From: Ruminococcus sp.
GTDB taxonomy: Bacteria; Bacillota; Clostridia; Oscillospirales; Ruminococcaceae
DNA length: 64,000 nt
Reading direction: 5' to 3'
Assembly (NCBI RefSeq): GCF_024692365.1
Contig: NZ_JAILMR010000044.1
Location: forward strand, 1 to 64,000
The position numbers and the translations under genes are program-made. Below are positions 1 through 64,000 of the stretch, one piece after another (positions within the stretch are counted from its first letter, which is position 1; the number at the start of each line of letters is the position of its first letter). Below the pieces are notes generated by a model that did not search any database, was not told where the DNA came from, and saw only the letters and a program-made list of their open reading frames with translations.

Positions 1-1140
1 TGCACGGTTCAGATAACCGTGAGCTTCACCATCGTTTGCGCCTATAACGTTGTTATCCCACAGAACGCAGGGGATACCCTTTTCCTTAGCCTTTGAAAGA
101 TAAGACTTAGCCCATCTTACACGATCTTCAGTATTGTTGAAGTCAGAAGCAGAGAACTCACCGATGATTATGGGAGCGCCCTTTATGGACTGGAGCTGAC
201 CAAAGTAACCGAACATATCGCTCAGTGCAGACTCATAATTTTCGCCCCAACCGGACTGACCGGGGAAGTTATGGTTTGCCTTGTCATCGCTTGCCATAGT
301 GAAGTAATAAGGAGCATATGCGTGAACAGACAGAGCCACATTACCTGCATTGGAAGGGATAGCTATGTTGTTGATAGCATCGTAGTTGCTGGAAGCGCAG
401 TAGCCGGGAAGCATCAGCAGACGCTCACGGTTCTGGCTGGAACCCTGTGCACGTACAGTTCTTACGAATGTCTCGTTCAGTCTGTTTATGTAGTTCCAGG
501 AATAACCGCCGTCACCTGAACCGTCGCCCCACTGCTGTACTGAGGGGTTGGATAACTGACGGGGCTCGTTCATGCCCTCGAAAATGAGGTGCTGGTCATA
601 GTTTGCGAATGTCTCAGCAACTTCAGACCAGATGCTCTTCATCTTGATCTCAGCCTGATAATAGGTGTTCTCGTTGAACTGATTTACATTGATGAAATCC
701 TCGTGGTGAATGTTCAGGATAACGAACATATCACGATCGATAGCATAGTCAACGGTCTGCTTTACATAGCTCATCCACTGATCATTTACATGGTAGCTGT
801 TGCCGCGCTGCTCAAGGTGCTCATACCAGGTCACAGGGATACGAACGGTGTTGAAACCAGCTTCCTTTACTGCCTCGAACTGCTGTGCATTAGGTGCGGG
901 CATACCCCACTGGCTGGCATACTTTTCAGGTGAAGAACCTGCAGGTACCTTTGAGTTGTGTGCGTCAAGGGTGTTACCGAGGTTCCAACCGATCTTCATC
1001 TGCGATACGATGCCCTTAGCATTCAGACCGGAAAGTGCGGATGCCTTGACATTTGAGATCGGCAGAGAAGCCACGCTCGTTGCAGCGATAGCCGCAGCGG
1101 ACATTGCGGACAGTACTTTGCCCACGACTTTTTTCTTCAT
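1..1140 (-). CDS. GH5 endoglucanase (cellulase), 3' end cut by window edge
   Basis: Not in the ORF track because the frame runs off the left edge; I read 380 codons from ATG at 1140 with no stop. The product is a secreted glycoside hydrolase family 5 enzyme that cuts internal beta-1,4 bonds in cellulose. Seen: a signal peptide (MKKKVVGK followed by an Ala-rich core), the N-terminal IGWNLGNTLD motif, NIHHEDF, the acid/base Glu in MNEP (about residue 192) and the nucleophile Glu in IIGEF (about residue 328), so both catalytic residues are present. The start is supported by GAGAGGAG about 10 bases upstream. It has its own promoter and a roughly 150-nt leader. A C-terminal dockerin or carbohydrate-binding module would lie outside the window. 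Confident in family; exact substrate is inferred. Confidence 0.93.
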   Translation of the reverse strand, partial: MKKKVVGKVLSAMSAAAIAATSVASLPISNVKASALSGLNAKGIVSQMKIGWNLGNTLDAHNSKVPAGSSPEKYASQWGMPAPNAQQFEAVKEAGFNTVRIPVTWYEHLEQRGNSYHVNDQWMSYVKQTVDYAIDRDMFVILNIHHEDFINVNQFNENTYYQAEIKMKSIWSEVAETFANYDQHLIFEGMNEPRQLSNPSVQQWGDGSGDGGYSWNYINRLNETFVRTVRAQGSSQNRERLLMLPGYCASSNYDAINNIAIPSNAGNVALSVHAYAPYYFTMASDDKANHNFPGQSGWGENYESALSDMFGYFGQLQSIKGAPIIIGEFSASDFNNTEDRVRWAKSYLSKAKEKGIPCVLWDNNVIGANDGEAHGYLNRA

Positions 1141-1176
1141 AGGATAATTCTCCTCTCAAAAATAGATAGTTAGTCC

Positions 1177-1206
1177 TTTCGCGGAAAATATGAGGCTTCC
1201 GCGAAA
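1177..1206 (-). repeat. 10-bp stem-loop in the cellulase mRNA leader
   Basis: The arms TTTCGCGGAA (1177-1186) and TTCCGCGAAA (1197-1206) are perfect inverted repeats around a 10-base loop, between the cellulase promoter and its ribosome-binding site. It could be a protein-binding site or an RNA hairpin that stabilises the message. No run of T follows, so it is not a simple terminator. Confidence 0.6.
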
Positions 1207-1293
1207 TAGCTTACCTTTTCTCCGCACCGTGAGAGCATAGCTATCGCGCCGCGGTGAAATTCCTTCTTAATGAAAACTTTTTCCATTAGTTTA

Positions 1294-1321
1294 ATTATAC
1301 AGTTTTTTTTACAAATGTCAA
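1294..1321 (-). promoter_or_regulatory. Promoter of the cellulase gene
   Basis: On the minus strand TTGACA (1316-1321), 16 bases, then TATAAT (1294-1299): both hexamers are perfect sigma-A consensus. The predicted start near 1287 gives a leader of about 150 nt before the ATG at 1140. Confidence 0.85.
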
Positions 1322-1714
1322 CCGGTTTTGGTGAACAAAGCCCAGCGTTATATGTAAAAAATTTAGCCAAATCTAATTGTCAGAAAACAAGTTCGCTATA
1401 CGTTCATAAGAAGTTCACGCATGAACTTTGTCAAGCTGTTATTTATCATTGTTAACAATGGGATATGTTATGTTTTTCAAAATTCACAGAACGAGATTTT
1501 CAAGACACTGCCATATCTTCGTGCAGGATCTCTGTTAATTGTTCTGAGGGTCGGAGAGGATAATACAAGGAACGGTCAGACTGATGAGTATCTCAACTTA
1601 CTGCCATTTTTCGGCATAAGCGGTATTTCTGTTTCCCATGAAAGTGAATTGTATATCTAAAATTTAAGAAATATATCAAAAAATTCGCCATAAAATTCAC
1701 TCGGTGGTCTGATT
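1322..1714. other. Non-coding stretch upstream of the cellulase promoter, with palindromes
   Basis: No convincing gene. It contains a perfect 14-bp palindrome CATTGTTAACAATG (1447-1460) and a short hairpin AAGTTC-acgcat-GAACTT just before it. The core TTGTTAACAA resembles half-sites bound by the redox regulator Rex, which is only a suggestion. A 79-codon plus-strand ORF here has no recognisable family and I do not call it. Confidence 0.4.
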
Positions 1715-2385
1715 TCACTTTATCGCTATTATGACAGCGAACTTGCGGTAGGCATAAACACACTTCACTGTACCGAATCCGCTGTTTTTCAGCATTTCTG
1801 TTTCGTCCTCAACGGAGCACTCTTTATCGAACTTGCGGCGCTCCTGCCAGAGTTCGATATCCTTGTCAGTCAGACCGCTGTTATAAAGCTGACCTTCCCA
1901 GAAACTGTCATACCATTTGTTGAGCTCGGTATCCACTGCACAGAACTGGTCGTAGTTTACGAACATTCCGCCCGACGGCAGTGACCGGTATATTTTAGTA
2001 AAGAGCGACTGCTTTTCGCTTTGTTCAAGATGATGTATCGAGAGAGCGGAGATAACGGTATCAAACTGCACTTCGGGGAGTTCCTTTATATAATCCGAGA
2101 TTCGGTATGATACGTTATCAAGCCCCTGAAATCTGCGCTTTGCCACGCTGAGCATATCGTCAGCGATATCTACCAGCAGATAATCGGATTTTGGGAAATG
2201 CTTATACCAGTAGTACGCCAGCAGTCCTGTGCCCGAGCCCAGATCGACTATGCATTTTGGCGCTTTGATATTTGAAGCGATGAAGGCGGTGGTATCAATA
2301 TAAAAATCATCGAAGCAGGGGATAAATTTTTTCGGTTGATATCGTACTCCTCTGCTATCATGTTGAACTGGCTTTCTATGTTCAT
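1715..2385 (-). pseudogene. Class I SAM-dependent methyltransferase split by a frameshift in an A6 run
   Basis: The ORF track shows only the last 146 codons. Upstream in that frame I read DLGSGTGLLAYYWY (the SAM-binding motif I) and FIPCFDDFYIDT, continuing to a stop with no start codon. In the neighbouring frame a start at 2385 (MNIESQFNMIAEEYDINRKN), preceded by GTGAGGTAAC, supplies the expected N-terminus. The two frames join at the six T of 2327-2332 (six A in the message): one extra A restores an intact protein of about 223 residues. So the gene is either inactivated, rescued by slippage on the A run, or a sequencing error. Motifs in the C-terminal part (VISALSIHHL) are normal. The methyl acceptor is unknown. 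Confidence 0.8.
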
Positions 2386-2441
2386 TTTGGTTACCTCACT
2401 TTTCTTTTGTTTGGCAGAAAATGGTTCTGCTCATGCAGATA

Positions 2442-2470
2442 ATTATAGCATATCATGTATGATGCGTCAA
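2442..2470 (-). promoter_or_regulatory. Promoter of the frameshifted methyltransferase
   Basis: TTGACG (2465-2470), 17-base spacer, TATAAT (2442-2447) on the minus strand, about 55 bases before the start at 2385. Promoter, ribosome-binding site and start are intact, so the reading frame is the only visible lesion. Confidence 0.8.
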
Positions 2471-2536
2471 CAGCACCGGTATGACAGTACGCCCCTGTGT
2501 TTTTCTGTTTCATTTACTAACATTTTATACTATTAT

Positions 2537-2566
2537 AAAAGAGGGCTGCTTCGGCAACCCTCTTTT
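2537..2566 (-). terminator. Rho-independent terminator of the MATE gene
   Basis: AGAGGG-ctgcttcggcaa-CCCTCT with A and T runs on its two sides. It lies just beyond the stop of the leftward MATE gene and can end transcription from either side. Confidence 0.8.
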
Positions 2567-2612
2567 TCGTTGTGCGTCTGTGCCGAAGTCATTCGGTATC
2601 AGGCGTTTTTAT

Positions 2613-3959
2613 TTAAGCTATGGTACTGATATTCTTCTTATTCATGAAGACGAAATATGCGATGAAGCACATGATTATCTGCAAAACTGTTGAACACGGT
2701 GTCGCAAGACCTATCTTGAACAGCGAGCCGCCGCCTATCTTCTGCATGAGGAATGCCACGGGTATCCTCACAAGAAAAGCACCGCATATGCCCTGCACCA
2801 TAACGAATTTTGTTTTCTCGATGCCGTTGTAGAATCCCACAAAGCAGAACAGGAAACAGGTGAACAGGCAGTCGATGGCGTAGGCTTTAAGGTAATCCCA
2901 TGCAGCAGCGACGGTATCGGGCTTGTTTGAGAATATGCCCGAAAGAATATCACCGCGGAAGAAAGCCACGAAGAACATCACGATACCAAATATCAGCGAA
3001 ACTGCTATGCCGCTTTTGAGGGCTTTAACAGCACGGTCGATATGACCTGCGCCGTAGTTCTGGGCTACGAATGCAGCCATTGACTGCATGAACGCCAGCG
3101 GTACCAGCATGATGAAAGCGCAGACTTTCTGTGCCACACCAACGCCCGCAGAAGCAGTAACGCCCAGCTTATTGACTATCGCCATCAAGACCAGGAATGA
3201 CACGCTGACAAGAAAATCCTGCAATGCTATCGGTGAACCGATACGGATGATATTTCTTGCATAGTTGCCTTCAAGTTTCAGGTTTGACTTGTGGAATTCA
3301 AAAGGCAGCTTCGTTCTCCTTATTATAAAGAAGGATATGGTAACGCTGACAAGCTGTGCAAGGACGGTCGCAAGGGCTGCACCTGTCGCGCCCATGTGGA
3401 ACTTTGAAACAAAGACCAGATCGCCAACGATATTGAACGCACAAGCTATTCCGACAGCTATGAGGGGCGTTTTTGAATCGCCGAGACCTCTGAAAATACT
3501 GCCCAGCAGATTATATGCGGTTATTACGATAAATCCTCCGCCACATAAGCGGATATAGCTTTTGGTGAGGTCATAGGCTTCCGTCGGGGCTTGCATGATC
3601 TTAGCAAGTCCGCCTGCGCCGAGAACACTTATAACAGTGAAGACCACTCCCGTTATGGCAAATATCACAAGACCTGTACCTACTGTCCTCGCGGCTTCCT
3701 CGGGACGTTTCTGCCCGATGCGCTGTGCCACAGCCACCGTGATGCCCATAGAGAAGCTGACAATAAGGTTAGTCAGTGTCTGAAGTATCTGCGAGCCTGT
3801 GGAAACTGCCGAAACATCGGAATCGGTGCCGAACTGTCCCACCACCAGCAGATCTACCGCGCCGTACATAGCCTGCAGGAACATGGCAAACAGCACAGGC
3901 AGCATGAACTTCAGGAGCTTCGGCAGGATAGCTCCCTCGGTAAAGTTATTGTTATTCAT
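2613..3959 (-). CDS. MATE family efflux transporter
   Basis: A 448-residue, strongly hydrophobic protein of normal MATE length, starting MNNNNFTEGAILPKLLKFML, with the typical early segment AMYGAVDLLVVGQFG and two homologous halves of about six membrane helices. MATE proteins are antiporters in the cytoplasmic membrane that export drugs, flavins or other cationic metabolites using Na+ or H+; the substrate cannot be read from sequence. GGAGGT sits six bases before the ATG. It is monocistronic, with its own promoter, a structured leader that looks like a transcription attenuator, and a terminator. The leader implies that a ligand controls it. Confidence 0.93.
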   Translation of the reverse strand: MNNNNFTEGAILPKLLKFMLPVLFAMFLQAMYGAVDLLVVGQFGTDSDVSAVSTGSQILQTLTNLIVSFSMGITVAVAQRIGQKRPEEAARTVGTGLVIFAITGVVFTVISVLGAGGLAKIMQAPTEAYDLTKSYIRLCGGGFIVITAYNLLGSIFRGLGDSKTPLIAVGIACAFNIVGDLVFVSKFHMGATGAALATVLAQLVSVTISFFIIRRTKLPFEFHKSNLKLEGNYARNIIRIGSPIALQDFLVSVSFLVLMAIVNKLGVTASAGVGVAQKVCAFIMLVPLAFMQSMAAFVAQNYGAGHIDRAVKALKSGIAVSLIFGIVMFFVAFFRGDILSGIFSNKPDTVAAAWDYLKAYAIDCLFTCFLFCFVGFYNGIEKTKFVMVQGICGAFLVRIPVAFLMQKIGGGSLFKIGLATPCSTVLQIIMCFIAYFVFMNKKNISTIA

Positions 3960-3973
3960 TCACATACCTCCAC

Positions 3974-4063
3974 AAAAAAAGCCGGACAAAACAGCAGGCG
4001 TTTCAGCCTGCGGTCTTATCCAGCATTACATTTCTATCGAATGTTTTGCCCTCCGAACCAGCA
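3974..4063 (-). promoter_or_regulatory. Structured attenuator leader (riboswitch candidate) of the MATE gene
   Basis: Between the promoter and the ribosome-binding site the RNA can form two exclusive structures. Terminator: GCTGGAT (4018-4024) pairs with GTCCGGC (3981-3987), enclosing hairpin GCAGGC/GCCTGC, followed by seven U (3974-3980). Alternative: GGGCAAAACA upstream pairs with TGTTTTGTCC (3984-3993), which uses up the terminator arm. A small hairpin (ACAT/ATGT) sits inside the second fold, giving a three-way junction. The stretch GGGCAAAaCATTCGA recalls the c-di-GMP-I (GEMM) aptamer, but the GEMM GACGCAAAGCC box is not seen. Class unassigned. Confidence 0.6.
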
Positions 4064-4069
4064 ATTGTA

Positions 4070-4098
4070 ATTATAGCACAAAGCCGTTTTGGTGTCAA
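4070..4098 (-). promoter_or_regulatory. Promoter of the MATE gene
   Basis: Perfect TTGACA (4093-4098), 17 bases, perfect TATAAT (4070-4075) on the minus strand. Transcription should begin near 4063, directly at the attenuator leader. Confidence 0.88.
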
Positions 4099-4364
4099 TC
4101 GTCAAATTGTTGAATCATCTTGCTGAACGAGGTCTTCTTTTTATTAAAAATCTTACGTTTTGCCATAAAAAAACGCTATTTGTTTACAAAATATTTCAAG
4201 ACCGCCGAAACTTACGAAATGTAATTGTTAACTTTTCGGGGTGCATTTTACTATATATAGATATCTATCAACCGTTCAAATACTATATATGGAAACGAAA
4301 ATGTTTTCTGGAGATAATTAATTAAAAAACTTCGCCTATTAAAGAAAAGTATACCCGAACTTCC
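4099..4364. other. AT-rich spacer between divergent promoters
   Basis: This holds no gene I can support. It is AT-rich upstream DNA shared by the MATE promoter (leftward) and the LRR-protein promoter (rightward). Confidence 0.5.
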
Positions 4365-4393
4365 TTGAAAATTGTTACGTAATAATGTATAAT
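4365..4393 (+). promoter_or_regulatory. Promoter of the LRR-dockerin gene
   Basis: TTGAAA (4365-4370), 17 bases, TATAAT (4388-4393). It leaves an AT-rich leader of about 125 bases before the ATG at 4527. Confidence 0.8.
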
Positions 4394-4526
4394 TTAATCA
4401 GGATAAATGATATAGGTAATTTCAATATAAATTATCAAATTTAACTAGATAGTTATTTTGAATATGTAGTTTTTATTTCGTGGTATAAACAAATAACAAA
4501 TGGTAATTTGAGTGGAGGGAATCATT

Positions 4527-6476
4527 ATGACAAAGAGATTTATCGCAGGTATTATGACTATCGCATTAGTATTTGGCGGCACAGCACTTCCTATGAGCAT
4601 GAACGTAATAGATACCTCTATAACTGCAAGCGCAGCAAACAGAGCTGAAGGTTATTTTGAGTATACTTTCACCGATGACCTCAGAAGCGGCATCAATATA
4701 CTGAATTACACAGGCAACGAATCCAACGTAGTTATACCTTCATACATCAAGGGCATACCCGTTGTTGGCATAGGCAGCTACACTTTCAGCGGCAACAAGA
4801 ACATCAACAGCGTTACAATACCCGAAACCGTTAAGACCATCGATGCATACGCTTTTTGCTACTGCTCTAACCTTTCTACCATAAACAACGGCAGAGGTCT
4901 GAAAACCTTAGGTATGAATTGTTTCTCCAACATCAATTCTCTTACCAAGATAAGCATACCCGACAGCGTTACCGAGATAGGCTACGGCGCATTTGAAGCT
5001 TGCTACAATCTTCAGACCGTCAATATGCCCGCTAATCTGACAAATATCCGCGCAAAGGCTTTCAAGGATACCAAGTGGCTGGAAAACAAGAAGAAGCAGA
5101 ACAGCCTGGTCATCGTAAACAACACAGTTATCAACGGCGAAAACTGCAGCGGTAATGTTACCATACCCATCGGCGTTACAAGCATAGGCGACGGCGCTTT
5201 TGGCGAAAACAAGAAAATCACAAACGTCAGCATACCCGGAACCGTAAAGACCATAGGCGCTTTCGCATTCGGTTGCTGCGACAAATTGAGAAACCTGATA
5301 ATACCCAACGGCGTTACCAAGATAGACTACGACGCATTCAAGGGCAGCTACAATCTCGAAAACATAATCATACCCAGCAGCGTTACAGAGATCGGCTACG
5401 ATGCTTTTACAGATACCAAGTGGCTGGCAATTCAGCAGGCAAGAAATCCTCTGGTAATAGTTAACAACATCGTTATAGACGGCAGAAAATGTTCTGGTAA
5501 CGTATTTATACCCAACGGCACAAAGGTCATCTGCGACAACGCATTCGCACTGAACAACATGATGACAAACGTTTCGATGCCTAACAGCTTAAAAGAGATC
5601 GGCGATTACGCATTCGTATCCTGCACAGCTCTCCAGAACGTAGTTATACCTGACGGCGTTACTTCCATAGGTTCAAATGCATTCCTTGAAGCAAGAAGCA
5701 TCAAGAGCGTTGATATAGCTGACAGCGTTACATATATGGGTCAGGAAGCTTTCAAAGAGTGTTCTGCACTTGCAGAAGTTACCATACCCGGCGGCATCGA
5801 GAACATCGAGCTGGCAACATTCCAGGAATGCCACAGCCTCAAGACCGTTAATATCGAATACGGCGTCAAGACTCTGGGCGAATACGCATTCTCAAACTGC
5901 AGCGCTCTTACCGATATCAATTTCGCAGGCAGCGTTGAAAACGTAAAGTGGCGCTCATTCTACGGCTGCACAAGCCTTACCGAAGTTAATTTCTACGAAG
6001 GTCTGACAACTATCGCAGCTGACGCTTTCCAGAAATGTGATTCTATAAACACTATCACTCTTCCCAAGAGCTTAACAAACATCACAGCAACATCTTTCAA
6101 TTACAGCGTTCCCAACTTCAAGATCAGAGGTTACGAAGGAACTACCGCACAGAGACTTGCAAACTATGCAAACGTTAGATTTGAGATACCCGAAGAGTCT
6201 CTGATATACAGCGAGCCCAAGCTCCAGTACAGCGAGCCCAAGACACGCAACAACAGCAACAGCGAAGCTGGTTCTCCTATAATGTCAGGCAGAGGCGATG
6301 TTAACGAAGACGGCAAGATCAACATAACCGACCTCACCAAGATCGCAGCTCACATCAAAGGCAAAAGAATACTTGCTAATTCTGATATCGCAGACGTAAA
6401 CAACGACGGAAAAGTCAACGTTACCGACATCACAAAGATCGCAGCATTCATTAAAGGCAAACTGGCACGCAACTAA
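4527..6476 (+). CDS. Secreted BspA-type leucine-rich-repeat protein with C-terminal type I dockerin
   Basis: The track starts at a GTG (4512) that is really part of the ribosome-binding site GTGGAGGGA; ATG at 4527 is the better start (MTKRFIAGIMTIALVFGG), giving 649 residues with a signal peptide ending near ITASA. Residues about 50-560 are tandem LRR_5 (BspA/TpLRR) repeats of the form IPxxVTxIGxxAFxxCxxL. The last 60 residues are a dockerin: two calcium-binding segments, GDVNEDGKINITDLTKIA and ADVNNDGKVNVTDITKIA, each followed by a helix. Dockerins plug into cohesins of scaffoldin proteins, so this protein is probably displayed on a cellulosome-like complex and may bind host, plant or partner cells. 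It has its own promoter and terminator. The repeat fold is confident; its ligand is unknown. Confidence 0.94.
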   Translation: MTKRFIAGIMTIALVFGGTALPMSMNVIDTSITASAANRAEGYFEYTFTDDLRSGINILNYTGNESNVVIPSYIKGIPVVGIGSYTFSGNKNINSVTIPETVKTIDAYAFCYCSNLSTINNGRGLKTLGMNCFSNINSLTKISIPDSVTEIGYGAFEACYNLQTVNMPANLTNIRAKAFKDTKWLENKKKQNSLVIVNNTVINGENCSGNVTIPIGVTSIGDGAFGENKKITNVSIPGTVKTIGAFAFGCCDKLRNLIIPNGVTKIDYDAFKGSYNLENIIIPSSVTEIGYDAFTDTKWLAIQQARNPLVIVNNIVIDGRKCSGNVFIPNGTKVICDNAFALNNMMTNVSMPNSLKEIGDYAFVSCTALQNVVIPDGVTSIGSNAFLEARSIKSVDIADSVTYMGQEAFKECSALAEVTIPGGIENIELATFQECHSLKTVNIEYGVKTLGEYAFSNCSALTDINFAGSVENVKWRSFYGCTSLTEVNFYEGLTTIAADAFQKCDSINTITLPKSLTNITATSFNYSVPNFKIRGYEGTTAQRLANYANVRFEIPEESLIYSEPKLQYSEPKTRNNSNSEAGSPIMSGRGDVNEDGKINITDLTKIAAHIKGKRILANSDIADVNNDGKVNVTDITKIAAFIKGKLARN

Positions 6477-6553
6477 TACAGCAGGTACACAGATACCGAC
6501 AGATCAAAACCCGGGTGTAAAAATGATAATATAAATTCCCCCCACGGAAGTTT

Positions 6554-6580
6554 CCCCCGCATAGATATGCGGGGGTTCTT
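6554..6580 (+). terminator. Terminator of the LRR-dockerin gene
   Basis: CCCCCGCAT-agat-ATGCGGGGG followed by TTCTT, 78 bases after the stop codon. A nine-bp GC-rich stem. Confidence 0.85.
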
Positions 6581-6609
6581 CATGTGCCGTGAATGTTTTA
6601 TCCGCGCCC

Positions 6610-6692
6610 AGAAAAAACCTCCTGTGATAAGCCGAAAAGGTTTGGCGACCGCAGATCAGCTATCAAGGAGGCATCTCAATAACAAGAGATGC
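6610..6692 (-). ncRNA. Candidate orphan small RNA of about 83 nt
   Basis: A complete minus-strand transcription unit with no ORF. It starts with hairpin GCATCTC-ttgttatt-GAGATGC (6671-6692). It then has a long stem CCTCCTTGATA pairing with TATCACAGGAGG (one bulged base) that closes about 32 internal bases, and ends in six U (6612-6617). A promoter lies directly upstream. It is isolated between the convergent terminators of ptsI and the LRR gene, so no downstream gene explains it as a leader. It does not match SRP RNA (no GGAAGC/AGCA loop), 6S RNA or tmRNA features that I know. Confidence 0.6.
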
Positions 6693-6696
6693 TATT

Positions 6697-6725
6697 ATCA
6701 TAGCACAAATTTATTAATAAATCAA
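6697..6725 (-). promoter_or_regulatory. Promoter of the candidate small RNA
   Basis: TTGATT (6720-6725), 17 bases, TATGAT (6697-6702) on the minus strand, preceded by the extended -10 context TTGTGC. The predicted start coincides with the first hairpin of the RNA. The -10 context TTGTGCTATGAT recurs in the promoter of the NrdD-like gene (22.84 kb). Confidence 0.75.
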
Positions 6726-6845
6726 GCACCGCCAATACCTGTGCTATTGTTCTGCGGGCTGCGTACATAAAAAACGATCGTCTGATCTTCCCTACTCTTG
6801 CAGTGCAGGCTGTAAGTGCCCTTTTGATCTTGTTGCAAGCGCACA

Positions 6846-6881
6846 AAAAGACCATGCAGATCTTGTTCTGCATGGTCTTTA
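6846..6881 (-). terminator. Terminator of the sucrose/PTS operon
   Basis: AAAGACCATGCAG-atcttgtt-CTGCATGGTCTTT, a 13-bp perfect stem, followed on the minus strand by a short U tract. It lies 10 bases beyond the ptsI stop. Confidence 0.9.
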
Positions 6882-6890
6882 AAGCTTTTG

Positions 6891-8525
6891 TTATTTGCTG
6901 AGATCAAGGCTTCTCACTTTTTCACGGAGAGGAAGCACGTAGGGCGGAGATACTGAAAGTTCGTCTATGCCCATTCTCATGAAAGTTTCGGTAAGGGTCA
7001 GGTCTGCTGCGAGTTCACCGCATATGCCTATCCATGTACCGTTCTTGTGTGCATTCTTTGCTGACATCTCGATAAGGCGAAGCACAGCTTCGTGGTGAGT
7101 ATCAACAAAGGGTTCGAGCTTTGCATTCTGGCGGTCGCAGGCGAGAGTGTACTGTGTAAGATCATTGGTGCCTACGCTGAAGAAGTCCACCATCGGTGCA
7201 AGAAGATCGCTTATAACTGCGGCGGCGGGAGTTTCTATCATTATACCTACCTCGGTATTCTCATTGAACTTTATGCCGTCGTTTTTAAGTTCAGCCTTTA
7301 CTTCTTCGCACACAGCCAGACACTTCTCAACTTCCGAAACGCTGGTTATCATCGGGAACATTATGCCCAAATCACCAAAGGCAGAAGCACGGAAAAGTGC
7401 TCTCAGCTGGGTCTTGAATATCTCGGGTCTTGTAAGGCATATACGCACAGCCCTCAGACCCAGTGCAGGGTTATCTTCCTTTTCAAGGTCGAAATAGTCT
7501 ATCTGCTTATCCGCGCCGATATCAAGGGTACGGATAATGACTTTCTTTCCTGCCATGCTTTCCAGAACTTTTCTGTAAGCACTGAACTGCTGTTCCTCGG
7601 TGGGATAGTCTTCACTTTCCAGATAAAGGAATTCGCTCCTGAACAAGCCTATGCCGCCTGCGTCATTGGCAAGCACCGAACCGATACTTCCCACTCCGCC
7701 GATATTGGCGAAAATGTTGATCTTGGTTCCGTCCACAGTGACGTTTTCCTTGCCTTTGAGTTCCTGCAAAAGCTGTTTCTTTCTGGCATCTTCAGCCTGT
7801 TTTTCGACGTATTTCGCAATAGTCGCATCATCAGGAGATACTATAAGCTGACCTGTATGACCGTCAACTATCAGCATATCACCGTCATGGATATTTTTCA
7901 GGAAATCTTCACCCGCACTTATAACTGCGGGGATATTCATGTTACGTGCAAGTATCGCGGTGTGTGAATTTGACGAACCAAAAGCCGTAACGAACGCCAG
8001 CACCTTTTCCTTGTCCAGCGAAACTGTCTCGCTGGGGGCAAGGTCATCAGCGCATATGATCATTTTTTCATCTGAACTGTTTTCAGTCTTTCCGCCGCCC
8101 ATCAGACATGAGATAAGACGGTCGGAGATATCCTTTACATCAGCGGCACGTGCCTGCATATATGCATCGTCCATGCTTGAGAACATTTCTGCAAAATTAT
8201 CAGCGGTGACAGCAACGGCATATTCTGCGTTGACTTTCTGAGTCTCGATGATGCTCTTTATAGAATCATTATAATCCTCATCATCAAGCATCATGAGGTG
8301 TACCTCAAATATCTCGGCATTGGCTTCGCCAACTTCTTTGAGAGCCTTGCTGTGTATCTCTTCGAGCTGTTGTGCTGCCATTTCCTTTGCAGTTTCAACA
8401 CGTGCAAGTTCTTTTTCGGTGTCATCGACAGTCATACGGCGGACATCAGCTGAATTTCGGCTGAATACCGATACTTTACCGACTGCGACCGCACCGTAGA
8501 CTCCTTTGCCCTGATAAACGACCAT
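6891..8525 (-). CDS. ptsI: PTS enzyme I (phosphoenolpyruvate-protein phosphotransferase)
   Basis: Transfers phosphate from PEP to HPr, the first step of all PTS sugar uptake, in the cytoplasm. Seen in order: the N-terminal HPr-binding helices, the phosphohistidine loop SSNSHTAILARNMNIPAV (about residue 190), then the PEP-binding barrel with IRTLDIGADK, FGDLGIMFPM, GIMIETPAA, GTNDLTQYTLACDRQN and GICGELA. I prefer ATG at 8525 over the GTG at 8534, because GGCGGTGA is then spaced normally; the protein is 544 residues, slightly shorter than the usual 570. It is last in the run scrA-scrB-scrK-ptsH-ptsI, so the general PTS proteins are probably co-transcribed with the sucrose genes. Confidence 0.97.
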   Translation of the reverse strand: MVVYQGKGVYGAVAVGKVSVFSRNSADVRRMTVDDTEKELARVETAKEMAAQQLEEIHSKALKEVGEANAEIFEVHLMMLDDEDYNDSIKSIIETQKVNAEYAVAVTADNFAEMFSSMDDAYMQARAADVKDISDRLISCLMGGGKTENSSDEKMIICADDLAPSETVSLDKEKVLAFVTAFGSSNSHTAILARNMNIPAVISAGEDFLKNIHDGDMLIVDGHTGQLIVSPDDATIAKYVEKQAEDARKKQLLQELKGKENVTVDGTKINIFANIGGVGSIGSVLANDAGGIGLFRSEFLYLESEDYPTEEQQFSAYRKVLESMAGKKVIIRTLDIGADKQIDYFDLEKEDNPALGLRAVRICLTRPEIFKTQLRALFRASAFGDLGIMFPMITSVSEVEKCLAVCEEVKAELKNDGIKFNENTEVGIMIETPAAAVISDLLAPMVDFFSVGTNDLTQYTLACDRQNAKLEPFVDTHHEAVLRLIEMSAKNAHKNGTWIGICGELAADLTLTETFMRMGIDELSVSPPYVLPLREKVRSLDLSK

Positions 8526-8560
8526 AACAGTCACCGCCCTTTCGTTTGTATCAAAGTGTA

Positions 8561-8821
8561 TTAAAGATTAGCGTCCATGAATTCTGCGATCTGCTGTAAT
8601 GCTGCCTCTTCGTCGTCACCGGTAATTGTGAACTTGACTGTATCGCCGCATTTTACGCCCAGTCCCATTATCTTCATCAGGGCTGTTCCACTTACAGGTG
8701 GTTTACCCTCTTTCTCGATAGTGACGGTGCTGGAAAAAGTTTTTATAAGCTTGACAAGATTGCCTGCAGGTCTTGCGTGGATACCAATTTCGTCTTCGAT
8801 AATGTACGTAAATTCTTTCAT
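8561..8821 (-). CDS. ptsH: HPr phosphocarrier protein
   Basis: An 86-residue HPr that passes phosphate from enzyme I to the EIIA domain of the sugar permease. The active-site box GIHARPAG places the phosphorylated histidine at residue 15. In Firmicutes a serine at about position 46 (KSIMGVM) is phosphorylated by HPrK for catabolite repression. Here the aligned stretch is TALMKIMGLG, with alanine where the serine should be, so Ser-P/CcpA signalling through this copy looks impossible. GAAAGGAAT precedes the ATG. It sits 35 bases upstream of ptsI and 25 bases downstream of scrK. Confidence 0.95.
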   Translation of the reverse strand: MKEFTYIIEDEIGIHARPAGNLVKLIKTFSSTVTIEKEGKPPVSGTALMKIMGLGVKCGDTVKFTITGDDEEAALQQIAEFMDANL

Positions 8822-8846
8822 ATCAGTTATTCCTTTCGTATCATAA

Positions 8847-9809
8847 TTATATTTCCTGCATCTCGTCCTGAGTCGGATAAGACGCTATCGCACCTTTTCG
8901 CTGAACGCTCAGCGCACAGAATCTGTTGGCGAATGTCAGACATTCAAGCAGTTTTTCTTCTGTGATATCTCCCAACATATCATCATTCTCTGTGATATCT
9001 CTGAGCTTCCACAGGAATGCACCTGTGAAACCATCGCCTGCACCTGTCGTATCGACCGCTTTCACCTTTATCGACGGTGCATAGACCTTAATATTCTTCG
9101 TGAACGCATAAGCGCCGTCAGCGCCGCAGGTATACAGCACAAGCTTCACGCCCTGACTAAACATATTCTGCACGCTCGTATCGATATCATCTGCGCCTGT
9201 TACATAGCTTAGTTCTTCATCGGATATCTTTACGATATCGCTGAGTGGAATGAACTCCCGCACCGCACTCACCAGTGCTTCGGTGCTGTCCCACAGGTTG
9301 AAGCGAAGATTGGGGTCAAAGCTTATTATGCCGCCCTTTTCGCGCATTATCCCGATGGCTTTTTTATGTGCCTGCTTCATCGGAAAATCTCCGATATCCA
9401 CACTGCAGAAATGCAGAGCGAAAACATCATCGAAGTATTCTTCCTTTACGCTTTCCTCGCTGTAAAGCATATCTGCCGAGGGTTTGCGGTAAAATGAGAA
9501 AGTTCTTCCGCCGTCTTTTTCAAGGGATACAAACGCAAGTGCCGTATTTGCTTTGTCTGTAAGGGATATGCAGTCAGTATCAACATTGACAGCTTTCAGT
9601 TCGCCGATTATCTTGTGTCCGAATGGGTCATCCCCCAGCTGAGTTATCATTTTCGATCTTCCGCCCAGCTTTGAGAATGCCGCGCACACATTTGCGGGAG
9701 CTCCGCCTACTTTCGGCGAGAACGCCGAAACTTCATCGAATGAGCAGCCGCTCCTGTCGGGGATAAAGTCGATAAGCGCTTCACCTATCGCCGCAAGCAC
9801 ATTATTCAT
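8847..9809 (-). CDS. scrK: PfkB-family sugar kinase, probable fructokinase
   Basis: A 320-residue ribokinase-family kinase. Visible: the N-terminal GGAPANVCAAFSKLGG glycine box and the C-terminal ATP/catalytic box DTTGAGDGFTGAF with the catalytic Asp. Its start overlaps the end of the GH32 gene by eight bases, so the two are translationally coupled. Cleavage of sucrose-6-phosphate yields glucose-6-phosphate plus free fructose, which this enzyme would phosphorylate to fructose-6-phosphate. Kinase family is certain; fructose as substrate is inferred from the operon. Confidence 0.9.
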   Translation of the reverse strand: MNNVLAAIGEALIDFIPDRSGCSFDEVSAFSPKVGGAPANVCAAFSKLGGRSKMITQLGDDPFGHKIIGELKAVNVDTDCISLTDKANTALAFVSLEKDGGRTFSFYRKPSADMLYSEESVKEEYFDDVFALHFCSVDIGDFPMKQAHKKAIGIMREKGGIISFDPNLRFNLWDSTEALVSAVREFIPLSDIVKISDEELSYVTGADDIDTSVQNMFSQGVKLVLYTCGADGAYAFTKNIKVYAPSIKVKAVDTTGAGDGFTGAFLWKLRDITENDDMLGDITEEKLLECLTFANRFCALSVQRKGAIASYPTQDEMQEI

Positions 9810-11142
9810 CGGACATCACCTCAATACCATCAAGTTCATATACCGTACCGTTTATGCCTTCCGCCGAAAGAGTTAACTCGGTATCCTCGGGGTACATTCT
9901 GGCTGACATTACTGTTTCGCCGCCGTTGATGTATACCTCTACCGATGCTTTATCGGCTATTATGCGTACATCCCCTATCTTGGGGATATCTGCATATCTG
10001 ACATCTCTGCCGCCTGATGCACTCTCTGACAGGAATTCCAGACGGAACTCACCATTCTGGTGTACCAGCTGCAGGACATTCTCAAATCTCACCCTGATAT
10101 CACCGCTTGCTTTCGCGGTAAGTTCAAAGGGAAGTTCAAGTTTTAGCGTATCGCCGCTGTTTACAGCAGCTTTGTTTTTTCGCAGAAGTACCAGCTCTCT
10201 CACGGGGTTTTGCAGTAGTTTTCCCTTTGCGGATACTGTTAATTCCCGCGGGAGAGTCAGGCAGTGCTGCCAGCCGATTTCGGCTGTGGGATTGGAATAG
10301 GGGATATCGCCTATCCCCTCCCAACCCAGCAGTATTCTTCTGCCGTCAGGTGTTTCAAAACTCTGGGGTGCATAGAAATCGAATCCTTTGTCCCACTCTC
10401 TGAAATCAGCGAGAACGCCATTTTCCATGCAGTAATAGCCCGAGCTGTAAACATTCTGATTATCGAATTTTTCATGAACAAGTCCCTGTGGGGATATGCT
10501 CAGGAATCTGTGTCCGTCCACCGAAAATTCATCGGGGCACTCCCACATATAACCCATATCATCGGCTGTATACTTTTCAAAGAATGACCAGTTTTCCAGG
10601 TCATCTGATACATAGTGGAGCACACAGCCCTTATCCTGCAAAGTCCTTGCGCCAAGCACCATGTGGTACCTGCCGTCTTCTTCCCAGACCTTCGGGTCAC
10701 GGACATGGCAGGAACATTCTTCGGGGTAATCGGAGTTTCGCAGAAGAACTTTCTTGGCACTCATATCCTGTCCGTTCTTGGTGGTAACGAGTATGACATT
10801 CGCACCGCGACCCGATGTGATATAATCGTGGTCGCCATCTTCCTTGACGTTGCCTGTGTAGAACAGATACAGTGTATCGCCCTTGACAAATCCGCAGCCC
10901 GAATATACGCCATCCTTATCATCGGGAGTATCAGGAAAAAGTACAATACCCATTGAACGCCAGTTGATAAGGTCGGGGCTTTTCCAGTGTCCCCAGCATT
11001 TTTTTCCGCTGCCCGTAGGACTATCGGGCGAATACTGATAGTACACATGGTATTCGCCCTTGAAGTAACAAAGACCGTTAGGATCGTTTATCCAACCGTT
11101 TTTCGGTTCAAGATGAAGTTTCTGTCTGAAGTCGTTTTTCAT
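9802..11142 (-). CDS. scrB: GH32 sucrose-6-phosphate hydrolase
   Basis: Hydrolyses sucrose-6-phosphate brought in by the PTS to glucose-6-phosphate and fructose. The three GH32 catalytic signatures are present: NDPNG (nucleophile Asp) near residue 18, HVRDPKVW (transition-state Asp) and WECPD (acid/base Glu). They are followed by the C-terminal beta-sandwich. There is no signal peptide, as expected for a cytoplasmic enzyme acting behind a PTS. The track starts at GTG 11154; ATG 11142 (MKNDFRQKLHLEPKNGWIND) is better placed after GGACGGTGA, giving 446 residues. It lies 27 bases downstream of scrA. Confidence 0.94.
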   Translation of the reverse strand: MKNDFRQKLHLEPKNGWINDPNGLCYFKGEYHVYYQYSPDSPTGSGKKCWGHWKSPDLINWRSMGIVLFPDTPDDKDGVYSGCGFVKGDTLYLFYTGNVKEDGDHDYITSGRGANVILVTTKNGQDMSAKKVLLRNSDYPEECSCHVRDPKVWEEDGRYHMVLGARTLQDKGCVLHYVSDDLENWSFFEKYTADDMGYMWECPDEFSVDGHRFLSISPQGLVHEKFDNQNVYSSGYYCMENGVLADFREWDKGFDFYAPQSFETPDGRRILLGWEGIGDIPYSNPTAEIGWQHCLTLPRELTVSAKGKLLQNPVRELVLLRKNKAAVNSGDTLKLELPFELTAKASGDIRVRFENVLQLVHQNGEFRLEFLSESASGGRDVRYADIPKIGDVRIIADKASVEVYINGGETVMSARMYPEDTELTLSAEGINGTVYELDGIEVMSDE

Positions 11143-11169
11143 ATACAGAATCACCGTCCGTTTGGATCA

Positions 11170-13014
11170 TCACTTTTTGGTTTCGATCAGTTCTTCATAG
11201 TAGTTAATGCCGCCGTCAGCGATCCTCTTGATCTCCTTGAAATCTTCGGTATTTGTAATGATAACGGGGCTGATGATGCTGTAACCCTTGTTCTTCAGAG
11301 TCTGGATATCAAAGGTTATGAGGGTCTGTCCGCGGGTAACTCTGTCACCTTCCTTGACGTAAGCATTGAAGCCATCGCCGCCGAGTTCAACGGTGTTCAT
11401 ACCGATATGAACGAACAAATCCATGCCGTTATCAAGAGTAAGACCGATAGCGTGGTGAGAATCAAACAGTGTAGAAACCTTGCCATCTGCAGGTGCAACT
11501 ACCTTGCCGTCCATAGGATCGATAGCTGCGCCCTCTCCGAGTGTGCCTGATGCAAAGGTCTTATCGGGAACTTCTGCCAGAGGGATAGCTCTACCGCTCA
11601 TAGGCGAGTATATAATGTTATCCTTGTATTCCTTCTCGGGAACCTTTTCCTTTGCAGGAGCGTAGAGGATCCACGAGAGAATAAATGCTACAACTGCTGC
11701 TACTGCGAATGTGAGCAGATAGCCCATGAAGCTCTCAGTTGTGATAAGGAAGCCGAATATACCTGTAACGCCGTTTGCAGTTGCGTAAACGTTCATGATA
11801 GAAGCTACTGCTGCACCGCAGGCGCCGCCTACCATACCGGCAACCAGAGGCTTGCCGAAACGTACATTGACACCGAAGATCGCAGGCTCGGTAATACCCA
11901 TGAATGCTGAGAGAGATGCGGGAAGAGCCATAGACTTGATCTTCTTGTTCTGAGTTTTGAGCGCTACTGCCAGAGCTGCAGCACCCTGTGCTACGTTAGC
12001 TGCTGTTGCGATAGGCATCCAGATGTTCTGACCGTTGTCAGCCAGCATCGAAAGCTCGATAGCGTTGTACATATGGTGAACACCTGCAACAACTGTAGGA
12101 GCGTATACAGCACCCATAACAAAGGAACCGATACCGAAAGGCAGAGCGATGAGCCACTGTGCACCGGTAAGTACCCAAGATTCCAACTGTGCGAATACAG
12201 GACCTATAACTGTCATTGTAAGGAATCCGGTAATAAGAACGGATACCAGAGGTGTAACGAAAAGATCGAACATCTCGGGAACGTGCTTGTGCAGCCATTT
12301 TTCAATAACTGACAGGAGAAGTATCGAGATAACTACAGGGATAACATGACCCTGATAGCCTGTTGCGTTGATGTTCCACAGACCGAACCATGACCAGAGT
12401 GTGGGAAGACCGCTGCCGTCGCCGACAGACCATGCATTAACAAGATTCGGGTGGATCATTATCATACCGATAACTGCACCCAGATAGATATTCGCACCGA
12501 ATATCTTAGCCGCACTTATAGCTATGAGTATCGGCAGGAACGTGAGCGCTGCATTGGAGAACATATCCAGCAGGCTATACAAATGACTGTTTGCCAGATC
12601 GGGGAACGCTTTTGAAAGACCGCCCAGAAGTCCGCACAGCAGACCTGTTGCAACTATCGCAGGTATGATAGGTACAAATACGTCACCAAGAGTTTTGATA
12701 CCTCTCTTATACCACGGCGATTTTGCAGCTGCCGCTTTCTTGACATCTTCCTTTGAAGCAGCTTCTATTCCCGCAAGCTGTATGAACTCGGCATATACCT
12801 TATTAACAGTACCTGTGCCCAGGATTATCTGAAGCTGTCCGGAAGCCTCAAACACACCCTTGACCCCGTCAAAGTTTTCGAGTTCATTCTTTTTTACCTT
12901 GCCATTATCAGCAATGACAAGTCTTAGTCGTGTTGCGCAATGCGCCGCGCTGGCGAGATTTTCTTTTCCGCCAACCGCTTCAAGTATTTCAGAAGCTAAA
13001 ATTTTGTAATCCAT
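11170..13014 (-). CDS. scrA: Sucrose PTS permease, EIIBCA
   Basis: Takes up sucrose through the membrane while phosphorylating it. Three domains in one chain of 614 residues: EIIB (residues 1-85) with phosphocysteine in SAAHCATRLRLV; EIIC (about 105-450) with ten or so membrane helices; and a glucose-type EIIA (about 470-614) with the phosphohistidine in GMDLFVHIGMNTVEL. Having its own EIIA means it needs only HPr and enzyme I, both encoded downstream. ATG at 13014 is preferred to GTG 13023 because AAAGGGTGG then has normal spacing. Sucrose (or a close beta-glucoside/trehalose) is inferred from scrB, scrK and scrR next to it. Confidence 0.93.
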   Translation of the reverse strand: MDYKILASEILEAVGGKENLASAAHCATRLRLVIADNGKVKKNELENFDGVKGVFEASGQLQIILGTGTVNKVYAEFIQLAGIEAASKEDVKKAAAAKSPWYKRGIKTLGDVFVPIIPAIVATGLLCGLLGGLSKAFPDLANSHLYSLLDMFSNAALTFLPILIAISAAKIFGANIYLGAVIGMIMIHPNLVNAWSVGDGSGLPTLWSWFGLWNINATGYQGHVIPVVISILLLSVIEKWLHKHVPEMFDLFVTPLVSVLITGFLTMTVIGPVFAQLESWVLTGAQWLIALPFGIGSFVMGAVYAPTVVAGVHHMYNAIELSMLADNGQNIWMPIATAANVAQGAAALAVALKTQNKKIKSMALPASLSAFMGITEPAIFGVNVRFGKPLVAGMVGGACGAAVASIMNVYATANGVTGIFGFLITTESFMGYLLTFAVAAVVAFILSWILYAPAKEKVPEKEYKDNIIYSPMSGRAIPLAEVPDKTFASGTLGEGAAIDPMDGKVVAPADGKVSTLFDSHHAIGLTLDNGMDLFVHIGMNTVELGGDGFNAYVKEGDRVTRGQTLITFDIQTLKNKGYSIISPVIITNTEDFKEIKRIADGGINYYEELIETKK

Positions 13015-13060
13015 AGAACCCACCCTTTCTTATTTAAATTCCAAATATTTACTGAAAACA

Positions 13061-13091
13061 TATCACGCTTTTTTGTGATACCGCTTTCACA
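13061..13091 (-). promoter_or_regulatory. cre/LacI-type operator downstream of the scrA transcription start
   Basis: TGTGATACCGCTTTCACA (13074-13091) contains on the minus strand TGAAAGCGGTATCA, a perfect match to the catabolite-responsive/LacI-family pattern TGWAANCGNTNWCA. It lies about +4 to +21 relative to the predicted start, where a bound repressor blocks elongation. The flanking TATCAC...GTGATA (13061-13080) makes a second, overlapping inverted repeat. A related box is found at the scrR promoter, so ScrR is the likely ligand; CcpA is the alternative. Confidence 0.75.
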
Positions 13092-13101
13092 TCGTACTAA
13101 C

Positions 13102-13130
13102 ATTATATCATAGATTTCTGTAGTTGTCTA
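13102..13130 (-). promoter_or_regulatory. Promoter of the sucrose operon (scrA)
   Basis: TAGACA (13125-13130), 17 bases, TATAAT (13102-13107) on the minus strand, about 90 bases upstream of scrA and directly before the operator. Confidence 0.82.
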
Positions 13131-13202
13131 TTGGCATATCTTAAGAATTGCAGAGTGTTTTTCGGTAGGTTTCACACAGTTTCACATTCGATTTTGTACA
13201 TT

Positions 13203-14195
13203 TCAGCCAATACGATTCGTTGACTCTCTTTCGATCACGTCATATTCAAGCTGAACTATACGGTGCACCTCGCTGGTCTTTTTCATTTCCGAGAGCAGCA
13301 TCTTCGCACCTTCCCTGCCCGCCGTCTTATAGTGAAGATGCACCGACGACAGCGGAACATAGAGTACCCTGTCAAAGCGCGAATCACCGACAGCACCGAT
13401 CATAAGATCTTCAGGGATACGTATACTGTTCTCACGGCAGTAAAGCATAGCGCCTGCGGCAATATTGTCCGTCGCACAGAACAGGCAGTCAGGCTTCTCT
13501 CTGCCCGAAAACAGATGCTTCGCCTTCTCATAGCCCGAATCCATACTGAATCTCGCTATCTCGCAGAATCTGGGATCAAGAGTCAGCCCCGCATCGAGAA
13601 CAGCTTTTTCAAATCCGACCCTGCGGTCTTTTCCCGCCGCCATATCCTCGGGGTTCGCGCCGATGAAAGCAGGACGTTTCGCCCCCTTGTCCAGCATGAG
13701 CTTCGTCATGTTATACGAAGCGCCGAGATCGTTGTGACACACGCAATTGAAGCCTTTCAGCTTCTGTCCGACTATTATCGTGGGCACGCGCATCTTGGCA
13801 AGCAGCGAACGATGCAGGTCGGTTATGACACCTGCCAGCAGTATAACTCCATCCACGCGGTTCTGCCTGAACAGTTCCAGTGAGCTTATCTCGCGGTTAT
13901 AGTCGTTGGACGTATTCACGAGCAGAAGTTCAAAGCCTTCCTCGCCCAGAACTTCACCGATACCCTCGGTTATCCGCGCTATGCTTTCACTGGAAAGTTT
14001 AGGCAATATGACGCCTACGAGCTTCGTCACCTTTGAGCGCACCATCCGCGCAGAATAGCTCGGCACATAACCCGTTCTCTCGATAGCCGCTTCGATCAGA
14101 GCACGTTTGTCGTCAGAAAGATATCCATCGTTGAAATATCTGCTTACAGCCGATACCGATACGCCCGCTTCTTTGGCAAATTCCGAAATATTCAT
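13203..14195 (-). CDS. scrR: LacI-family repressor of the sucrose operon
   Basis: A 330-residue LacI/GalR regulator. The N-terminal helix-turn-helix and hinge read ISEFAKEAGVSVSAVSRYFN followed by RTGYVPSYSAR; the rest is a periplasmic-binding-protein-like sensor domain (VGVILPKLSSES, NRVDGVILLAG). The start is supported by AAGGAGGTGCGGT. It sits immediately upstream of scrA in the same direction but has its own promoter with an operator-like box overlapping its start region, so it probably represses itself and scrA until sucrose or its phosphate (or fructose) appears. The effector is not known from sequence. Confidence 0.92.
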   Translation of the reverse strand: MNISEFAKEAGVSVSAVSRYFNDGYLSDDKRALIEAAIERTGYVPSYSARMVRSKVTKLVGVILPKLSSESIARITEGIGEVLGEEGFELLLVNTSNDYNREISSLELFRQNRVDGVILLAGVITDLHRSLLAKMRVPTIIVGQKLKGFNCVCHNDLGASYNMTKLMLDKGAKRPAFIGANPEDMAAGKDRRVGFEKAVLDAGLTLDPRFCEIARFSMDSGYEKAKHLFSGREKPDCLFCATDNIAAGAMLYCRENSIRIPEDLMIGAVGDSRFDRVLYVPLSSVHLHYKTAGREGAKMLLSEMKKTSEVHRIVQLEYDVIERESTNRIG

Positions 14196-14211
14196 ACCGC
14201 ACCTCCTTATA

Positions 14212-14225
14212 TGATATTGATTTCA
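14212..14225 (-). promoter_or_regulatory. Probable ScrR autoregulatory operator
   Basis: Minus strand TGAAATCAATATCA, sharing the TGAAA...TATCA half-sites of the scrA operator with the same spacing. It directly follows the scrR -10 box. Confidence 0.6.
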
Positions 14226-14228
14226 TAT

Positions 14229-14257
14229 ATTATACCATAGTTTTCAGCAAAAGTAAA
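14229..14257 (-). promoter_or_regulatory. Promoter of scrR
   Basis: TTTACT (14252-14257), 17 bases, TATAAT (14229-14234) on the minus strand. Confidence 0.7.
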
Positions 14258-14302
14258 TATGAAACATAAAATGTTTACAACTGAAAACAAATTTTCAAAC
14301 TG

Positions 14303-14332
14303 AAAAAGCACCGTATGAAATCTACGGTGCCT
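14303..14332 (-). terminator. Terminator of the MBL hydrolase gene
   Basis: On the minus strand GCACCGTA-gatttca-TACGGTGC followed by five T, eight bases past the stop of the upstream gene. Confidence 0.88.
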
Positions 14333-14339
14333 TTTCATT

Positions 14340-15158
14340 CTATATAACTTCTTCGCCGCTGTGCAGGGCTATCAGTTTGTCGCCCATTATGGTTTTCATA
14401 AGTTCAAATGCTGGAATACCTGTGCAGTGACCGCTGTAAAAAATGGTATCCATCTGCGCAAGTTCGCGGGCGGTTTGGATTATGACCGCTTTTTCCTCAT
14501 CGGTGTGTTCACCGTCATTCTTCATCATGTGAAAACCTGTTATAACGCGGTCGGGAGTCCCGCCGAATATCTCCTTATATCTGTCGAGGATATTGAGTAT
14601 ACCGTTGTGCGAACAACCCGACAGCAGCCAGCGTTTGCCCTCCTGCTCAATGACAAGGCACTGTTCGTGGGCAAAATCGTCCTGAACTTTCTCGCCGCCC
14701 CAATCGCGCAGGAGCTTTCTGTTGCCCTGCGGATAGCATCTTCTGCCCGTTATACCGCTGAACAGGAACAGCTCATCATCAAGCTTAACATCGCCCTCGA
14801 TAAGGCGTACATTCGGCAGACCGAGGATATCCTTGTCAATTCCGATATAACGCTCACCATTATAATGGGGCTCGGCGGCTGACTTCTGCATGATTATCTG
14901 CGCGGTATTGTTGATCCGCGAGAACGGCATTATCCCGCCCGAATGATCGTAGTGCCCGTGGCTGAGTATAACGGTATCCACCGCGGTCAGGTCTATGCCG
15001 AGAACTTCAGCGTTTTTCACCGCAGCATCAGTCTGCCCGCAGTCCAACAGAAGTTTGTGGTTTTCAGTTTCGATATATACCGACAATCCATGTTCTGCGA
15101 TACAGCCCTCATGACCGCAGGTATTTTCAACAAGTGTAACTATTTTCATGATTTTCAT
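14340..15158 (-). CDS. MBL-fold metallohydrolase
   Basis: The first 98 codons of the track ORF lie in the repeat region and have no family character. The real protein begins MKIMKIVTLVENTCG (ATG 15158, or 15149), about 272 residues. The zinc-binding signature LSHGHYDHSGG is clear, with later metal-ligand histidines (LSGCSHNG, GFHMM, SGHCTG). It resembles the MBL group annotated as beta-ribofuranosylaminobenzene 5'-phosphate synthase-like hydrolases; the substrate is unknown. The Shine-Dalgarno AAAAGGAG is 24-29 bases upstream of the ATG, but the intervening bases form hairpin GCCGTC-acatcg-GACGGC, which would bring them together. Confidence 0.85.
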   Translation of the reverse strand: MKIMKIVTLVENTCGHEGCIAEHGLSVYIETENHKLLLDCGQTDAAVKNAEVLGIDLTAVDTVILSHGHYDHSGGIMPFSRINNTAQIIMQKSAAEPHYNGERYIGIDKDILGLPNVRLIEGDVKLDDELFLFSGITGRRCYPQGNRKLLRDWGGEKVQDDFAHEQCLVIEQEGKRWLLSGCSHNGILNILDRYKEIFGGTPDRVITGFHMMKNDGEHTDEEKAVIIQTARELAQMDTIFYSGHCTGIPAFELMKTIMGDKLIALHSGEEVI

Positions 15159-15267
15159 GTTGCCGTCCGATGTGACGGCTACTCCTTTTATTATTAAGTT
15201 GATGATAGCATATTTGGGTGAGGATGTCAAGGTGATAGCATAGCAGAGCTGAGATAAGAATGCCAAA

Positions 15268-15343
15268 GAGTAGAGCTTTTGATCAAACTTTTCGCGAAAA
15301 GTTTGCGAGGAGTTTGAGGGGCGGAGTCCCTCAATCACCAAGG
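15268..15343 (+). repeat. Left terminal repeat of a 621-bp gene-free element
   Basis: Starts GAGTAGAGCTTTTGATCAA, includes the perfect 20-bp palindrome at 15285-15304 centred on TTTCGCGAAA, then hairpin TTGAGGG-gcggagt-CCCTCAA. It aligns over about 75 bases with the reverse complement of 15816-15888. Differences between the copies fall in paired positions of both hairpins and preserve pairing. Confidence 0.75.
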
Positions 15344-15346
15344 CAA

Positions 15347-15450
15347 GATACCAAAATGTACTACAAAGTACCAGAGCGAACGAAATGATACCAAAAGGTG
15401 CGCGGGCATACCAACTTGTACGAGCGTGTACCAAAATATACGACCGTATC
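15347..15450. repeat. 10-bp-period degenerate repeat array A
   Basis: About ten consecutive units of NNNRTACSAN in strict 10-base phase (for example ATACCAA, GTACTAC, GTACCAG, ATACCAA, GTACGAG, GTACCAA, ATACGAC). It lies in non-coding DNA and is flanked by inverted arms GCGCGGGCAT (15400-15409) and ATGCCCGCGC (15469-15478), with CATACCAA and TTGGTATG nested inside. Related arrays occur at 22.39 and 28.41 kb. 10 is not a multiple of three, so it is not coding. Confidence 0.8.
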
Positions 15451-15480
15451 ATTTGGTATGCGTGAACGATGCCCGCGCAT

Positions 15481-15713
15481 GAAATCGGACAGCGAAGTGA
15501 ATCCGATTTCTCGACCCGAGGGACGAGGGGCGACCTGATACCGCAGTACGTCTGAAATTAACGTTTAGCAACTGTACTGCGTAACAGCCATGTTCTTATC
15601 AAAAGTACTGCCGCTGACAATGTCGCCCCTCTCTCCGTTCGGGTCGAGCCGTCAAAAACGCTATCGCTGTTTGACGGCGGTCGCGGACAATATCTCCGCA
15701 CGAAGTTTGTCCG
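15481..15713. repeat. Nested inverted repeats inside the 621-bp element
   Basis: In order: GAAATCGGA/TCCGATTTC (15481-15510); a 26-bp imperfect pair of arms at 15511-15534 and 15622-15647 (both containing CGACCCGA and AGGGGCGAC or their complement), enclosing about 87 bases; CCGTCAAA/TTTGACGG (15649-15677); CGGACAA/TTGTCCG (15684-15713). The density of hairpins suggests a MITE-like or structured-RNA element. The 131-codon minus-strand ORF across it is Arg-rich and has no family signal. Confidence 0.65.
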
Positions 15714-15815
15714 TGTGGGATTATTTTGTTCACGCTCGGAATTTTGGGATTGCCCGCGCCGTGTAATCGGAAGATAGTCTGCTATTGCTTTCTTTGTGTT
15801 CACATCGCTTTTGTG

Positions 15816-15888
15816 CCTTGACCGAGAGGCTCTGCCTCTCGAGCTCTCCGCAAGCCTTTCGCGAAAGGCTTGACCCAAAGCTCCCCTC
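15816..15888 (-). repeat. Right terminal repeat of the 621-bp element (inverted copy)
   Basis: The reverse complement reads GAGGGGAGCTTTGGGTCAAG and then the perfect 20-bp palindrome (15852-15871) AAGCCTTTCG plus its complement, then GAGAGG-cagag-CCTCTC. Compared with the left copy, AAACTTTTCG became AAGCCTTTCG with matching changes on the other arm. Confidence 0.75.
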
Positions 15889-15971
15889 CTTGGCAGTTCA
15901 CACTCACGTTCTGCTACCCTCCCCCTCCTAATCACCCCCTCCACTTTTTTCACAAAAACTACCTCACCCTA

Positions 15972-16000
15972 TTGACATATATGCCAAACCGTGTTATACT
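15972..16000 (+). promoter_or_regulatory. Upstream promoter of the hisC operon
   Basis: TTGACA (15972-15977), 17 bases, TATACT (15995-16000). Confidence 0.75.
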
Positions 16001-16040
16001 GTTTATGTTGATAACATGGTAATACTTTACTATGCTGAAT

Positions 16041-16069
16041 TTGACATAAGACTACCGTTGTGATATAAT
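16041..16069 (+). promoter_or_regulatory. Downstream promoter of the hisC operon
   Basis: Perfect TTGACA (16041-16046), 17 bases, perfect TATAAT (16064-16069), 39 bases before the hisC ATG. Two strong promoters in tandem. Confidence 0.85.
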
Positions 16070-16107
16070 ATGTTCGGATATGCCCGAATCGTAAGGAGTG
16101 CATTAAA

Positions 16108-17175
16108 ATGAGCGAGAAACTTTGGAGAAAAAACCTGATAAACATCGAGCCATATGTGGCAGGTGAACAGCCTAAAAATGAGAACATTATCAAACTGAAC
16201 GCCAACGAGAACCCCTATCCCCCTGCGGCTGGTGTGCAGGAAGTTCTGCGCAGAAAGGATATTTTCGATCTGAAAAAATATCCCTCGGCAGATGCTGTTC
16301 CGTTGAAAGCCGCCCTTGCGAAAAGATACGGGCTCGCTCCTGAAAATGTATTCTGCGGCAACGGCTCAGACGATGTACTAGCAACGGCTTTCAGGGCATT
16401 TTTCAACTCGGATAAGCCTGTATTCTACCCCGATATCACATACAGCTTCTATCCTGTATGGTGTGAGCTTCTGAAAATCCCCTATGAGACCAAGCCCGTT
16501 GACGGCGACTTCCTTATAAATGTTAAGGACTTCTACCCAGAAAACGGCGGTGTTGTTATCCCCAACCCCAACGCGCCTACCGCTATCGGTGTTGGCAAGG
16601 ATTTCATCATCGACCTGCTTGAACACAACCGCGATGTAATTGTCATCATCGATGAAGCTTATGTGGATTTCGGACGTTACAGCTGTGTTGAACTCATCAA
16701 GGAGTACGATAATCTTATCGTTACACAGACTTTCTCCAAGTCACGTTCTCTTGCAGGAATGAGAATTGGCATGGCTTTTGCTCAGCCCGAACTCATAAGC
16801 TATATGCAGGCAGTAAAGGACAGCTACAACAGCTATCCTCTGGATCAGCTGGCTATCGAAACAGGTATCGCAAGTCTTAACGACGAGGAATATTTCCGCA
16901 AGACTGTCGATATGATAAAGGCTACCCGCGACCGTTCTGCAAAGGCTTTCAGGGAGATGGGCTTCAAAGTCACCGACAGCGAGACTAACTTCCTGTTTGT
17001 TTCGCACCCCGATATCCCCGCCGAGGAGATATTCACCTACACCAGAGAAAAAGGCATATTCATTCGTTACTTCAAAAAACCCGTTATCGACAAATGGCTG
17101 CGAATAACCATCGGCACGGACGAACAGATGGATAAGCTCATCGCCGCTGTTAAGGAGTGTATCGAAAGCAGGTGA
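16108..17175 (+). CDS. hisC: Histidinol-phosphate aminotransferase
   Basis: A PLP-dependent class II aminotransferase of 355 residues (usual length) that converts imidazole-acetol phosphate and glutamate to histidinol phosphate. Seen: LNANENPYPP at the N-terminus, GNGSDDVLATAFRAF, the cofactor-binding IIDEAYVDF, and the PLP lysine in TFSKSRSLAGMRIG. AAGGAG precedes the ATG with normal spacing. No other his gene is nearby, so it is an isolated hisC and could also serve tyrosine/phenylalanine synthesis. The next gene begins right after it, its Shine-Dalgarno overlapping the hisC stop. Confidence 0.92.
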   Translation: MSEKLWRKNLINIEPYVAGEQPKNENIIKLNANENPYPPAAGVQEVLRRKDIFDLKKYPSADAVPLKAALAKRYGLAPENVFCGNGSDDVLATAFRAFFNSDKPVFYPDITYSFYPVWCELLKIPYETKPVDGDFLINVKDFYPENGGVVIPNPNAPTAIGVGKDFIIDLLEHNRDVIVIIDEAYVDFGRYSCVELIKEYDNLIVTQTFSKSRSLAGMRIGMAFAQPELISYMQAVKDSYNSYPLDQLAIETGIASLNDEEYFRKTVDMIKATRDRSAKAFREMGFKVTDSETNFLFVSHPDIPAEEIFTYTREKGIFIRYFKKPVIDKWLRITIGTDEQMDKLIAAVKECIESR

Positions 17176-17180
17176 ACTTT

Positions 17181-17711
17181 ATGTTTCTTGGATACGCCGA
17201 CAAGCTGAAAAATGCTTTGAACAGGCGCAAGGAAGAAAACGAACACTATGCTGCCGTTCGGCAGTTCATCAAGGCACCTGCAAACGGCAGGCTGCTGGAT
17301 ATCAGTCTGGGCAGCGATATTATGCTGCAAAAACTCAGTGATAAGGGTATCGGTCTTTACGGTGTGGATATTTCCGCCGCTGACCGAGACAGGAGCATCG
17401 ATGAGATAGCCCTGATGGGTCAGGCGAATATTGAAGAACTCCCCTATTTTGATAATTTTTTTGACTGCGTGACCACGCTCCACACTCCACCCTTGTGGGA
17501 AGACAAAAAAGCCGCTCTCACCGAGATACTCAGGGTGCTGAAAGCGGGCGGACGTTTTGTGTGCTTATTCACATTTGACAATGATACAGGTCTGGGAACA
17601 CCGCCCCGCGCGTTGCGAGAAAAAGCTCGTCAGGCGGGATTTGAAAATGTCACGGTTAAGATACTGCGTGCAGAGGGTTCATACCTGCTGGTAGGTGATA
17701 AGCCATGCTGA
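17181..17711 (+). CDS. Class I SAM-dependent methyltransferase-like protein
   Basis: The track begins at GTG 17157 inside hisC; ATG 17181 (MFLGYADKLKNALNRRK) with AGGTGA at the hisC stop is better, giving 176 residues. The fold is visible from VDISAADRDRS, NIEELPYFDNFFDCVTTLHT and AALTEILRVLKAGGRFVCLF. Motif I is eroded: LLDISLGSD stands where the family has LDxGxGxG, so SAM binding may be altered or lost. It overlaps rimI by seven bases. Substrate unknown. Confidence 0.75.
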   Translation: MFLGYADKLKNALNRRKEENEHYAAVRQFIKAPANGRLLDISLGSDIMLQKLSDKGIGLYGVDISAADRDRSIDEIALMGQANIEELPYFDNFFDCVTTLHTPPLWEDKKAALTEILRVLKAGGRFVCLFTFDNDTGLGTPPRALREKARQAGFENVTVKILRAEGSYLLVGDKPC

Positions 17712-18139
17712 AAATAGTACCCATGACAGAGGAAAACGTAGCGGAAGCCGCAGCGCTTTCTGCTGCTTGTCTTAAAGAAGCCTGGAGCGAGGAAGTTTGT
17801 CGGGCACAGCTGAAAAACTCAAACGACCGCACTTTGCTTGCATATTCGGACGATAAAGCGGCGGGATTTCTCAGCTGCTGGTACATTGCTGGAGAAGCCG
17901 AGATAAACAATATCTGCGTACTTCCCGAATACCGCAGACAAGGCATTGCACGGGCGATGTTTGAAGAGATATTCGCTAAACTTTCAGATGCCGAAAGCTG
18001 GGTGCTGGAAGTAAGAGAATCGAACTCTGCGGCGATAGCCCTTTATGAAAGTCTGGGATTTGAAAAAGCGGGAGTGCGTAAGAATTTTTATGACGACCCC
18101 TGTGAGAATGCCGTTATAATGACAAAGCAAAGCACCTGA
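17705..18139 (+). CDS. rimI: RimI-type GNAT acetyltransferase
   Basis: A 144-residue GNAT enzyme that acetylates the N-terminal alanine of ribosomal protein S18. The acetyl-CoA loop RRQGIARAMFEEI and the RimI-typical LEVRESNSAAIALYESLGF are present, and the length is right. The start overlaps the upstream methyltransferase. rimI is commonly found beside the t6A gene tsaD in Firmicutes, which supports the assignment; here one other GNAT gene separates them. It could acetylate another target. Confidence 0.85.
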   Translation: MLKIVPMTEENVAEAAALSAACLKEAWSEEVCRAQLKNSNDRTLLAYSDDKAAGFLSCWYIAGEAEINNICVLPEYRRQGIARAMFEEIFAKLSDAESWVLEVRESNSAAIALYESLGFEKAGVRKNFYDDPCENAVIMTKQST

Positions 18140-18153
18140 ATATGAGGTAATAT

Positions 18154-18894
18154 ATGACTGCATTCAGGAAGATACCACAAAAAGAGTACTGCAAATATAT
18201 ACAAATTGCCGACAGTCTTACTTTCGGGAAGATATATCCTCTCTCAATCGCCGAGTGCAGACAAGCGGGAGATATCTATACCGACGGAAAGGCTGTGCTG
18301 TTTCATCACCTTTGCGGTTTCGGGCATATCGCGGGCGAAGCAGATGATGCTTTTATAAATAGTATAAAAGACCTTATGCTAAACGGCGGTCGGCGGCTGG
18401 TGCTTTTTGCCGATAACGCTATCGTCCAAAAGTTCGGAGAGGAGTTTGCTGTGAACAGCAGATTTTTCTTTGAGTACAGAAAGTCATCACCGCCCGAGTT
18501 TATTCTGCCCGAGGGCTACAAACTTGAAAAGCTGGACAGCGGGCTGATTTCACAGATGGCGGGACGTATCGTTCCTGCCTTTTCATGGGAAAGCACCGAA
18601 AACTTCCTTGCGGGAGGAACAGGCTTTTGCGTGACTTTTGAGGACAAACCTGCGGCTTGGGCTTTTTCGGCGGCGGTAAACGGAGAAGAAGTTGATGTTG
18701 GCGTAGAGACCGTCAGCGAGCACCGCAGAAAAGGGCTTGCCTTTATCGCGGCGGCGAAAACTATCGAAGACATACTCAAAAGCGGCAGAACACCCGTCTG
18801 GGCGTGCCATTCGGAAAATTCAGGTTCGGCAGAACTTGCGCTGAAACTCGGGTTTTTCAAAACAGCGGAATGCTGTGTCATACATAAACGCTGA
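18154..18894 (+). CDS. GNAT family N-acetyltransferase
   Basis: 246 residues with the acetyltransferase domain in the C-terminal half: VETVSEHRRKGLAFIAAAK is the acetyl-CoA loop, followed by PVWACHSENSGSAELALKLGF. The N-terminal half (residues 1-115) matches the lead region of GNAT_acetyltran-type proteins. GAGGTAA precedes the ATG. It sits between rimI and tsaD, 14 and 29 bases away. Substrate not inferable. Confidence 0.82.
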   Translation: MTAFRKIPQKEYCKYIQIADSLTFGKIYPLSIAECRQAGDIYTDGKAVLFHHLCGFGHIAGEADDAFINSIKDLMLNGGRRLVLFADNAIVQKFGEEFAVNSRFFFEYRKSSPPEFILPEGYKLEKLDSGLISQMAGRIVPAFSWESTENFLAGGTGFCVTFEDKPAAWAFSAAVNGEEVDVGVETVSEHRRKGLAFIAAAKTIEDILKSGRTPVWACHSENSGSAELALKLGFFKTAECCVIHKR

Positions 18895-18923
18895 ACGGGC
18901 TGATGCCCGATACGGAGGATAAT

Positions 18924-19940
18924 ATGAAGATCTTAGGAATAGAAAGCTCTTGCGACGAAACAGCCATATCCGTTACAGAAAACGGCAGAACTGTGCTTTC
19001 AAACATCGTCGCTTCACAGATAGATGAACACAGGCTGTACGGCGGAGTGGTGCCTGAGATAGCTTCGCGCCGCCATGCGGAGAATATCTCATGGGTGGCA
19101 AAAGCCGCACTTGAAGAAGCAAACTGCACCATGGACGACATCGATGCAATAGCTGTTACCTACGCTCCGGGTCTGATAGGCGCTTTGCTGGTAGGTGTAA
19201 GTTTTGCCAAGGGACTGGCAATGAGCACCAAAAAGCCCCTCGTGCCTGTACACCACATTGCAGGTCATATCGCTTCAAACTACATATCCCACCCCGACCT
19301 TGAGCCGCCTTATCTCTGCCTTGTGGCTTCGGGCGGACATTCCCATATCGTTGAAGTCAAGGATTACACCCACTACCACGTTGTCGGCAGAACACGCGAC
19401 GATGCCGCAGGTGAATGTTTCGACAAAGTGGCGAGAACTCTGGGCTATGAATACCCGGGCGGAAAGTTCATCGATGCCGCTGCAAAACTGGGCGACCCCA
19501 AAGCCTACGATCTTCCCAAGCCCCGCGTGCAAGGCAGTGAGTACGACCTCAGCTTTTCGGGACTGAAGACCGCGGTGATAAACCTTGTACACAACGCCGA
19601 ACAGAAAGGCACTCCCATCGACCGTGAGGGTATGGCGGCTTCTTTTCAGGCAACGGTTGCAAGGGCACTGGTAGATAAGACTATGCTTGCCGCTGAACAT
19701 CTCGGCTACAAGACCATAGGTCTTGCAGGGGGCGTTTCTGCAAATTCGGGCGTAAGAGAACTTCTGCAAAAGGAATGCGACAAGCGCGGGTTCAAGGTAT
19801 ATATGCCCGAGCTGAAATACTGCGGCGATAACGGAGCTATGATATCCTGTCAGGGCTATTACGATTATCTCGCAGGCAAGCGCGCCGACGGTTCCCTCAA
19901 CGGTATCGCCACACTTTCACTTGATGCCATATCTGAATAA
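18924..19940 (+). CDS. tsaD: tRNA t6A37 threonylcarbamoyltransferase
   Basis: Transfers the threonylcarbamoyl group to A37 of ANN-decoding tRNAs together with TsaB and TsaE. The metal-binding HHIAGH, SGGHSHIV, the ATP-binding GGVSANSGVR and the N-terminal ILGIESSCDETA are intact; 338 residues is normal. The track start at 18903 precedes the Shine-Dalgarno CGGAGG, so ATG 18924 is correct. tsaB and tsaE are not in the window. Confidence 0.97.
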   Translation: MKILGIESSCDETAISVTENGRTVLSNIVASQIDEHRLYGGVVPEIASRRHAENISWVAKAALEEANCTMDDIDAIAVTYAPGLIGALLVGVSFAKGLAMSTKKPLVPVHHIAGHIASNYISHPDLEPPYLCLVASGGHSHIVEVKDYTHYHVVGRTRDDAAGECFDKVARTLGYEYPGGKFIDAAAKLGDPKAYDLPKPRVQGSEYDLSFSGLKTAVINLVHNAEQKGTPIDREGMAASFQATVARALVDKTMLAAEHLGYKTIGLAGGVSANSGVRELLQKECDKRGFKVYMPELKYCGDNGAMISCQGYYDYLAGKRADGSLNGIATLSLDAISE

Positions 19941-19965
19941 TGCACATCAAAAATCAACAGCAAAA

Positions 19966-20013
19966 CAAAGATCGGAGATGACCCCGTAACAGAGGTCTTC
20001 CCCGATCTTTTTG
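19966..20013 (+). terminator. Terminator between tsaD and trxB
   Basis: AAAGATCGG...CCGATCTTT with a second inner stem (GACC/GGTC) followed by TTGTAT. It serves the rightward operon and, read backwards, may also serve trxB. Confidence 0.8.
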
Positions 20014-20029
20014 TATATATGAGGTTAAG

Positions 20030-20944
20030 TTATGCCTTTTTTTCATTGAGGTACTTTACTGCTGCCATAGCTGCAACTGCGCCGTCTGCGGCGGCTGTTA
20101 CAAGCTGACGGACTTCCTTGACGCGGTTGTCGCCTGCAACATACACGCCCTCGGTCTTGGTCAGGCAGTTTTCGCCCGCAACTGCGTAGCCCTTATCGTC
20201 GAGTTCTATCACCGACGAGAAATTCTGGTTTTCGGGAACTCTGCCCACTGCCACAAACAGTGCGCTTGTGCTTATATCCTGAACACTGCCGTCCTTTGAT
20301 TTAACTTCTATCGCTTCCAGTGCATTTTCGCCTTTCAGCGCGGTTATATCACTGTTCAGGAGTATCTCCACATTTTCACGCTCTTTCAGGCGCTCGTATT
20401 CAGCCTCAGCGCCGCGGAAACTTCCCAGCTTATGCACAAGGTAGACTTTCTCGGCGATATCCGCAAGGTAAAGCGCATCTTCAAGTGCCACCCTTGTACC
20501 GCCTGCAACTGCAACAGGTTTTCCACGGAAGAAAGCACCGTCACAGGTAGCGCAGTAGCTTACTCCCTTGCCGAGAAGTTCGTCCTCGCGGGCAACCCCC
20601 AGCTTGCGCTTATCCGAACCTGTCGCTATTATGACAGCCCCTGCGCGGTAGCTTGCAGTGGGAGTATTGACCTGCTTGTAATCGCCCTTGTCTTCTATGC
20701 CGACAGCCTTTTCAAAAACAAATTCAGCACCCAACGCCGTTGCCTGTTCGTACAGCCGCATAGCAAAATCGAATCCCGAGATATGGGGTGCGGTGGGATA
20801 ATTCTCGATGCTGTGGGCATTGATTATCTGTCCGCCAAAGCTTGCGGCTTCAAGCAAAAGCACCGTCTTATTGGCGCGTCTGGCGTAAACTGCGGCTGTC
20901 ATGCCCGCAGGACCTGCGCCTATGATAACTACATCATAATTCAT
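20030..20944 (-). CDS. trxB: Thioredoxin reductase-like FAD/NAD(P) protein
   Basis: A 304-residue flavoprotein with the FAD motif IIGAGPAGMTAAVYARR, the redox pair in YCATCDG (about residue 133) and the second FAD motif VYVAGDNR. It should reduce thioredoxin. The pyridine-nucleotide site is unusual: VAGGTRVALEDA replaces the common GGGNSAxEEA, and VHKLGSFRG replaces HRRxxxR, the NADPH-phosphate clamp. That pattern recalls reductases that use another electron donor (for example ferredoxin), which is a hypothesis. It lies five bases downstream of trxA at the end of the gpx-ohrR-trxA-trxB operon. Confidence 0.92.
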   Translation of the reverse strand: MNYDVVIIGAGPAGMTAAVYARRANKTVLLLEAASFGGQIINAHSIENYPTAPHISGFDFAMRLYEQATALGAEFVFEKAVGIEDKGDYKQVNTPTASYRAGAVIIATGSDKRKLGVAREDELLGKGVSYCATCDGAFFRGKPVAVAGGTRVALEDALYLADIAEKVYLVHKLGSFRGAEAEYERLKERENVEILLNSDITALKGENALEAIEVKSKDGSVQDISTSALFVAVGRVPENQNFSSVIELDDKGYAVAGENCLTKTEGVYVAGDNRVKEVRQLVTAAADGAVAAMAAVKYLNEKKA

Positions 20945-20948
20945 AGTA

Positions 20949-21257
20949 TCACCTCAGCAATTCTTCGATAGCGCCCTTTCCACGGAAACCTATGCTGCGT
21001 TTTGTTTCACTGCCGTCCTTGAAAGCGATAAGGCAGGGTATTGAGGATATGCCGAACTGTGCGGCAAGAGCGCCCTCATCGTCAACATTTACGCTTACAA
21101 CCTTTATATCATCGCGAGCAGCTGCTATCTCCTCCAGCAGAGGTGCAAGCATCTTGCAGGGACCGCACCAGTCCGCATTAAAATCTACCAGAACGGGCTT
21201 ATCGGACTTCAGAACCACATTTTCAAAATCAGCTGTTGTTACCTTAATTACTGCCAT
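20949..21257 (-). CDS. trxA: Thioredoxin
   Basis: A 102-residue thioredoxin with the canonical active site ADWCGPCKML and the cis-proline region SIPCLIAFKDG. It reduces disulfides and would serve the peroxidase encoded upstream. ATG at 21257 is favoured over GTG 21266 because AAAAGGAGTGA then has normal spacing. Position, between ohrR and trxB, makes a complete peroxide-reducing relay in one transcript. Confidence 0.96.
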   Translation of the reverse strand: MAVIKVTTADFENVVLKSDKPVLVDFNADWCGPCKMLAPLLEEIAAARDDIKVVSVNVDDEGALAAQFGISSIPCLIAFKDGSETKRSIGFRGKGAIEELLR

Positions 21258-21262
21258 AACAG

Positions 21263-21712
21263 TCACTCCTTTTCAGTGTTTTCAATATTGTTAAGAATTT
21301 TCATTATCAGCCCGCCGAGGACTGCGCCCTCTTCGGGGGTCAGACCGATACAGCATTTCATCTGTTCGGGTACTGACAGCGCCTTGTCTTTTAGCGCCGA
21401 ACCTTTCTCGGTCAGCACTATATTCAGACTTCTCTCATCTGTTTCACTGCGTGTGCGGGAGATATACCCTTTTGCCTCCAGCTTTTTCAGCAGAGGTGTG
21501 AGAGTGCTTGGGTCGAGCATCAGAGTATCACCTATCTGATGAACAGTACAGCCGTCCTGTTCCCACAGGAACATCATTACAACGTACTGGGTATAGGTGA
21601 GGTCAAGCTCTTCCAGTATCGGGGTATATTTCCGCGTTACTTCCTTAGCACAAAGATACAGCGGAAAGCAGAGTTGATTTCTCAGGCGTATAGATTCGTA
21701 TTTATCGCTCAT
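21263..21712 (-). CDS. ohrR: OhrR-type MarR regulator (organic hydroperoxide sensor)
   Basis: A 149-residue MarR-family regulator. NQLCFPLYLCAKEVTRKY carries the redox-sensing cysteine at residue 15, exactly where OhrR has it, and the winged helix reads VHQIGDTLMLDPSTLTPLLKKLEAKG. Organic hydroperoxides oxidise this cysteine and release the protein from DNA. Its start overlaps the gpx stop by four bases. It probably represses its own operon; direct repeats between the promoter and gpx are candidate operators. Confidence 0.9.
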   Translation of the reverse strand: MSDKYESIRLRNQLCFPLYLCAKEVTRKYTPILEELDLTYTQYVVMMFLWEQDGCTVHQIGDTLMLDPSTLTPLLKKLEAKGYISRTRSETDERSLNIVLTEKGSALKDKALSVPEQMKCCIGLTPEEGAVLGGLIMKILNNIENTEKE

Positions 21713-22248
21713 AAATATTTCTTGATCTCCTTTTCAAGATCTTCGGGTTTAGTGGTAGGTGAATATCTGCCGACTACGTTTCCGTCACGGTCAACCAGAA
21801 ATTTTGTGAAGTTCCACTTGATATCACCTTTGTTCTTGCAGGTAGTGCTGAGTTTCTCAACGCCCATCATTATAGTCTTGTTTGCAAGACCGTTTACGCT
21901 GTCCTCAGCCATCTGCGATTTCAGGTAGGTATACAGAGGAAGCTCATTTTCACCGTTGACCTCGGATTTTGCAAATCTCGGGAAAGTGGTGTTATAGGTC
22001 AGAGTACAGAACTCATGTATCTCATCATCATTGCCCGGTGCCTGATGTCCGAACTGGTCACAGGGGATATCCAGTATCTCCAGACCCTTGTCTTTGTATT
22101 CCTCATACAGTTTTTCAAGACCCTTATACTGCGGGGTAAAACCACAGCCTGTTGCGGTGTTGACTATCAGCATCACCTTGCCTTTAAGTTCGTCCAGACC
22201 AAACTCACTGCCATCTTTTCTTTTCAGTACGTTCTCATAAACTGACAT
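21709..22248 (-). CDS. Glutathione peroxidase family protein (probably thioredoxin-dependent)
   Basis: A 179-residue peroxidase with the peroxidatic cysteine in NTATGCGFTPQY, the second conserved box IPCDQFGHQAPG and the WNFTKFLVDRDG motif with the catalytic Trp and Asn. The active residue is Cys, not selenocysteine. In such bacteria these enzymes usually use thioredoxin, and trxA and trxB lie in the same operon. AAGGAGGAACCCG precedes the ATG. First gene of the operon. Confidence 0.93.
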   Translation of the reverse strand: MSVYENVLKRKDGSEFGLDELKGKVMLIVNTATGCGFTPQYKGLEKLYEEYKDKGLEILDIPCDQFGHQAPGNDDEIHEFCTLTYNTTFPRFAKSEVNGENELPLYTYLKSQMAEDSVNGLANKTIMMGVEKLSTTCKNKGDIKWNFTKFLVDRDGNVVGRYSPTTKPEDLEKEIKKYL

Positions 22249-22282
22249 ATCGGGTTCCTCCTTATATTTTCAAAAGTATCGT

Positions 22283-22310
22283 ATGCGATTTGTTTTTATA
22301 CGATTTGTTT
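22283..22310 (-). promoter_or_regulatory. Direct repeats, candidate OhrR operator
   Basis: On the plus strand ATGCGATTTGTTT (22283-22295) and ATACGATTTGTTT (22298-22310), 15 bases apart, followed by quasi-palindrome TTTGTATGCAAA. They lie between the gpx promoter and its start codon. Confidence 0.55.
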
Positions 22311-22320
22311 GTATGCAAAC

Positions 22321-22349
22321 AATATAGCACACATTCCTCAGAAAGTCAA
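22321..22349 (-). promoter_or_regulatory. Promoter of the gpx-ohrR-trxA-trxB operon
   Basis: TTGACT (22344-22349), 17 bases, TATATT (22321-22326) on the minus strand. Confidence 0.75.
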
Positions 22350-22390
22350 TAGCCTTTACAAATTATTTACAATTATATTTTTCCCGCAGT

Positions 22391-22450
22391 GTACCAAAAT
22401 ATACGAACGGGTACCAAACTATACGACCGTATACCAACACATACGAAAGG
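22391..22450. repeat. 10-bp-period degenerate repeat array B
   Basis: Six perfect-phase units: GTACCAA, ATACGAA, GTACCAA, ATACGAC, ATACCAA, ATACGAA, each separated by three variable bases (AAT, CGG, ACT, CGT, CAC). It lies between the gpx promoter and the terminator of the NrdD-like gene. Several unit combinations are shared with arrays A and C. Confidence 0.85.
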
Positions 22451-22454
22451 ACAG

Positions 22455-22486
22455 AAAAAAGCCGTCCCGCATAAACGGAACGGCTC
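22455..22486 (-). terminator. Terminator of the NrdD-like gene
   Basis: Minus strand AGCCGTTCCG-tttat-GCGGGACGGCT (two G-U pairs) followed by six T. 38 bases after the stop. Confidence 0.85.
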
Positions 22487-22523
22487 CTGCCAATAAAAAA
22501 CAAATTATTAAAATTAAAAGTGC

Positions 22524-22796
22524 TTAGCTTACAACGCCGTGCTTAACTCTGTCCTCAACTTCGCTGCGCTTAGCATCATTGAAACGATCAAGAGTGCCGA
22601 CCAGATAACCTGTGATCCTTCTGATCCTCTGGAAAGGAACAGCAGAGAAATGGTAGTCCACTTCTGCATAATCGCCATCAAGTGAAATATCTATGGAATC
22701 AATAGCCTTACCGGGATAAAGGTCATGTGCTCTGGAAATATAAGCCTGCTTCTCTTCTTCGGTAAGCTCACCGTTCTTAACATTTACGTTTATCAT
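22524..22796 (-). CDS. Stand-alone NrdD-type glycyl-radical domain protein
   Basis: A 90-residue protein. Its C-terminal third, RIRRITGYLVGTLDRFNDAK followed by RSEVEDRVKH, aligns with the C-terminal end of anaerobic ribonucleotide reductase NrdD (E. coli RRVCGYLGSPDARPFNAGKQ...RRVKH), including the glycine that carries the radical. The N-terminal two thirds have an alpha-beta look (LTEEEKQAYISRAHDLYPGK) and no catalytic cysteines. It is monocistronic with a consensus promoter and its own terminator, so it is not a fragment of a longer gene. By analogy with YfiD/GrcA, it could be a spare part for NrdD whose radical has been destroyed by oxygen. That role is inferred. Confidence 0.8.
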   Translation of the reverse strand: MINVNVKNGELTEEEKQAYISRAHDLYPGKAIDSIDISLDGDYAEVDYHFSAVPFQRIRRITGYLVGTLDRFNDAKRSEVEDRVKHGVVS

Positions 22797-22838
22797 GGAA
22801 CATTCCTCTTTTCTTCATTATGTTGTACTGCGTATATA

Positions 22839-22867
22839 ATCATAGCACAAGATGTTGTATTTGTCAA
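22839..22867 (-). promoter_or_regulatory. Promoter of the NrdD-like gene
   Basis: Perfect TTGACA (22862-22867), 17 bases, TATGAT (22839-22844) with extended context TTGTGC. About 45 bases before the ATG. Confidence 0.82.
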
Positions 22868-23255
22868 GACCTTAATCGATTAAATATGCACAATAACACA
22901 GTGTATTTTTTGGCAGAGTTCACGAAGAACGGTTCATATTATAGTATGCTTCGCGGATTGTTAAGCTGTAATAACGCGGAGTTTCGGGGACAGTGGGGCA
23001 TTGTTAAAAAATCCACGATTTGAAGATAGGCACATAGTCAGACACTATATATTGTGTCTGAGAGCAAGTGTCTTTGCAATTTCGCAGACTGTCCGCGGAG
23101 AGTGCATATTTTCATGGCTTTCAGCCATAATATAGTAAACGCCATTAATTTCAAGACATTCAGTGCTCACAGCCACAAAAATCACAGCGTCTGCAAGCGC
23201 TGAATGCAGAAATTATAATGTCGTTAACTATAACCTCAAATAAAGTAAAGGACTG
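22868..23255. other. Non-coding stretch upstream of ypeB
   Basis: No gene recognised. It contains CAGACAC-tatatatt-GTGTCTG (about 23039-23062) and ATGGCT-ttc-AGCCAT (about 23114-23129), both possible hairpins, and degenerate AT-rich sequence. A sporulation-sigma promoter for ypeB could be here but I cannot identify one. Confidence 0.4.
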
Positions 23256-24599
23256 ATGCTTTTGTCTATCACAAAACGAGGACTTATAAAATTGTCTTTG
23301 ATATCTTTTTCGGCAGTTGCGGCGCTTTCGGTGAAGAACATCATGCTGATGAAACGCGCCGAATCTGCACAGCGGGCGGTGAAAAACTCCTATACCGCTG
23401 CCGTGGAAGAACTTGCGGGCAGCTGTGAGGATATCACCAACGTGCTTGAAAAACAGCTGTATTCGGGTTCGGGACAGGTACAGCAGGCACTTGCCGCCGA
23501 CCTCTGCCGTGAAGCTTCTGCCGCGAAATCCGCCCTTGCAAGGCTCCCCGTGGGTCAGATCGATCTTGAAAACACCAATAAATTCCTGTCGCAGGTGGGC
23601 AACTACTCCATGTCGCTGTCGAAAAAACTGCAAAACGGCGAAAAACTTACCGCTGAGGAATACAGCAGTATCTCCAAGCTTTGCAGTTTTTCAAAAACAC
23701 TCAGCGACAGGCTATGGGAGTTAGAAGGCGAAGTCGCCTGCGGAGAACTGTGCTTTGAACAGGCAGATGGCTTTCTGGCTGACGAAGAACCGCCCCATGT
23801 TACCGAGGGGTTCACCGATTTTGAGAGCAGTTTTGACGATTATCCCAAGCTGATATACGACGGACCTTTCTCCGACAATATCATGGAGCAAACTCCCCGA
23901 ATGACCGAAAACGCAGAGGAAGTCAGCAGAGAATACTGCCTGCAAAGGGCGGCTTTGGCGCTGGATATCAGCCTTTCCGACCTTACACAGACCGCAGAGG
24001 TCGGGGGCAAGATGCCCGCTTGGCGATTCTCGGACGATGAGGGCGGAGTATTCTGCGAGGTCACGAAAAACGGCGGGTATATCTCCTATTTTCTGAATAT
24101 GCGCAATGTTGACGCTTCAAAGCTTGACAGGGACAAGGCAATCGAAAAAGCGGAAGAATACCTCGACAAACTTGGAATACTCTCCATGGAGATGACCTAC
24201 TACGAGATACAGAACAACGTGATGACGGTGAATTTCTGTTACAGCGACCTCGGCAAGCGGATATATCCCGATCTTGTGAAAGTATCGGTAGCTATGGACA
24301 ACGGCGATATTCTGGGCTACGATGCCCGCGGCTTCCTGACGAACCACCACAAGCGCGAATTCAAAGACAAGCTGTGTTCAGTACGTCGTGCGAAAGAGGA
24401 AATCTCGCCGAAACTCAGCGTTATCAGCGACCGCACAGCCGTCATACCAACTGATGGCGGAAACGAAGTTCTCTGCTACGAATACACCTGTCGCGCAGGA
24501 AACGGTCGCAAGGTGCTGGTGTATATCAACGCTGTCACCGCCAAGGAAGAACAGGTGCTTCTTCTGGAAGAAAACGAAAACGGCACACTTACCATTTAA
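23256..24599 (+). CDS. ypeB: YpeB-like spore germination protein
   Basis: 447 residues with an N-terminal membrane anchor (LIKLSLISFSAVAALSV), a helical N-terminal region (about 45-160) and C-terminal PepSY-like repeats (VTKNGGYISYFLNMRNVD; DRDKAIEKAEEYLDKLGI). This is the YpeB architecture. YpeB localises and stabilises the cortex-lytic enzyme SleB in the spore; usually sleB is adjacent, but here the SleB-domain gene is 30 kb away (54.4 kb). AAGGA precedes the ATG. Spores are not typical of many Ruminococcus, so its presence suggests sporulation capacity or a retained wall role. Confidence 0.85.
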   Translation: MLLSITKRGLIKLSLISFSAVAALSVKNIMLMKRAESAQRAVKNSYTAAVEELAGSCEDITNVLEKQLYSGSGQVQQALAADLCREASAAKSALARLPVGQIDLENTNKFLSQVGNYSMSLSKKLQNGEKLTAEEYSSISKLCSFSKTLSDRLWELEGEVACGELCFEQADGFLADEEPPHVTEGFTDFESSFDDYPKLIYDGPFSDNIMEQTPRMTENAEEVSREYCLQRAALALDISLSDLTQTAEVGGKMPAWRFSDDEGGVFCEVTKNGGYISYFLNMRNVDASKLDRDKAIEKAEEYLDKLGILSMEMTYYEIQNNVMTVNFCYSDLGKRIYPDLVKVSVAMDNGDILGYDARGFLTNHHKREFKDKLCSVRRAKEEISPKLSVISDRTAVIPTDGGNEVLCYEYTCRAGNGRKVLVYINAVTAKEEQVLLLEENENGTLTI

Positions 24600-24615
24600 T
24601 GAAAGGGGAATGATT

Positions 24616-25218
24616 ATGGATATGGCAAATTCAAAAACCAAAGAAAATCTCATGAGGGCATTCGCGGGTGAAAGTCAGGCGCGGAACAGGTACACCTTTG
24701 CACAGAGAAAGTTTGCATCTCAGGACTACGCAGTATCGGAGCTTTTCCGCTTCACTGCCGAACAGGAGAGGGCTCACGCACAGGTGTTTTATGAGTATTT
24801 AAAGGGGTTCTCGGGACAGCAGTTACAGGTCTGCGGCGATTACCCTGTGGATATCAGCGATGATCTTCTTACCATGCTTGAACTTTCTGTGAAAGATGAA
24901 CGCAACGAATCGGAGGTAGTATACCCCGAATTCGCCCGCATAGCCCGCGAAGAGGGCTTTGCCGATATCGCGCGAAGCTTTGAAAACATCGCTAAGATCG
25001 AAAACGCCCATGCTGAAAGGTTTTCTGCGTTTGCTGACCTTCTCCGCCGCGGACAGCTTTACAGCTCCGATGAAGAAGAAGTCTGGGTGTGCATGAACTG
25101 CGGTTTTATACTCACAAGTTCACGGGCACCCGAACAGTGCCCCGTATGTAATGTGCCGCAGGGGTACTATATCAGGCTGAAAATGACCGAATGGGGCATT
25201 GATAGTAACGGGTTCTGA
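24616..25218 (+). CDS. rbr: Rubrerythrin
   Basis: A 200-residue non-haem iron protein that reduces hydrogen peroxide in anaerobes. The N-terminal ferritin-like four-helix domain carries the di-iron ligands (AFAGESQARNRY, FTAEQERAHAQ, IAKIENAHAERF), and the C-terminal rubredoxin domain has the two Cys pairs CMNCGF and CPVCNVP. The track ORF begins 228 bases too early, inside ypeB. ATG 24616 is the start with AAAGGGGA correctly spaced. It lies 16 bases after ypeB and may be co-transcribed. Confidence 0.95.
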   Translation: MDMANSKTKENLMRAFAGESQARNRYTFAQRKFASQDYAVSELFRFTAEQERAHAQVFYEYLKGFSGQQLQVCGDYPVDISDDLLTMLELSVKDERNESEVVYPEFARIAREEGFADIARSFENIAKIENAHAERFSAFADLLRRGQLYSSDEEEVWVCMNCGFILTSSRAPEQCPVCNVPQGYYIRLKMTEWGIDSNGF

Positions 25219-25292
25219 ACACCCCGAAGCCGCGCTGTTATGAACAAATTTTAAAGTATACCGAAATAATCCAATTTTTATTTCTTGGCATC

Positions 25293-25321
25293 TTTACTTT
25301 TCCAAAAATATGTGATATAAT
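25293..25321 (+). promoter_or_regulatory. Promoter of the DUF1858 gene
   Basis: TTTACT (25293-25298), 17 bases, TATAAT (25316-25321), 30 bases before the ATG. Confidence 0.65.
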
Positions 25322-25350
25322 ATATGAAAACCGAAAAGGAGGAATTCATA

Positions 25351-25560
25351 ATGGCATATTCAGTTACTAAGGACACCGTTATCGGTGATATCCTCGATAC
25401 AGATTTTGACGTTGCTCCCCTGTTTCTTGAAATAGGTATGCACTGTCTGGGCTGCCCCGCTTCAAGAGGCGAGACCATCGAGGAGGCTTGCGCTGTTCAC
25501 GGCACAGACGCTGATGCTCTGGTTGAAAAGCTCAACGCTCATTTTGCAGCAAAGGCTTGA
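25351..25560 (+). CDS. DUF1858 domain small redox-type protein
   Basis: A 69-residue protein starting MAYSVTKDTVIGDILDTD, with the family signature GMHCLGCPASRGETIEEACA, i.e. the CxxC pair of the DUF1858/hybrid-cluster-associated disulfide domain. The track starts nine codons too early; AAAGGAGGAAT fits ATG 25351. Function is unknown; partners in other genomes are often redox or Fe-S proteins, and rubrerythrin is its neighbour. It has its own promoter and terminator. Confidence 0.9.
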   Translation: MAYSVTKDTVIGDILDTDFDVAPLFLEIGMHCLGCPASRGETIEEACAVHGTDADALVEKLNAHFAAKA

Positions 25561-25570
25561 TATCGAACAC

Positions 25571-25611
25571 AAAACGGCTGCGGCGGATATTTCCGTCACA
25601 GCCGTTTTTTA
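25571..25611 (+). terminator. Bidirectional terminator
   Basis: AAAACGGCTG...CAGCCGTTTTTT, a 10-bp stem with A and T tracts, between the DUF1858 gene and the convergent EAL gene. Confidence 0.88.
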
Positions 25612-25656
25612 TGTACCCATTTTATATCCAAACACCCGTCACTATGTGAAACAGGA

Positions 25657-28245
25657 CTAATTGCGGTGCATCTGTTCAAGCATCATTTTATGCTTCACCT
25701 GCTGATCCACGTTGCGTGTACCGATTATGATATGATCGGGGTCGTGCTGCATATGCATCACTTTCATGCTCATATATACGGGCTTTTCATCGGTGATCTG
25801 CCTGTATGTTATGGTGAAAGTTCCCTGCTCATCCAGCTTTTTCAGAACGTTCTCCTTGGTGAAGGCTTCAAGAAACTCATCTATGTCCTCGCTGTACAGG
25901 TATTTCAGCGCCTCTTTACGGCTCGTTGCAAAGAAATCATTGCCGTGTCGTTTAAGGTCGATTTCCTCTTCGTCCTGTTTCAGGCTGTATTCCATGAATT
26001 CCTCGGTTCTGAGGTCAACATAGTAAAGGCTGATATAATCCGCAGCAAGCGCCCTTGCCAGACTTTCGTAGGTCGCACCGTTGACATTGTCCCTTAATGA
26101 AAGCACTGCCACCGCGACAGCATAAACGCCGTTGGGATTTACCGCTATCCTGCGCATACATGAATGTACCATCAGCTTGCCCATCTGTTCATCTACAAGG
26201 AATGTATCATTATCATATTTGCATTTCCGCAGAGCTTTCAGGAAAGGCGATTTCTCCGACAAAGTAGTTTCGCCGTAATTGAAAGGATCGCTGTTTATCT
26301 GCATACCGAAACTTCTCTGCATGAACTCGCGGTAGGAATTGTTTGAACGTGAAAAGCGCACAAGACAGTCGCCTTTGACCTCAATGACAGCCATAGGCAT
26401 TGAATCGAAGTACTTATCAAGGCTTACTCCGTCACCCTGCGTGAATGAGGATATATCATGCAGGCTTATACTGCCCACGATATCGTAATACTGTGATTGT
26501 TCGGGGTCTTCAAAACCTATCTGTATGCCCTTGGCGTATTTTTCCAGTATCTTTTCGACAGGTATAGGCTTCTGGTAATAGTATCCCTGCAGCTTAGCAC
26601 ATCCTGCCTCAAGCAGGAATTTCACCTGTTCTTCGGTCTCAACGCCCTCACAGACTGTATCCAGCCCCAGTGAGTTTGCCATTCTCAGTAGTTCGGTCAG
26701 CATTATCTTTGACTTGGGACTTTTGCCGAACTGCTGCATGAATCTCATATCGAATTTTATCAGATCGAATTGCAGGCTTTGCAGCAGGTCGAGGGAAGAA
26801 TATCCGCTGCCGAAATCGTCCATCCAGACAGCGAAGCCTTCATTTTTGAAACGCTCGATCTGTTTTTTCATAAATTCAAAATCTTCGCCTATGATGCTTT
26901 CGGTTATCTCTATCGTCAGCATTCGGCGGTCTATGCCTGCATTGTCAACGCGGCGGCATATCTCGCTGACGATATCGCAGCTGTCGAAATCAGAGCGCGA
27001 AAGGTTGATGGACTGGGGCATGATATTAAGCCCTGCGCCCGAAAGAGTCTTTATCTTCTGCAAAACGCAGTCCACCACAAACAGATCGAGTTTATATATC
27101 AGCCTGTGGTCTTCAAGCACAGGTATGAAATCACCGGGGGACAAAAAGCCCACTACGGGGTCTATCCATCTTGCAAGGGCTTCTTCATCGCAGACCCTGC
27201 CGTTGACGGCGCGGACTATGGGCTGATAGTAAACCTTGATCCAGCGTTCCTCTATCGCCTTATCCAGATTTGCGATAATATACTGCTGTCTTTCCTCGGC
27301 GTCCTTCATCTTCATATCGTAGTAGCTGAATTCGTAGGAATAGAGGTTTTTCAGCGTATCACAGGCAAATTTCGCCCTGTCGCACGCCATACTTGCAACT
27401 ATGCCATCGAACCAGTGCTTGTATATACCTACGTGTATGGGCAGCGACTGCACATCTTCCATGGCAGCACATTCCTCAAACAAAGCTTCAAGCTCGATCT
27501 CAACGTCCTCGGCTTTGGTCACGACCGCAAAATGATCCTGTCCCAGACGGCTGGCATTCTCGTTACCGAAACGCTTTGCCAGTATCCTTGAAAATGCCTG
27601 AAGCAGTTTATCGCCCTCAGCAAAGCCGAACTTGTGATTGTAGTATTTCATGCCGCTGAAATCCATGTACAGCATCGCAGGAGTACCGCCCTCCATCTGT
27701 ATCGCCTGTCTTTTTGAGGTGGCAAGTTCAAAGAAGTATGTCATACTCGGCAGACCTGTAAGATGATCGTAATAGCTTGCTTTGAGCACACTGTCTTTAA
27801 ACAGCTCCATCTTTATCGAATCGGTAAGCTTAGCTGCGCTCTCTTCATCACCGCAGCATTCGCCCTCATAGGTATACCACACCTGTGCCAGACGAATACC
27901 CGACTCTGTCATGATATGCTTTGCCATAGCGTGGATTATGATATAACCTTTGCCGTCCTTTGCATTTGAGCGGTATATCACATCATACCCCGTGTCCTCA
28001 ACAGCGAATCTGTACGCCGCATCGGCTATGCGCCCTGCGTCATCGGGGTGAGTATCCCTGTACATATCGTTAGCCATATCATAGTAAGCTTTTTCGAGGT
28101 CTTCGTAGCCGAAAAGATCGCAGAAGCCCTTTGAGAGTATCAGAGGAACAACACGTTTATCAATAAACTGGTATATTGCAAAGGGGATATCTGCTTTTTC
28201 CATCAGAGCACGTTCATTATCAGTAAAGCGATATCTCTCCACCAC
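25657..28245 (-). CDS. PAS - degenerate GGDEF - EAL c-di-GMP phosphodiesterase
   Basis: 862 residues, no membrane segment. Order: PAS-like sensor (about 1-130), GGDEF domain (about 155-310) whose active-site loop reads RLGQDHF instead of GGDEF, an EAL domain (about 330-580), and a C-terminal region with at least one more PAS-like domain (about 600-862). The EAL catalytic set looks intact (EEALARW, INLS, EITESI, MDDFGSGYSSL, IKFD, CEGVETEEQ, LQGYYY), so it should hydrolyse c-di-GMP; the GGDEF part cannot be a cyclase and may sense GTP. Start is GTG after AGAGAGGTGAACT. It is monocistronic. Confidence 0.93.
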   Translation of the reverse strand: MVERYRFTDNERALMEKADIPFAIYQFIDKRVVPLILSKGFCDLFGYEDLEKAYYDMANDMYRDTHPDDAGRIADAAYRFAVEDTGYDVIYRSNAKDGKGYIIIHAMAKHIMTESGIRLAQVWYTYEGECCGDEESAAKLTDSIKMELFKDSVLKASYYDHLTGLPSMTYFFELATSKRQAIQMEGGTPAMLYMDFSGMKYYNHKFGFAEGDKLLQAFSRILAKRFGNENASRLGQDHFAVVTKAEDVEIELEALFEECAAMEDVQSLPIHVGIYKHWFDGIVASMACDRAKFACDTLKNLYSYEFSYYDMKMKDAEERQQYIIANLDKAIEERWIKVYYQPIVRAVNGRVCDEEALARWIDPVVGFLSPGDFIPVLEDHRLIYKLDLFVVDCVLQKIKTLSGAGLNIMPQSINLSRSDFDSCDIVSEICRRVDNAGIDRRMLTIEITESIIGEDFEFMKKQIERFKNEGFAVWMDDFGSGYSSLDLLQSLQFDLIKFDMRFMQQFGKSPKSKIMLTELLRMANSLGLDTVCEGVETEEQVKFLLEAGCAKLQGYYYQKPIPVEKILEKYAKGIQIGFEDPEQSQYYDIVGSISLHDISSFTQGDGVSLDKYFDSMPMAVIEVKGDCLVRFSRSNNSYREFMQRSFGMQINSDPFNYGETTLSEKSPFLKALRKCKYDNDTFLVDEQMGKLMVHSCMRRIAVNPNGVYAVAVAVLSLRDNVNGATYESLARALAADYISLYYVDLRTEEFMEYSLKQDEEEIDLKRHGNDFFATSRKEALKYLYSEDIDEFLEAFTKENVLKKLDEQGTFTITYRQITDEKPVYMSMKVMHMQHDPDHIIIGTRNVDQQVKHKMMLEQMHRN

Positions 28246-28324
28246 AGTTCACCTCTCTGTCATTCGTTGCCAAAATCGTGACATCACATAAAATTTATCA
28301 CGACACAAGAAAGTTATTTATTAT

Positions 28325-28353
28325 ATTATAACAGATATCTCAATGTATGTCAA
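28325..28353 (-). promoter_or_regulatory. Promoter of the EAL gene
   Basis: Perfect TTGACA (28348-28353), 17 bases, perfect TATAAT (28325-28330), minus strand. Leader about 75 nt. Confidence 0.87.
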
Positions 28354-28406
28354 TAATTTCGATAAAATTAATAAATATAACTTAATAATTTGTTCAAATT
28401 TTTCTT

Positions 28407-28545
28407 ATACCACTTGATACCAAACCATACGACCGTATACGAAAAGATACGAAATTATACGAGCCAATACCAAACTATACGAACGGGTACGAGTTGATAC
28501 CAACGTATACGAGATCATACGAAGGGCTTCGGCGGCATACGAAAT
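28407..28545. repeat. 10-bp-period degenerate repeat array C
   Basis: Fourteen positions in exact 10-base phase from 28407, thirteen intact: RTAC followed by SA and one variable base, then three variable bases. Cores run ATACCAC, ATACCAA, ATACGAC, ATACGAA, ATACGAA, ATACGAG, ATACCAA, ATACGAA, GTACGAG, ATACCAA, ATACGAG, ATACGAA, one lost unit, ATACGAA. It lies between the divergent promoters of the EAL gene and the queuosine operon. Confidence 0.9.
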
Positions 28546-28588
28546 ATTTCATTAAATGCGTGCTTAGGTAAATAATCCGTTAAAGGGC

Positions 28589-28617
28589 TTGACTTTATAT
28601 TATAATGGTGTTATAAT
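28589..28617 (+). promoter_or_regulatory. Promoter of the queuosine operon
   Basis: TTGACT (28589-28594), 17 bases, perfect TATAAT (28612-28617). It starts a leader of about 150 nt. Confidence 0.82.
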
Positions 28618-28623
28618 GTATCC

Positions 28624-28772
28624 CGACAGTTCGCTTGCGCCATCCTGTCATATGCCTGCAAATGGCATAGAAACAAAACCAGGGCACATAATGGTATTCG
28701 CTTGGGTCGGAAGACTCATGCTTATATTCTGTGCGCCTGCATTTTTTTGCGGACGCATTATTTTTTTGGAGG
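28624..28772 (+). promoter_or_regulatory. Structured leader with attenuator upstream of queD (riboswitch candidate)
   Basis: Non-coding leader holding hairpin TATGCC-tgcaaat-GGCATA, a GACAG/CTGTC hairpin, and a possible closing pair CCGAC/GTCGG. It ends in an imperfect terminator TGCGCCTGCA/TGCGGACGCA (28732-28757) and a seven-T run (28761-28767) directly abutting the Shine-Dalgarno GGAGG (28768-28772). The arrangement fits ligand control of transcription or translation. preQ1 is the expected ligand for queuosine genes, but I cannot match it to preQ1-I or -II consensus. Confidence 0.55.
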
Positions 28773-28777
28773 ATAAA

Positions 28778-29200
28778 ATGTATCATCTCAAAACAGAAGC
28801 ACATTTTGACAGCGCACATTTTCTTGCAGGATATAACGGAAAATGCGCTAACATACACGGTCACTGCTGGAAGATCGAAGCTGAGATATCAGGCAGTGAA
28901 TTACAGCAGGACGGCGAAAAGCGCGGTATGCTGATAGATTTCGGCGATTTCAAAAAGGCTGTACGCGCCGCGGCTGATTCTTTCGACCATACGCTTATAT
29001 ATGAAAAAGGAAGCCTTAAAGAAACTACCCTTGCCGCACTGAAGGACGAGGGTTTCGTGATGACAGAGGTCAACTTCCGCCCGACAGCGGAGAACCTTTC
29101 AAAGCATTTTTACACGATACTTACCGCACAGGGACTTCCCATCAGCAAAGTGACAGTTTATGAAACTCCCGAAAACTGTGCTTATTACGAGGGTGAATGA
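28778..29200 (+). CDS. queD: 6-carboxytetrahydropterin synthase
   Basis: Converts 7,8-dihydroneopterin triphosphate to 6-carboxy-5,6,7,8-tetrahydropterin, the second step to queuosine. 140 residues from ATG 28778 (MYHLKTEAHFDSAHFL). The zinc histidines are in FDSAHFL and NIHGHCW, and the catalytic region in SFDHTLIYE and RPTAENLSKHFY. The track ORF begins 63 codons too early, within the structured leader; GGAGG is placed correctly for 28778. First gene of queD-queE-folE-queC-queF. Confidence 0.95.
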   Translation: MYHLKTEAHFDSAHFLAGYNGKCANIHGHCWKIEAEISGSELQQDGEKRGMLIDFGDFKKAVRAAADSFDHTLIYEKGSLKETTLAALKDEGFVMTEVNFRPTAENLSKHFYTILTAQGLPISKVTVYETPENCAYYEGE

Positions 29201-29201
29201 C

Positions 29202-29876
29202 ATGGCTACATTTAAACTTGCTGAAAGCTTCGTAAGCATAAACGGCGAGGGCAGATTTGCGGGTGAACTGGCACTATTCATGAGATTTGTGGGCTGTAAC
29301 CTGCAATGCGACTGGTGCGATACCAAGTGGGCAAACAGCGCAGACGCACCCTATACCGAAAAGACTGTCGGTCAGCTTGCGGAGACAGCAAAGTCCGCCG
29401 CTGAGGAATACGGTCTGCACCGAGTTACGCTTACAGGCGGCGAACCTCTTTTGCAGAAAGATATCGCCGAACTGATAAACGCTTTGAACGATATCGGAAT
29501 AGATGTGGAGATTGAGACCAACGGTTCGGTGCCGATAGCACCAACCGCCGAAAAATGCAAGGTACGTCCCGAGTTCACTATGGACTACAAACTGCCTTCC
29601 AGCGGTATGGAAAGCCGTATGTGCCTTGAAAATTTCAAGCATCTTAAAGAGAGCGACACGCTGAAATTCGTTTGCGCATCGCGCGAAGATCTTGAACGCG
29701 CCGAATCGGTGCTTGAAGAATACAAACCTGCCTGCAAGGTATATCTCAGCCCTGTTTTCGGGCGGATAGAACCTAAGGATATGGTGGAATTCATGAAAGA
29801 AAAGAAGCTGGGCAGAGTTAATCTGCAATTACAGCTTCACAAGTTTATATGGGATCCGAATGAGAAAGGGGTCTGA
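29202..29876 (+). CDS. queE: 7-carboxy-7-deazaguanine synthase (radical SAM)
   Basis: Radical SAM enzyme that rearranges carboxytetrahydropterin to 7-carboxy-7-deazaguanine. The iron-sulfur motif is CNLQCDWCD (CxxxCxxC), with ESFVSINGEG upstream and TLTGGEPLLQ downstream. 224 residues from ATG 29202; the track extends wrongly into queD. GAGGGTGA just upstream overlaps the queD stop. Confidence 0.95.
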   Translation: MATFKLAESFVSINGEGRFAGELALFMRFVGCNLQCDWCDTKWANSADAPYTEKTVGQLAETAKSAAEEYGLHRVTLTGGEPLLQKDIAELINALNDIGIDVEIETNGSVPIAPTAEKCKVRPEFTMDYKLPSSGMESRMCLENFKHLKESDTLKFVCASREDLERAESVLEEYKPACKVYLSPVFGRIEPKDMVEFMKEKKLGRVNLQLQLHKFIWDPNEKGV

Positions 29877-29879
29877 ATA

Positions 29880-30440
29880 ATGGACAAGGAAAAGATAATG
29901 TTTCACATAAGAGGCTTGCTTGAAGCCATAGGCGAAGACCCCGAGAGAGAGGGTCTTAAAGAAACTCCCGCCCGCGTAGCGAATATGCTGGCAGAAGTGC
30001 TGGAGGGTACTGCTTATACAAATCACGAGATCGCAGAGATGTTCGGCAAGACCTTTACTGCCGAGGATATCGGCGCTGAGGAAGCTATCATCATGAAAGA
30101 CATAACCGTGTTCAGCTACTGCGAACACCACATGGCACTGATGTATGATATGACCGTGAATGTCAGCTATATCCCCCGCGGAAAAGTTCTGGGGCTCAGC
30201 AAGATAGCCCGTATCTGCGAAATGGCTGCTAAGCGTCTGCAATTGCAGGAAAGACTGGGCAGAGATATCGCGGAGATAATCTCCGAGGCGGCAGGAACTC
30301 CCGATGTGGGCGTAAAGATAACAGGCTGCCACAGCTGTATGACGGCAAGGGGTATCAAAAATACCTCCTCCCACACCGAGACACGCACATATCTCGGTGC
30401 ATTCAAAACTAACAGCGACCTTAAAAGATCAATTGACTGA
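29880..30440 (+). CDS. folE: GTP cyclohydrolase I
   Basis: Makes 7,8-dihydroneopterin triphosphate from GTP, the precursor for both folate and queuosine. 186 residues, with zinc ligands in SYCEHHMA and CHSCMTARG and the substrate loop VLGLSKIARICE. Placement inside the que operon, three bases after queE, shows it supplies this pathway; a second, folate-devoted route might exist elsewhere. Confidence 0.96.
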   Translation: MDKEKIMFHIRGLLEAIGEDPEREGLKETPARVANMLAEVLEGTAYTNHEIAEMFGKTFTAEDIGAEEAIIMKDITVFSYCEHHMALMYDMTVNVSYIPRGKVLGLSKIARICEMAAKRLQLQERLGRDIAEIISEAAGTPDVGVKITGCHSCMTARGIKNTSSHTETRTYLGAFKTNSDLKRSID

Positions 30441-30448
30441 GGTGCGAT

Positions 30449-31135
30449 ATGAAAGCATTGGTATTATTGAGCGGCGGACTTGACAGCGCTACCTGTCTTG
30501 CTCTCGCCATAAAAAAACACGGCAAAGAAAACGTCAGGGCACTGTCGGTATTCTACGGACAGAAGCATGACAAGGAAATAAAGGCGGCACAGGACGTTGC
30601 CGCATATTACGGCGTACCGCTGAAAACTCTCGACCTTGCGCTGATATTTGCAGATTCGGACTGCTCACTGCTGACACAGTCCGACAAGGAGATACCCCAC
30701 GAAAGCTACGCTGAACAGCTAACCCATACCGAGGGCAAGCCTGTTTCGACCTATGTACCTTTCCGCAACGGACTTTTCTTAGCTTCTGCGGCAAGCATAG
30801 CAATATCGCTGGACTGCGGAGTCATCTACTACGGAGCTCACGCCGACGATGCTGCGGGCAACGCTTATCCCGACTGCTCGCAGGATTTCAACAACGCCAT
30901 GAACAAGGCGATAACCCTTGGCAGCGGCGAACAGGTGCATATCGAAGCACCCTTTGTTGGAATGACAAAGTCGGACGTTGTAAAGATGGGCACCGAACTC
31001 GGTGTACCTTACGAACTCACATGGAGCTGCTACGAGGGCGGCAGCAAGCCCTGCGGAGTCTGCGGAACCTGTATCGACAGGAAAGCGGCTTTCGAGGCTA
31101 ACGGACTTATCGACCCTCTGCTGAAAGGAGAATGA
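30449..31135 (+). CDS. queC: 7-cyano-7-deazaguanine synthase
   Basis: ATP-dependent conversion of 7-carboxy-7-deazaguanine plus ammonia to preQ0. 228 residues. The PP-loop reads [10 protein letters not shown], and the C-terminal zinc site reads [29 protein letters not shown] precedes the ATG. Two bases separate its stop from the preferred queF start. Confidence 0.97.
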
Positions 31136-31137
31136 AC

Positions 31138-31635
31138 ATGGCAGGCAGAACAGAAAACGAGAGAGGAAGCATATCTCTGCTTGGTAACAACAACACAAAG
31201 TACAGCGCGGACTACGCTCCCGAAGTACTGGAAACTTTCCCCAACAAGCACCCCGACCGCGATTATTTTGTGAAGTTCAACTGCCCCGAATTCACCAGCC
31301 TTTGCCCGATAACTGGTCAGCCTGATTTCGCGACCATATATATTTCCTACATTCCCGCCGAGAGAATGGTGGAGAGCAAATCGCTGAAGCTGTATCTGTT
31401 CAGCTTCCGCAACCACGGCGATTTCCATGAGGACTGCGTAAACATCATCATGAACGACCTCATCAAGCTGATGGAACCCAAGTACATCGAGGTATGGGGA
31501 AAATTCCTGCCCCGCGGCGGAATATCCATCGACCCTTACTGCAACTACGGCATAAAGGGCACAAAGTGGGAAGAGCTTGCATGGCAGAGACTTGCACAGC
31601 ATGATATGTATCCCGAACTTGTAAACAACAGATAA
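31138..31635 (+). CDS. queF: NADPH-dependent preQ0 reductase
   Basis: Reduces preQ0 to preQ1, the last step before tRNA insertion. A short (YkvM-type) unimodular QueF of 165 residues, with the catalytic cysteine in [14 protein letters not shown], the NADPH motif [20 protein letters not shown] and the conserved [12 protein letters not shown] 31132 overlaps the queC stop but is too close to AAGGAG; ATG 31138 is spaced better. The operon thus makes preQ1 from GTP; tgt and queA are not in view. Confidence 0.96.
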
Positions 31636-31645
31636 TCAAAAATAT

Positions 31646-31681
31646 CACCCCCGAAACTCTTGTGAGCGTCGGGGGTGTTTG
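31646..31681 (+). terminator. Terminator of the queuosine operon
   Basis: CACCCCCGA-actcttgtgagcg-TCGGGGGTG then TTTG. Eleven bases after the queF stop. Confidence 0.88.
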
Positions 31682-31696
31682 CATTTATTGATGATA

Positions 31697-32038
31697 TCAG
31701 AAGTTAGCGCCGTTCCAGCCCCAGTCGGGGGTGTCGGTATAACTTACATAGATACGGGACGGGCTGATTCCCAGTTCGTCACCGATTATCTCGGATATCT
31801 TGCCTGTGAGCTTGTTCTTTGCAGACCTGTCAGCAGTGCCGTAAATGCTTACGTTCACCATAGCGGCAGGGTCGGAAGTACCCTTGAACCAGAGTTTGTA
31901 CTCAGGCTCGATACCCACCATGAGCCAGCTTTCGGACTTGCCGGGGATAGCGGTTATCGCCTGACCCATAGCTGACTTGATGCTCTCTTCCTTATCAGCT
32001 GAAACAGCTGCGTTTGTTTTGATGTTGATAAAAGGCAT
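31697..32038 (-). CDS. MIF/tautomerase superfamily protein
   Basis: A 113-residue protein with Pro directly after Met (MPFINIKTNAAV), the catalytic proline of the tautomerase superfamily, and the C-terminal PSRIYVSYTDTPDWGWNGANF typical of MIF-like members. Bacterial MIF homologues are phenylpyruvate tautomerase-like; the true substrate is unknown. AAGGAGGTCATA precedes the ATG. It follows the nitroreductase gene by 12 bases, likely one transcript. Confidence 0.9.
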   Translation of the reverse strand: MPFINIKTNAAVSADKEESIKSAMGQAITAIPGKSESWLMVGIEPEYKLWFKGTSDPAAMVNVSIYGTADRSAKNKLTGKISEIIGDELGISPSRIYVSYTDTPDWGWNGANF

Positions 32039-32050
32039 AATATGACCTCC

Positions 32051-32578
32051 TTATTTTATGTAATAGATGTAGTTTTCCTTGCGGGGCTTTTCTGCGGGAT
32101 AATCACCCTTGATATGACCCACAACGCAGTGACCGATGCCCTCGTAATCGCCTGTGATGCCAAGCTTGGCCAGCAGTGCTTTGCCCTCTTCGGATTCAAA
32201 TTCTTCCTTGGCACGGTGTATCCAGCAGCTGCCGAGACCCACATCATGGGCTGCCAGCATGAGATTTCCCATAACAAGGCTGCCGTCGTAGATATAAGTG
32301 CTTGCGCTCTTATCCGCCAGTACTATTATAACTGCGGGTGCTCCGTAGAAGGGGTCAAAGCTTTCGTCCTTGCCCATTATGCGGGCATTCATTGCAGAAA
32401 GCTCGTCGCGCACCTTTTTATCGGTAACGGCTATCATTATCGGGGACTGCCTGTTCATGCCCGTAGCGGCAAAAGTGCCTGCTTTCAGGATAGTTTCCAG
32501 CTGTTCCTCAGTGGGCATCTCGTCAGTGAAAGCCCTTACGCTTCTTCTGGTTATGATCTTGTCCATTACTTCGCTCAT
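32051..32578 (-). CDS. Nitroreductase family FMN protein
   Basis: 175 residues of the nitroreductase fold: TRRSVRAFTDEMP near the start (FMN phosphate-binding Arg), SLVMGNLMLAAHDVGLGSCWIH in the middle and GHCVVGHIKGDYP near the end. NAD(P)H-dependent reduction of nitro compounds, quinones or flavins is the family role; substrate unknown. AAAAGGAGGCAGTAAC precedes the ATG. Confidence 0.92.
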   Translation of the reverse strand: MSEVMDKIITRRSVRAFTDEMPTEEQLETILKAGTFAATGMNRQSPIMIAVTDKKVRDELSAMNARIMGKDESFDPFYGAPAVIIVLADKSASTYIYDGSLVMGNLMLAAHDVGLGSCWIHRAKEEFESEEGKALLAKLGITGDYEGIGHCVVGHIKGDYPAEKPRKENYIYYIK

Positions 32579-32746
32579 GTTACTGCCTCCTTTTAGATTA
32601 AGGGTTTACCTATATATTATATCACTTTTATGGGGTTTTCTTCTATCGGCTGAATGTACGAAATACCAGCTTGTTATTTGTGAAAAAGAACGGCAAAAAG
32701 CAGAACTTACCCCGCCGCAATCTCGATAATGAAAAGTATGTGAAAA

Positions 32747-32773
32747 TTAGCACTCTCACCTTGACAGTGCTAA
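32747..32773 (+). promoter_or_regulatory. CIRCE operator (HrcA site)
   Basis: TTAGCACTC-tcaccttga-CAGTGCTAA: the HrcA heat-shock operator with nine-base spacer and one mismatch in the right arm (G to C). It overlaps the -35 box of the hsp20 promoter. Confidence 0.92.
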
Positions 32774-32788
32774 AAATAGTGGTATAAT
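32761..32788 (+). promoter_or_regulatory. Promoter of hsp20
   Basis: Perfect TTGACA (32761-32766) lying within CIRCE, 16 bases, perfect TATAAT (32783-32788). Leader about 120 nt. Confidence 0.87.
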
Positions 32789-32913
32789 ATAATCAGAACA
32801 AAGGAACAGAACAGACTGCCGCGGAGGTCTGAACTATCCGTCCCGTTGCTCATGGTATAAACATTCGGCAAAAGGTCATAATATGTTTGTATGATGAAAA
32901 GGAGGACTGACCT

Positions 32914-33363
32914 ATGTTACTACCCAGTATTTTTGGAAATGACGTGTTCGATGATATGATGAGTTTTCCGAGGTTTGACGATTTCGGAGACATTGACCGC
33001 AAGCTTTACGGCAAACACGCCGACAGAGTTATGAAAACCGATGTGCGGGAGCACGATGACAGCTTTGAGGTCGATATCGACCTGCCGGGCTTCACCAAGG
33101 ACGAGATCGAAATAAGCCTGCGTTCGGGCTATTTATCGGTATGTGCCGCAAAGGGGCTCGATAAGGACGACAAAGACACTCAGGGCAAGCTGATAAGGCA
33201 GGAGCGCTACGCAGGCGCTATGCAGAGAAGCTACTACGTCGGCAAAGAACTTACCGAGGAGGATATCAAGGCGAAATTCGAGAACGGCGTTCTCAGCCTG
33301 TATGTTCCCAAGAAAGAGCCACAAAAGGCTCTCCCCGAGACCAAGCGCATAGCTATCGAATAA
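32914..33363 (+). CDS. Hsp20 small heat-shock protein
   Basis: A 149-residue small heat-shock chaperone that holds unfolding proteins. The alpha-crystallin domain covers about residues 38-140 (VDIDLPGFTKDEIEISLRSG; the end motif GVLSLYVPKKEP). The C-terminal IxI anchor is present as RIAIE. AAAAGGAGGACTG precedes the ATG. A CIRCE element places it under HrcA, with the groE operon as the usual partner. Confidence 0.95.
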   Translation: MLLPSIFGNDVFDDMMSFPRFDDFGDIDRKLYGKHADRVMKTDVREHDDSFEVDIDLPGFTKDEIEISLRSGYLSVCAAKGLDKDDKDTQGKLIRQERYAGAMQRSYYVGKELTEEDIKAKFENGVLSLYVPKKEPQKALPETKRIAIE

Positions 33364-33370
33364 ATAATAT

Positions 33371-33410
33371 AAGGCACTTCTGTCATTATCTGGCAGAAGT
33401 GCCTTTTTTT
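33371..33410 (+). terminator. Bidirectional terminator after hsp20
   Basis: AAGGCACTTCTG-tcattatctgg-CAGAAGTGCCTT and seven T. It also covers the end of the convergent DUF2262-like gene. Confidence 0.9.
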
Positions 33411-33939
33411 ATTCCCAATCATATTTATTGATCTCGAACTCAAATGTTCCCTTGTCGGTGTATATAACACTGATATCTTCAATGTATTTGCCATCAGCGT
33501 CAATGATGTCGCATTGATCTATGTAAAAATCAATGCTTCCGTCACGCTTTACACCTATGTCATGAATCTCCATATCTCCAAGGAACATTTCCTTTGACAT
33601 CAGCATATGCTGAGATGAGCTCATTATGAGCCCTGACTCGTCTGCTAAATAGTCAAGGACAGCCGCTTTTACACGGTAGTCAATTTCTTCCTTGTTGTTC
33701 AGCAGCTGAATGAGTCTTTCAACACCATCACCCATATCGCGAGAGCCTTCCTCGACCGACTCTATGTAGACATCCATGAGCTGAGGGGAATCATCATACC
33801 ATTTCACTAAACCCTCATAGATGTATTCGTGGTCAACGAAGGTGAAAATACCCAGGGGAGTCTCTACATCGTTTTCACCAAGTACAGGCTGTGGTTCGGG
33901 CTTTTCTTTTTTGCCGAAAAGTTTTCCAAAAAATGACAT
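33409..33939 (-). CDS. DUF2262-like protein
   Basis: 176 residues. The start MSFFGKLFGKKEKPEPQPVLG is a basic, Pro-rich leader, followed by a single acidic domain (TPLGIFTFVDHEYIYEGLVKWYDD to the C-terminus) of the kind annotated DUF2262. No catalytic motif is known and there is no signal peptide or membrane helix. ATG 33939 after GGAAGGAG is preferred to GTG 33948. It follows ppa on the same strand, 25 bases downstream. Confidence 0.7.
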   Translation of the reverse strand: MSFFGKLFGKKEKPEPQPVLGENDVETPLGIFTFVDHEYIYEGLVKWYDDSPQLMDVYIESVEEGSRDMGDGVERLIQLLNNKEEIDYRVKAAVLDYLADESGLIMSSSQHMLMSKEMFLGDMEIHDIGVKRDGSIDFYIDQCDIIDADGKYIEDISVIYTDKGTFEFEINKYDWE

Positions 33940-33964
33940 ATCACTCACTCCTTCCTTTCAGATA

Positions 33965-34495
33965 TCACTTGCAAAAGCACTCGATATATCTTTCAATGCA
34001 GCTGTCAATGGTCTTTACAGCTTCATCTACGTTCTTGACATCGTCAATAACCGTATCCTTGTTTTCCAGTGCCTTGTATACAGTAAAGAAGTGCTTCATC
34101 TCATCAAAGATATGGTTAGGAAGTTCACTTATGTCCTTGTATACATTATAGGTGGGGTCGTTGAAAGGTATGCAGATTATCTTCTCATCTGCCGCACCGT
34201 TGTCCATCATCATTATCATGCCGATAGGATAGCAGTCCACCAGCGAAAGGGGTTCAAGAGTTTCCGAACACAGAACCAGCACGTCCAGCGGGTCGCCGTC
34301 TTCGGCATAGGTGCGGGGGATAAATCCGTAATTTGCGGGATAGTGGGTAGATGTATACAGTATTCTGTCCATCTTCAGAAGTCCAGTCGCCTTGTCCAGC
34401 TCGTACTTCACCTTTGAACCCTTGGGTATCTCAACAACAGCTGTGAACTTGTTCTTTGATATCGCCTTTGGTGATATGTCATGCCAGATATTCAT
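33965..34495 (-). CDS. ppa: Soluble inorganic pyrophosphatase (family I)
   Basis: Hydrolyses pyrophosphate to phosphate. 176 residues, with the substrate-binding [24 protein letters not shown] and the metal-binding signature [23 protein letters not shown] precedes the ATG. Normal length and motifs. Confidence 0.97.
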
Positions 34496-34549
34496 ATCAT
34501 TACCTCCCTGTTATTATTGCCGATCATTAAAAACCGTTAAGTGCTCAGA

Positions 34550-35104
34550 TCATTGTTCCGCCAGATACATTCCAACTTCTTCCAATGCCTCGGGTATATC
34601 GAATACAGTTTCGCCCTCAAGTTCCACTGCCGAAAGACTGCCCTGCTGTTCCTCAGTGAAAGTGTTCCACATGGAACATGGAGCATCAGTCTTTGCTATA
34701 CCCAGCTTTTTAAGAAGCTTCTCTGCCTTATCCTTTTTCGGGGTGTACAGCATGAACTCCTGATAGTCCATAAAGTACAGTTCTTCCTCAGTCTTGTTCG
34801 ATCCGAAGCCGAATCGGCTGAGACCGTCCTGTATAAGCAGTTCTCCGTAGCGCTTCATTATCGCCCTTGCTACTGCTTTTGTGCAGTTATCAAGATAGTA
34901 CACATCGTACTCCTCGCTGTCATCGCGTGGCAGTTCAAGCAGGAAGAATACAGGCTCGTCCGCCATATCGATGAAGCCCTCGGCAAGCCCTGCCATAAGC
35001 TCCGCGCTGATTATCCCCGTAAAGCTCCCGTCCTCGTATTTGTATCCGCTTTCAAGATCTTTAGCGGCGGGTGCACTCACTCCCTGACAAAATTGAAAAG
35101 CCAT
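34550..35104 (-). CDS. Hypothetical cytoplasmic protein (184 aa)
   Basis: Unrecognised. AAAGGGAGG immediately before MAFQFCQGVSAPAAKDLE points to ATG 35104, not the track start at 35161. Acidic, soluble, with no signal peptide; segments such as ELMAGLAEGFIDMADEPVFFLLELPRD and a FMLYTPKKDKAEKLLKKLG region suggest a single alpha-beta domain. A parS-like palindrome (34663-34678) lies inside the coding sequence and another just upstream of the gene. Confidence 0.65.
   Translation of the reverse strand: MAFQFCQGVSAPAAKDLESGYKYEDGSFTGIISAELMAGLAEGFIDMADEPVFFLLELPRDDSEEYDVYYLDNCTKAVARAIMKRYGELLIQDGLSRFGFGSNKTEEELYFMDYQEFMLYTPKKDKAEKLLKKLGIAKTDAPCSMWNTFTEEQQGSLSAVELEGETVFDIPEALEEVGMYLAEQ
34663..34678. 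other. parS-like site 2 (one mismatch)
   Basis: TGTTCCACATGGAACA, one base away from a perfect 16-bp palindrome. It lies inside the hypothetical gene, 504 bases from site 1. Confidence 0.6.
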
Positions 35105-35166
35105 TGGTATCCCTCCCTTTAGGTCATTTGATATCCGATCGTATTCGTTTTTAAAATTCATACAAA

Positions 35167-35182
35167 TGTTCCACGTGGAACA
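35167..35182. other. parS-like centromere site 1
   Basis: TGTTCCACGTGGAACA, a perfect 16-bp palindrome that fits the ParB-binding pattern TGTTNCACGTGNAACA. It lies in the 97-base gap between the acp and hypothetical genes. ParB/Spo0J sites cluster near the replication origin. Confidence 0.75.
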
Positions 35183-35201
35183 TTTTGGTTTGTGCTTTTG
35201 C

Positions 35202-35444
35202 TTACTTTCCTCTTGCGGCGATTATCTTCATCATCTCGCCTACGTTGTTCATGCCCGATACTTCGCCCATCTTGAACTTCATTCCGAACTCGTCCTCAAC
35301 AGCGCCTATAAGTGTGATATGCTCGATGGAATCCCAGTCCTCGATATCGTCTGCGGTGGTATCGGCTGTTATAACTATGCTGTCGTCATCAAAAACATCT
35401 CTGAAAACTTCTGTCAGTCTTTTTCTAAGTTCTTTAGCGTCCAT
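35202..35444 (-). CDS. Acyl carrier protein of the FkbH/MBOAT operon
   Basis: An 80-residue acyl carrier protein with the phosphopantetheine serine in DWDSIEHITLIGAVEDEFG. It starts directly after the FkbH stop (TAAATG), so the pair is translationally coupled. In FkbH systems the carrier accepts a glyceryl unit from 1,3-bisphosphoglycerate; in Dlt systems the equivalent (DltC) hands its cargo to a membrane MBOAT. Both partners are in this operon. The cargo is inferred. Confidence 0.9.
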   Translation of the reverse strand: MDAKELRKRLTEVFRDVFDDDSIVITADTTADDIEDWDSIEHITLIGAVEDEFGMKFKMGEVSGMNNVGEMMKIIAARGK

Positions 35445-37229
35445 TTATTGTTCCTCCGTATTGACATTTATTGCTGTATTTTTGCTCTCCGTATGTGCCG
35501 AAACGTCCATCTTCCAGATGGTATTGCCCTCATCATCGGAGCTCTGCTTTTCAAAGCCCAGCTCCCCGAAAAGCTCTGCCACCATCTTGTTTTTCGCTGT
35601 TGGGTAATAGTACCCGTATATCTCTGCTATGCCCTTATCCCTGCAGGTTTTCACCAGTTCGTCCAGCATAGCGTATTCCATGCCCCTTTTGAGGACACGG
35701 CAGCTCATGAGCCACAGTTCAAGGTCCAGCTTATTGCCGTTCACCTTGCCTATGACTTCGGACACAACGCCGTTATCGCCGTACTTATCCACAAGCTTGC
35801 CATACAGGGTGATATACTCATCGCTGTTCATGCGCTCTTCCATTTCGGTGACGGTATATCTGCGGGTAGTCACGTTGAACTGATTGCTCTTTCCCGCCAG
35901 CTGAGCCAGACGCTGTACATACATGGGCTTGAAAGGTGCTATCTCGGCAAACATTTCAAGGCTCCTGAGATAATCGTCATAATCCGCGAATTTTGACTGC
36001 TCCTGTTTTCTCTGCATATTTGCGGCATACATCTCGGTACGTTTCAGGTCGTCTGCCGAAAGGCTGACTACCTCAAAGAATCCAGAGCGGTCAATGTTTC
36101 GGATATAGTCACCAACATTATCCATATCGGGGGCGGCAAAACCGCTTCCGCGGACTATCTCCCTCTCGGCAGGATTATCATCCGCCAGCACTATCGCATC
36201 GGGGAGAATATCCAGCTCTTTCGCGGTATTTATAAGGTTCTCGCTCTTGGGCTCCCAGTTTGCCTTTATCACTGTAAAGTCAGAAGGTCTGAGTGCGCCC
36301 TCGGGGTGTTCAAGTCCCGCCAGAGCATTTTCTTCCTCATTTTTTGAACAAACTGTCAAAAGCACGCCTATGTCTTTGAGCGATTTGACATATTCCTGCC
36401 ACTGATAGTAAGCCATAGCTTCGGCAGTTTCCTGCCCTATGGTGAGGTTCTCGGCACCGTCATCGCCTACGATGCCGCCCCAGAGGGTATTATCGAGGTC
36501 GAGTGCCAGCACCTTTTTATTTCTTCCGCATATAGCCTTTATGACCTTTGCGGCTTCAAAGCAGAGGTCGGGTATAAAGCGGATATTAAGGCTGTATTTG
36601 TAAAGATACCAGTACTGCGGGTCGCTCCATGCGTCAAGTCCGCATACAGCCGAAAGGTAGTTTATATCATTGAGATATACTCCGCTTGCGGCGTTTATCT
36701 CCTCTGCCAGCCTGAGATTCAGCCTTGTAACGTAATTCACAAGACCTCTCTTATCACTGCCGTCGCTGTTGCCCAGCAGACGGAATGAGGGCAGTTCAAA
36801 ATTGTTCTGTACCACAGCACAGCCGAAGTTTGATTTCAGGCTTTCCCACATCTGCTTATAGCCTGATATCTCGCTTTCAAGACCCTCGGCTATCTCAGCT
36901 TCCGACATCTTGGGATTCGGCTTGAATGTGAGATTGCGAAGTCCCGTATGCAGAAATACTATATCGGGCTTGAAAGCCAGAAGTTCCTCAGACGGGAACA
37001 GTGCTTCCTGCCTGTACTGGGCATATTCGCATTCGTAGAACTCAGCTTTTATGCCATAGTTCAGCAGAAAAAGTTCCAGCACCGATACTATATCCGAGGT
37101 GGTAGAACCGCCCAGAACAGCTATGCGCTTTGTCAGCACGGGTGTGACCACTTCTGTCAGCCGCCTTTTCAGCGACTTTTTCTTTTTCATTATATACCCG
37201 CTGTCAAAGGGGTATTCAAGCTCTTTCAT
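35445..37229 (-). CDS. FkbH-like HAD-IIIC family protein
   Basis: 594 residues in three parts: an N-terminal SGNH-like domain (GGSTTSDIVSVLELFLLN, residues 40-220), a HAD phosphatase core (VLALDLDNTLWGGIVGDDG; VLLTVCSKNEE; VLADDNPAERE, about 235-400) and a GNAT-like C-terminal domain (about 440-575). This is the FkbH layout; characterised members strip phosphate from 1,3-bisphosphoglycerate and load D-glycerate on an ACP. It lies two bases downstream of the DHHW gene and abuts the ACP gene. Confidence 0.9.
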   Translation of the reverse strand: MKELEYPFDSGYIMKKKKSLKRRLTEVVTPVLTKRIAVLGGSTTSDIVSVLELFLLNYGIKAEFYECEYAQYRQEALFPSEELLAFKPDIVFLHTGLRNLTFKPNPKMSEAEIAEGLESEISGYKQMWESLKSNFGCAVVQNNFELPSFRLLGNSDGSDKRGLVNYVTRLNLRLAEEINAASGVYLNDINYLSAVCGLDAWSDPQYWYLYKYSLNIRFIPDLCFEAAKVIKAICGRNKKVLALDLDNTLWGGIVGDDGAENLTIGQETAEAMAYYQWQEYVKSLKDIGVLLTVCSKNEEENALAGLEHPEGALRPSDFTVIKANWEPKSENLINTAKELDILPDAIVLADDNPAEREIVRGSGFAAPDMDNVGDYIRNIDRSGFFEVVSLSADDLKRTEMYAANMQRKQEQSKFADYDDYLRSLEMFAEIAPFKPMYVQRLAQLAGKSNQFNVTTRRYTVTEMEERMNSDEYITLYGKLVDKYGDNGVVSEVIGKVNGNKLDLELWLMSCRVLKRGMEYAMLDELVKTCRDKGIAEIYGYYYPTAKNKMVAELFGELGFEKQSSDDEGNTIWKMDVSAHTESKNTAINVNTEEQ

Positions 37230-37231
37230 AT

Positions 37232-39895
37232 TTAATCCTCATAATTGCCGTCGGCATTATCGGTATTCTCGTTGTTTTCGGGATTGCCTTCATCGGGCTT
37301 CGACTCGTTCTCATCGGGTTTCTCTTCGGGCTGACTCTCCTCGGGTTCATCCAACTGTATCTCCAGAGGTACTGCTGAATCCTGAACGCGGTTATTATTT
37401 ATCGCAGTGATGTGCATCTCAGTCGAGCAGGAAGTTATGGAGATGGAGAACAACAGGTCGGTACAGCCTACCGAGCGACAGAACTCAATTGCGTTTTCGT
37501 CGAAGTATCTGAAATCACACACGTAGATCTTCTCAAAGCTGTGTGTCAGGAAAGGTACCAGCGCATTGCCGAAGCTGTCCTTGAAGATGACCAGCGTTCT
37601 GCCGTTGCCGACATCGGTGGTTATCTCGGTTATCTCTTCGTCCTTGCCCATTATTGCAGAATAGCAGTTTACGCCCTCAGCATAATCAAAGAACAGACTG
37701 CTCTCTTCACCGTTTGTGAAATCGGTGTTATAGTACTTGGTAGTATATTCGTTATCGGGCTTATAGTAGATGAATGTATCAGGATTTGCTTCCAGTTCGC
37801 TGTCATAGTTGCTGTAAGCATACATCGTACCAAGGAATCCATCTATCTTGTTCTTCTCATAGGTCTTGAGGTCGGCATACTTAACGCCTGCCTTTTCAGC
37901 AAATACCTTGCCTGCGTAGTAAGCGCCAAGAGGCTGCCAGTGGTGGTCGGTACGTGAATAGATATACTCATCGGTGTGAGCGCCTATGGCATCGTAAACA
38001 TCTACATTTATTATACCGCTGAGTTCGGAAGCGATATTATCGATATTATCCTTCTGGTCGGCAACGATATCCTTGAAGTTTTTGGGCATATAGTAAGCCG
38101 CAGAAGTAGGAATGGTCATGTTGTATACATTGACCTCGGGCATTTCTTCCTTGTACTTGTTGATAGTCTTGGCATAAAGCGCACCTGTCTCGAACATACC
38201 GTAGTAGCCCGCAACAGCACGTACATCCTTGCCCTTGCCGAATACTATAACGTCGCCCTCAAGAACGCCGTCGTCAAGTATCTCGGGGAGTTTGACTACC
38301 TCTTCCTTTTTGGTGGTAGTCTTCTTGCCGTCCTTATCCTTAGCCTTGGTAGTGGTCACAGCCTTGGGGTCGGTGTTAGCGGTAACTGTGGTAACAGCTG
38401 CGCGCTTCTTTTCGTCGAGAGTTTCCTTTTCGGCTACCTTGTGGCTGCCGTTCACCTTAGCGCCGCCAAGGTCGATACCTTTCAGGCGGTCATAAATCGC
38501 ACCGAACTTTTTAAGGTCTTCACGACCGGGGATAGTATCGGTGAAATAATCATCTATCGAACGGGTATACTTACCTGAAAAATAATCCTTGATGCTGAAC
38601 GAGGGGAACTCTGCCAGATTTCTGTTCTCGGAGTTTATAAATCCGCTCTCCCTCTCCATGAAAAGCAGAGAGAAGAATATAGCGAATACCATGCCCACGC
38701 ACATGATGCAGTTTATGAAGTGGAATTCCAGTTCATGGGTCTTGGTTTTTTTACGCTTTGAATGTGACTTCTTTGCAGCTTCACTGCGGCTGCCCTTTTC
38801 GGGAACACTGTGAGCCTTTTCTGTTTTTCCGCTGCGGACTTTGTGTATCATTTCAGCAAAGTCATACGCTTCATCACTCATCTGCTTTTCAGCAGGGACT
38901 TCTGCTGATACAGACTTTCTGCGTACAGGTGCAGCTGCGGGCACTTCTGCCGCAGGTGACTTTTCTGCGGGTTTTGCGGCAACAGGCTGCTTTACCTCGG
39001 CAGGAGTTTTCTCCACAGGCTTAACGTCTGAAACAGGCATCTTCTCTGCTTCAAGCCTTTCAGCCTTTTCCTTTACCACACTGAATTCAGCCGTCTTTTC
39101 CAGTTCAGCTTGCTGAACTGTTTCAGCAGGCTGAACTTTCTCGGTAACTGCGGGAGTTTCAGCCTTTGCAGGTGCTTCGGGCTTCTTCTCGGGAATCGGG
39201 TCACGCAGGTCATCGAGGTTCATTTTAGAAATCGGCATTTTCAGCGATACTGTGCGCTTGTTGGGAGAATCTGCCGCTTTCTGTCTGCCTGCCCTGTGGG
39301 GTATCTCACGAACTCTTGTATCACCGCGGGAGTCTACGTTCATAAGCAGCTCCTGCTTGTGGGTCACGCCCATAGCAGCATCTACCACTTTTTCAAAATC
39401 GGGTACAGGTGCGGGCTTGGGGGGCTGTGTCATCACAGGCAGAGGAGCAACAAAATCGGGAGGCAGCTGTCTTTTTTCGGGTTCCTGCTGCTGTACGGGG
39501 GGTACAGGCTGTGCGGGAGCCGTGTAGACAGGCTGAGTGACAGGTGTCTGCTGTGTTTCTTCTGATTCGTCTTCTCCGTCTATCCAGACGCTTCTTTTGG
39601 GTTTCAGCAGAGGACTGTCCGTCCAGATACTGTGACTGCGCTTGCGGCGGTCTTCCCTTATCTTATCAACTATCTTGTCGTGCTCGGGAGCGCTCTCATT
39701 CATAGGGCTGAAATCCTCGGGCACGAAACTTTTAAGTTCGCCTATGGGCTTGGTATTTCTTGCAGTCCTTCTTGCTTCGGGCGTGGGGATATCCTTGCCG
39801 CCCAGTGTAACGTCGTTCAGCGACTGCTCATATGCTTTTGTCAGCGCCTCCAGGTCAAAAGCAGGAGAGTGCTTGTTATTTTTATTATCCATCAT
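37232..39895 (-). CDS. DHHW-family membrane protein with a 390-residue disordered N-terminus
   Basis: 887 residues. Residues 1-390 are Pro/Glu/Lys/Ala-rich and look disordered (VYTAPAQPVPPVQQQEPEKR). One membrane helix follows (FINCIMCVGMVFAIFFSLLF, about 393-412), then an extracellular AlgX/DltD-like SGNH domain with the DHHW motif in SRTDHHWQPLGAYYAGK (about residue 650) and FKDSFGNA; the tail is an acidic Pro/Glu repeat. DHHW proteins work with MBOAT proteins to acylate exported polymers. The first part would lie in the cytoplasm, which is unusual. It follows the MBOAT gene by 14 bases, after GGTGAG. Confidence 0.87.
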   Translation of the reverse strand: MMDNKNNKHSPAFDLEALTKAYEQSLNDVTLGGKDIPTPEARRTARNTKPIGELKSFVPEDFSPMNESAPEHDKIVDKIREDRRKRSHSIWTDSPLLKPKRSVWIDGEDESEETQQTPVTQPVYTAPAQPVPPVQQQEPEKRQLPPDFVAPLPVMTQPPKPAPVPDFEKVVDAAMGVTHKQELLMNVDSRGDTRVREIPHRAGRQKAADSPNKRTVSLKMPISKMNLDDLRDPIPEKKPEAPAKAETPAVTEKVQPAETVQQAELEKTAEFSVVKEKAERLEAEKMPVSDVKPVEKTPAEVKQPVAAKPAEKSPAAEVPAAAPVRRKSVSAEVPAEKQMSDEAYDFAEMIHKVRSGKTEKAHSVPEKGSRSEAAKKSHSKRKKTKTHELEFHFINCIMCVGMVFAIFFSLLFMERESGFINSENRNLAEFPSFSIKDYFSGKYTRSIDDYFTDTIPGREDLKKFGAIYDRLKGIDLGGAKVNGSHKVAEKETLDEKKRAAVTTVTANTDPKAVTTTKAKDKDGKKTTTKKEEVVKLPEILDDGVLEGDVIVFGKGKDVRAVAGYYGMFETGALYAKTINKYKEEMPEVNVYNMTIPTSAAYYMPKNFKDIVADQKDNIDNIASELSGIINVDVYDAIGAHTDEYIYSRTDHHWQPLGAYYAGKVFAEKAGVKYADLKTYEKNKIDGFLGTMYAYSNYDSELEANPDTFIYYKPDNEYTTKYYNTDFTNGEESSLFFDYAEGVNCYSAIMGKDEEITEITTDVGNGRTLVIFKDSFGNALVPFLTHSFEKIYVCDFRYFDENAIEFCRSVGCTDLLFSISITSCSTEMHITAINNNRVQDSAVPLEIQLDEPEESQPEEKPDENESKPDEGNPENNENTDNADGNYED

Positions 39896-39909
39896 TTTCG
39901 CTCACCTGT

Positions 39910-41331
39910 TTAGAATCTGAAATAAAGGAACGGATTGTTTGTGTTGTTCAGCAGCAGCAGACTGCTTGCAAGGAGTATCAGCGCATTGCATATAACGCCT
40001 GCTGACTGGAAAATATAGGAATTCCCTGCCTTCTCGAATGCCTTTTCGCGTATCTTGGGTATAACTGGCATAGAGAAGAATATCGCCGCAATGAACAGGA
40101 AGATATTGCCCATGAATATGTTCGCTGTATAGGCATCGCAGAATGCATTGCCGTTAAGTCCGATAAGCCCCTTGAAGAACTTGCCAAGCTTGGGCAGGCT
40201 CTCAAAATAGAAAATGCCGAAGCCTAAGAATATAACTGCCTTTGTATAGATATGTGCCGCAGGTACAGGCATTTTCTTCATTTTCTTCTTACCTATCATC
40301 ATTTCCATCATGATGAACAGACCGTAGTAAAGTCCCCAGAAAACGAAGTTCCAGCTTGCGCCGTGCCACAGACCTGTCAGGAACCATACAAGGAAAAGTC
40401 CGCCGTATTTGCGTCTTTTGCCGAATATCGGGATATACAGCACATAATCGCGGAAGAACGAACTCAGGGAGATGTGCCATCTCTGCCAGAATTCGGAGAT
40501 TGTCTTGCATATGAAAGGATACTTGAAGTTCTCATCAAAGTGGAAACCGAATATTCGTCCCAGACCGATAGCTATATCGGAATAGCCCGAGAAATCGAAG
40601 TAATACCAAAGTCCCACAAGTATAGCGCCGTACCATGTACCAAGTACGGACAGCGAATCTATCGAAGCGTACTTATTATCAGCATCACCAAAAAGGGAAG
40701 TTACAACTGTACTCAGGCTGTTGGCGATAAGCACCTTTTTGCCGAGACCCAGTATTATACGTGAAAATCCCTCGGAGATATCGTTGATGGTGGTCTTTCT
40801 GTCCTCTATCTCCTCGGCTATGACGGAGTATCTTACGATAGGACCTGCCACAAGCTGTGGGAAGAGGGATACGTACATCAGGAATTTAAGGAAACTCTTC
40901 TGAGGTTTAACTTTGCCCCAGTAGCAGTCTATTGTATAGGATATTGTCTGGAATGTATAGAAAGATATGCCTATCGGCAGTTTTATGTGGGGTACGGGAA
41001 TATTCATCCCCGCAAAATGGTTCAGATTTTCAACAAAGAATCCCGTATACTTGAAGCCGAACAATAGACCTAGATTGAATATCAGCGACCACGCCAGCGC
41101 AAGCTTAGCCTGCCAGCCCTCTGGGTGTTTCTCGATGACTCGTCCGTTGCAGTAGTCAACCAGTGCCGATACGCAGAGTATGCTGACCCAGACAGGTTCG
41201 CCCCATGCGTAGAATATCATTGAAAAAACTATAAGCACGATATTGCGTATAGTCGCGTTGCGTGTGATGAAATAACATATCAGGCACACAGGCAAAAAGA
41301 AATACAGAAAAAACAGATCTGCAAAAACCAC
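39910..41331 (-). CDS. MBOAT family O-acyltransferase (AlgI/DltB-like)
   Basis: 473 residues, about ten to twelve membrane helices, with the MBOAT signatures FYAWGEP, PIGISFYTFQTISYTID, FPQLVAGPIVRY, YFDFSGYSDIAIGLGRIFGF and the catalytic His in GLWHGASWNFVFWG. Moves an acyl group across the membrane onto a polymer or lipid. GTG start after TAGGAGT. First gene of MBOAT-DHHW-FkbH-ACP with a consensus promoter. A paralogue is encoded at 48983-50428. Confidence 0.95.
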   Translation of the reverse strand: MVFADLFFLYFFLPVCLICYFITRNATIRNIVLIVFSMIFYAWGEPVWVSILCVSALVDYCNGRVIEKHPEGWQAKLALAWSLIFNLGLLFGFKYTGFFVENLNHFAGMNIPVPHIKLPIGISFYTFQTISYTIDCYWGKVKPQKSFLKFLMYVSLFPQLVAGPIVRYSVIAEEIEDRKTTINDISEGFSRIILGLGKKVLIANSLSTVVTSLFGDADNKYASIDSLSVLGTWYGAILVGLWYYFDFSGYSDIAIGLGRIFGFHFDENFKYPFICKTISEFWQRWHISLSSFFRDYVLYIPIFGKRRKYGGLFLVWFLTGLWHGASWNFVFWGLYYGLFIMMEMMIGKKKMKKMPVPAAHIYTKAVIFLGFGIFYFESLPKLGKFFKGLIGLNGNAFCDAYTANIFMGNIFLFIAAIFFSMPVIPKIREKAFEKAGNSYIFQSAGVICNALILLASSLLLLNNTNNPFLYFRF

Positions 41332-41413
41332 TTTATATTACTCCTAATCGTTAAAATTTCCAATATTTTACCGTAAAAAAGCGCAAAGCCGCCGATTTCG
41401 GTCATATACAGTT

Positions 41414-41442
41414 ATTATACCACTTATTTCCCACTAGGTCAA
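41414..41442 (-). promoter_or_regulatory. Promoter of the MBOAT-DHHW-FkbH-ACP operon
   Basis: TTGACC (41437-41442), 17 bases, perfect TATAAT (41414-41419), minus strand; leader about 75 nt. Confidence 0.85.
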
Positions 41443-41638
41443 CCTTTTTTTAAACAAAAAGTGAAAAATTTCGGACTTATTTTCTCATTATATTTGTGCA
41501 TTGCTTCAAAGGGAAGTTCATTAACCGAGTAAAAAGAATGGCAGGAAAAGTTCTGCTATAAAAATATTTTTGCATACCACACCCCCTAAACATTTCATAA
41601 AAGTATCTTAATTATTTCTTAGTATGGCGGCGATAATA
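41443..41638. other. AT-rich spacer between divergent promoters
   Basis: I see no gene, repeat or hairpin of note between the MBOAT promoter and the ABC-operon promoter. Confidence 0.5.
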
Positions 41639-41667
41639 TTGATTTTTCGTTACAGTTGTGTTATAAT
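41639..41667 (+). promoter_or_regulatory. Promoter of the ABC-transporter operon
   Basis: TTGATT (41639-41644), 17 bases, perfect TATAAT (41662-41667); leader about 60 nt. Confidence 0.8.
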
Positions 41668-41733
41668 CATAATTAGAGAACATGATAAATTATTTAACAA
41701 TGTCAAAATCCAAAGAAAGAAGAGAGTCACAGT

Positions 41734-42420
41734 ATGAAATTCCAGAAGATCAAATGGAACCATATAAACCGCGGACTCGTGCTCGGGCTGGCGCTCGGTG
41801 CAGGTACTGCGGTCTATGTTATGGTGCAGAACGCAATGTTCAAAAACAATATCCCCGAGATATCGGAACGCGCCGAGGAGATCTGCCGAAGCATGGCAGA
41901 GACCAACACAGGCGATAACCGAAAAGGTGTACAGCGTATGCTGACTTCCTGTATACAGGATAATTTTATCAACACGCCCTATTCACATTCCATAGGTGAA
42001 GAATACATGGATGCCGTAACCAGAACTTCAATGCTTTTTGAAGTTGAAACCATGGATCTAGATCAGACAGACTGCGATAAGGTCTATTCGACCGAATACA
42101 AGCAGATAAGCACATCAGTCTCAAAATGGGGCATTGACGGTGCTAACGTTCAGGTTGATTATATCATGACCTGCGAATGTGATGGCATTCCGCTGCTGCT
42201 CTCGCCAATCGGTCTGCTGGACCCCGCCTATGAAGCTCGCAAAAGCAGCGACAAGCCGCTGCATAAAATAGTCGAAATAAAAGGTTCGTGCAATATGGTA
42301 ATGCAGAAAGATAACGGAGTGTGGAAAGTTCTCACAGTAACTTACGATGAAAACCCCTATAAAATGAATATCGAATATCCCGACGGCAATGAGGGAGGTG
42401 AAGCTGATGGACAAGAATAA
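41734..42420 (+). CDS. Membrane-anchored hypothetical protein of the ABC operon
   Basis: 228 residues: a short cytoplasmic start, one membrane helix (GLVLGLALGAGTAVYVMV, about 14-33), then an extracytoplasmic domain with several cysteines (ICRSMAE, CIQDNF, MTCECDG) and no known catalytic motif. Not recognised. Its end overlaps the ABC ATPase start by 14 bases, so it is co-translated with the transporter and may be an accessory subunit. Confidence 0.75.
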   Translation: MKFQKIKWNHINRGLVLGLALGAGTAVYVMVQNAMFKNNIPEISERAEEICRSMAETNTGDNRKGVQRMLTSCIQDNFINTPYSHSIGEEYMDAVTRTSMLFEVETMDLDQTDCDKVYSTEYKQISTSVSKWGIDGANVQVDYIMTCECDGIPLLLSPIGLLDPAYEARKSSDKPLHKIVEIKGSCNMVMQKDNGVWKVLTVTYDENPYKMNIEYPDGNEGGEADGQE

Positions 42421-43354
42421 TGTAGTTCTGAGCATAAAGGGACTGAACAAGACCATCGGCAAAAAGCAGATACTCCACGATATCGACATGGAATGTTATG
42501 CGGGTGAAGTGTTCGGTTTTCTGGGACCTAACGGAGCGGGCAAAACTACTACCATCAAAACAGTGGTGGGACTTCTTCTGCTGGACGAAGGCGAAGTAAA
42601 GGTCTGCGGACACGATATAACCAAGGAATTTGAAGCCGCTATGGAAAATGTGGGCGGAATAGTCGAAAACCCCGAGATGTACAAGTTCATGACGGGCAAG
42701 GAAAACCTCAAACAGTATGCACGCATGAGAGGTCTTGATTTTTCGGAGATAGACAAGGCGGTGGAAATGGTAAAGCTTTCCAACCGCATAAACGACAAGG
42801 TATCAAAGTACTCGCTGGGTATGAGACAGCGTCTCGGCGTGGCACAGGCACTTATGCACAAACCCAAACTTCTGATACTGGACGAACCGACAAACGGTCT
42901 TGACCCCCAGGGCATAAAGGAACTCCGTGATATCCTGAAAGACCTTGCGCACTCCGACGGCGTGTGCGTGGTTGTATCTTCTCACCTTATGAGCGAGATG
43001 GAGCTTATGTGTGACAGAGTCGGCATAATCGCCAACGGCAAAATGATAGGCACTTACACTATGGAAGAGATAATCTCTCAGTCACAGGAAAGCGTAACCG
43101 AATATACCATTGAAACAGACGATGCCGAAAAAGCGACAGAGCTTCTTGAGGATGGCGAAAATGTCACCGCACAGGGAAATATGCTTTACCTGAAACTGGA
43201 TAACAAGAATGCCCAGCAGGAGATAGCGGAAGCTATAAAACTGATGGCGAAAAATGATATAAACATCTACTCCGTACACCCCAAGGAGAGCAAAAAGCTC
43301 GAAGAAGTATTCATCGAGCTTACAGGAACGGAAGGAGATGGACAGATTGGATAA
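42407..43354 (+). CDS. ABC transporter ATP-binding protein
   Basis: 315 residues from ATG 42407 (GGGAGGTGAAG upstream; the track starts six codons too early). Walker A GPNGAGKTTTIK, Q-loop VGGIVENPEM, signature YSLGMRQRLGVAQAL, Walker B LLILDEPTNGLDP and switch His SSHLMSE. This is the ABC-2 (drug/lantibiotic immunity) ATPase type. Overlaps the permease gene by 17 bases. Confidence 0.95.
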   Translation: MDKNNVVLSIKGLNKTIGKKQILHDIDMECYAGEVFGFLGPNGAGKTTTIKTVVGLLLLDEGEVKVCGHDITKEFEAAMENVGGIVENPEMYKFMTGKENLKQYARMRGLDFSEIDKAVEMVKLSNRINDKVSKYSLGMRQRLGVAQALMHKPKLLILDEPTNGLDPQGIKELRDILKDLAHSDGVCVVVSSHLMSEMELMCDRVGIIANGKMIGTYTMEEIISQSQESVTEYTIETDDAEKATELLEDGENVTAQGNMLYLKLDNKNAQQEIAEAIKLMAKNDINIYSVHPKESKKLEEVFIELTGTEGDGQIG

Positions 43355-44660
43355 GTTCTTTGCACTTGTAAAAAACGAGTATATAAAGATATACAAGAAA
43401 ACATCATCGAGGATACTGCTGGTGATATTCCTGGCGGTATGCCTGTGCTTTGCACCGCTGATGAAGCTGATAAACAACTCGGGTATCAAAGATTACGCTT
43501 CAGAATCAATGGATATGTCTGATTCGGAGCGTCTGGCAAATTCGCTGAAAGACAAGAAGAGAGAAATCGAGAACTCTCCGGATATGCCCCTGCGTGAGGA
43601 AAAACTTGCTCTGGTCGAGGCGGTAGACCCAAATTCGGACTGGCAGGGTAAAGCCTATTACCAAGGAATGTTCTCTGAATCAAAGCGCGAGCTGCAGACC
43701 ATGACCATGCTTTGCAAGACAGATGACTGGCGCGGTTTCTGCAAATACAACATGGAGAACAGCGAAAGCGACGGCGAAAAATGGGTCAGCAGATACAAAC
43801 TGGAACATGATATCGGCAACGGTGAAGAATTCAATGAGAAGAACGCTCTCCTTTTTAAGATCGGAAGTGCACTGGAAGGCGAATCTTATGGCAGTCTATC
43901 AGCAGAGGAAGTCGTTGCCATAGGTATGTATCAGCTTGAACACGAGATATACGATAATACCTCGGATAAGAATGTTCCATTACTAGATATGGACCATTAC
44001 GAGCCCTTTGATTTCTGGGACGTTATGCTGAAGATACCCTATGTGGAAAGCTTTATAGGTATAATAATGCTGATGATAGCAGGCGGCATAGTGGCGAGCG
44101 AATTCAGTCAGGGTACGATAAAATTCCTGCTGATAAGCCCAGTACAGCGCAGCAAGATACTGGCGGCAAAATATTTTACCGTGATATCCCTCGGTTTTCT
44201 GATGATGCTGATGATGTTCCTTATAAATATACCAATGGTAGGGCTTCTCTTCGGATTCAAGGGTATATCCTTACCGTATCTCAGTTTGGTAGACGGCGAG
44301 GTTGTGGCACAAAGTACATTCGTATTCCTTATCAAGAATTTCATGCTGAAAAGCGTTCAGGTAATGATAACCACCACGCTGGCATTTATGATATCTTCAT
44401 TGATGAGAAGTACCGGTCTTGCGATAGTTGCAGGCTTTATCTTAAATTCAATAGGTACCCCCCTGATAGCTATAATGGTGACTTTCAAGATGGACTGGGG
44501 CAGATATCTGATATTTGCAAATACCGATCTGCAGACCATATACAATGGAGAATCCATGTTCCCGCAGCACAGCTTGGGCTTTGCGATAATAGTGGTCATC
44601 GCCCATATGGCAGTATTCTTGCTGACGGCATGGGACGGCTTCACAAGGCGTTCGGTATGA
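43338..44660 (+). CDS. ABC-2 type permease
   Basis: 440 residues: an N-terminal helix (ILLVIFLAVCLCFAPLMKL), a long extracellular loop (about 55-235), then five C-terminal helices (FIGIIMLMIAGGIVASEFSQGTIKFLL and others). That is the ABC-2 exporter/antibiotic-immunity permease layout. GGAAGGAG abuts the ATG at 43338, so TTG 43347 (MDKFFALVKNEY) may be the real start. Cargo unknown. Confidence 0.9.
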   Translation: MDRLDKFFALVKNEYIKIYKKTSSRILLVIFLAVCLCFAPLMKLINNSGIKDYASESMDMSDSERLANSLKDKKREIENSPDMPLREEKLALVEAVDPNSDWQGKAYYQGMFSESKRELQTMTMLCKTDDWRGFCKYNMENSESDGEKWVSRYKLEHDIGNGEEFNEKNALLFKIGSALEGESYGSLSAEEVVAIGMYQLEHEIYDNTSDKNVPLLDMDHYEPFDFWDVMLKIPYVESFIGIIMLMIAGGIVASEFSQGTIKFLLISPVQRSKILAAKYFTVISLGFLMMLMMFLINIPMVGLLFGFKGISLPYLSLVDGEVVAQSTFVFLIKNFMLKSVQVMITTTLAFMISSLMRSTGLAIVAGFILNSIGTPLIAIMVTFKMDWGRYLIFANTDLQTIYNGESMFPQHSLGFAIIVVIAHMAVFLLTAWDGFTRRSV

Positions 44661-44682
44661 CCAAGAAAATCTGATATAAAAA

Positions 44683-44717
44683 ATACGGGAGATATCCGCA
44701 GAAGATATCTCCCGTAT
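44683..44717 (-). terminator. Terminator shared by proS and the ABC operon
   Basis: ATACGGGAGATATC-cgcagaa-GATATCTCCCGTAT, a 14-bp perfect stem. On the minus strand it continues as six T, so it mainly ends proS; the rightward operon also meets it. Confidence 0.87.
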
Positions 44718-44767
44718 TATATTGCGATAAAACAAGCAAAGCTATAATGCCTGTCAATAATTATGAA

Positions 44768-46210
44768 TTAATAAGCCTTGCCCCAGAGTACCATCTTCTT
44801 TGCAGGCTTGCCGCAGCATACGCATACGTCGCTGATATTATCCTGCTCGAAGGGGATACATCTTGAACCAACGCCAGTCAGTTCCTTTACCTTATCCTCG
44901 CACTCTTCTTCGCCGCACCACATAGCCTTTACGAAACCATCGCCGTTCTCTTCGAGAGCCTTGATGATCTCATCGGTGGTCTTGCAGGAGTATGTTCTTC
45001 TCTCGCGGTTCTCAAGAGCCTTCTGGAATATACCCTCACGTACCGCTTCAAGCTTAGCGTTTACTGTCTCAACAAGCTCGGTGAGAGGTGTGAAAGTCTT
45101 TTCTCTGTCGTGTCTTGTAACTATTACGCACTGACCGTTCTCGATATCCTTGGGTCCCAGCTCGATACGAACAGGCACGCCCTTCATCTCGTACTCAGCG
45201 AACTTCCATCCGGGGGACTGGTCGGTATCATCGAGCTTAACGCGGATTCCTGCTGCTTTCAGCTGCTCGTAAACTTCATTAGCCTTTTCAAGAACGCCTT
45301 CCTTGAACTGCTGAATGGGCACGATAACTGCCTGTACAGGTGCAACTGCGGGAGGCAGTACAAGACCGTTGTCATCGCCGTGGGTCATGATGATAGCGCC
45401 GATAAGACGGGTGGTAACGCCCCATGAAGTCTGGTGGGGGAATGCCAGCTTGTTATCTCTGCCTGTGAACTGGATACCGAAAGCCTTGGCAAAGCCGTCG
45501 CCGAAATAGTGGGAAGTACCTGCCTGAAGAGCCTTACCATCGTGCATAAGTGCTTCGATAGCGTAGGTAGCCTCAGCACCTGCGAACTTATCGCTGTCGG
45601 TCTTTCTGCCCTTAACAACAGGCATAGCCAGCTCCTTCTCGCAGAAGTCAGCATAGCAGTTCAGCATACGCTCTGTCTCTTCGATAGCCTCCTCGGGAGT
45701 TTCGTGGATTGTATGACCCTCCTGCCACAGGAATTCTCTGGAACGGAGGAAAGGACGGGTAGTCTTTTCCCATCTTACAACGCTTACCCACTGGTTATAC
45801 AGCTTGGGCAGGTCACGGTAGCTGTGTACGATATTAGCATAGTGCTCGCAGAACAGAGTCTCGGAAGTAGGTCTTACGCAGAGTCTGTCCTCAAGCTTCT
45901 CGCTTCCGCCGTGAGTTACCCATGCAACTTCGGGCGCAAAGCCCTCAACGTGATCCTTTTCCTTCTGGAGAAGGCTCTCGGGGATAAACATAGGCATACA
46001 AACATTCTCGTGACCCAGTTCCTTGAAACGGGTATCCAGAAGTTTCTGGATGTTCTCCCAGATAGCGTAGCCATAGGGTCTTATTACCATACAGCCCTTA
46101 ACGCTTGTGTAGGCTATCAGCTCTGCCTTAGTGCAGATGTCGGTGTACCACTTTGCGAAATCCTCATCCATTGAGGTTATCGCATCGACCATTTTCTTAT
46201 TCTTTGCCAT
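44768..46210 (-). CDS. proS: Prolyl-tRNA synthetase (eukaryote/archaea-like type)
   Basis: 480 residues, the short form without the bacterial editing insertion. Class II motifs: motif 2 [24 protein letters not shown] and motif 3 region [15 protein letters not shown]; the C-terminal zinc-like segment [18 protein letters not shown] is typical of this type. ATG 46210 after TTAGGAG is preferred to TTG 46219. It is the last gene of a leftward run from 51.8 kb; the 52-base gap upstream shows no T-box. Confidence 0.96.
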
Positions 46211-46262
46211 TTTTTTCAACTCCTAATTATATGTACGGCGAGATCACTCCGCCACTGTTTAC

Positions 46263-47150
46263 TTATTTTTCCGAAAGCTTTTCCAGCTCGGACTTTGTAT
46301 AGTCCCTGTATATCTTTTCCGATGGTTCAAACACGCTTTCCGCGGTATCGGAGATATTTTTCATGACCTTTTTAAGATCGATATTCTCGGGCAAGGTCAG
46401 GAAATTTCCGTCTTCGTCCTCTGACTTTACCGCACAGAAGATGAACTCCCCTGTTTCGGGATCGAATTCAAAATAGTCCGACACCTCTGTTGCTTTTACA
46501 TCAAGGTATTTTTCCTGACCCGCAACAAAGTTCTCGTAGATGAATTCCGTCAGCGCCTGTTTGCTGATCTTGATGACCCTGACTGTATCCTTATCGATAT
46601 GCGTGTCCGCATTCAGTGTGAAGTCATCGATGCACTCGTATACGCCCGCATCATTTTGCAGATATTCGATATCGTGGTACAGCATCGTCCTGCCATTTTC
46701 ACCCACCGCACCGAATCGCATATAGAATGAATCCTGTATATCCTCCGATGGTATGCCGAACAGTTTGTTCAGCTTGAAAATGCTGCAAACGTATCGGATA
46801 TCCATTTTACCATCATGCAGTGAATTCAGCTCGCTGATATTTTCAGCGATAAGCTTATCTGTCTGCTGACTGTCGATGGTGATGATATCTTCCGCACCAC
46901 CGCTGAAACTATTTTCAAAGAAGTCTATCGCTTCAAAATAGCTCTCATCATCAGGATCATCACAGCTATACCCAAAACACAGTTTGCCGTTCAGGTCAAA
47001 CAGCTTAACCTCATCGCGGCTGTCGGTAAGCACCGCAGCTTTATCACCGCGGACTATCAGCCAAGCCAGCGAAAGCGTACCAACGTCCAAGCCCTCTGAC
47101 GCTTTGATTTTCTCAAAAGCATCTGACAAAGCTTCCTCATTCATCTTCAT
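46263..47150 (-). CDS. Hypothetical protein
   Basis: Not recognised. The first 65 codons of the track ORF overlap the preceding gene in another frame and are highly basic, so the likely start is ATG 47150 (MKMNEEALSDAFEKIKASEG) or 47144, about 295 residues. Acidic, soluble, no signal peptide or membrane helix. It overlaps the upstream small membrane-protein gene by 14 bases and is probably translated with it. Confidence 0.65.
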   Translation of the reverse strand: MKMNEEALSDAFEKIKASEGLDVGTLSLAWLIVRGDKAAVLTDSRDEVKLFDLNGKLCFGYSCDDPDDESYFEAIDFFENSFSGGAEDIITIDSQQTDKLIAENISELNSLHDGKMDIRYVCSIFKLNKLFGIPSEDIQDSFYMRFGAVGENGRTMLYHDIEYLQNDAGVYECIDDFTLNADTHIDKDTVRVIKISKQALTEFIYENFVAGQEKYLDVKATEVSDYFEFDPETGEFIFCAVKSEDEDGNFLTLPENIDLKKVMKNISDTAESVFEPSEKIYRDYTKSELEKLSEK

Positions 47151-47502
47151 CGCTTTTAACTGCCTGCTTATCTTCCGCCTTCTTCTTTTTCTTGCCGAAA
47201 TTGAAAGCGTAGATATCCTCGTTGTATATCTTGTAATTCGGGTCGAAGCCCTCTTCCTTTGAAGCTTCAAAAGCACTGTGGACTTCGTAGTTTTCCTGGG
47301 GAGAATGTCCCGTAGCAGTATCCTCCACCCTTTCGGGCTCGGCAAGACCTTTGCGTTCGATCTTGTCTGCCAGCTGAGGATTTTTCTTCTGTATCCATTT
47401 CGCCATTCTCGGCGTTACCAGACAAGCCAGCACTATCAGCACCATTATGATGCCGCATTTTAACGCCAGCGAGCCCAGCAGATTCAGTAATTCGTGATTC
47501 AT
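47137..47502 (-). CDS. Small single-pass membrane protein
   Basis: 121 residues: an N-terminal membrane helix (CGIIMVLIVLACLVTPRMA, about 16-34), then a charged cytoplasmic tail ending in a Lys-rich and acidic stretch (FGKKKKKAEDKQ). No family recognised. It abuts the upstream TIGR04076-like gene and overlaps the next. Confidence 0.65.
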   Translation of the reverse strand: MNHELLNLLGSLALKCGIIMVLIVLACLVTPRMAKWIQKKNPQLADKIERKGLAEPERVEDTATGHSPQENYEVHSAFEASKEEGFDPNYKIYNEDIYAFNFGKKKKKAEDKQAVKSDEDE

Positions 47503-47873
47503 TAGTGTTCCTCTGTTTCATCGGGGTAATCCCAGAACTTTCCTTTATGGAAGTTAGGGTTGCCCAGCGGCTTAGCCGTCAGTCTGAAAATAACACAGCC
47601 GTCGGGACAGACTACTGTTTTGGTATACTTGCTGTCACCGCCGAGGTTTTCAAGGTCGCCGCCGCTGCGGACAGCTTCCATCAGCGGATACAGCATCATC
47701 ATAGTTTTGGAGCATATGCCGTAGCCGTCCTTGTTGACTGGGCAGCCGTAGGTGCAGGTGTAGGTATCGCCCGGCTCCTCACCGTTGCGGCAGTATCTTT
47801 CGGTCTTGTCACCATGCAGAAATCCGGTGACTTCCACAGTGAACTCGTATTCCTCGTCATACCACTTTTTCAT
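47502..47873 (-). CDS. TIGR04076-like small protein
   Basis: 123 residues with spaced cysteines (YTCTYGCPVNKDGYGICSK; VVCPDGCVIF) and a pattern similar to the TIGR04076 family of unknown function. Soluble, no leader. Stop and next start share one base. Its role in the operon is unknown. Confidence 0.6.
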   Translation of the reverse strand: MKKWYDEEYEFTVEVTGFLHGDKTERYCRNGEEPGDTYTCTYGCPVNKDGYGICSKTMMMLYPLMEAVRSGGDLENLGGDSKYTKTVVCPDGCVIFRLTAKPLGNPNFHKGKFWDYPDETEEH

Positions 47874-47885
47874 GGTGTACCTCCG

Positions 47886-48419
47886 TCAGAATTTGCATTT
47901 ATCGGGGCATTTTTCTTTAAGCAAGGCTTCCAGCTCGGCGGGAGTGCCGTTTAGGTAGCTGTCATTGAATAGCGTGATCATTCTATCTGTAAGTATAGCG
48001 ATATTTTTATCATTTTTATAGACAGAATGAACACTGCTGTAAGGACATTCATTGTGAGAAACCACACCGTTTTTGTGTATCTCTCTCACAAAATACTCAT
48101 CGCCAAAGGTGATGATATCACTGAAATCCGGATGTTTCCGATTGAAACGCCAGACCTTGAACGGCGGGAACATTAAAAATGCAAATGCATATCCTGCGAC
48201 AAATATGATAAAAGTCACAGATAATACAAAAACCATTCTTATGTCGCCAACAAAAATATAATATTCTAGCGAACCCAGATAGTCCTTTTTAATGAAATAA
48301 TTATAAACAATGCATATCAATATGCCGATCTGAGTTGTGACAGCTACCCAAAAGACCGGTGAACGAGATAGTCTGTTCCACACTTTTTGGGGATATTTTT
48401 TTAAATCAACTTGTATCAT
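47886..48419 (-). CDS. YcxB-like membrane protein, copy 2
   Basis: 177 residues from ATG 48419 (GGGAGGTCATA upstream). Two membrane helices (VFWVAVTTQIGILICIVYNYF; VFVLSVTFIIFVAGYAFAFL) and a C-terminal YcxB-like domain ending LNDSYLNGTPAELEALLKEKCP-like sequence. Clearly paralogous to the next upstream gene, whose stop codon overlaps this start (TAATG). Function unknown. Confidence 0.75.
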   Translation of the reverse strand: MIQVDLKKYPQKVWNRLSRSPVFWVAVTTQIGILICIVYNYFIKKDYLGSLEYYIFVGDIRMVFVLSVTFIIFVAGYAFAFLMFPPFKVWRFNRKHPDFSDIITFGDEYFVREIHKNGVVSHNECPYSSVHSVYKNDKNIAILTDRMITLFNDSYLNGTPAELEALLKEKCPDKCKF

Positions 48420-48973
48420 TATGACCTCCCGCTCCTGTATTTGTTTCCGCATTTTTCTTTCAGCAGAGATTCTAACTCGGCGGGTGAACCGTTTATGTAT
48501 GCATCATCAAAAATGCAGACGGCATATTTAAGCATAATTATTATTGAATCTTTCCGGCGCTTTACAGACTTTATATTGGTATATGGTATATCTATATGTG
48601 TTTTTTGGCCATTGTACGAAATTTCGTTCGCTATTTTTTCCTCATCGAAAACAAATATGTTAACGTAGTCAGGAGAATACTTGGCAATTTTCCTTGACTG
48701 TAACGGAGGCAGTGTAAGTATGATCACTATCGGGAATAGCACATAAACAACCAGCCAAAGAAATACAGATCCATAAAAACTCTTATCCTGTAAAAGGTTT
48801 TTGATACTGTCATTTTTTATCAGCGTAGCAGCCAAACCAGTCGAACCCATTTCCAGAACAGTTACAACTGCGGCAAGCAAAATATAAAATGCCATAAAGA
48901 TCCAGTATTTAGTATTCAGCATTCGTCTGACCCAAAGTGTTCTTGTATCAAGCTTATAATTGACCTGTATCAT
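48419..48973 (-). CDS. YcxB-like membrane protein, copy 1
   Basis: 184 residues with two membrane segments (WIFMAFYILLAAVVTVLEMG; FLWLVVYVLFPIVIILTL) and the same C-terminal motif, DDAYINGSPAELESLLKEKC, as its neighbour. A tandem duplication that has since diverged. Function unknown; it follows the second MBOAT gene by nine bases. Confidence 0.75.
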   Translation of the reverse strand: MIQVNYKLDTRTLWVRRMLNTKYWIFMAFYILLAAVVTVLEMGSTGLAATLIKNDSIKNLLQDKSFYGSVFLWLVVYVLFPIVIILTLPPLQSRKIAKYSPDYVNIFVFDEEKIANEISYNGQKTHIDIPYTNIKSVKRRKDSIIIMLKYAVCIFDDAYINGSPAELESLLKEKCGNKYRSGRS

Positions 48974-48982
48974 ATCGTCCTC

Positions 48983-50428
48983 CTAGAACCTGAAATACAA
49001 AAACGGATTGAAGGAGTTGCCTGCCAGGTAAGCTACCGATACTATGAACAGCAGGGTGCATTCTGCGGGCACCAGTACGTTTTCGTACATTACAGGCTTG
49101 TGCTTTGCAAGGAATCCGCCTGCTTTTTTGATAAGCGGAGTCGAGCAAACTATCGCAAGCAGGAACAGTACTGCATTCTGTGTCAGCCAGAATGATGTCT
49201 GACCGTTCCAGAAGGGAAGTCCGCCGAAGCCGAACATATTTTTAAGGTTCTGCAAAAGTGCTGATGTATCTTCATAGGCGAATATTCCCCAGCCGATGAC
49301 TATCAGCAGAAGTGCATAGATATGCTGTACTATCTTTGGCGATTTTTTTAGCAGTTTAAGCATGAAGTTTTTCTCCAGCAGGAGTATCACGCCGAAGTAA
49401 ACACCCCACATCATGAAGTTCCAGTTAGCGCCGTGCCAGAAGCCAGTCAGGAACCATACCACCATGATGTTAACGCACTGTCTTGCCTTGCCCTTGCGGT
49501 TTCCGCCCAAGGGGATATAAACATAATCCCTGAACCAGCTTGACAGCGATATGTGCCATCTGCGCCAGAATTCGGTGATGGAATCGGATATGTAGGGGTA
49601 GTTGAAGTTCTCAAGAAAATCAAACCCGAACATCTTGCCAAGACCTATCGCCATATCGGAATAGCCCGAAAAATCAAAGTATATCTGGAATGTATATGCG
49701 ATTATGCCTATCCAGCTGGCAGCCACGCTCAGTTCGTTCTGTGACGAATGGGATATACTGTCAAAAAGCTCACCTACCGCATTGGCGATAATGACCTTTT
49801 TGCCCAGTCCGACGCAGAAACGCTTTACACCCTCTGCGAACTTTTCGGTACTCTCGTTTCTGTTGACCAGCTGTTCGGCTACGTCAACATACCTGACTAT
49901 CGGTCCTGCAATAAGCTGGGGGAACAATGCCACATATGTGCCAAGATGAAGTATATTCTTCTGGCACTTTACGTTGCCCCTGTATACGTCGATAACATAG
50001 GAGAGGGTCTGGAAGCTGTAAAAGCTTATGCCTATGGGCAGTGCCAGACCAGTGGGCTTTATCTGTGTGCCCGCGGCGGAGTTGATAGTGTTTATAAAGA
50101 AATCCGTATACTTGAAAAACAGCAGCAGTCCCAGATTCCAGACCACCGCTGTCATCATCGCGGCAAAAGGACCTTTGCTGTCCTTTTTGTTTTCGGGCAG
50201 GCGGGTCTTATCCGCCAGTATGCCCGTGATGTAAGCCACTATTATCGACAGACACATAAGAAATATGTATATCGGTTCGCCCCATGCGTAGAACACAAGG
50301 CTGAACAGGAACAGCACAGCATTCTGGGCTGTTCTTGCGTGCTTTCTAAACAGTACGGGCATCAGGAAATACATCAGCAGTACTGCGGGCAGAAAGCCAA
50401 AAAGGAAGGTCGTACTTGAAAAAAGCAT
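48983..50428 (-). CDS. MBOAT family O-acyltransferase, second copy
   Basis: 481 residues with the full set of motifs: FYAWGEP, LPIGISFYSFQTLSYVID, FPQLIAGPIVRY, YFDFSGYSDMAIGLGKMFGF and catalytic His in GFWHGANWNFMMWG. It acylates an exported polymer. Here its partners are an SGNH hydrolase and a DUF4358 lipoprotein rather than FkbH and ACP. Start overlaps the lipoprotein stop by one base. Confidence 0.95.
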   Translation of the reverse strand: MLFSSTTFLFGFLPAVLLMYFLMPVLFRKHARTAQNAVLFLFSLVFYAWGEPIYIFLMCLSIIVAYITGILADKTRLPENKKDSKGPFAAMMTAVVWNLGLLLFFKYTDFFINTINSAAGTQIKPTGLALPIGISFYSFQTLSYVIDVYRGNVKCQKNILHLGTYVALFPQLIAGPIVRYVDVAEQLVNRNESTEKFAEGVKRFCVGLGKKVIIANAVGELFDSISHSSQNELSVAASWIGIIAYTFQIYFDFSGYSDMAIGLGKMFGFDFLENFNYPYISDSITEFWRRWHISLSSWFRDYVYIPLGGNRKGKARQCVNIMVVWFLTGFWHGANWNFMMWGVYFGVILLLEKNFMLKLLKKSPKIVQHIYALLLIVIGWGIFAYEDTSALLQNLKNMFGFGGLPFWNGQTSFWLTQNAVLFLLAIVCSTPLIKKAGGFLAKHKPVMYENVLVPAECTLLFIVSVAYLAGNSFNPFLYFRF

Positions 50429-50928
50429 TAACCGATTATCTCCTTAGCCTTTGCGCTGTCGCCTGATACACAGTAGTATACATAATTTCCCTTTACGGTC
50501 AGCACGGCATCATCCAGCTTAGGAGCCTGCTCGGGCTTGTAATCGGTGAATGTGCCCTTCTGGTTGTTAAGTCTCATAGTAAGAGCTGCCTCGATGGAAG
50601 TTGCCATCTCTTCACTGTTTGCTTCAAAGCAGCCTATCTCTTCGGGAGTAGCGCCTGTGGAGCTTACATAGACCTTTGCTGTCTTGTAAGAATCAGCTGA
50701 TACGCCCAGTATCTTATTGATCTTGTCACTGTCGAATTCAATGAGGCTGTCCTCAAAAGTGATATCGCTCTTCATCTTATCAGCAACTGCTGTAACATCA
50801 ACAGTCTCTGTTGCTGTCTGAGCCTTGTCGCCGCCCTTATCGCTGTCTTCCTTTTTGCCGCATGATGCGCAGGCGCAGGTAACTGTCATAGCTGCAAGAA
50901 TGATACATAATGTTTTTTTGATATTCAT
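50428..50928 (-). CDS. DUF4358 lipoprotein
   Basis: 166 residues with a lipoprotein signal (VTCACASCGKK; lipid Cys near residue 20), a Thr/Asp-rich linker and a DUF4358 domain (SADSYKTAKVYVSSTGATPEEIG). DUF4358 proteins are common next to MBOAT genes in Clostridia and are thought to act with them outside the membrane; function unproven. AAGGTGAATT precedes the ATG. Confidence 0.85.
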   Translation of the reverse strand: MNIKKTLCIILAAMTVTCACASCGKKEDSDKGGDKAQTATETVDVTAVADKMKSDITFEDSLIEFDSDKINKILGVSADSYKTAKVYVSSTGATPEEIGCFEANSEEMATSIEAALTMRLNNQKGTFTDYKPEQAPKLDDAVLTVKGNYVYYCVSGDSAKAKEIIG

Positions 50929-50967
50929 TTTAATTCACCTTATCCTTTTAATCTTATATTCATACCA

Positions 50968-51849
50968 TCAGGTATTGTCTATTATGAAATTCTGCCAGTA
51001 CAGGCAATAGTCGGCGGTCATGTGTATGCCGTCGGGAGAAGCTTCCTTGGGGAGGTAGCCGTTTTCATCCGCAACAGCAGAAGAACAGTCGAGATAATGC
51101 AGCCCCAGTTCGCCTGCCACCTTTTCTATCGAAGCGGAGAATGTACGGGCATTCTCGTTATTAACGGCATCGCCATCCTGATCCTGTGATTCTGACAGAG
51201 GAAGTATACCAATGAGGTATATCTCGGCATTGGGCTGATAACTCTGTATGGTCTTTACCATCTCGGTATAGTGTTCTTCAAAGGTCTCGACATAAGGCCA
51301 GCCCATCTCGTTAGTACCGAAGCTTATGAACACTCTGCCGAACTGACGTGAACTGAGCGCCTGTGCAAGAGTCCCCACTGAACCGTCACCCTGTGCTATC
51401 TCGTTGGAAGTCAGCACAGTATCGATATTAAGTCCGACTGCGCAAAGGAAAGTCGCCTGTGGCTTATCGGTACTGTTCATCATAGCAACAGTACGGCTGT
51501 CACCGATAAACACTGCATCGCCGAGATCATCGGCAGTATCCTTTGGGACAGTGTATGGGTGTGCACCATCTGAAATTTCGGGCGCTATGGAACTTGTTTC
51601 CTCTGCTGCTGAACTTTCAGGTTCGGCTTCCGAGGTTTCAGTTTCTTTTTCTTTCGCTTCATGCGAGGTTATTTCAATTTTGGGCGCAGTCTTTTCAACC
51701 TTTGTGTCAACTGCGGGTTTATGTGCATCTTTAACGGCGGCAAACACCGACCAGCACACAGTAAACAGCATACACCCCAGACACAAGGCAGTGATCATAT
51801 TCTGCTGCGCTTTTACGCGCCTTTTTCTGATAACCGAATTACTTTCCAT
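50968..51849 (-). CDS. SGNH/GDSL hydrolase, membrane-anchored
   Basis: 293 residues: N-terminal membrane anchor (MITALCLGCMLFTVCWSVF), an acidic Ser/Glu linker (about 55-95), then an SGNH domain with the nucleophile Ser in FIGDSRT, the block III Asn in SFGTNEM and the Asp-His pair in SPDGIHMT. It would esterify or de-esterify a wall or capsule polymer with the MBOAT encoded downstream. First gene of its operon. Confidence 0.92.
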   Translation of the reverse strand: MESNSVIRKRRVKAQQNMITALCLGCMLFTVCWSVFAAVKDAHKPAVDTKVEKTAPKIEITSHEAKEKETETSEAEPESSAAEETSSIAPEISDGAHPYTVPKDTADDLGDAVFIGDSRTVAMMNSTDKPQATFLCAVGLNIDTVLTSNEIAQGDGSVGTLAQALSSRQFGRVFISFGTNEMGWPYVETFEEHYTEMVKTIQSYQPNAEIYLIGILPLSESQDQDGDAVNNENARTFSASIEKVAGELGLHYLDCSSAVADENGYLPKEASPDGIHMTADYCLYWQNFIIDNT

Positions 51850-51883
51850 CTCTTATTTCCTCTGCACATAACTAGATAAGTAT

Positions 51884-51912
51884 ATCATACCATATTTCCG
51901 AGATATTTGCAA
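51884..51912 (-). promoter_or_regulatory. Promoter of the SGNH-DUF4358-MBOAT operon
   Basis: TTGCAA (51907-51912), 17 bases, TATGAT (51884-51889), minus strand; leader about 30 nt. Confidence 0.72.
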
Positions 51913-52040
51913 GTACATTCTATTAATTTACCCGAAAATCGATTTTTATACTGATATCAGGCGATTCAACATAATTAGATTTTGGAATACTGCCAAAGCT
52001 ATATATCAGCGGATAAACCGAATTTTCTGCAGGACATACA

Positions 52041-52073
52041 AAAGGCAGACATATCATCGTTATGCCTGCCTTT
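52041..52073 (-). terminator. Terminator of the spoIID-maf unit
   Basis: Minus strand GGCAGgCATA-acgatg-TATGtCTGCC then TTTT; imperfect 10-bp stem just past the maf stop. Confidence 0.75.
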
Positions 52074-52080
52074 GTTGCTG

Positions 52081-52668
52081 TTAATCTAACATTTCATGCA
52101 GCTTGATCGCAAGCTTGGATACGGGCAGTCCAACAACGTTGAAGAAATCGCCCTCGATCTTATCCACGAGAAGTGTTCCCTCGCCCTGTATGCCGTAAGC
52201 GCCCGCCTTATCCATCGGTTCGCCCGTATTGATATAATCCTCTATCTCCTCATCGGTGAGATCTTTGAACCAGACCTTTGTTGTTTCGGTAAAGGTATCG
52301 GTATGACCTTTATAACTGATGGATACTCCTGTATCTACGGTATGCATACGTCCCGAAAGAAGTTTCAGCATACGCACTGCATCCTCTTTATCCTTGGGTT
52401 TTCCGAGTATCTCGCCGTCAGCGGTGGTAACTACAGTATCACAGCCGATAACGACAGCTTTCTGATATACATCGGCAATACACTTGCACTTCTGGAACGA
52501 CAGAAAACCGGGAACATCGCCTGCACTCAGTGCCTCGGGGACTGCTTCTCCGCAGTCGGCAGGTATCACCCTGAATGACGGGCATATAAGCTGCATAAGT
52601 TCTTTTCTTCTCGGTGATGCTGATGCAAGTATCACATCATATTCCATCAGCAGATTTTTGATAGTCAA
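52081..52668 (-). CDS. maf: Maf-like nucleotide pyrophosphatase
   Basis: 195 residues of the Maf/YhdE family, which hydrolyse dTTP, UTP or modified nucleotides. Visible: ILASASPRRKELMQLI, VIGCDTVV and GKPKDKEDA, and the C-terminal AGAYGIQGEG. TTG 52668 fits the GGAGGG eight bases upstream; ATG 52647 is the alternative. It starts two bases after the spoIID-like stop. Confidence 0.92.
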   Translation of the reverse strand: MTIKNLLMEYDVILASASPRRKELMQLICPSFRVIPADCGEAVPEALSAGDVPGFLSFQKCKCIADVYQKAVVIGCDTVVTTADGEILGKPKDKEDAVRMLKLLSGRMHTVDTGVSISYKGHTDTFTETTKVWFKDLTDEEIEDYINTGEPMDKAGAYGIQGEGTLLVDKIEGDFFNVVGLPVSKLAIKLHEMLD

Positions 52669-52670
52669 AC

Positions 52671-54218
52671 TTAATACCCTCCATTTTGCTCATACGACCA
52701 GTTGCTGTCTGAATCGTAGTAGCTTCCGTTATCATAACCGCCGTTATCGTAGGTGGTATCCGATGTATAGGTCGTATCCGAAGACCACTGATCGTTGGAT
52801 GCGGAATAATCCGACCACTGCGAAGTAGTATCGCTGTAACCGTAATCGGTCTGCGGTGCGGTATAGCCTGTATCATCATCGGCTGCCGCGGTATTTGAAG
52901 TATCTTTACTTGTATCCTCGGGTGGTTCCTCAGAACCTTCCGCAGGCTTGGAAAGTTCAAGCTTTGCATCGACGTAATAGTGGGTCAGTATCTGGTCGTA
53001 TGTCCAGCCGTTTTCAGCGTAGTAATGTGCGCCCCACTGTGACATACCCACGCCGTGTCCCCAGCCGCAGGAAGTGAATGTGAATTCGCCGTCCTTGTAC
53101 TTTATTGTTATGGCGTTGGATTTAAGACCCATCATATTACAGAGCTGGTTGCCTGTGAGCTTGCAGTTATCTCTGCCGTCAATAGTGACGGTATCGATAT
53201 AAACAACGCTGTATGCTCTGTCGATAGTGAACCACTTGGTCTGGTCATCAGAGAGAGTTATACCGAAGCGTCCCTCAAGCATGGACTTGACCTGTGATTT
53301 AGAATATTTCTTTTCGATGCCCCAGTTTACATCCTGGCTGTCGAATTCGCTTTCAACACATTTAAGGTAGGGATAATCCATGCTCCAGATATCGCCTGCG
53401 GTTGTAGTATAACCCGCACTTGAAGCTGAATACACAGCATTGATTATCTCGCCGTCATAGTGCATAGCCTGACCTTCAACGGATTCGACTAAGCTCTCAA
53501 GCTTGGAAGAATAGCCGTATCTCAGACCTATGGTAGGTGTCAGACCGTGCTCCTGATTGAATCTCAGGTGAGAATATGCTGCGACTATCTGCGCTTTTAT
53601 CGCATCGTCGTCCCATGTATCACCTATCTCGTTATTGACCATCAGGCAGAGAAGTTCATGACCGTTCATAACAACGGTAGAGCCTGAATTTTCATCATGC
53701 ACCCTGAAATACTCGCCTGCCACGCTTCTGGTAGCGGTAAGTTTCTGGGGTGCTGCCTTTTCGGGATAATAGATAAGTGTATCCTGTTCGGGGAAAGGCA
53801 CCGTGAAATCGTCGGGGTCGGTGATAGCGGCACTGTTGACCTTGAAGCCCTTGCACTTAGTTTCGGCAGCGGACATATCGTACTCGCTTATTGCCGCTTT
53901 TTTATACTTGGGAAAAGTCATCTTTTTTACAACAGGCTCAGCTTCGACCTTTTTGGTCTCCTGCTTGGGTTCAGCCTTTGGGGCAGTCTTTTCCGCCTTG
54001 GGCTTAGCGGCAGGTTTTTCTGCTTTCTGTGTTACGGCAGATTTTACGGTCTCTTTAGCTTCTACCCTCTTCGCGGGATTGAAAGCGCTGTCAGTCAGCA
54101 TGAGCAGTCCGCAGCCGCCGGTGACGGCAACGCCTGTTACAAGCATCCTGATATGTGCCGCGATCTGTCTTCTGACAGATGCCTTGCTGTTATTTTCGTC
54201 TTTAGTCTTGCTCATCAC
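52671..54218 (-). CDS. SpoIID/LytB domain wall protein
   Basis: 515 residues: a membrane anchor (about 22-45), an Ala/Lys/Pro-rich linker (about 50-95), a SpoIID domain (about 150-430; NNEIGDTWDDDAIKAQIVAA, GWGHGVGMSQWGAHYYAE) and a low-complexity Tyr/Ser/Asp/Thr tail (about 440-515). SpoIID is a lytic transglycosylase that trims peptidoglycan during spore engulfment; LytB is a related amidase enhancer. The tail is not part of SpoIID. GTG at 54218 or ATG at 54215, after GAGGTAATTTT. Confidence 0.88.
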   Translation of the reverse strand: MMSKTKDENNSKASVRRQIAAHIRMLVTGVAVTGGCGLLMLTDSAFNPAKRVEAKETVKSAVTQKAEKPAAKPKAEKTAPKAEPKQETKKVEAEPVVKKMTFPKYKKAAISEYDMSAAETKCKGFKVNSAAITDPDDFTVPFPEQDTLIYYPEKAAPQKLTATRSVAGEYFRVHDENSGSTVVMNGHELLCLMVNNEIGDTWDDDAIKAQIVAAYSHLRFNQEHGLTPTIGLRYGYSSKLESLVESVEGQAMHYDGEIINAVYSASSAGYTTTAGDIWSMDYPYLKCVESEFDSQDVNWGIEKKYSKSQVKSMLEGRFGITLSDDQTKWFTIDRAYSVVYIDTVTIDGRDNCKLTGNQLCNMMGLKSNAITIKYKDGEFTFTSCGWGHGVGMSQWGAHYYAENGWTYDQILTHYYVDAKLELSKPAEGSEEPPEDTSKDTSNTAAADDDTGYTAPQTDYGYSDTTSQWSDYSASNDQWSSDTTYTSDTTYDNGGYDNGSYYDSDSNWSYEQNGGY

Positions 54219-54292
54219 AAAATTACCTCAAACGTTTAAGATTCGTTGTTTAGGGCTAAAAGCCCACACTGTATAGTTTACCAAATAAAGAG

Positions 54293-54330
54293 AAAAAGTC
54301 AAGACAAAACTCATGTCTGCCCTGACTTTT
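54293..54330 (-). terminator. Terminator of the SleB-like gene
   Basis: Minus strand AAAAGTCAGGGCAGAC-loop-GTCTTGACTTTTT, followed by T. Confidence 0.8.
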
Positions 54331-54381
54331 CGTATGTCTTACCAAATGCTGCACAAAAACTGTTCAGAGCCGTTATGCACT

Positions 54382-55503
54382 TTACCAGTTCTTGAAATAC
54401 CTCTGACCATCGACTTCAAGACAGAATTGCAGGGTCTCAAACCATGCTGAGGAAGCACCGCCGCAATATCTGGGAGCGTAGTAATAAGTAGCACCGTTGG
54501 TGTTATCTTCACCCTTAAGCGCCCTTAACGCGCAGTCTCTTGTGTTCTGCGTGGGTACTGTAGTTCCGTTGTAGTAGCCGTAGATAGCATCAAACTGTTC
54601 GGGAGCTGTGAGCACTGCCGAGATAGAGTCCGGGAACTGGCTCGATTTTACCCTGTTGATGATTACGTTAGCTACTGCGATCTTGCTCGCTTCGGAACAA
54701 TTGCCTACCTCACCCTGAAGCACGTAGCACAGCATCTCAAATTCATCATCGGTATAACTGATGACTGTATCTTTGCTGTCCTTGTCTTCAAGCTTGATAA
54801 CGGTCTTGTCCTCATTCTCTTCGGACTCATCGTCCTTCTTTTCTTCGGCCTTTTTGCTGTCGGGGGTCTTACCCGTAAAATACTCAGTCATTGCATAGCC
54901 CTTTGTTTCGCCATGTCTTACCGAATACCACACACCGTCTTCGGTGCAGCCGTCAACAACGACCCTTGTGTCTGTGTCGAGTACTTCAAGTGCTTCCGCG
55001 CTTTTGCTGGGTTCTGCCCTGAGTGTTACGGGCGACTCAACGTAAAGGAAGGTCTTGGAAATACTTTTGACCTTATTTTTGGTTCCGGTCTCAGCCTTGA
55101 CCGTCTCTTTGCTTGTCTTTTTCTCCGTGGCTGAAGTTGTCGTCTCAGTTCGGGAAGAGCTTGTCCTTTTACCTGCTTCCGTTACCGCAGTGGTCTCGGG
55201 AGCGGAAACTTCTCCGAACTCATACTCGTTGATACTCGCCTTTCTCCATGTGACGGTATCCAGTGCGGTATACGCACCCTCATCTCTCGCTGTGTCGGTG
55301 GTGTTTACATTCGCAGCCTTTGTTTCTCTGCCGATCTCCACTTCTGCTCCTGCATTTCTGCCAAGCAGTCCGCATACGCTTATTGTACCTACGGTAAGTA
55401 CGCACAGTGCGCTGCTTCCAAGCAAAGTTCCGACCTTTCTCACGGACGGCTTAGCGGAATTCCGTTTAGCAGCCCTTGATCTTTTCTGCTTCATTTCTAT
55501 CAC
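54382..55503 (-). CDS. SleB/CwlJ-type cell wall hydrolase with SH3 domain
   Basis: 373 residues: membrane anchor (GTLLGSSALCVLTVGTISVCGLL), a Ser/Thr-rich linker, a bacterial SH3 domain (about 150-212; VTLRAEPSKSAEALEVL), a charged linker and the catalytic SleB/Hydrolase_2 domain (about 255-373; MLCYVLQGEVGNCSEASKIA with the catalytic Glu, and GATYYYAPRYC). SleB enzymes cut spore cortex; here the SH3 suggests use on vegetative wall. Start ambiguous: GTG 55503 or ATG 55494. A hairpin CCGCAGC/GCTGCGG lies in the 126-base leader. Confidence 0.87.
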   Translation of the reverse strand: MIEMKQKRSRAAKRNSAKPSVRKVGTLLGSSALCVLTVGTISVCGLLGRNAGAEVEIGRETKAANVNTTDTARDEGAYTALDTVTWRKASINEYEFGEVSAPETTAVTEAGKRTSSSRTETTTSATEKKTSKETVKAETGTKNKVKSISKTFLYVESPVTLRAEPSKSAEALEVLDTDTRVVVDGCTEDGVWYSVRHGETKGYAMTEYFTGKTPDSKKAEEKKDDESEENEDKTVIKLEDKDSKDTVISYTDDEFEMLCYVLQGEVGNCSEASKIAVANVIINRVKSSQFPDSISAVLTAPEQFDAIYGYYNGTTVPTQNTRDCALRALKGEDNTNGATYYYAPRYCGGASSAWFETLQFCLEVDGQRYFKNW

Positions 55504-55629
55504 ATTACCTTTCCGGGAGCCCCTTGCGAGACTTCCTGTCCGCAGCCGTGAGAGATGCTGCGGAGCTTTATATTTTATACACCGGCGAATCCGATGTAAT
55601 AAGCATAAAGCAAGTGATGACCTATGTCA

Positions 55630-56706
55630 TCAGTATTCCCAGCCTTTATAGACTGTTTTGTTCCCATAGATGTCTTTCCATATCTGTGGGAAGTAGATAT
55701 CCTTGTCCGCTCTGTCCTTGTAGGAAGCTTTTATAGCGTCGATATCATCATCGGGTGTCAGCTTTTTAGCGACTATTACCCATCTTACGCCTTCTTCCAC
55801 CAGTTTTGAACAGGTGGAGAGGGTTATATACTTATCGTCTTTGGTACACTTTACATCATTTGAGTACCATGACCTTCTTGTGATCTCGTTATACCATTCA
55901 TCGAAAATATACTGTTCGTCATTGAAATCTCTGTAACCTATGTATTCCCAGAGATCTCCGTTATCGTCTTTAGCTTCGGTATTTATCATAAAGCAGCTGA
56001 CGACAGCGTATTTGCACTTGCTCTCATATATCGAGTTGAATTCGATGATAGCGTGATCCTTTACGAAGTCCGCGCCCTGTTCGTACTCGGACAGGTGAGT
56101 GAAGCTTGTGCCCAGCCAACCCATGTGGTGACCGAATATCGTGATATTATCTGACTGACGCTCCTCACCGATAACGCTCCATGCGTCAGCAAAAATACTG
56201 CCTGACTCATAGTAGTTACGGTCGAGATCTTTATAAAGATACTCGTCATTGTCCTTGCCCTGTACCACAGGGAAACTCATAAACTCATCACCGTCTGAAT
56301 CAGTGAATCCCGGTATCTTTATCCAGCCCACAACATCATCATTGCGATCTAAGAGCTTTTTATCCTTGACCCATTTCTGAACCTCACGCTTTTTGTAAGA
56401 TTCATCGGGATCTGCGATATCTATATCATCGTTGCCGGTATTTACCTCATAGTCAACATTATCGTCCAACTCAGGCTCATACTGTTCAACGAGACCCTGC
56501 GATCTTTCTCCGCGTGTAGCGCTGAGATAATTTTTCAGGTTTACGAGGGATACACAGAAGATACCCACCGAAGCCAACAAAACTACCTTGCGGACTACCT
56601 CACTGCTTTTGTCGCCCTTACGCGGGATAAAATATCTTATGACCCCGCCTGAATTATTTGTTTCATCATTATCGTTAAAATTTGCTGATCCTCTTGACAT
56701 TGCCAT
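55630..56706 (-). CDS. Class B sortase, copy 1
   Basis: 358 residues with an N-terminal membrane helix (VVLLASVGIFCVSLVNL) and a sortase B domain (about 120-350): catalytic His in IFGHHMG (about 190), catalytic Cys in ITLSTCSK (about 299) and Arg in GVRWVIVAKK. Attaches proteins to the cell wall by a sorting motif, probably including dockerin- or cohesin-type surface proteins. GAGGAGTAATGATAAA precedes the ATG. Same length and layout as the upstream gene, 76 bases away. Confidence 0.93.
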   Translation of the reverse strand: MAMSRGSANFNDNDETNNSGGVIRYFIPRKGDKSSEVVRKVVLLASVGIFCVSLVNLKNYLSATRGERSQGLVEQYEPELDDNVDYEVNTGNDDIDIADPDESYKKREVQKWVKDKKLLDRNDDVVGWIKIPGFTDSDGDEFMSFPVVQGKDNDEYLYKDLDRNYYESGSIFADAWSVIGEERQSDNITIFGHHMGWLGTSFTHLSEYEQGADFVKDHAIIEFNSIYESKCKYAVVSCFMINTEAKDDNGDLWEYIGYRDFNDEQYIFDEWYNEITRRSWYSNDVKCTKDDKYITLSTCSKLVEEGVRWVIVAKKLTPDDDIDAIKASYKDRADKDIYFPQIWKDIYGNKTVYKGWEY

Positions 56707-56782
56707 TTTATCATTACTCCTCGACTTTCAGGGTCATACCCTCTGTCAAGTCTTTTTTGCTGAATTGTTGTTAGTTGTTTGT

Positions 56783-57859
56783 TTAGTATTCCCAGCCCTT
56801 GTAGACCGTGTTGTTGCCGTAATGGTCTCGCCAGTACTTGGGGAAATATATATCCTTCTCAGGTCTTGCCTTGTAGGAACTTACGATGTGATCGATATTG
56901 TCATCGGCTGTAAGCTTCTTCGCTACAATTACCCATCTGAGATCGGGAAGAAGCTTTGAGCAGGTCGAAAGTGTGATATACTTATCGTCCGCGGTACACT
57001 TGATATCATGTGAATACCAAGATCTTTTGCTTACCTGATCGTACCAGTCTTCAAACTTATTATCATCATCATTGAAATCCCTGCAGCCCACATACGCCCA
57101 TACATCGCCGCCGTCGTCCTTTTCCTTAGTGTTGATAGCGAAACAGCTGATTATCGCATATTTGCGACCGCTTTCGTATATGGAATTGAACTCGATTATC
57201 GGGTACTTTTTCAGGAAATCCACGCCACGTTCGTATTCAGACAGGTGGGTGAAGCTTGTACCTACATAACCCATATGGTGACCGAACACAGTAATGTTAT
57301 CGGTCTGACCGTTCTCGTCCATCACACTTGCGTAATCAATGAAGATACTGCCTGATTCGTAGTATTCCTTATCAAGGTTCTTGTCAAGATACTCATTGTT
57401 ATCCTCGCCCTGTACAACAGGGAAGTTTACATATTCCTCGCCGCTGTAATCGGTGAAGCCCGGTATCTTTATCCAGCCGATAACGTCTTTATTACGTTTC
57501 AGCAGTGGCTTTGCCCAGTCCTGAAGCTTCAGCTTCTGGGCTGATGCCTCGGGGTTTGCCGAATCGTAATCGTCGCCGCCGTTATTTGCATCGTAGTTGA
57601 CATTATCATCGAACTTGGGTTCATATTCAACCACAACTTTCTGTATATAGGACTTCTGTTTCTCGCGGCTGGCGCCCAGGTAATCACTAAGTTCATTCAG
57701 CGACATCGAAAACAGAACTATCGATGCACAGAAAGCTACCTTGCGGACGATCTCGTTGACCTTATCACCTTTCCAGGGGATAAAATATTTCACAAACCGC
57801 AGAAAGAAATTCGATTCATCTCTCTCTGTCAGATTTGCCGTCTCGTTAAACATTGCCAT
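56783..57859 (-). CDS. Class B sortase, copy 2
   Basis: 358 residues, paralogue of the preceding gene: anchor VAFCASIVLFSMSLNEL, His in VFGHHMG, Cys in ITLSTCSK, Arg in LRWVIVAKK. The two differ most in the linker (about 60-110). AAGGAGATCATAACG precedes the ATG, which overlaps the pncC stop region by 14 bases. Two copies suggest two substrates or an added specialised sorting job. Confidence 0.93.
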   Translation of the reverse strand: MAMFNETANLTERDESNFFLRFVKYFIPWKGDKVNEIVRKVAFCASIVLFSMSLNELSDYLGASREKQKSYIQKVVVEYEPKFDDNVNYDANNGGDDYDSANPEASAQKLKLQDWAKPLLKRNKDVIGWIKIPGFTDYSGEEYVNFPVVQGEDNNEYLDKNLDKEYYESGSIFIDYASVMDENGQTDNITVFGHHMGYVGTSFTHLSEYERGVDFLKKYPIIEFNSIYESGRKYAIISCFAINTKEKDDGGDVWAYVGCRDFNDDDNKFEDWYDQVSKRSWYSHDIKCTADDKYITLSTCSKLLPDLRWVIVAKKLTADDNIDHIVSSYKARPEKDIYFPKYWRDHYGNNTVYKGWEY

Positions 57860-58409
57860 CGTTATGATCTCCTTGACTTGTCTGTATGCCGCAAAGCTCG
57901 CAGATCATCTGCATAGTTTTCAGCACAGTTAACCTTCTTATTGATCCTCTGTCAAGTTTTTCATACTCTTCATATAACTTCAGCACTCGCGACAATTCCT
58001 TGTCTTTGTACCTTACCGAAACGTATACCGTTCCGACAGGTTTTTCCTCGGTGCCTCCCGTGGGTCCGGCAAGACCCGTTATACCCACCGCGCAGTCAGT
58101 ACCAAAAAGTTCCATGGCACCTCTGCTCATCTCACTTGCTACCTCGGAAGAATAGACTGTATATTCGTCCAGCGTTTCTTTCTTCACGCCCAGAACTTTC
58201 ATCTTTATATCCTCGGTATACGTGCAGACGCCGCCTTTGAACACAGCGGACGCGCCCGGCACTGCGGTGATATATTCAGCCACCATTCCGCCCGTGCAAC
58301 TTTCAGCTGTTGACATAGTGACCGAATTCATTATCATATATTTTACTACACCCTCTGTAACAATGTCAATAGTTTCTGTTACCACTTTGTAGTCTTCCGC
58401 AAAATTCAT
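57846..58409 (-). CDS. pncC: CinA-type nicotinamide-nucleotide amidohydrolase
   Basis: 187 residues from ATG 58409 (GGGAGGAAGCGA upstream; the track starts 12 codons early). The PncC/CinA C-terminal domain reads MSTAESCTGGMVAEYIT and VGITGLAGPTGGTEEKPVGTVYVS. It hydrolyses NMN to recycle NAD. Starts the pncC-sortase-sortase run. Confidence 0.92.
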   Translation of the reverse strand: MNFAEDYKVVTETIDIVTEGVVKYMIMNSVTMSTAESCTGGMVAEYITAVPGASAVFKGGVCTYTEDIKMKVLGVKKETLDEYTVYSSEVASEMSRGAMELFGTDCAVGITGLAGPTGGTEEKPVGTVYVSVRYKDKELSRVLKLYEEYEKLDRGSIRRLTVLKTMQMICELCGIQTSQGDHNDGNV

Positions 58410-58445
58410 TCGCTTCCTCCCGCCTTTTACTGACACATCACACAA

Positions 58446-58817
58446 AGAAATGACCCTATTTTTGAATATTGCGTAAATTTAGTGAACATATCTTACTAAA
58501 AAATCAAGGGTTTTTCTCCCGATTTTGTTACGCTTCTGTTACACACTTTCGACATAAGTGTTTGATTTTTTGGACATTTAACACATTCAAAACTTCGGAA
58601 AATCGGGTTCTGTTCATATTCGTTCACCTGTTTTTCACAATAGAAAAGTACCGAAATTTGTACGTAAAAATTAAAATTTGGAAACATTGTAACCGTTGTG
58701 TAACCAAATTTACCAATTGTAACATCGTACAAATTGAGAGGATTATTGTACAGTTACCAATGCCAAATTTATGTGAAAATATGAAACTAACTCTTCGTCA
58801 CAAGTGCCCTTTATACG
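58446..58817. promoter_or_regulatory. AT-rich intergenic region with clustered GTTAC/GTAAC motifs
   Basis: No gene. Six copies of GTTAC or its complement GTAAC within 231 bases: GTTAC at 58527 and 58538, GTAAC at 58689, 58700 and 58719, GTTAC at 58753. Two pairs have starts 11 bases apart, one helical turn, as for a regulator binding on one face. It lies between the pncC start and the thiI stop, so it may hold the promoter of the pncC-sortase operon. Confidence 0.45.
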
Positions 58818-59996
58818 TTACCTGTTTTTGATCAGTGTCACGGTCGTAGCTTCGACCGCTTTCTGTATATATGGCTCAAAATCAAAGCTTGCCTGCGCCT
58901 TTTCAACCTCAGCAAGAGAGGGTCTTGTCTTGGGGTGTTTGGGTGTAAATACAGTGCAGCAATCTTCATACGGAAGAATAGAAGTTTCAAAAGTGCCGAT
59001 CTTACGCGCGATCTCAACTATCTCGGATTTATCCATTCCTATACAAGGTCTAAACACAGGCATACGGCAGGCTGCATCGGTGCATACCATAGCATACATC
59101 GTCTGGCTCGCAACCTGTCCGAGGCTCTCGCCTGTTACCAGCGCCTGGATATCGCCATCCTTTTCGCAGATGCGCTGTGCGATCTCCATCATCAGACGGC
59201 GCATGAGTATCGTGAAAAGTTCCTCGGGGCAGTTATCCCTCAGCAATTCCTGAATCTCGGTGAATGGAACGCAGAAGAATTTCACATCACCGCAGTAAGC
59301 TGTCATGAGCTTTGCAAGAGTTTCAACTTTCATTCTTGCTCTGTCGGAAGTATAGGGCGGAGCCTCAAAATGTATAGCCTCGACCACCGCACCGCGGCGA
59401 GCCATCATATAACCGGCAACAGGAGAATCGATACCACCCGAAAGCAGGAGCAGAGCACGTCCGCTGGAACCCACGGGGATTCCGCCTGCACCATCAACAG
59501 GGTCGGAATGTACATAAGCATAATCCTCACGAACTTCAACAGTGACTGTTACCTCGGGGTTATGTACATCAACTTCAAGATGGGGGAACTTATCGAGGAT
59601 AGCACCGCCAAGCTCAGAGCATATCTCTGGAGACTTGTGCGGGAACTTTTTGTCGGCACGTCTTGCGTTCACCTTGAAAGTTCTTGCGCCCTCCAGCACT
59701 TCCGTAAGATATTCGGGCGCCTGTTCGCATATTGCTTTCAGGTCTTTTTCGATAGCACCGCTTCTGCAAAGCTTTACTATGCCGAATACCTTTGAGAGTC
59801 TTGTCTCGAACTCGTCAACATCGGGATTTTCTCCCAAAGGTTCAACATACAGAGTTGACTGCGATTTAGTTACTCTGAACTCACCCGCACTAGCCAGTCT
59901 GCGCTTTATCGTCTTGACCATCATGCTCTCAAAAGTGCTCTTGTTAAGACCCTTGAGGGCTATCTCGCCATACTTGCAAAGAATTATTTCCTTCAT
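58818..59996 (-). CDS. thiI: tRNA 4-thiouridine synthase
   Basis: 392 residues: ferredoxin-like plus THUMP RNA-binding domain (1-165), then the PP-loop AMP-binding domain (LLLSGGIDSPVAGYMM, about 185) and the sulfur-carrying region with GESLGQVASQTM. Adds sulfur to U8 of tRNA, and in some bacteria to ThiS. It lacks the C-terminal rhodanese domain of the E. coli form, normal for Firmicutes, and takes sulfur from the adjacent cysteine desulfurase. It lies 116 bases downstream of that gene. Confidence 0.95.
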   Translation of the reverse strand: MKEIILCKYGEIALKGLNKSTFESMMVKTIKRRLASAGEFRVTKSQSTLYVEPLGENPDVDEFETRLSKVFGIVKLCRSGAIEKDLKAICEQAPEYLTEVLEGARTFKVNARRADKKFPHKSPEICSELGGAILDKFPHLEVDVHNPEVTVTVEVREDYAYVHSDPVDGAGGIPVGSSGRALLLLSGGIDSPVAGYMMARRGAVVEAIHFEAPPYTSDRARMKVETLAKLMTAYCGDVKFFCVPFTEIQELLRDNCPEELFTILMRRLMMEIAQRICEKDGDIQALVTGESLGQVASQTMYAMVCTDAACRMPVFRPCIGMDKSEIVEIARKIGTFETSILPYEDCCTVFTPKHPKTRPSLAEVEKAQASFDFEPYIQKAVEATTVTLIKNR

Positions 59997-60112
59997 TATA
60001 TCTGCTCCTTCATTGATTTTTTTGTCGGTAACTGTCGGTTGTATCCGATAATTTATCGACTTCTTCCGACGATCCTCTTATATATTAATATGGTATAAAA
60101 CGTCTGTTCACA

Positions 60113-61243
60113 TTACTTCAGCCTTGCCAATTCGTTCTGCGCAGCTGAAATACCTTCCATCAGACCATAGAGATCTTCCTCTGTTGTATCAGGTGAAAAA
60201 CTTATGCGCAGAGTGGTGTCCATAGCCTGTACAGGTATTCTGAACTCAGCAAGAACACCGCTCTTTTTACCCTTTGAACAAGCCGATCCGCTGGAAACGA
60301 ATATCCCGCGCTTTTCCAGATAGTGCAAAAGCACCTCCGATTTAAGACCGTCCACCGTTATGCTTGTAACATAGGGCGACTTTTCTCCGAGGAAATTCAC
60401 TCCGATACTCCCGTTCTTTTCACAAAGTTCAAACAGCAGAGTTTCCAGTTTTCTGGCAGATTCAAGTCTTTCCGCGATATTTTTCGAGTAGTGCTTTACA
60501 GCTTCACCGAAGCCGCATATCAGCGGTACGGATTCCGTTCCCGAGCGCATATTTTTCTCCTGTCCGCCGCCCATCAGCAGTGCAGGGATATGCAGTCCCT
60601 TGCGGATATACAGCGCACCCGTACCTTTCGGACCGCAAATTTTGTGGGCACTAAGCGAGATGAGATCAGCCCCGAGAGTCTTGGTCTTTATGGGCAGTTT
60701 CATATATCCCTGAACGCAGTCACAATGAGTGATCACCTTAGGAAAACGCCTGTGTATCGCATTGAAAGCCTTGCTAACAGGTAGAACCGCACCAGTCTCG
60801 TTATTGACCAGCATCACGCTCACAAGGAATGTATCCTCGTTTACAGCATCTACCACTGCTTCGGCGGATATGACACCGTTCTCATCGGGAGATATGCGTA
60901 TAACCTCGCAGCCAAGGCGTTCCAGCTCATCTATGGGGCGTGCGGTAGCGGGGTGTTCGATCGTTGTGGTGACAACTCTGTGCTTGCGCTTGCCCTGTGA
61001 TTTATACGCGCCAAAAATTGCGGTGTTACTGCTCTCGGTAGCCCCTGATGTGAAGAAAATTTCTTCGGCAAGGCAGCCGAGACTTTCGGCGATCGCTGTC
61101 CTCGCATCGGTCACAAGAAGCTCGGCATCAAGTCCGCAGCGGTGCAGCGACGACGGGTTCCCGAATACCTCCAGACCTTTCATCACCCCTGCTTTCGCGG
61201 CTTCGCAGGGTTTTGTGGTAGCGGCGTTATCAAGATATATCAA
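60113..61243 (-). CDS. nifZ: Cysteine desulfurase, ThiI partner
   Basis: A PLP-dependent enzyme that takes sulfur from cysteine. 376 residues from TTG 61243 (MIYLDNAATTKP), which is properly spaced after AAAGGACT, unlike the track start. PLP lysine in SAHKICGPKG and catalytic cysteine in SSGSACSKGKKSG. Genes of this kind next to thiI in Firmicutes (NifZ type in Bacillus) supply tRNA thiolation, and no iscU is next to it. Gene symbol by analogy. Confidence 0.9.
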   Translation of the reverse strand: MIYLDNAATTKPCEAAKAGVMKGLEVFGNPSSLHRCGLDAELLVTDARTAIAESLGCLAEEIFFTSGATESSNTAIFGAYKSQGKRKHRVVTTTIEHPATARPIDELERLGCEVIRISPDENGVISAEAVVDAVNEDTFLVSVMLVNNETGAVLPVSKAFNAIHRRFPKVITHCDCVQGYMKLPIKTKTLGADLISLSAHKICGPKGTGALYIRKGLHIPALLMGGGQEKNMRSGTESVPLICGFGEAVKHYSKNIAERLESARKLETLLFELCEKNGSIGVNFLGEKSPYVTSITVDGLKSEVLLHYLEKRGIFVSSGSACSKGKKSGVLAEFRIPVQAMDTTLRISFSPDTTEEDLYGLMEGISAAQNELARLK

Positions 61244-61280
61244 TGCGCTCAGTCCTTTCTGATTTGATAGCATAACTTAT

Positions 61281-61309
61281 ATTATAACATAATCTGTTTC
61301 CGATTTCAA
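61281..61309 (-). promoter_or_regulatory. Promoter of the desulfurase-thiI operon
   Basis: TTGAAA (61304-61309), 17 bases, perfect TATAAT (61281-61286), minus strand; about 35 nt to the TTG start. Confidence 0.82.
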
Positions 61310-61381
61310 CCTGATAGTATGAACAAGAGATATTTGATTCTCCGAACGTTCATTTTCGCTTTATTTTCGGTTTAAAACCTA

Positions 61382-61410
61382 TTGACAGCTTATCTTTCAA
61401 ATGTTATAAT
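61382..61410 (+). promoter_or_regulatory. Promoter of cdd
   Basis: Perfect TTGACA (61382-61387), 17 bases, perfect TATAAT (61405-61410); about 50 nt to the ATG. Confidence 0.87.
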
Positions 61411-61464
61411 GATAGAGGTTGGGAGCCTATATGGCGAAATAAATAGATTTTGGGGTGTATCATA

Positions 61465-61848
61465 ATGGAAAACAAGGAACTTTTGCAGCTTGCCATCGAA
61501 GCTGCGCAGAATTCCTACTGCGCGTATTCGGGTTTCTCGGTAGGTGCAGCACTTCTTACCGAGGACGGCAGGATATTCACAGGCTGCAACGTTGAAAACA
61601 GCTCATTTTCACTGACAATCTGCGCTGAAAGAACAGCGATATTCAAGGCAGTGTCCGAGGGCTGCAAAAAATTCAAAGCAATAGCCATCGTCGGCGGTGC
61701 GGAGGGCAATTTCAGCCACCCATGCTGTCCCTGCGGTGCTTGCTTGCAGGTCATGAGCGAATTCTGCGACGATGATTTTTCTATCATTCTCACAAACGGC
61801 GAATTCACGCTCGATGAATTCCTGCCCATGCGCTTTGAACTTAACTGA
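61465..61848 (+). CDS. cdd: Cytidine deaminase
   Basis: 127 residues, the homotetrameric form. Zinc ligands in TICAERTAI (with catalytic Glu) and PCCPCGACLQV. Converts cytidine and deoxycytidine to uridine forms in pyrimidine salvage. ATG 61465 follows GGGGTG; the track starts five codons early. Monocistronic. Confidence 0.95.
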   Translation: MENKELLQLAIEAAQNSYCAYSGFSVGAALLTEDGRIFTGCNVENSSFSLTICAERTAIFKAVSEGCKKFKAIAIVGGAEGNFSHPCCPCGACLQVMSEFCDDDFSIILTNGEFTLDEFLPMRFELN

Positions 61849-61865
61849 ACCGACAATCATTACAC

Positions 61866-61905
61866 ACAGGACTTTGCCGCCAAGCAGAGTCCTGTTTCTT
61901 TTTTA
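61866..61905 (+). terminator. Terminator of cdd
   Basis: ACAGGACT-loop-AGTCCTGT followed by TTCTTTTTT. Confidence 0.87.
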
Positions 61906-61920
61906 AATAAGGAGCCACAC

Positions 61921-61952
61921 AAAAAGGACGGAGAGTTCTCGACTCTCCGTCC
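61921..61952 (-). terminator. Terminator of groES-groEL
   Basis: Minus strand GGACGGAGAGT-cgaga-ACTCTCCGTCC followed by five T, 23 bases after the groEL stop. Confidence 0.92.
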
Positions 61953-61974
61953 GTATATTCATGATTTATGGGGA

Positions 61975-63627
<1,653 letters not shown>

Positions 63628-63704
63628 TTACCTCCATATTCTTCTGCCCGCAAAACACGGACAGCTTACGATCTTATGTCAATTTTTTCTGAAAGACTTC
63701 TGCC

Positions 63705-63998
<294 letters not shown>

Positions 63999-64000
63999 GA

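Follow-up and report, generated by a model that had tools for sequence, protein, structure and literature searches.

A double element of hairpin chains in a divergent gene gap

The window (the whole analysed stretch of 64,000 nt from Ruminococcus sp.) contains, between a metallo-beta-lactamase-fold gene on the left and a divergently oriented aminotransferase gene on the right (both assigned by Pfam), an element with a 635-bp core at 15261-15895. The core is bounded by TGCC...GGCA and consists of two hairpin-chain units of ~280 nt each, joined tail-to-tail to form a double. Its inverted ends (15261-15337 and 15819-15895; 77 nt each) are 75 % complementary, and each carries a perfect palindrome (15284-15305 and 15851-15872), as recognized in the first-pass annotation, albeit of 22 bp instead of the 20 bp given there, as well as the second hairpin described, with stems differing between the ends (15314-15334 vs 15823-15841). 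The limits proposed at first (15268-15888) had to be widened to those of the core, and a relative lacks a larger stretch still (15233-15941); weaker conservation extends ~14 nt outward of the core ends in the conservation profile of the collected ends. The promoter-like sites of both neighbours lie outside the core, and the element is situated upstream of both. The features of the locus are as follows (strand in brackets, where assigned):

15202-15230 (-): promoter-like site of the gene to the left, beyond the element (11/12 matches)
15233-15941: stretch in whose place R. albus AR67 (G005) has 21 bp, with near-identical limits in a second relative (G032)
15245-15260 (+): outer left end (GAGATAAGAA), weakly conserved according to the conservation profile
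15261-15895: core of the double element, TGCC...GGCA; the end model R1 (see below) matches both ends, at 15249-15351 (+) and 15808-15907 (-)
15284-15305 (+): left H1, 22-bp palindrome CAAACTTTTCGCGAAAAGTTTG
15314-15334 (+): left H2 (TTGAGGG...CCCTCAA)
15341-15398 (+): left linker with TACCAAAA-type repeats, belonging to array A, which is not tandem; this variant recurs in other copies
15399-15479 (+): left H3 (TGCGCGGGCAT...ATGCCCGCGCA), inner arms nested
15481-15510 (+): left H4 (GAAATCGGA...TCCGATTTC), apical loop GAA
15511-15533 (+): left H5 (TCGACCC...GGGGCGA)
15541-15552 (+): left tail CCGCAGTACGTC, based on the tails of 43 single and 53 double units
15553-15597: centre between both tails, by its position between annotated modules
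15623-15647 (-): right H5
15648-15678 (-): right H4 (GCCGTCAAA...TTTGACGGC), apical loop GATA
15682-15760 (-): right H3, imperfect
15823-15841 (-): right H2 (CGAGAGGC AGA GCCTCTCG)
15851-15872 (-): right H1, 22-bp palindrome CAAGCCTTTCGCGAAAGGCTTG
15896-15912 (-): outer right end, weakly conserved according to the conservation profile
15972-16000 (+): promoter-like site of the aminotransferase gene to the right, beyond the core, from a promoter scan

The element has no coding capacity: the 131-aa frame at 15558-15953 (-) is without Pfam match, and searches of the element yielded neither an Rfam match (even at E<=1) nor a tRNA, in agreement with its initial description as gene-free. The long arm pair, reported as 26 bp, was recovered at 15406-15430/15437-15461 with 76 % complementarity. 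The supposed 10-base array is not tandem, since TRF at score 30 detected no tandem array in the element; the TACCAAAA-type repeats form two-copy families only (spacings of 40 and 80 nt), which correspond to linker and H3 of a single unit variant. An intrinsic terminator was dismissed, as the single terminator-like match (15162-15179) falls outside the element and none inside, and so was a plasmid or phage origin, since a search of 72,556 plasmid records and 50,697 phage records yielded no similar DNA.

Folded as single-stranded DNA, the left unit reaches z = -4.67 (0/200 shuffles as good) and the right unit z = -2.84 (1/200 shuffles as good). Since the complement of the left unit folds nearly as well as DNA (z = -4.01), overall fold energy picks no strand.

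Unit architecture, stems and apical loops

The unit is an oriented chain of ~280-330 nt comprising outer end, TGCCAAGG, H1, H2, linker, H3, H4, H5 and tail CCGCAGTACGTC, the tail sequence carrying ...TACGTC. Of the 110 collected ends, 46 were read inward from the head (H1-H2) to obtain this module order; 55 fully parsed units served to make HMMs for the head and for H4-H5, which were mapped over the fetched loci. Loci display one of two oriented layouts, i.e., head-H4/H5 in case of singles (~300 bp) or head-H4/H5-H5/H4-head in case of tail-to-tail doubles (~500-760 bp), and there are two further mini-copies, 68 bp and 80 bp long. Of the 49 loci of the source genome (G000), 19 were called as doubles and 30 as singles. 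Inverted terminal repeats are confined to doubles, singles being devoid of them.

H1 occurs with the stems CAAGCC/GGCTTG, CAAGCT/AGCTTG and CAAACT/AGTTTG, and in a fourth type with CAAGCCT/AGGCTTG around a GC-GNNA-GC tip. RNAalifold predicted 13 pairs on the alignment of ends, three of which, all in H1, underwent two-sided changes that keep the pair. This low number is partly due to the stem lengths of H2, which shift the alignment; the covariance model proposed at first pass for the collected ends (R1; 35 sequences) could be made, but was therefore built on the structure of H1 alone. For H4, 100 hairpins were parsed from 130 hits (30 unparsed), 69 of which pair at 8 (n = 11) or 9 (n = 58) of 9 positions, and 29 with 0-4 pairs are taken as mostly bad parses; eight different perfect 9-bp stems are present among the 100. 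Distinct H4 arms, suspect parses included, average 5.03 pairs compared to a shuffle mean of 3.85 (maximum 4.54 of 500); a count requiring G..A loops and perfect stems is circular and was excluded. The diverged family of G014 contributes further H4 stems. Arms of one stem mostly vary in matched fashion, and pairing is usually kept in further homologues. The earlier conclusion that compensatory change shows selection for base pairing is nevertheless too strong, as matched arm change can also be obtained by module exchange or by template-switch correction of quasi-palindromes, and one copy (L052) carries H4 arms in its right unit that do not match.

Apical loops on short G-C stems were counted with no requirement set on the loop and with an internal loop allowed in the stem. 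On the unit strand, 65 of 116 are of the G..A type (GNA or GNNA), compared to 1 of 116 on the complement strand, loops of related copies being non-independent observations. By size, G..A accounts for 23 of 55 three-base and 42 of 61 four-base loops, the latter representing 35 GNYA and 7 GNRA. The 719 control stretches hold just 14 such hairpins, 2 of them with G..A. If only uninterrupted stems of at least 5 pairs are scanned, a stricter search in which these tips go unseen, little loop signal appears (7/128 on the unit strand vs 1/128 on the complement). Among individual modules, G..A loops were found in (i) 89 of the 95 parsed H4 (59 GNA, 25 GNYA, 4 GNRA, 1 longer; 32 of 127 unparsed), (ii) 94 of the 96 parsed H5 (2 GNA, 9 GNYA, 13 GNRA, 70 longer; 31 of 127 unparsed), the sole module in which GNRA leads GNYA, and (iii) all 29 H1 of type 4 (28 GNYA). 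The rule fails for H2 (AGA) and for H1 types 1-2 (CGCG), and is by eye absent from many hairpins of order-wide relatives; the small G014 sample has 3/10 G..A loops vs 0/10 on the complement.

For RNA, a stable tetraloop of this shape would be expected to follow GNRA. DNA mini-hairpins whose loop is GNA or GNNA and whose stem has at least two G-C pairs are described as extraordinarily stable in the consulted part of PMC4686876, and a title cited in PMC9969394 names d(cGNNAg) as a stable DNA tetraloop obtained by selection. The 65 of 116 apical loops conform to this definition, and the rule agrees better with the stable mini-hairpins published for DNA than with tetraloops of RNA. Confinement of G..A loops to the unit strand, with GNYA mostly prevailing over GNRA, speaks for folding as DNA and singles out one strand.

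Copies, sites and adjoining repeats

Further copies of the ends, as anticipated, are abundant in the source genome (3.68 Mb), with at least 114 matches to R1 (141 of 1634 candidates scored) and at least 91 BLAST matches to the whole element (40 of 130 candidates scored). With 141 candidates scored per genome at E<=0.001, where weak near-threshold matches may be due to chance, R1 yielded at least 85 matches each in G032 and G005, at least 61 in G017 and at least 16 in G031; under these settings, 20 of the 29 genomes of the genus contain at least one match and 9 none. As plain DNA, the 83-base end matches in 9 of 29 genomes of the genus and in 4 of 31 of a different genome set. Across the order, R1 with stricter filters (E<=1e-5) detected 8 of 245 genomes (source genome included), belonging to 5 of 127 genera, the relatives outside the genus being weaker. 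Long matches between copies are only ~69-90 % identical, hence no recent burst is visible.

Heads resembling H1-H2 recur as GGTCAAGCCTTTTTCAAAAGGCTTGCGGGG...GGGGCAGAGCCCC and similar in G059, G176, G123, G138, G118, G152 and G246 (loci L221-L238; at least 16 copies, several genomes), where they lead into other hairpin chains. One locus of G014 (L209) harbours three double elements within ~7.6 kb, with differing stems and the same layout.

Copies are intergenic, without clear strand preference of the units relative to neighbouring genes, and some are common to different species (L071 with L105; L050 with L119). Of 24 genomes searched, just G005 and G032 have both flanks aligned side by side (85-90 % identity), and both lack the element of the window between these flanks. 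By the position of a shared copy, G032 fits R. albus KH2T6. The two sites without element are not clean: 21 bases in G005 and ~53 in G032, including AATTCATA-like sequence, occupy the vacant site, so that the difference may also reflect loss or replacement. Target-site duplications, likewise looked for, were not found in the 24 doubles listed (one without left flank), the best direct matches measuring 0-6 nt at inconsistent places.

Three candidate partner enzymes were rejected, since none tracks the element: Y1 (PF01797) is present in 8 of 14 genomes, alike in carriers and non-carriers, and five fetched Y1 loci are without head or H4-H5 match; reverse transcriptase (10 of 18 genomes) and Rep_trans (1 of 18, below cut-off) have no link to it. 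Among the fetched loci, neither a gene-bearing copy nor an autonomous transposon with shared ends was seen. Locus L207 of G014, with 2.5 kb between two heads, was discarded as a candidate gene-bearing copy, since by eye its two main frames resemble ordinary genes, presumably for a Rex-like repressor and a lipoprotein.

Of 190 heads, 41 have a tract of the octamer AATTCATA on their outer side, with the same orientation throughout (0 reversed); none of 43 tails has one beside it (background 0/400 window stretches). The tracts accompany 17 of 27 singles vs 0 of 38 double heads in the source genome (Fisher p 4.5e-9), the contrast being weak in other genomes (8/27 vs 4/38, p 0.06). A total of 56 tracts comprises 38 that run into a head and 18 that do not, several head-less ones retaining the same GTTGGCAGGGC...GGATAGAATG lead. 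The window itself has a AATTCATAATT tract without head at 19242 (-), and related heads in G037 (L193-L200) are preceded by 63-67-bp repeats composed of AATTCATA tracts and ATTATTGGCATGCATTGGAGAATGCCGT.

The suggestion that the window copy might be a partition-like site is not borne out, as no parS-like motif lies within it. The one of the window, the 16-mer TGTTCCACGTGGAACA at 35167-35182, has 31 copies in the source genome, 20 of which form arrays with ~47-bp spacing (contig C85:440-3520) at ~1.5 kb from a double element (C85:5007-5590); 4 of the 11 other sites adjoin tails of single units (C30, C48 twice, C124).

Interpretation and relation to known systems

Among the three initial guesses, a non-autonomous mobile element is best supported, by the dispersed copies and by its absence from this site in two relatives. 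The main reading, to which a probability of about 0.5 is assigned, is that of a non-autonomous mobile-element family of the Ruminococcus albus group acting as folded single-stranded DNA. Dispersal, the hairpin chain and the strand specificity of the loops are direct observations; from these features we infer movement, an enzyme provided in trans and a unit strand working as folded single-stranded DNA. This strand would be exposed in its folded form during replication or transfer, whereupon a trans-supplied enzyme would recognise the fold, most likely via the head, and paste the strand into non-essential intergenic DNA without target duplication. Copies could swap entire hairpin modules by recombination or template switching, easiest at shared loops, and tail-to-tail doubles may arise from two units processed together or from a strand switch at the tail. 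More tentatively, the family may belong to a class of selfish elements that has not been described before and is represented by relatives throughout the order, i.e., chains of DNA-stable mini-hairpins that would move folded and single-stranded, be recognised by shape via the H1-H2 head and swap modules under the GNA/GNNA rule, the oriented AATTCATA tract of singles possibly representing a second defined end.

That nothing but replication errors (quasi-palindrome correction, template switching and inter-copy recombination) spread the hairpin repeats and kept them perfect, requiring no dedicated enzyme, is considered unlikely. This would agree with the missing partner gene and target duplication, and with the heavy mosaicism of copies differing by entire hairpin modules, including the mismatched H4 recombinant L052, but leaves the fixed order and orientation of the modules, the conserved tails and the one-strand GNA/GNNA loops unexplained. 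Quite improbable is a structured non-coding RNA, or a regulator acting on RNA as attenuator, processing or stability element, that has been copied to numerous operons, despite the RNA fold of the right unit (z = -2.79), the intergenic position and the matched stems: this guess is weakened by the loop rule, with four-base G..A loops mostly GNYA instead of GNRA, and by the absent Rfam match; moreover, no terminator-like site lies within the element, doubles place both strands at one site and the window copy is located upstream of both promoter-like sites. Host-kept REP/BIME-like chromosomal sites, bound by a nucleoid or topology protein and favoured between divergent promoters, are very unlikely, for although the 19 doubles with neighbours called occupy 10 divergent, 9 tandem and 0 convergent gaps (singles with both neighbours called: 5/28 convergent), the divergent excess is weak against the baseline of gap lengths in the window (P about 0.035) and R1 matches among R. 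albus-group genomes vary widely (16 to 114 among the candidates scored).

In a rumen cellulose degrader, a single gene-free repeat present in numerous copies shapes the DNA between genes. The strand-specific loop rule provides a directly testable sign of DNA rather than RNA folding being kept, and the dispersed copies offer a ready collection with which to look for an enzyme acting on folded single-stranded DNA.

Novelty is judged here from Rfam, plasmid, phage and paper searches; in the accessible portions of the open-access PMC literature, no paper on such a repeat in Ruminococcus was found. REP/BIME sequences with their RAYT proteins (IS200/IS605-type) are non-coding intergenic hairpins recognised as single-stranded DNA (PMC3733652, consulted in part). 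The excerpts consulted on REP/RAYT (PMC3733652) contain no mention of Ruminococcus, Clostridia or Firmicutes, and those of PMC10969869 name neither Ruminococcus nor Clostridia. The present family shares with REP/BIME the high copy number of non-coding intergenic hairpins and the occurrence as single and inverted-pair forms, but differs from REP/BIME-RAYT in its ~300-nt units with five hairpins and in the lack of a linked Y1 gene. A GTAG or CGTC tag at the foot of the hairpin is characteristic of the REP/RAYT system; the unit tail here carries ...TACGTC. Like MITEs, the elements are short, gene-free and present in many copies, with inverted ends; unlike MITEs, they show no target duplication, single-ended copies are common and no parent transposon occurs among the fetched loci. 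Rickettsia palindromic elements and mitochondrial double-hairpin elements are small hairpin repeats, nested and mosaic, from which the family differs in that its chains are ordered and much longer, its bacterial host belongs to another order and its loops follow the GNA/GNNA rule. Finally, the loops resemble d(GCGAAGC)-type DNA mini-hairpins in combining GNA/GNNA with at least two G-C pairs, the latter being known as a physical motif and not as a repeat family.

Follow-up and report, generated by a model that had tools for sequence, protein, structure and literature searches.

What is a run of short units, repeated at an exact period of 10 bp, doing between the genes of a Ruminococcus genome? 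The question is raised by a stretch of 64,000 nucleotides (hereafter the window) in which such a run, array C, has EAL/GGDEF and queuosine genes as its neighbours. A preliminary description of the window had given array C as 14 positions in 10-base phase, 13 of them intact, and had listed two further arrays with the same unit and phase. A recount confirmed this layout as well as the two other arrays, A and B (Table 1). The single broken unit of array C is CTTCGGCGGC.

Table 1. Location of the arrays and of the features associated with them (window positions unless a locus is named; G151 and G153 are related genomes)
Feature	Location	Strand	Remarks
Array C	28407-28542	+	14 positions, exactly phased at 10 bp; RTACSA intact in 13
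Array B	22391-22446	+	6/6 phased units intact
Array A	15348-15443	+	10 positions, 7 intact; runs into palindrome
Hairpin-forming end of array A	15404-15463		Dispersed element with many genome copies; fold z -2.3
Lineage-specific insertion holding array C	28403-28564		162 bp; 26 bp in G151, 13 bp in G153
Insertion holding array A	15233-15942		~710 bp; 53 and 21 bp in G151 and G153
Promoter-like TTGACT-17-TATAAT, queuosine operon	28589-28617	+	Downstream of array C; read from sequence
In-frame array in linker, ComEA-like protein	L044:9726-10604
In-frame array in linker, cadherin-like protein	L048:2258-3256
In-frame array in linker, GHL10 lipoprotein	L058:12417-13625

The main signal in these arrays is their phasing. 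On the + strand of the window, almost all pairs of RTACSA are spaced 10, 20, 30... bp apart, and shuffles of the window under a dinucleotide model contained no chain of three or more phased units. Single RTACSA motifs occur 153 times in the window compared with 94 expected, and part of this excess consists of array units. The units seem to have been drawn from a limited pool, as the preliminary description had supposed: the free 4-mers seen most often in 225 units are CCGT, GCGT, AAAT, AAGT, and AACG, and the free bases are non-random, being mostly NCGT after CGA and mostly AANN after CCA. In addition, the C and G flavours of the unit tend to alternate (119 alternating steps vs 42 repeats). 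The arrays are poor in stop codons in every frame. In arrays B and C, folding does not exceed that of shuffled versions, giving no RNA or single-strand structure, and the window has no match in Rfam.

Several known kinds of repeat were considered for the arrays and rejected. CRISPR arrays consist of repeats of ~21-40 bp with unique spacers and have cas genes nearby; here, the repeats are 10-bp units with 4-base gaps next to EAL/GGDEF and queuosine genes, in agreement with the initial view that this is not a CRISPR. A DNA uptake sequence is a single short motif that is strongly over-represented genome-wide, and this reading was set aside because RTACSA is only mildly above expectation and the phasing dominates. 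An RNA hairpin or terminator was rejected on the folding and Rfam results given above, and so was a coding-only repeat. As for a transcription insulator, another role that had been suggested, no evidence was found.

Both hexamers of the putative queuosine promoter are kept in three relatives. A separate observation concerns the leader between this promoter and the start of the PTPS (queD-like) gene (28620-28777). Its conservation reaches 94% in two relatives and 85% in a third, with an ATGCC..GGCAT hairpin kept, but a search of Rfam with E values allowed up to 1 gave no match. This leader is a candidate for a riboswitch or leader RNA of a kind not yet described.

G000, the 3.68-Mb genome from which the window comes and which is of a Ruminococcus albus-type lineage, contains 206 exact matches to three phased units, compared with none for a reversed-pattern control, so that the family lies far from chance; the pattern with 9-bp spacing likewise gave no match. 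More than 100 intergenic gaps of this genome carry arrays. The suspected preference for intergenic positions was borne out in 450 kb of G000, where 37 of 44 arrays lie entirely between genes (binomial P ~1e-24). A simple ORF caller assigns 85% of this sample to coding sequence; its stretches were picked around arrays, a choice that leaves the intergenic test unaffected. No strong association with gene orientation, which had also been envisaged, appeared in this sample: arrays lie on either strand relative to neighbouring genes. No start-codon bias of the arrays was seen either. One three-unit match, in an M50 peptidase gene, was put down to chance.

A survey of 149 genomes of the family found a three-unit match only in G000. 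Among 29 genomes of the genus, of which G149-G153 are compared here with G000, four were positive with the strict pattern, namely G000 (206 matches), G151 (28), G150 (7), and G153 (2), and array numbers differ ~20-fold between relatives. Pure RTGCSA arrays were searched for across the genus and none was found; two-unit RTGC counts are weakly raised in G153. Public genomes were also scanned for four phased units. The matches were mostly simple identical tandem repeats (e.g. ATACC runs), which were set aside, and most of those with varied free bases fall in homologous genes, all members of the DUF6291 family considered below.

Comparison with relatives revealed that the arrays are lineage-specific, expanding and contracting by whole units. 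The window is collinear with G151 and G153 from 13 to 31 kb (81-88% identity), and the insertions that hold arrays A and C are almost wholly missing there (Table 1). In the region of array B, the relatives are shorter by 40 bp, which is exactly four units, and keep a decayed remnant of about two units. Arrays shared elsewhere also differ in length, with 40-bp block expansions in G151 vs nine units in G000. Together with three additional units in the DUF6291 gene, these differences uphold the earlier idea of a dispersed, expanding family, and variation in copy number, which had been proposed for testing between strains, is seen between species. The insertion at array A contains copies of multicopy dispersed (MITE-like) repeats, and array A lies among multicopy hairpin repeats; one class of arrays belongs to such elements. 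Array C stands alone, without a hairpin element, as do many other arrays including B. MITEs are recognized by terminal inverted repeats, a target-site duplication, and many near-identical copies; comparison with relatives revealed no clear target-site duplication at array C.

Other dispersed repeats were also noted. A ~280-bp repeat beside array A (15621-15898) has dozens of copies in G150, G151, and G153, and a ~106-bp hairpin-forming repeat (23127-23233; fold z -5.8, no Rfam match) is present in G151, G152, and G153 in numerous copies that are 84-93% identical to it. Moreover, GTACAAAAACGTACAA recurs many times in G150 and G151 (e.g. G150:C5:406455-406470) as a small dispersed palindrome, and a similar GTTGTACGTTTTTGTACAAC / GTTGCACAAAAACGTGCAAC hairpin is present near the DUF6291 genes of several Ruminococcus species.

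The preliminary description had held that a 10-base period cannot be coding. This was wrong: three units make ten codons, so the period can be coding, and a number of genes contain arrays in frame, most notably within the DUF6291 linker. In G000, they are found in frame in the genes of DUF6291, a ComEA-like protein, and a cadherin-like secreted protein, and in its relative G151 in a GHL10 lipoprotein gene. Such insertion into linkers resembles that of the Rickettsia palindromic elements. Copies that are in frame in unrelated genes are as compatible with a mobile repeat as with a binding site. The arrays might then be a selfish repeat and nothing else: a MITE-like minisatellite that grows by slippage, spreads into intergenic DNA and into protein linkers that tolerate it, and has no important host protein bound to it. 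For such a repeat, the DUF6291 gene would be one more insertion site or the historical source. These in-frame copies, the lineage-specific insertions (arrays A, C, and several others), the array class that sits in dispersed hairpin elements, and the block changes of 30 and 40 bp are all in its favour, and fast gain and loss between species is what is expected of selfish or neutral repeats. The evidence that bears against it comes from the DUF6291 family itself.

DUF6291 (PF19808) is listed in Pfam with function not known, and our literature search found no paper that names it. G000 has one DUF6291 gene, whose 7-unit array codes for the linker that follows a conserved C.KN..NI.KRW motif, reading ..DTTVYDRIP.DT..; the orthologue in G151 has four units, an in-frame difference of 30 bp. 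The RTACSA unit and its phase are found both in this linker and in the DUF6291 linkers of unrelated phages and bacteria, and phages in IMG/VR carry DUF6291 with arrays. From IMG/VR, 69 non-redundant phage DUF6291 genes were retrieved by protein similarity of the N-terminal domain only, which avoids circularity. Compared with synonymous-codon shuffles, identity at lag 10 in the linker is strongly raised in the NIxKRW class (z 14.3, 29 genes) and also in the other three subclasses (z 6.7, 6.6, and 3.3). A lag of 10 is not a multiple of three, and this excess over synonymous codons goes beyond the constraint of the protein. Linkers of the main class contain 3.28 RTACSA on average vs 1.14 in the codon-shuffle comparison. 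Among the DUF6291 classes, the linker units are RTACSA, AACCCA, GCAAA, ATAACA, ATGCAA, and others. The array is a DNA feature of much of the DUF6291 family, and its sequence goes with the protein subtype. That unrelated phage genes have class-specific arrays at an equivalent spot, beyond codon constraint, argues against a purely selfish repeat. Other DUF6291 subtypes, on the viral contigs L267, L305, L307, and L329, have intragenic arrays with different 10-bp units (AACCCA, AACCAA, AGCAAA, and CACGAA).

The neighbours of DUF6291 in phages include a DnaB helicase, Toprim-DnaB, and an AAA_25 ATPase, as well as single-strand annealing and YqaJ recombination proteins; in Vibrio phage BT-1011, an annotated DnaC/DnaI loader adjoins it. 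The C-terminal parts of DUF6291 match Phg_2220_C and replisome organizers. Furthermore, the 60 bp that follow the intragenic arrays are AT-rich (72% vs 63%, P 1e-4, 30 DUF6291 genes). In the lambda O-type origin, iterons ITN1-4 and an AT-rich region lie inside the initiator gene. The DUF6291 genes have a comparable layout, with phased direct repeats inside the gene between domains, then an AT-rich tract and, in phages, a location in replication modules. They differ from lambda O in their 10-bp one-turn units (vs ~18-bp lambda iterons), in their protein family, and in the chromosome-wide copies of the array that come without an AT-rich tract. The arrays of the window depart from the lambda O-type layout in being intergenic, and the DNA that follows the chromosomal arrays of G000 has no such tract (57% AT vs an intergenic mean of 62%). 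The AlphaFold2 model of DUF6291 has a mean pLDDT of 84.5 and a long helix (46-86). A Foldseek search with the domain returned nothing significant and no solved relative, so that a DNA-binding fold is at most putative.

The unit also changes together with one residue of the protein. Of the 25 genes with phased units whose helix ends in Ile or Val, 24 have A as the third base of the unit; with Ala at this position (13 genes), the third base is mixed (G, A, or C), i.e. units are of the RT(A/G/C)C kind (Fisher P 9e-4 for the contrast, a statistic that ignores kinship). The same is seen within the clade. G000 and G151 have NIAKRW with pure RTAC linkers, G153 has NARKRW with the linker GTGCCA-ATACGA-ATGCCA-ATACCA, and G150 has NANKRW with ATGCGG-ATCCGA-ATACCA-ATGCCG. 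The Ala proteins with their mixed linkers led to the prediction that the scattered arrays of G153 would be mixed too and would have been missed by the strict pattern. With three relaxed units (RTVCSA), the counts are 214 in G000, 39 in G151, 25 in G153, 11 in G150, and 2 in G152, with a control of 0 in all of them; seven further genomes of the genus, G149 among them, have none. The prediction held for G153, which rises from 2 strict to 25 relaxed matches, 23 of them containing G or C, whereas G000 rises only from 206 to 214. G151 has Ile, yet mixed arrays make up roughly a quarter of its total, and the arrays of G150 are mostly RTAC, with no mixed one among those in the fetched loci. As these two genomes are less clean, we take the covariation, which within the clade rests on four related species, as support and not as proof. 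Concerted evolution, by exchange between the intragenic and the dispersed arrays, could also make arrays alike without selection by the protein.

Further examination of the DUF6291 gene of the R. albus clade revealed that it lies between ABC-transporter-type and secreted-enzyme-type genes, with no phage genes in the stretch read around it. This orphan gene is syntenic in G000, G151, G153, and G150, which share its flanking sequence, and every genome with at least 11 array matches has it. Its N-domain has a dN/dS of 0.06 between G000 and G151 and of 0.09-0.25 in the other computable comparisons, and its C-terminal domain is conserved as well; by these values, the orphan gene is under purifying selection. 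Such conservation, and a unit that tracks one protein residue, are further points against a repeat that is purely selfish, an explanation which we now regard as unlikely.

It is therefore DUF6291 that we put forward as the partner of the arrays. We consider it fairly probable, on comparative sequence evidence, that the arrays are iteron-like sites for a domesticated phage DUF6291 initiator, spaced so that every turn of the helix takes one protein. A single 10-bp unit, with RTACSA and four preferred bases, would bind one DUF6291 subunit, and the array would line up the subunits along one face of the DNA. Among the roles first proposed, a protein platform reading one DNA face is now the most likely, with DUF6291 as the candidate protein. 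In phages, DUF6291 would be the replication initiator, and the intragenic array and its AT-rich tract would serve as origin, perhaps also as operator. The R. albus clade would have retained one orphan gene, with no prophage visible around it, and its iteron array would have been copied to more than 100 mainly intergenic places, partly within MITE-like hairpin elements; MITE-borne spread and use by a protein are not mutually exclusive. Since the chromosomal arrays have no AT-rich tract, they would most likely bind the resident protein without firing, and probably are binding platforms and not origins, acting as a titration sink or as a local architectural or regulatory platform. Binding by DUF6291, its initiator role in R. 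albus, and an effect on the chromosome are what we infer from these patterns, the last being the least certain step. The wider proposal, that a domesticated phage origin-binding protein organises DNA or regulates genes chromosome-wide through more than 100 phased arrays that co-evolve with one recognition residue, is tentative, and we hold it to be possible rather than probable.

The arrays might instead be anti-phage decoys that sequester the initiator when a DUF6291 phage infects the cell. They match the iterons of phage DUF6291 genes and have no AT-rich tract, and precedents exist in which such DNA blocks phage replication: with lambda, replicative inhibition requires the cloned iterons ITN3-4 (PMC3349717), and in Streptococcus phage Sfi21, PER is based on the origin and depends on copy number (PMC6356513). 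In these cases, too, extra copies of initiator sites occur without a full replicon; however, they are plasmid or prophage fragments, and a protective effect of the R. albus arrays is putative. No R. albus phage with a DUF6291 initiator was found, the arrays follow the specificity of the resident protein across species, and the orphan gene is conserved without a surrounding prophage. A decoy function thus appears improbable. It is still harder to see the arrays as auxiliary origins or replication-restart sites at which the resident DUF6291 loads replication proteins. The conserved, replisome-organizer-like C-terminal domain would suit such a role; but the AT-rich tract of the gene arrays is missing from the chromosomal ones, more than 100 extra origins would be harmful, and the ~20-fold difference in array number between relatives does not fit, so that we think it very improbable. 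Finally, DNA uptake signals or transcription terminator repeats, which are suggested by intergenic, multicopy arrays with one hairpin-forming class, can practically be dismissed given the modest excess of single RTACSA even with array units included, the dominant phasing, the absence of folding in arrays B and C, and the occurrence of arrays on either strand relative to neighbouring genes.

With DUF6291-bound iterons as the preferred reading, parts of the picture have counterparts elsewhere. In work on PLE satellites and the Odn nuclease, RepA and ori form specificity pairs, the DNA-binding part of the initiator covarying with the iterons (PMC8263062). DUF6291 and its repeats covary in the same way, although the PLE iterons are three ~30-bp repeats in an intergenic origin and have no dispersed copies. 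The initiator DnaA is titrated on the chromosome by copies of its sites (PMC12371093), as is putatively the case for DUF6291, whose sites differ in being phased multi-unit arrays for a phage-type initiator in one small clade. The intergenic TAACTGA direct repeats of Beggiatoaceae (PMC4679880) also form more than 100 mainly intergenic short tandem arrays that are patchy between lineages and change in length by whole units; however, these are identical 7-mers placed end to end, most of them immediately before start codons, with no cognate protein reported. An assignment to such heptamer arrays was rejected in view of the 10-bp period, the variable bases, and the lack of start-codon bias. BrickBuilt of Porphyromonas gingivalis is a minisatellite-MITE with a 23-bp unit (PMC4596501). 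Some of our arrays are likewise tandem repeats carried in a multicopy intergenic MITE-like element, but BrickBuilt always lies in its MITE, whereas many of ours, C and B among them, are free-standing. A literature search found no description of these 10-bp phased arrays. The first impression that no such element had been described is thus partly right: the architecture of iterons in an initiator gene is known from lambda O, and a chromosomal dispersal was not found described. Intragenic iterons, initiator-iteron covariation, and short intergenic arrays with other periods are all known, and it is the dispersal over the chromosome that is unusual.

If the proposed role of DUF6291 is true, it would provide a readable code of one residue and one base for an uncharacterised protein family, and the units of the other DUF6291 subtypes would be a ready set for working out this recognition code. 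It also offers a testable function, that of an origin-binding initiator, for a Pfam family present in phages of several phyla, and an origin layout in which units of one helical turn are hidden inside coding sequence. For the R. albus clade, it would be a natural case in which the sites of an initiator have spread over the host chromosome and change together with the protein.
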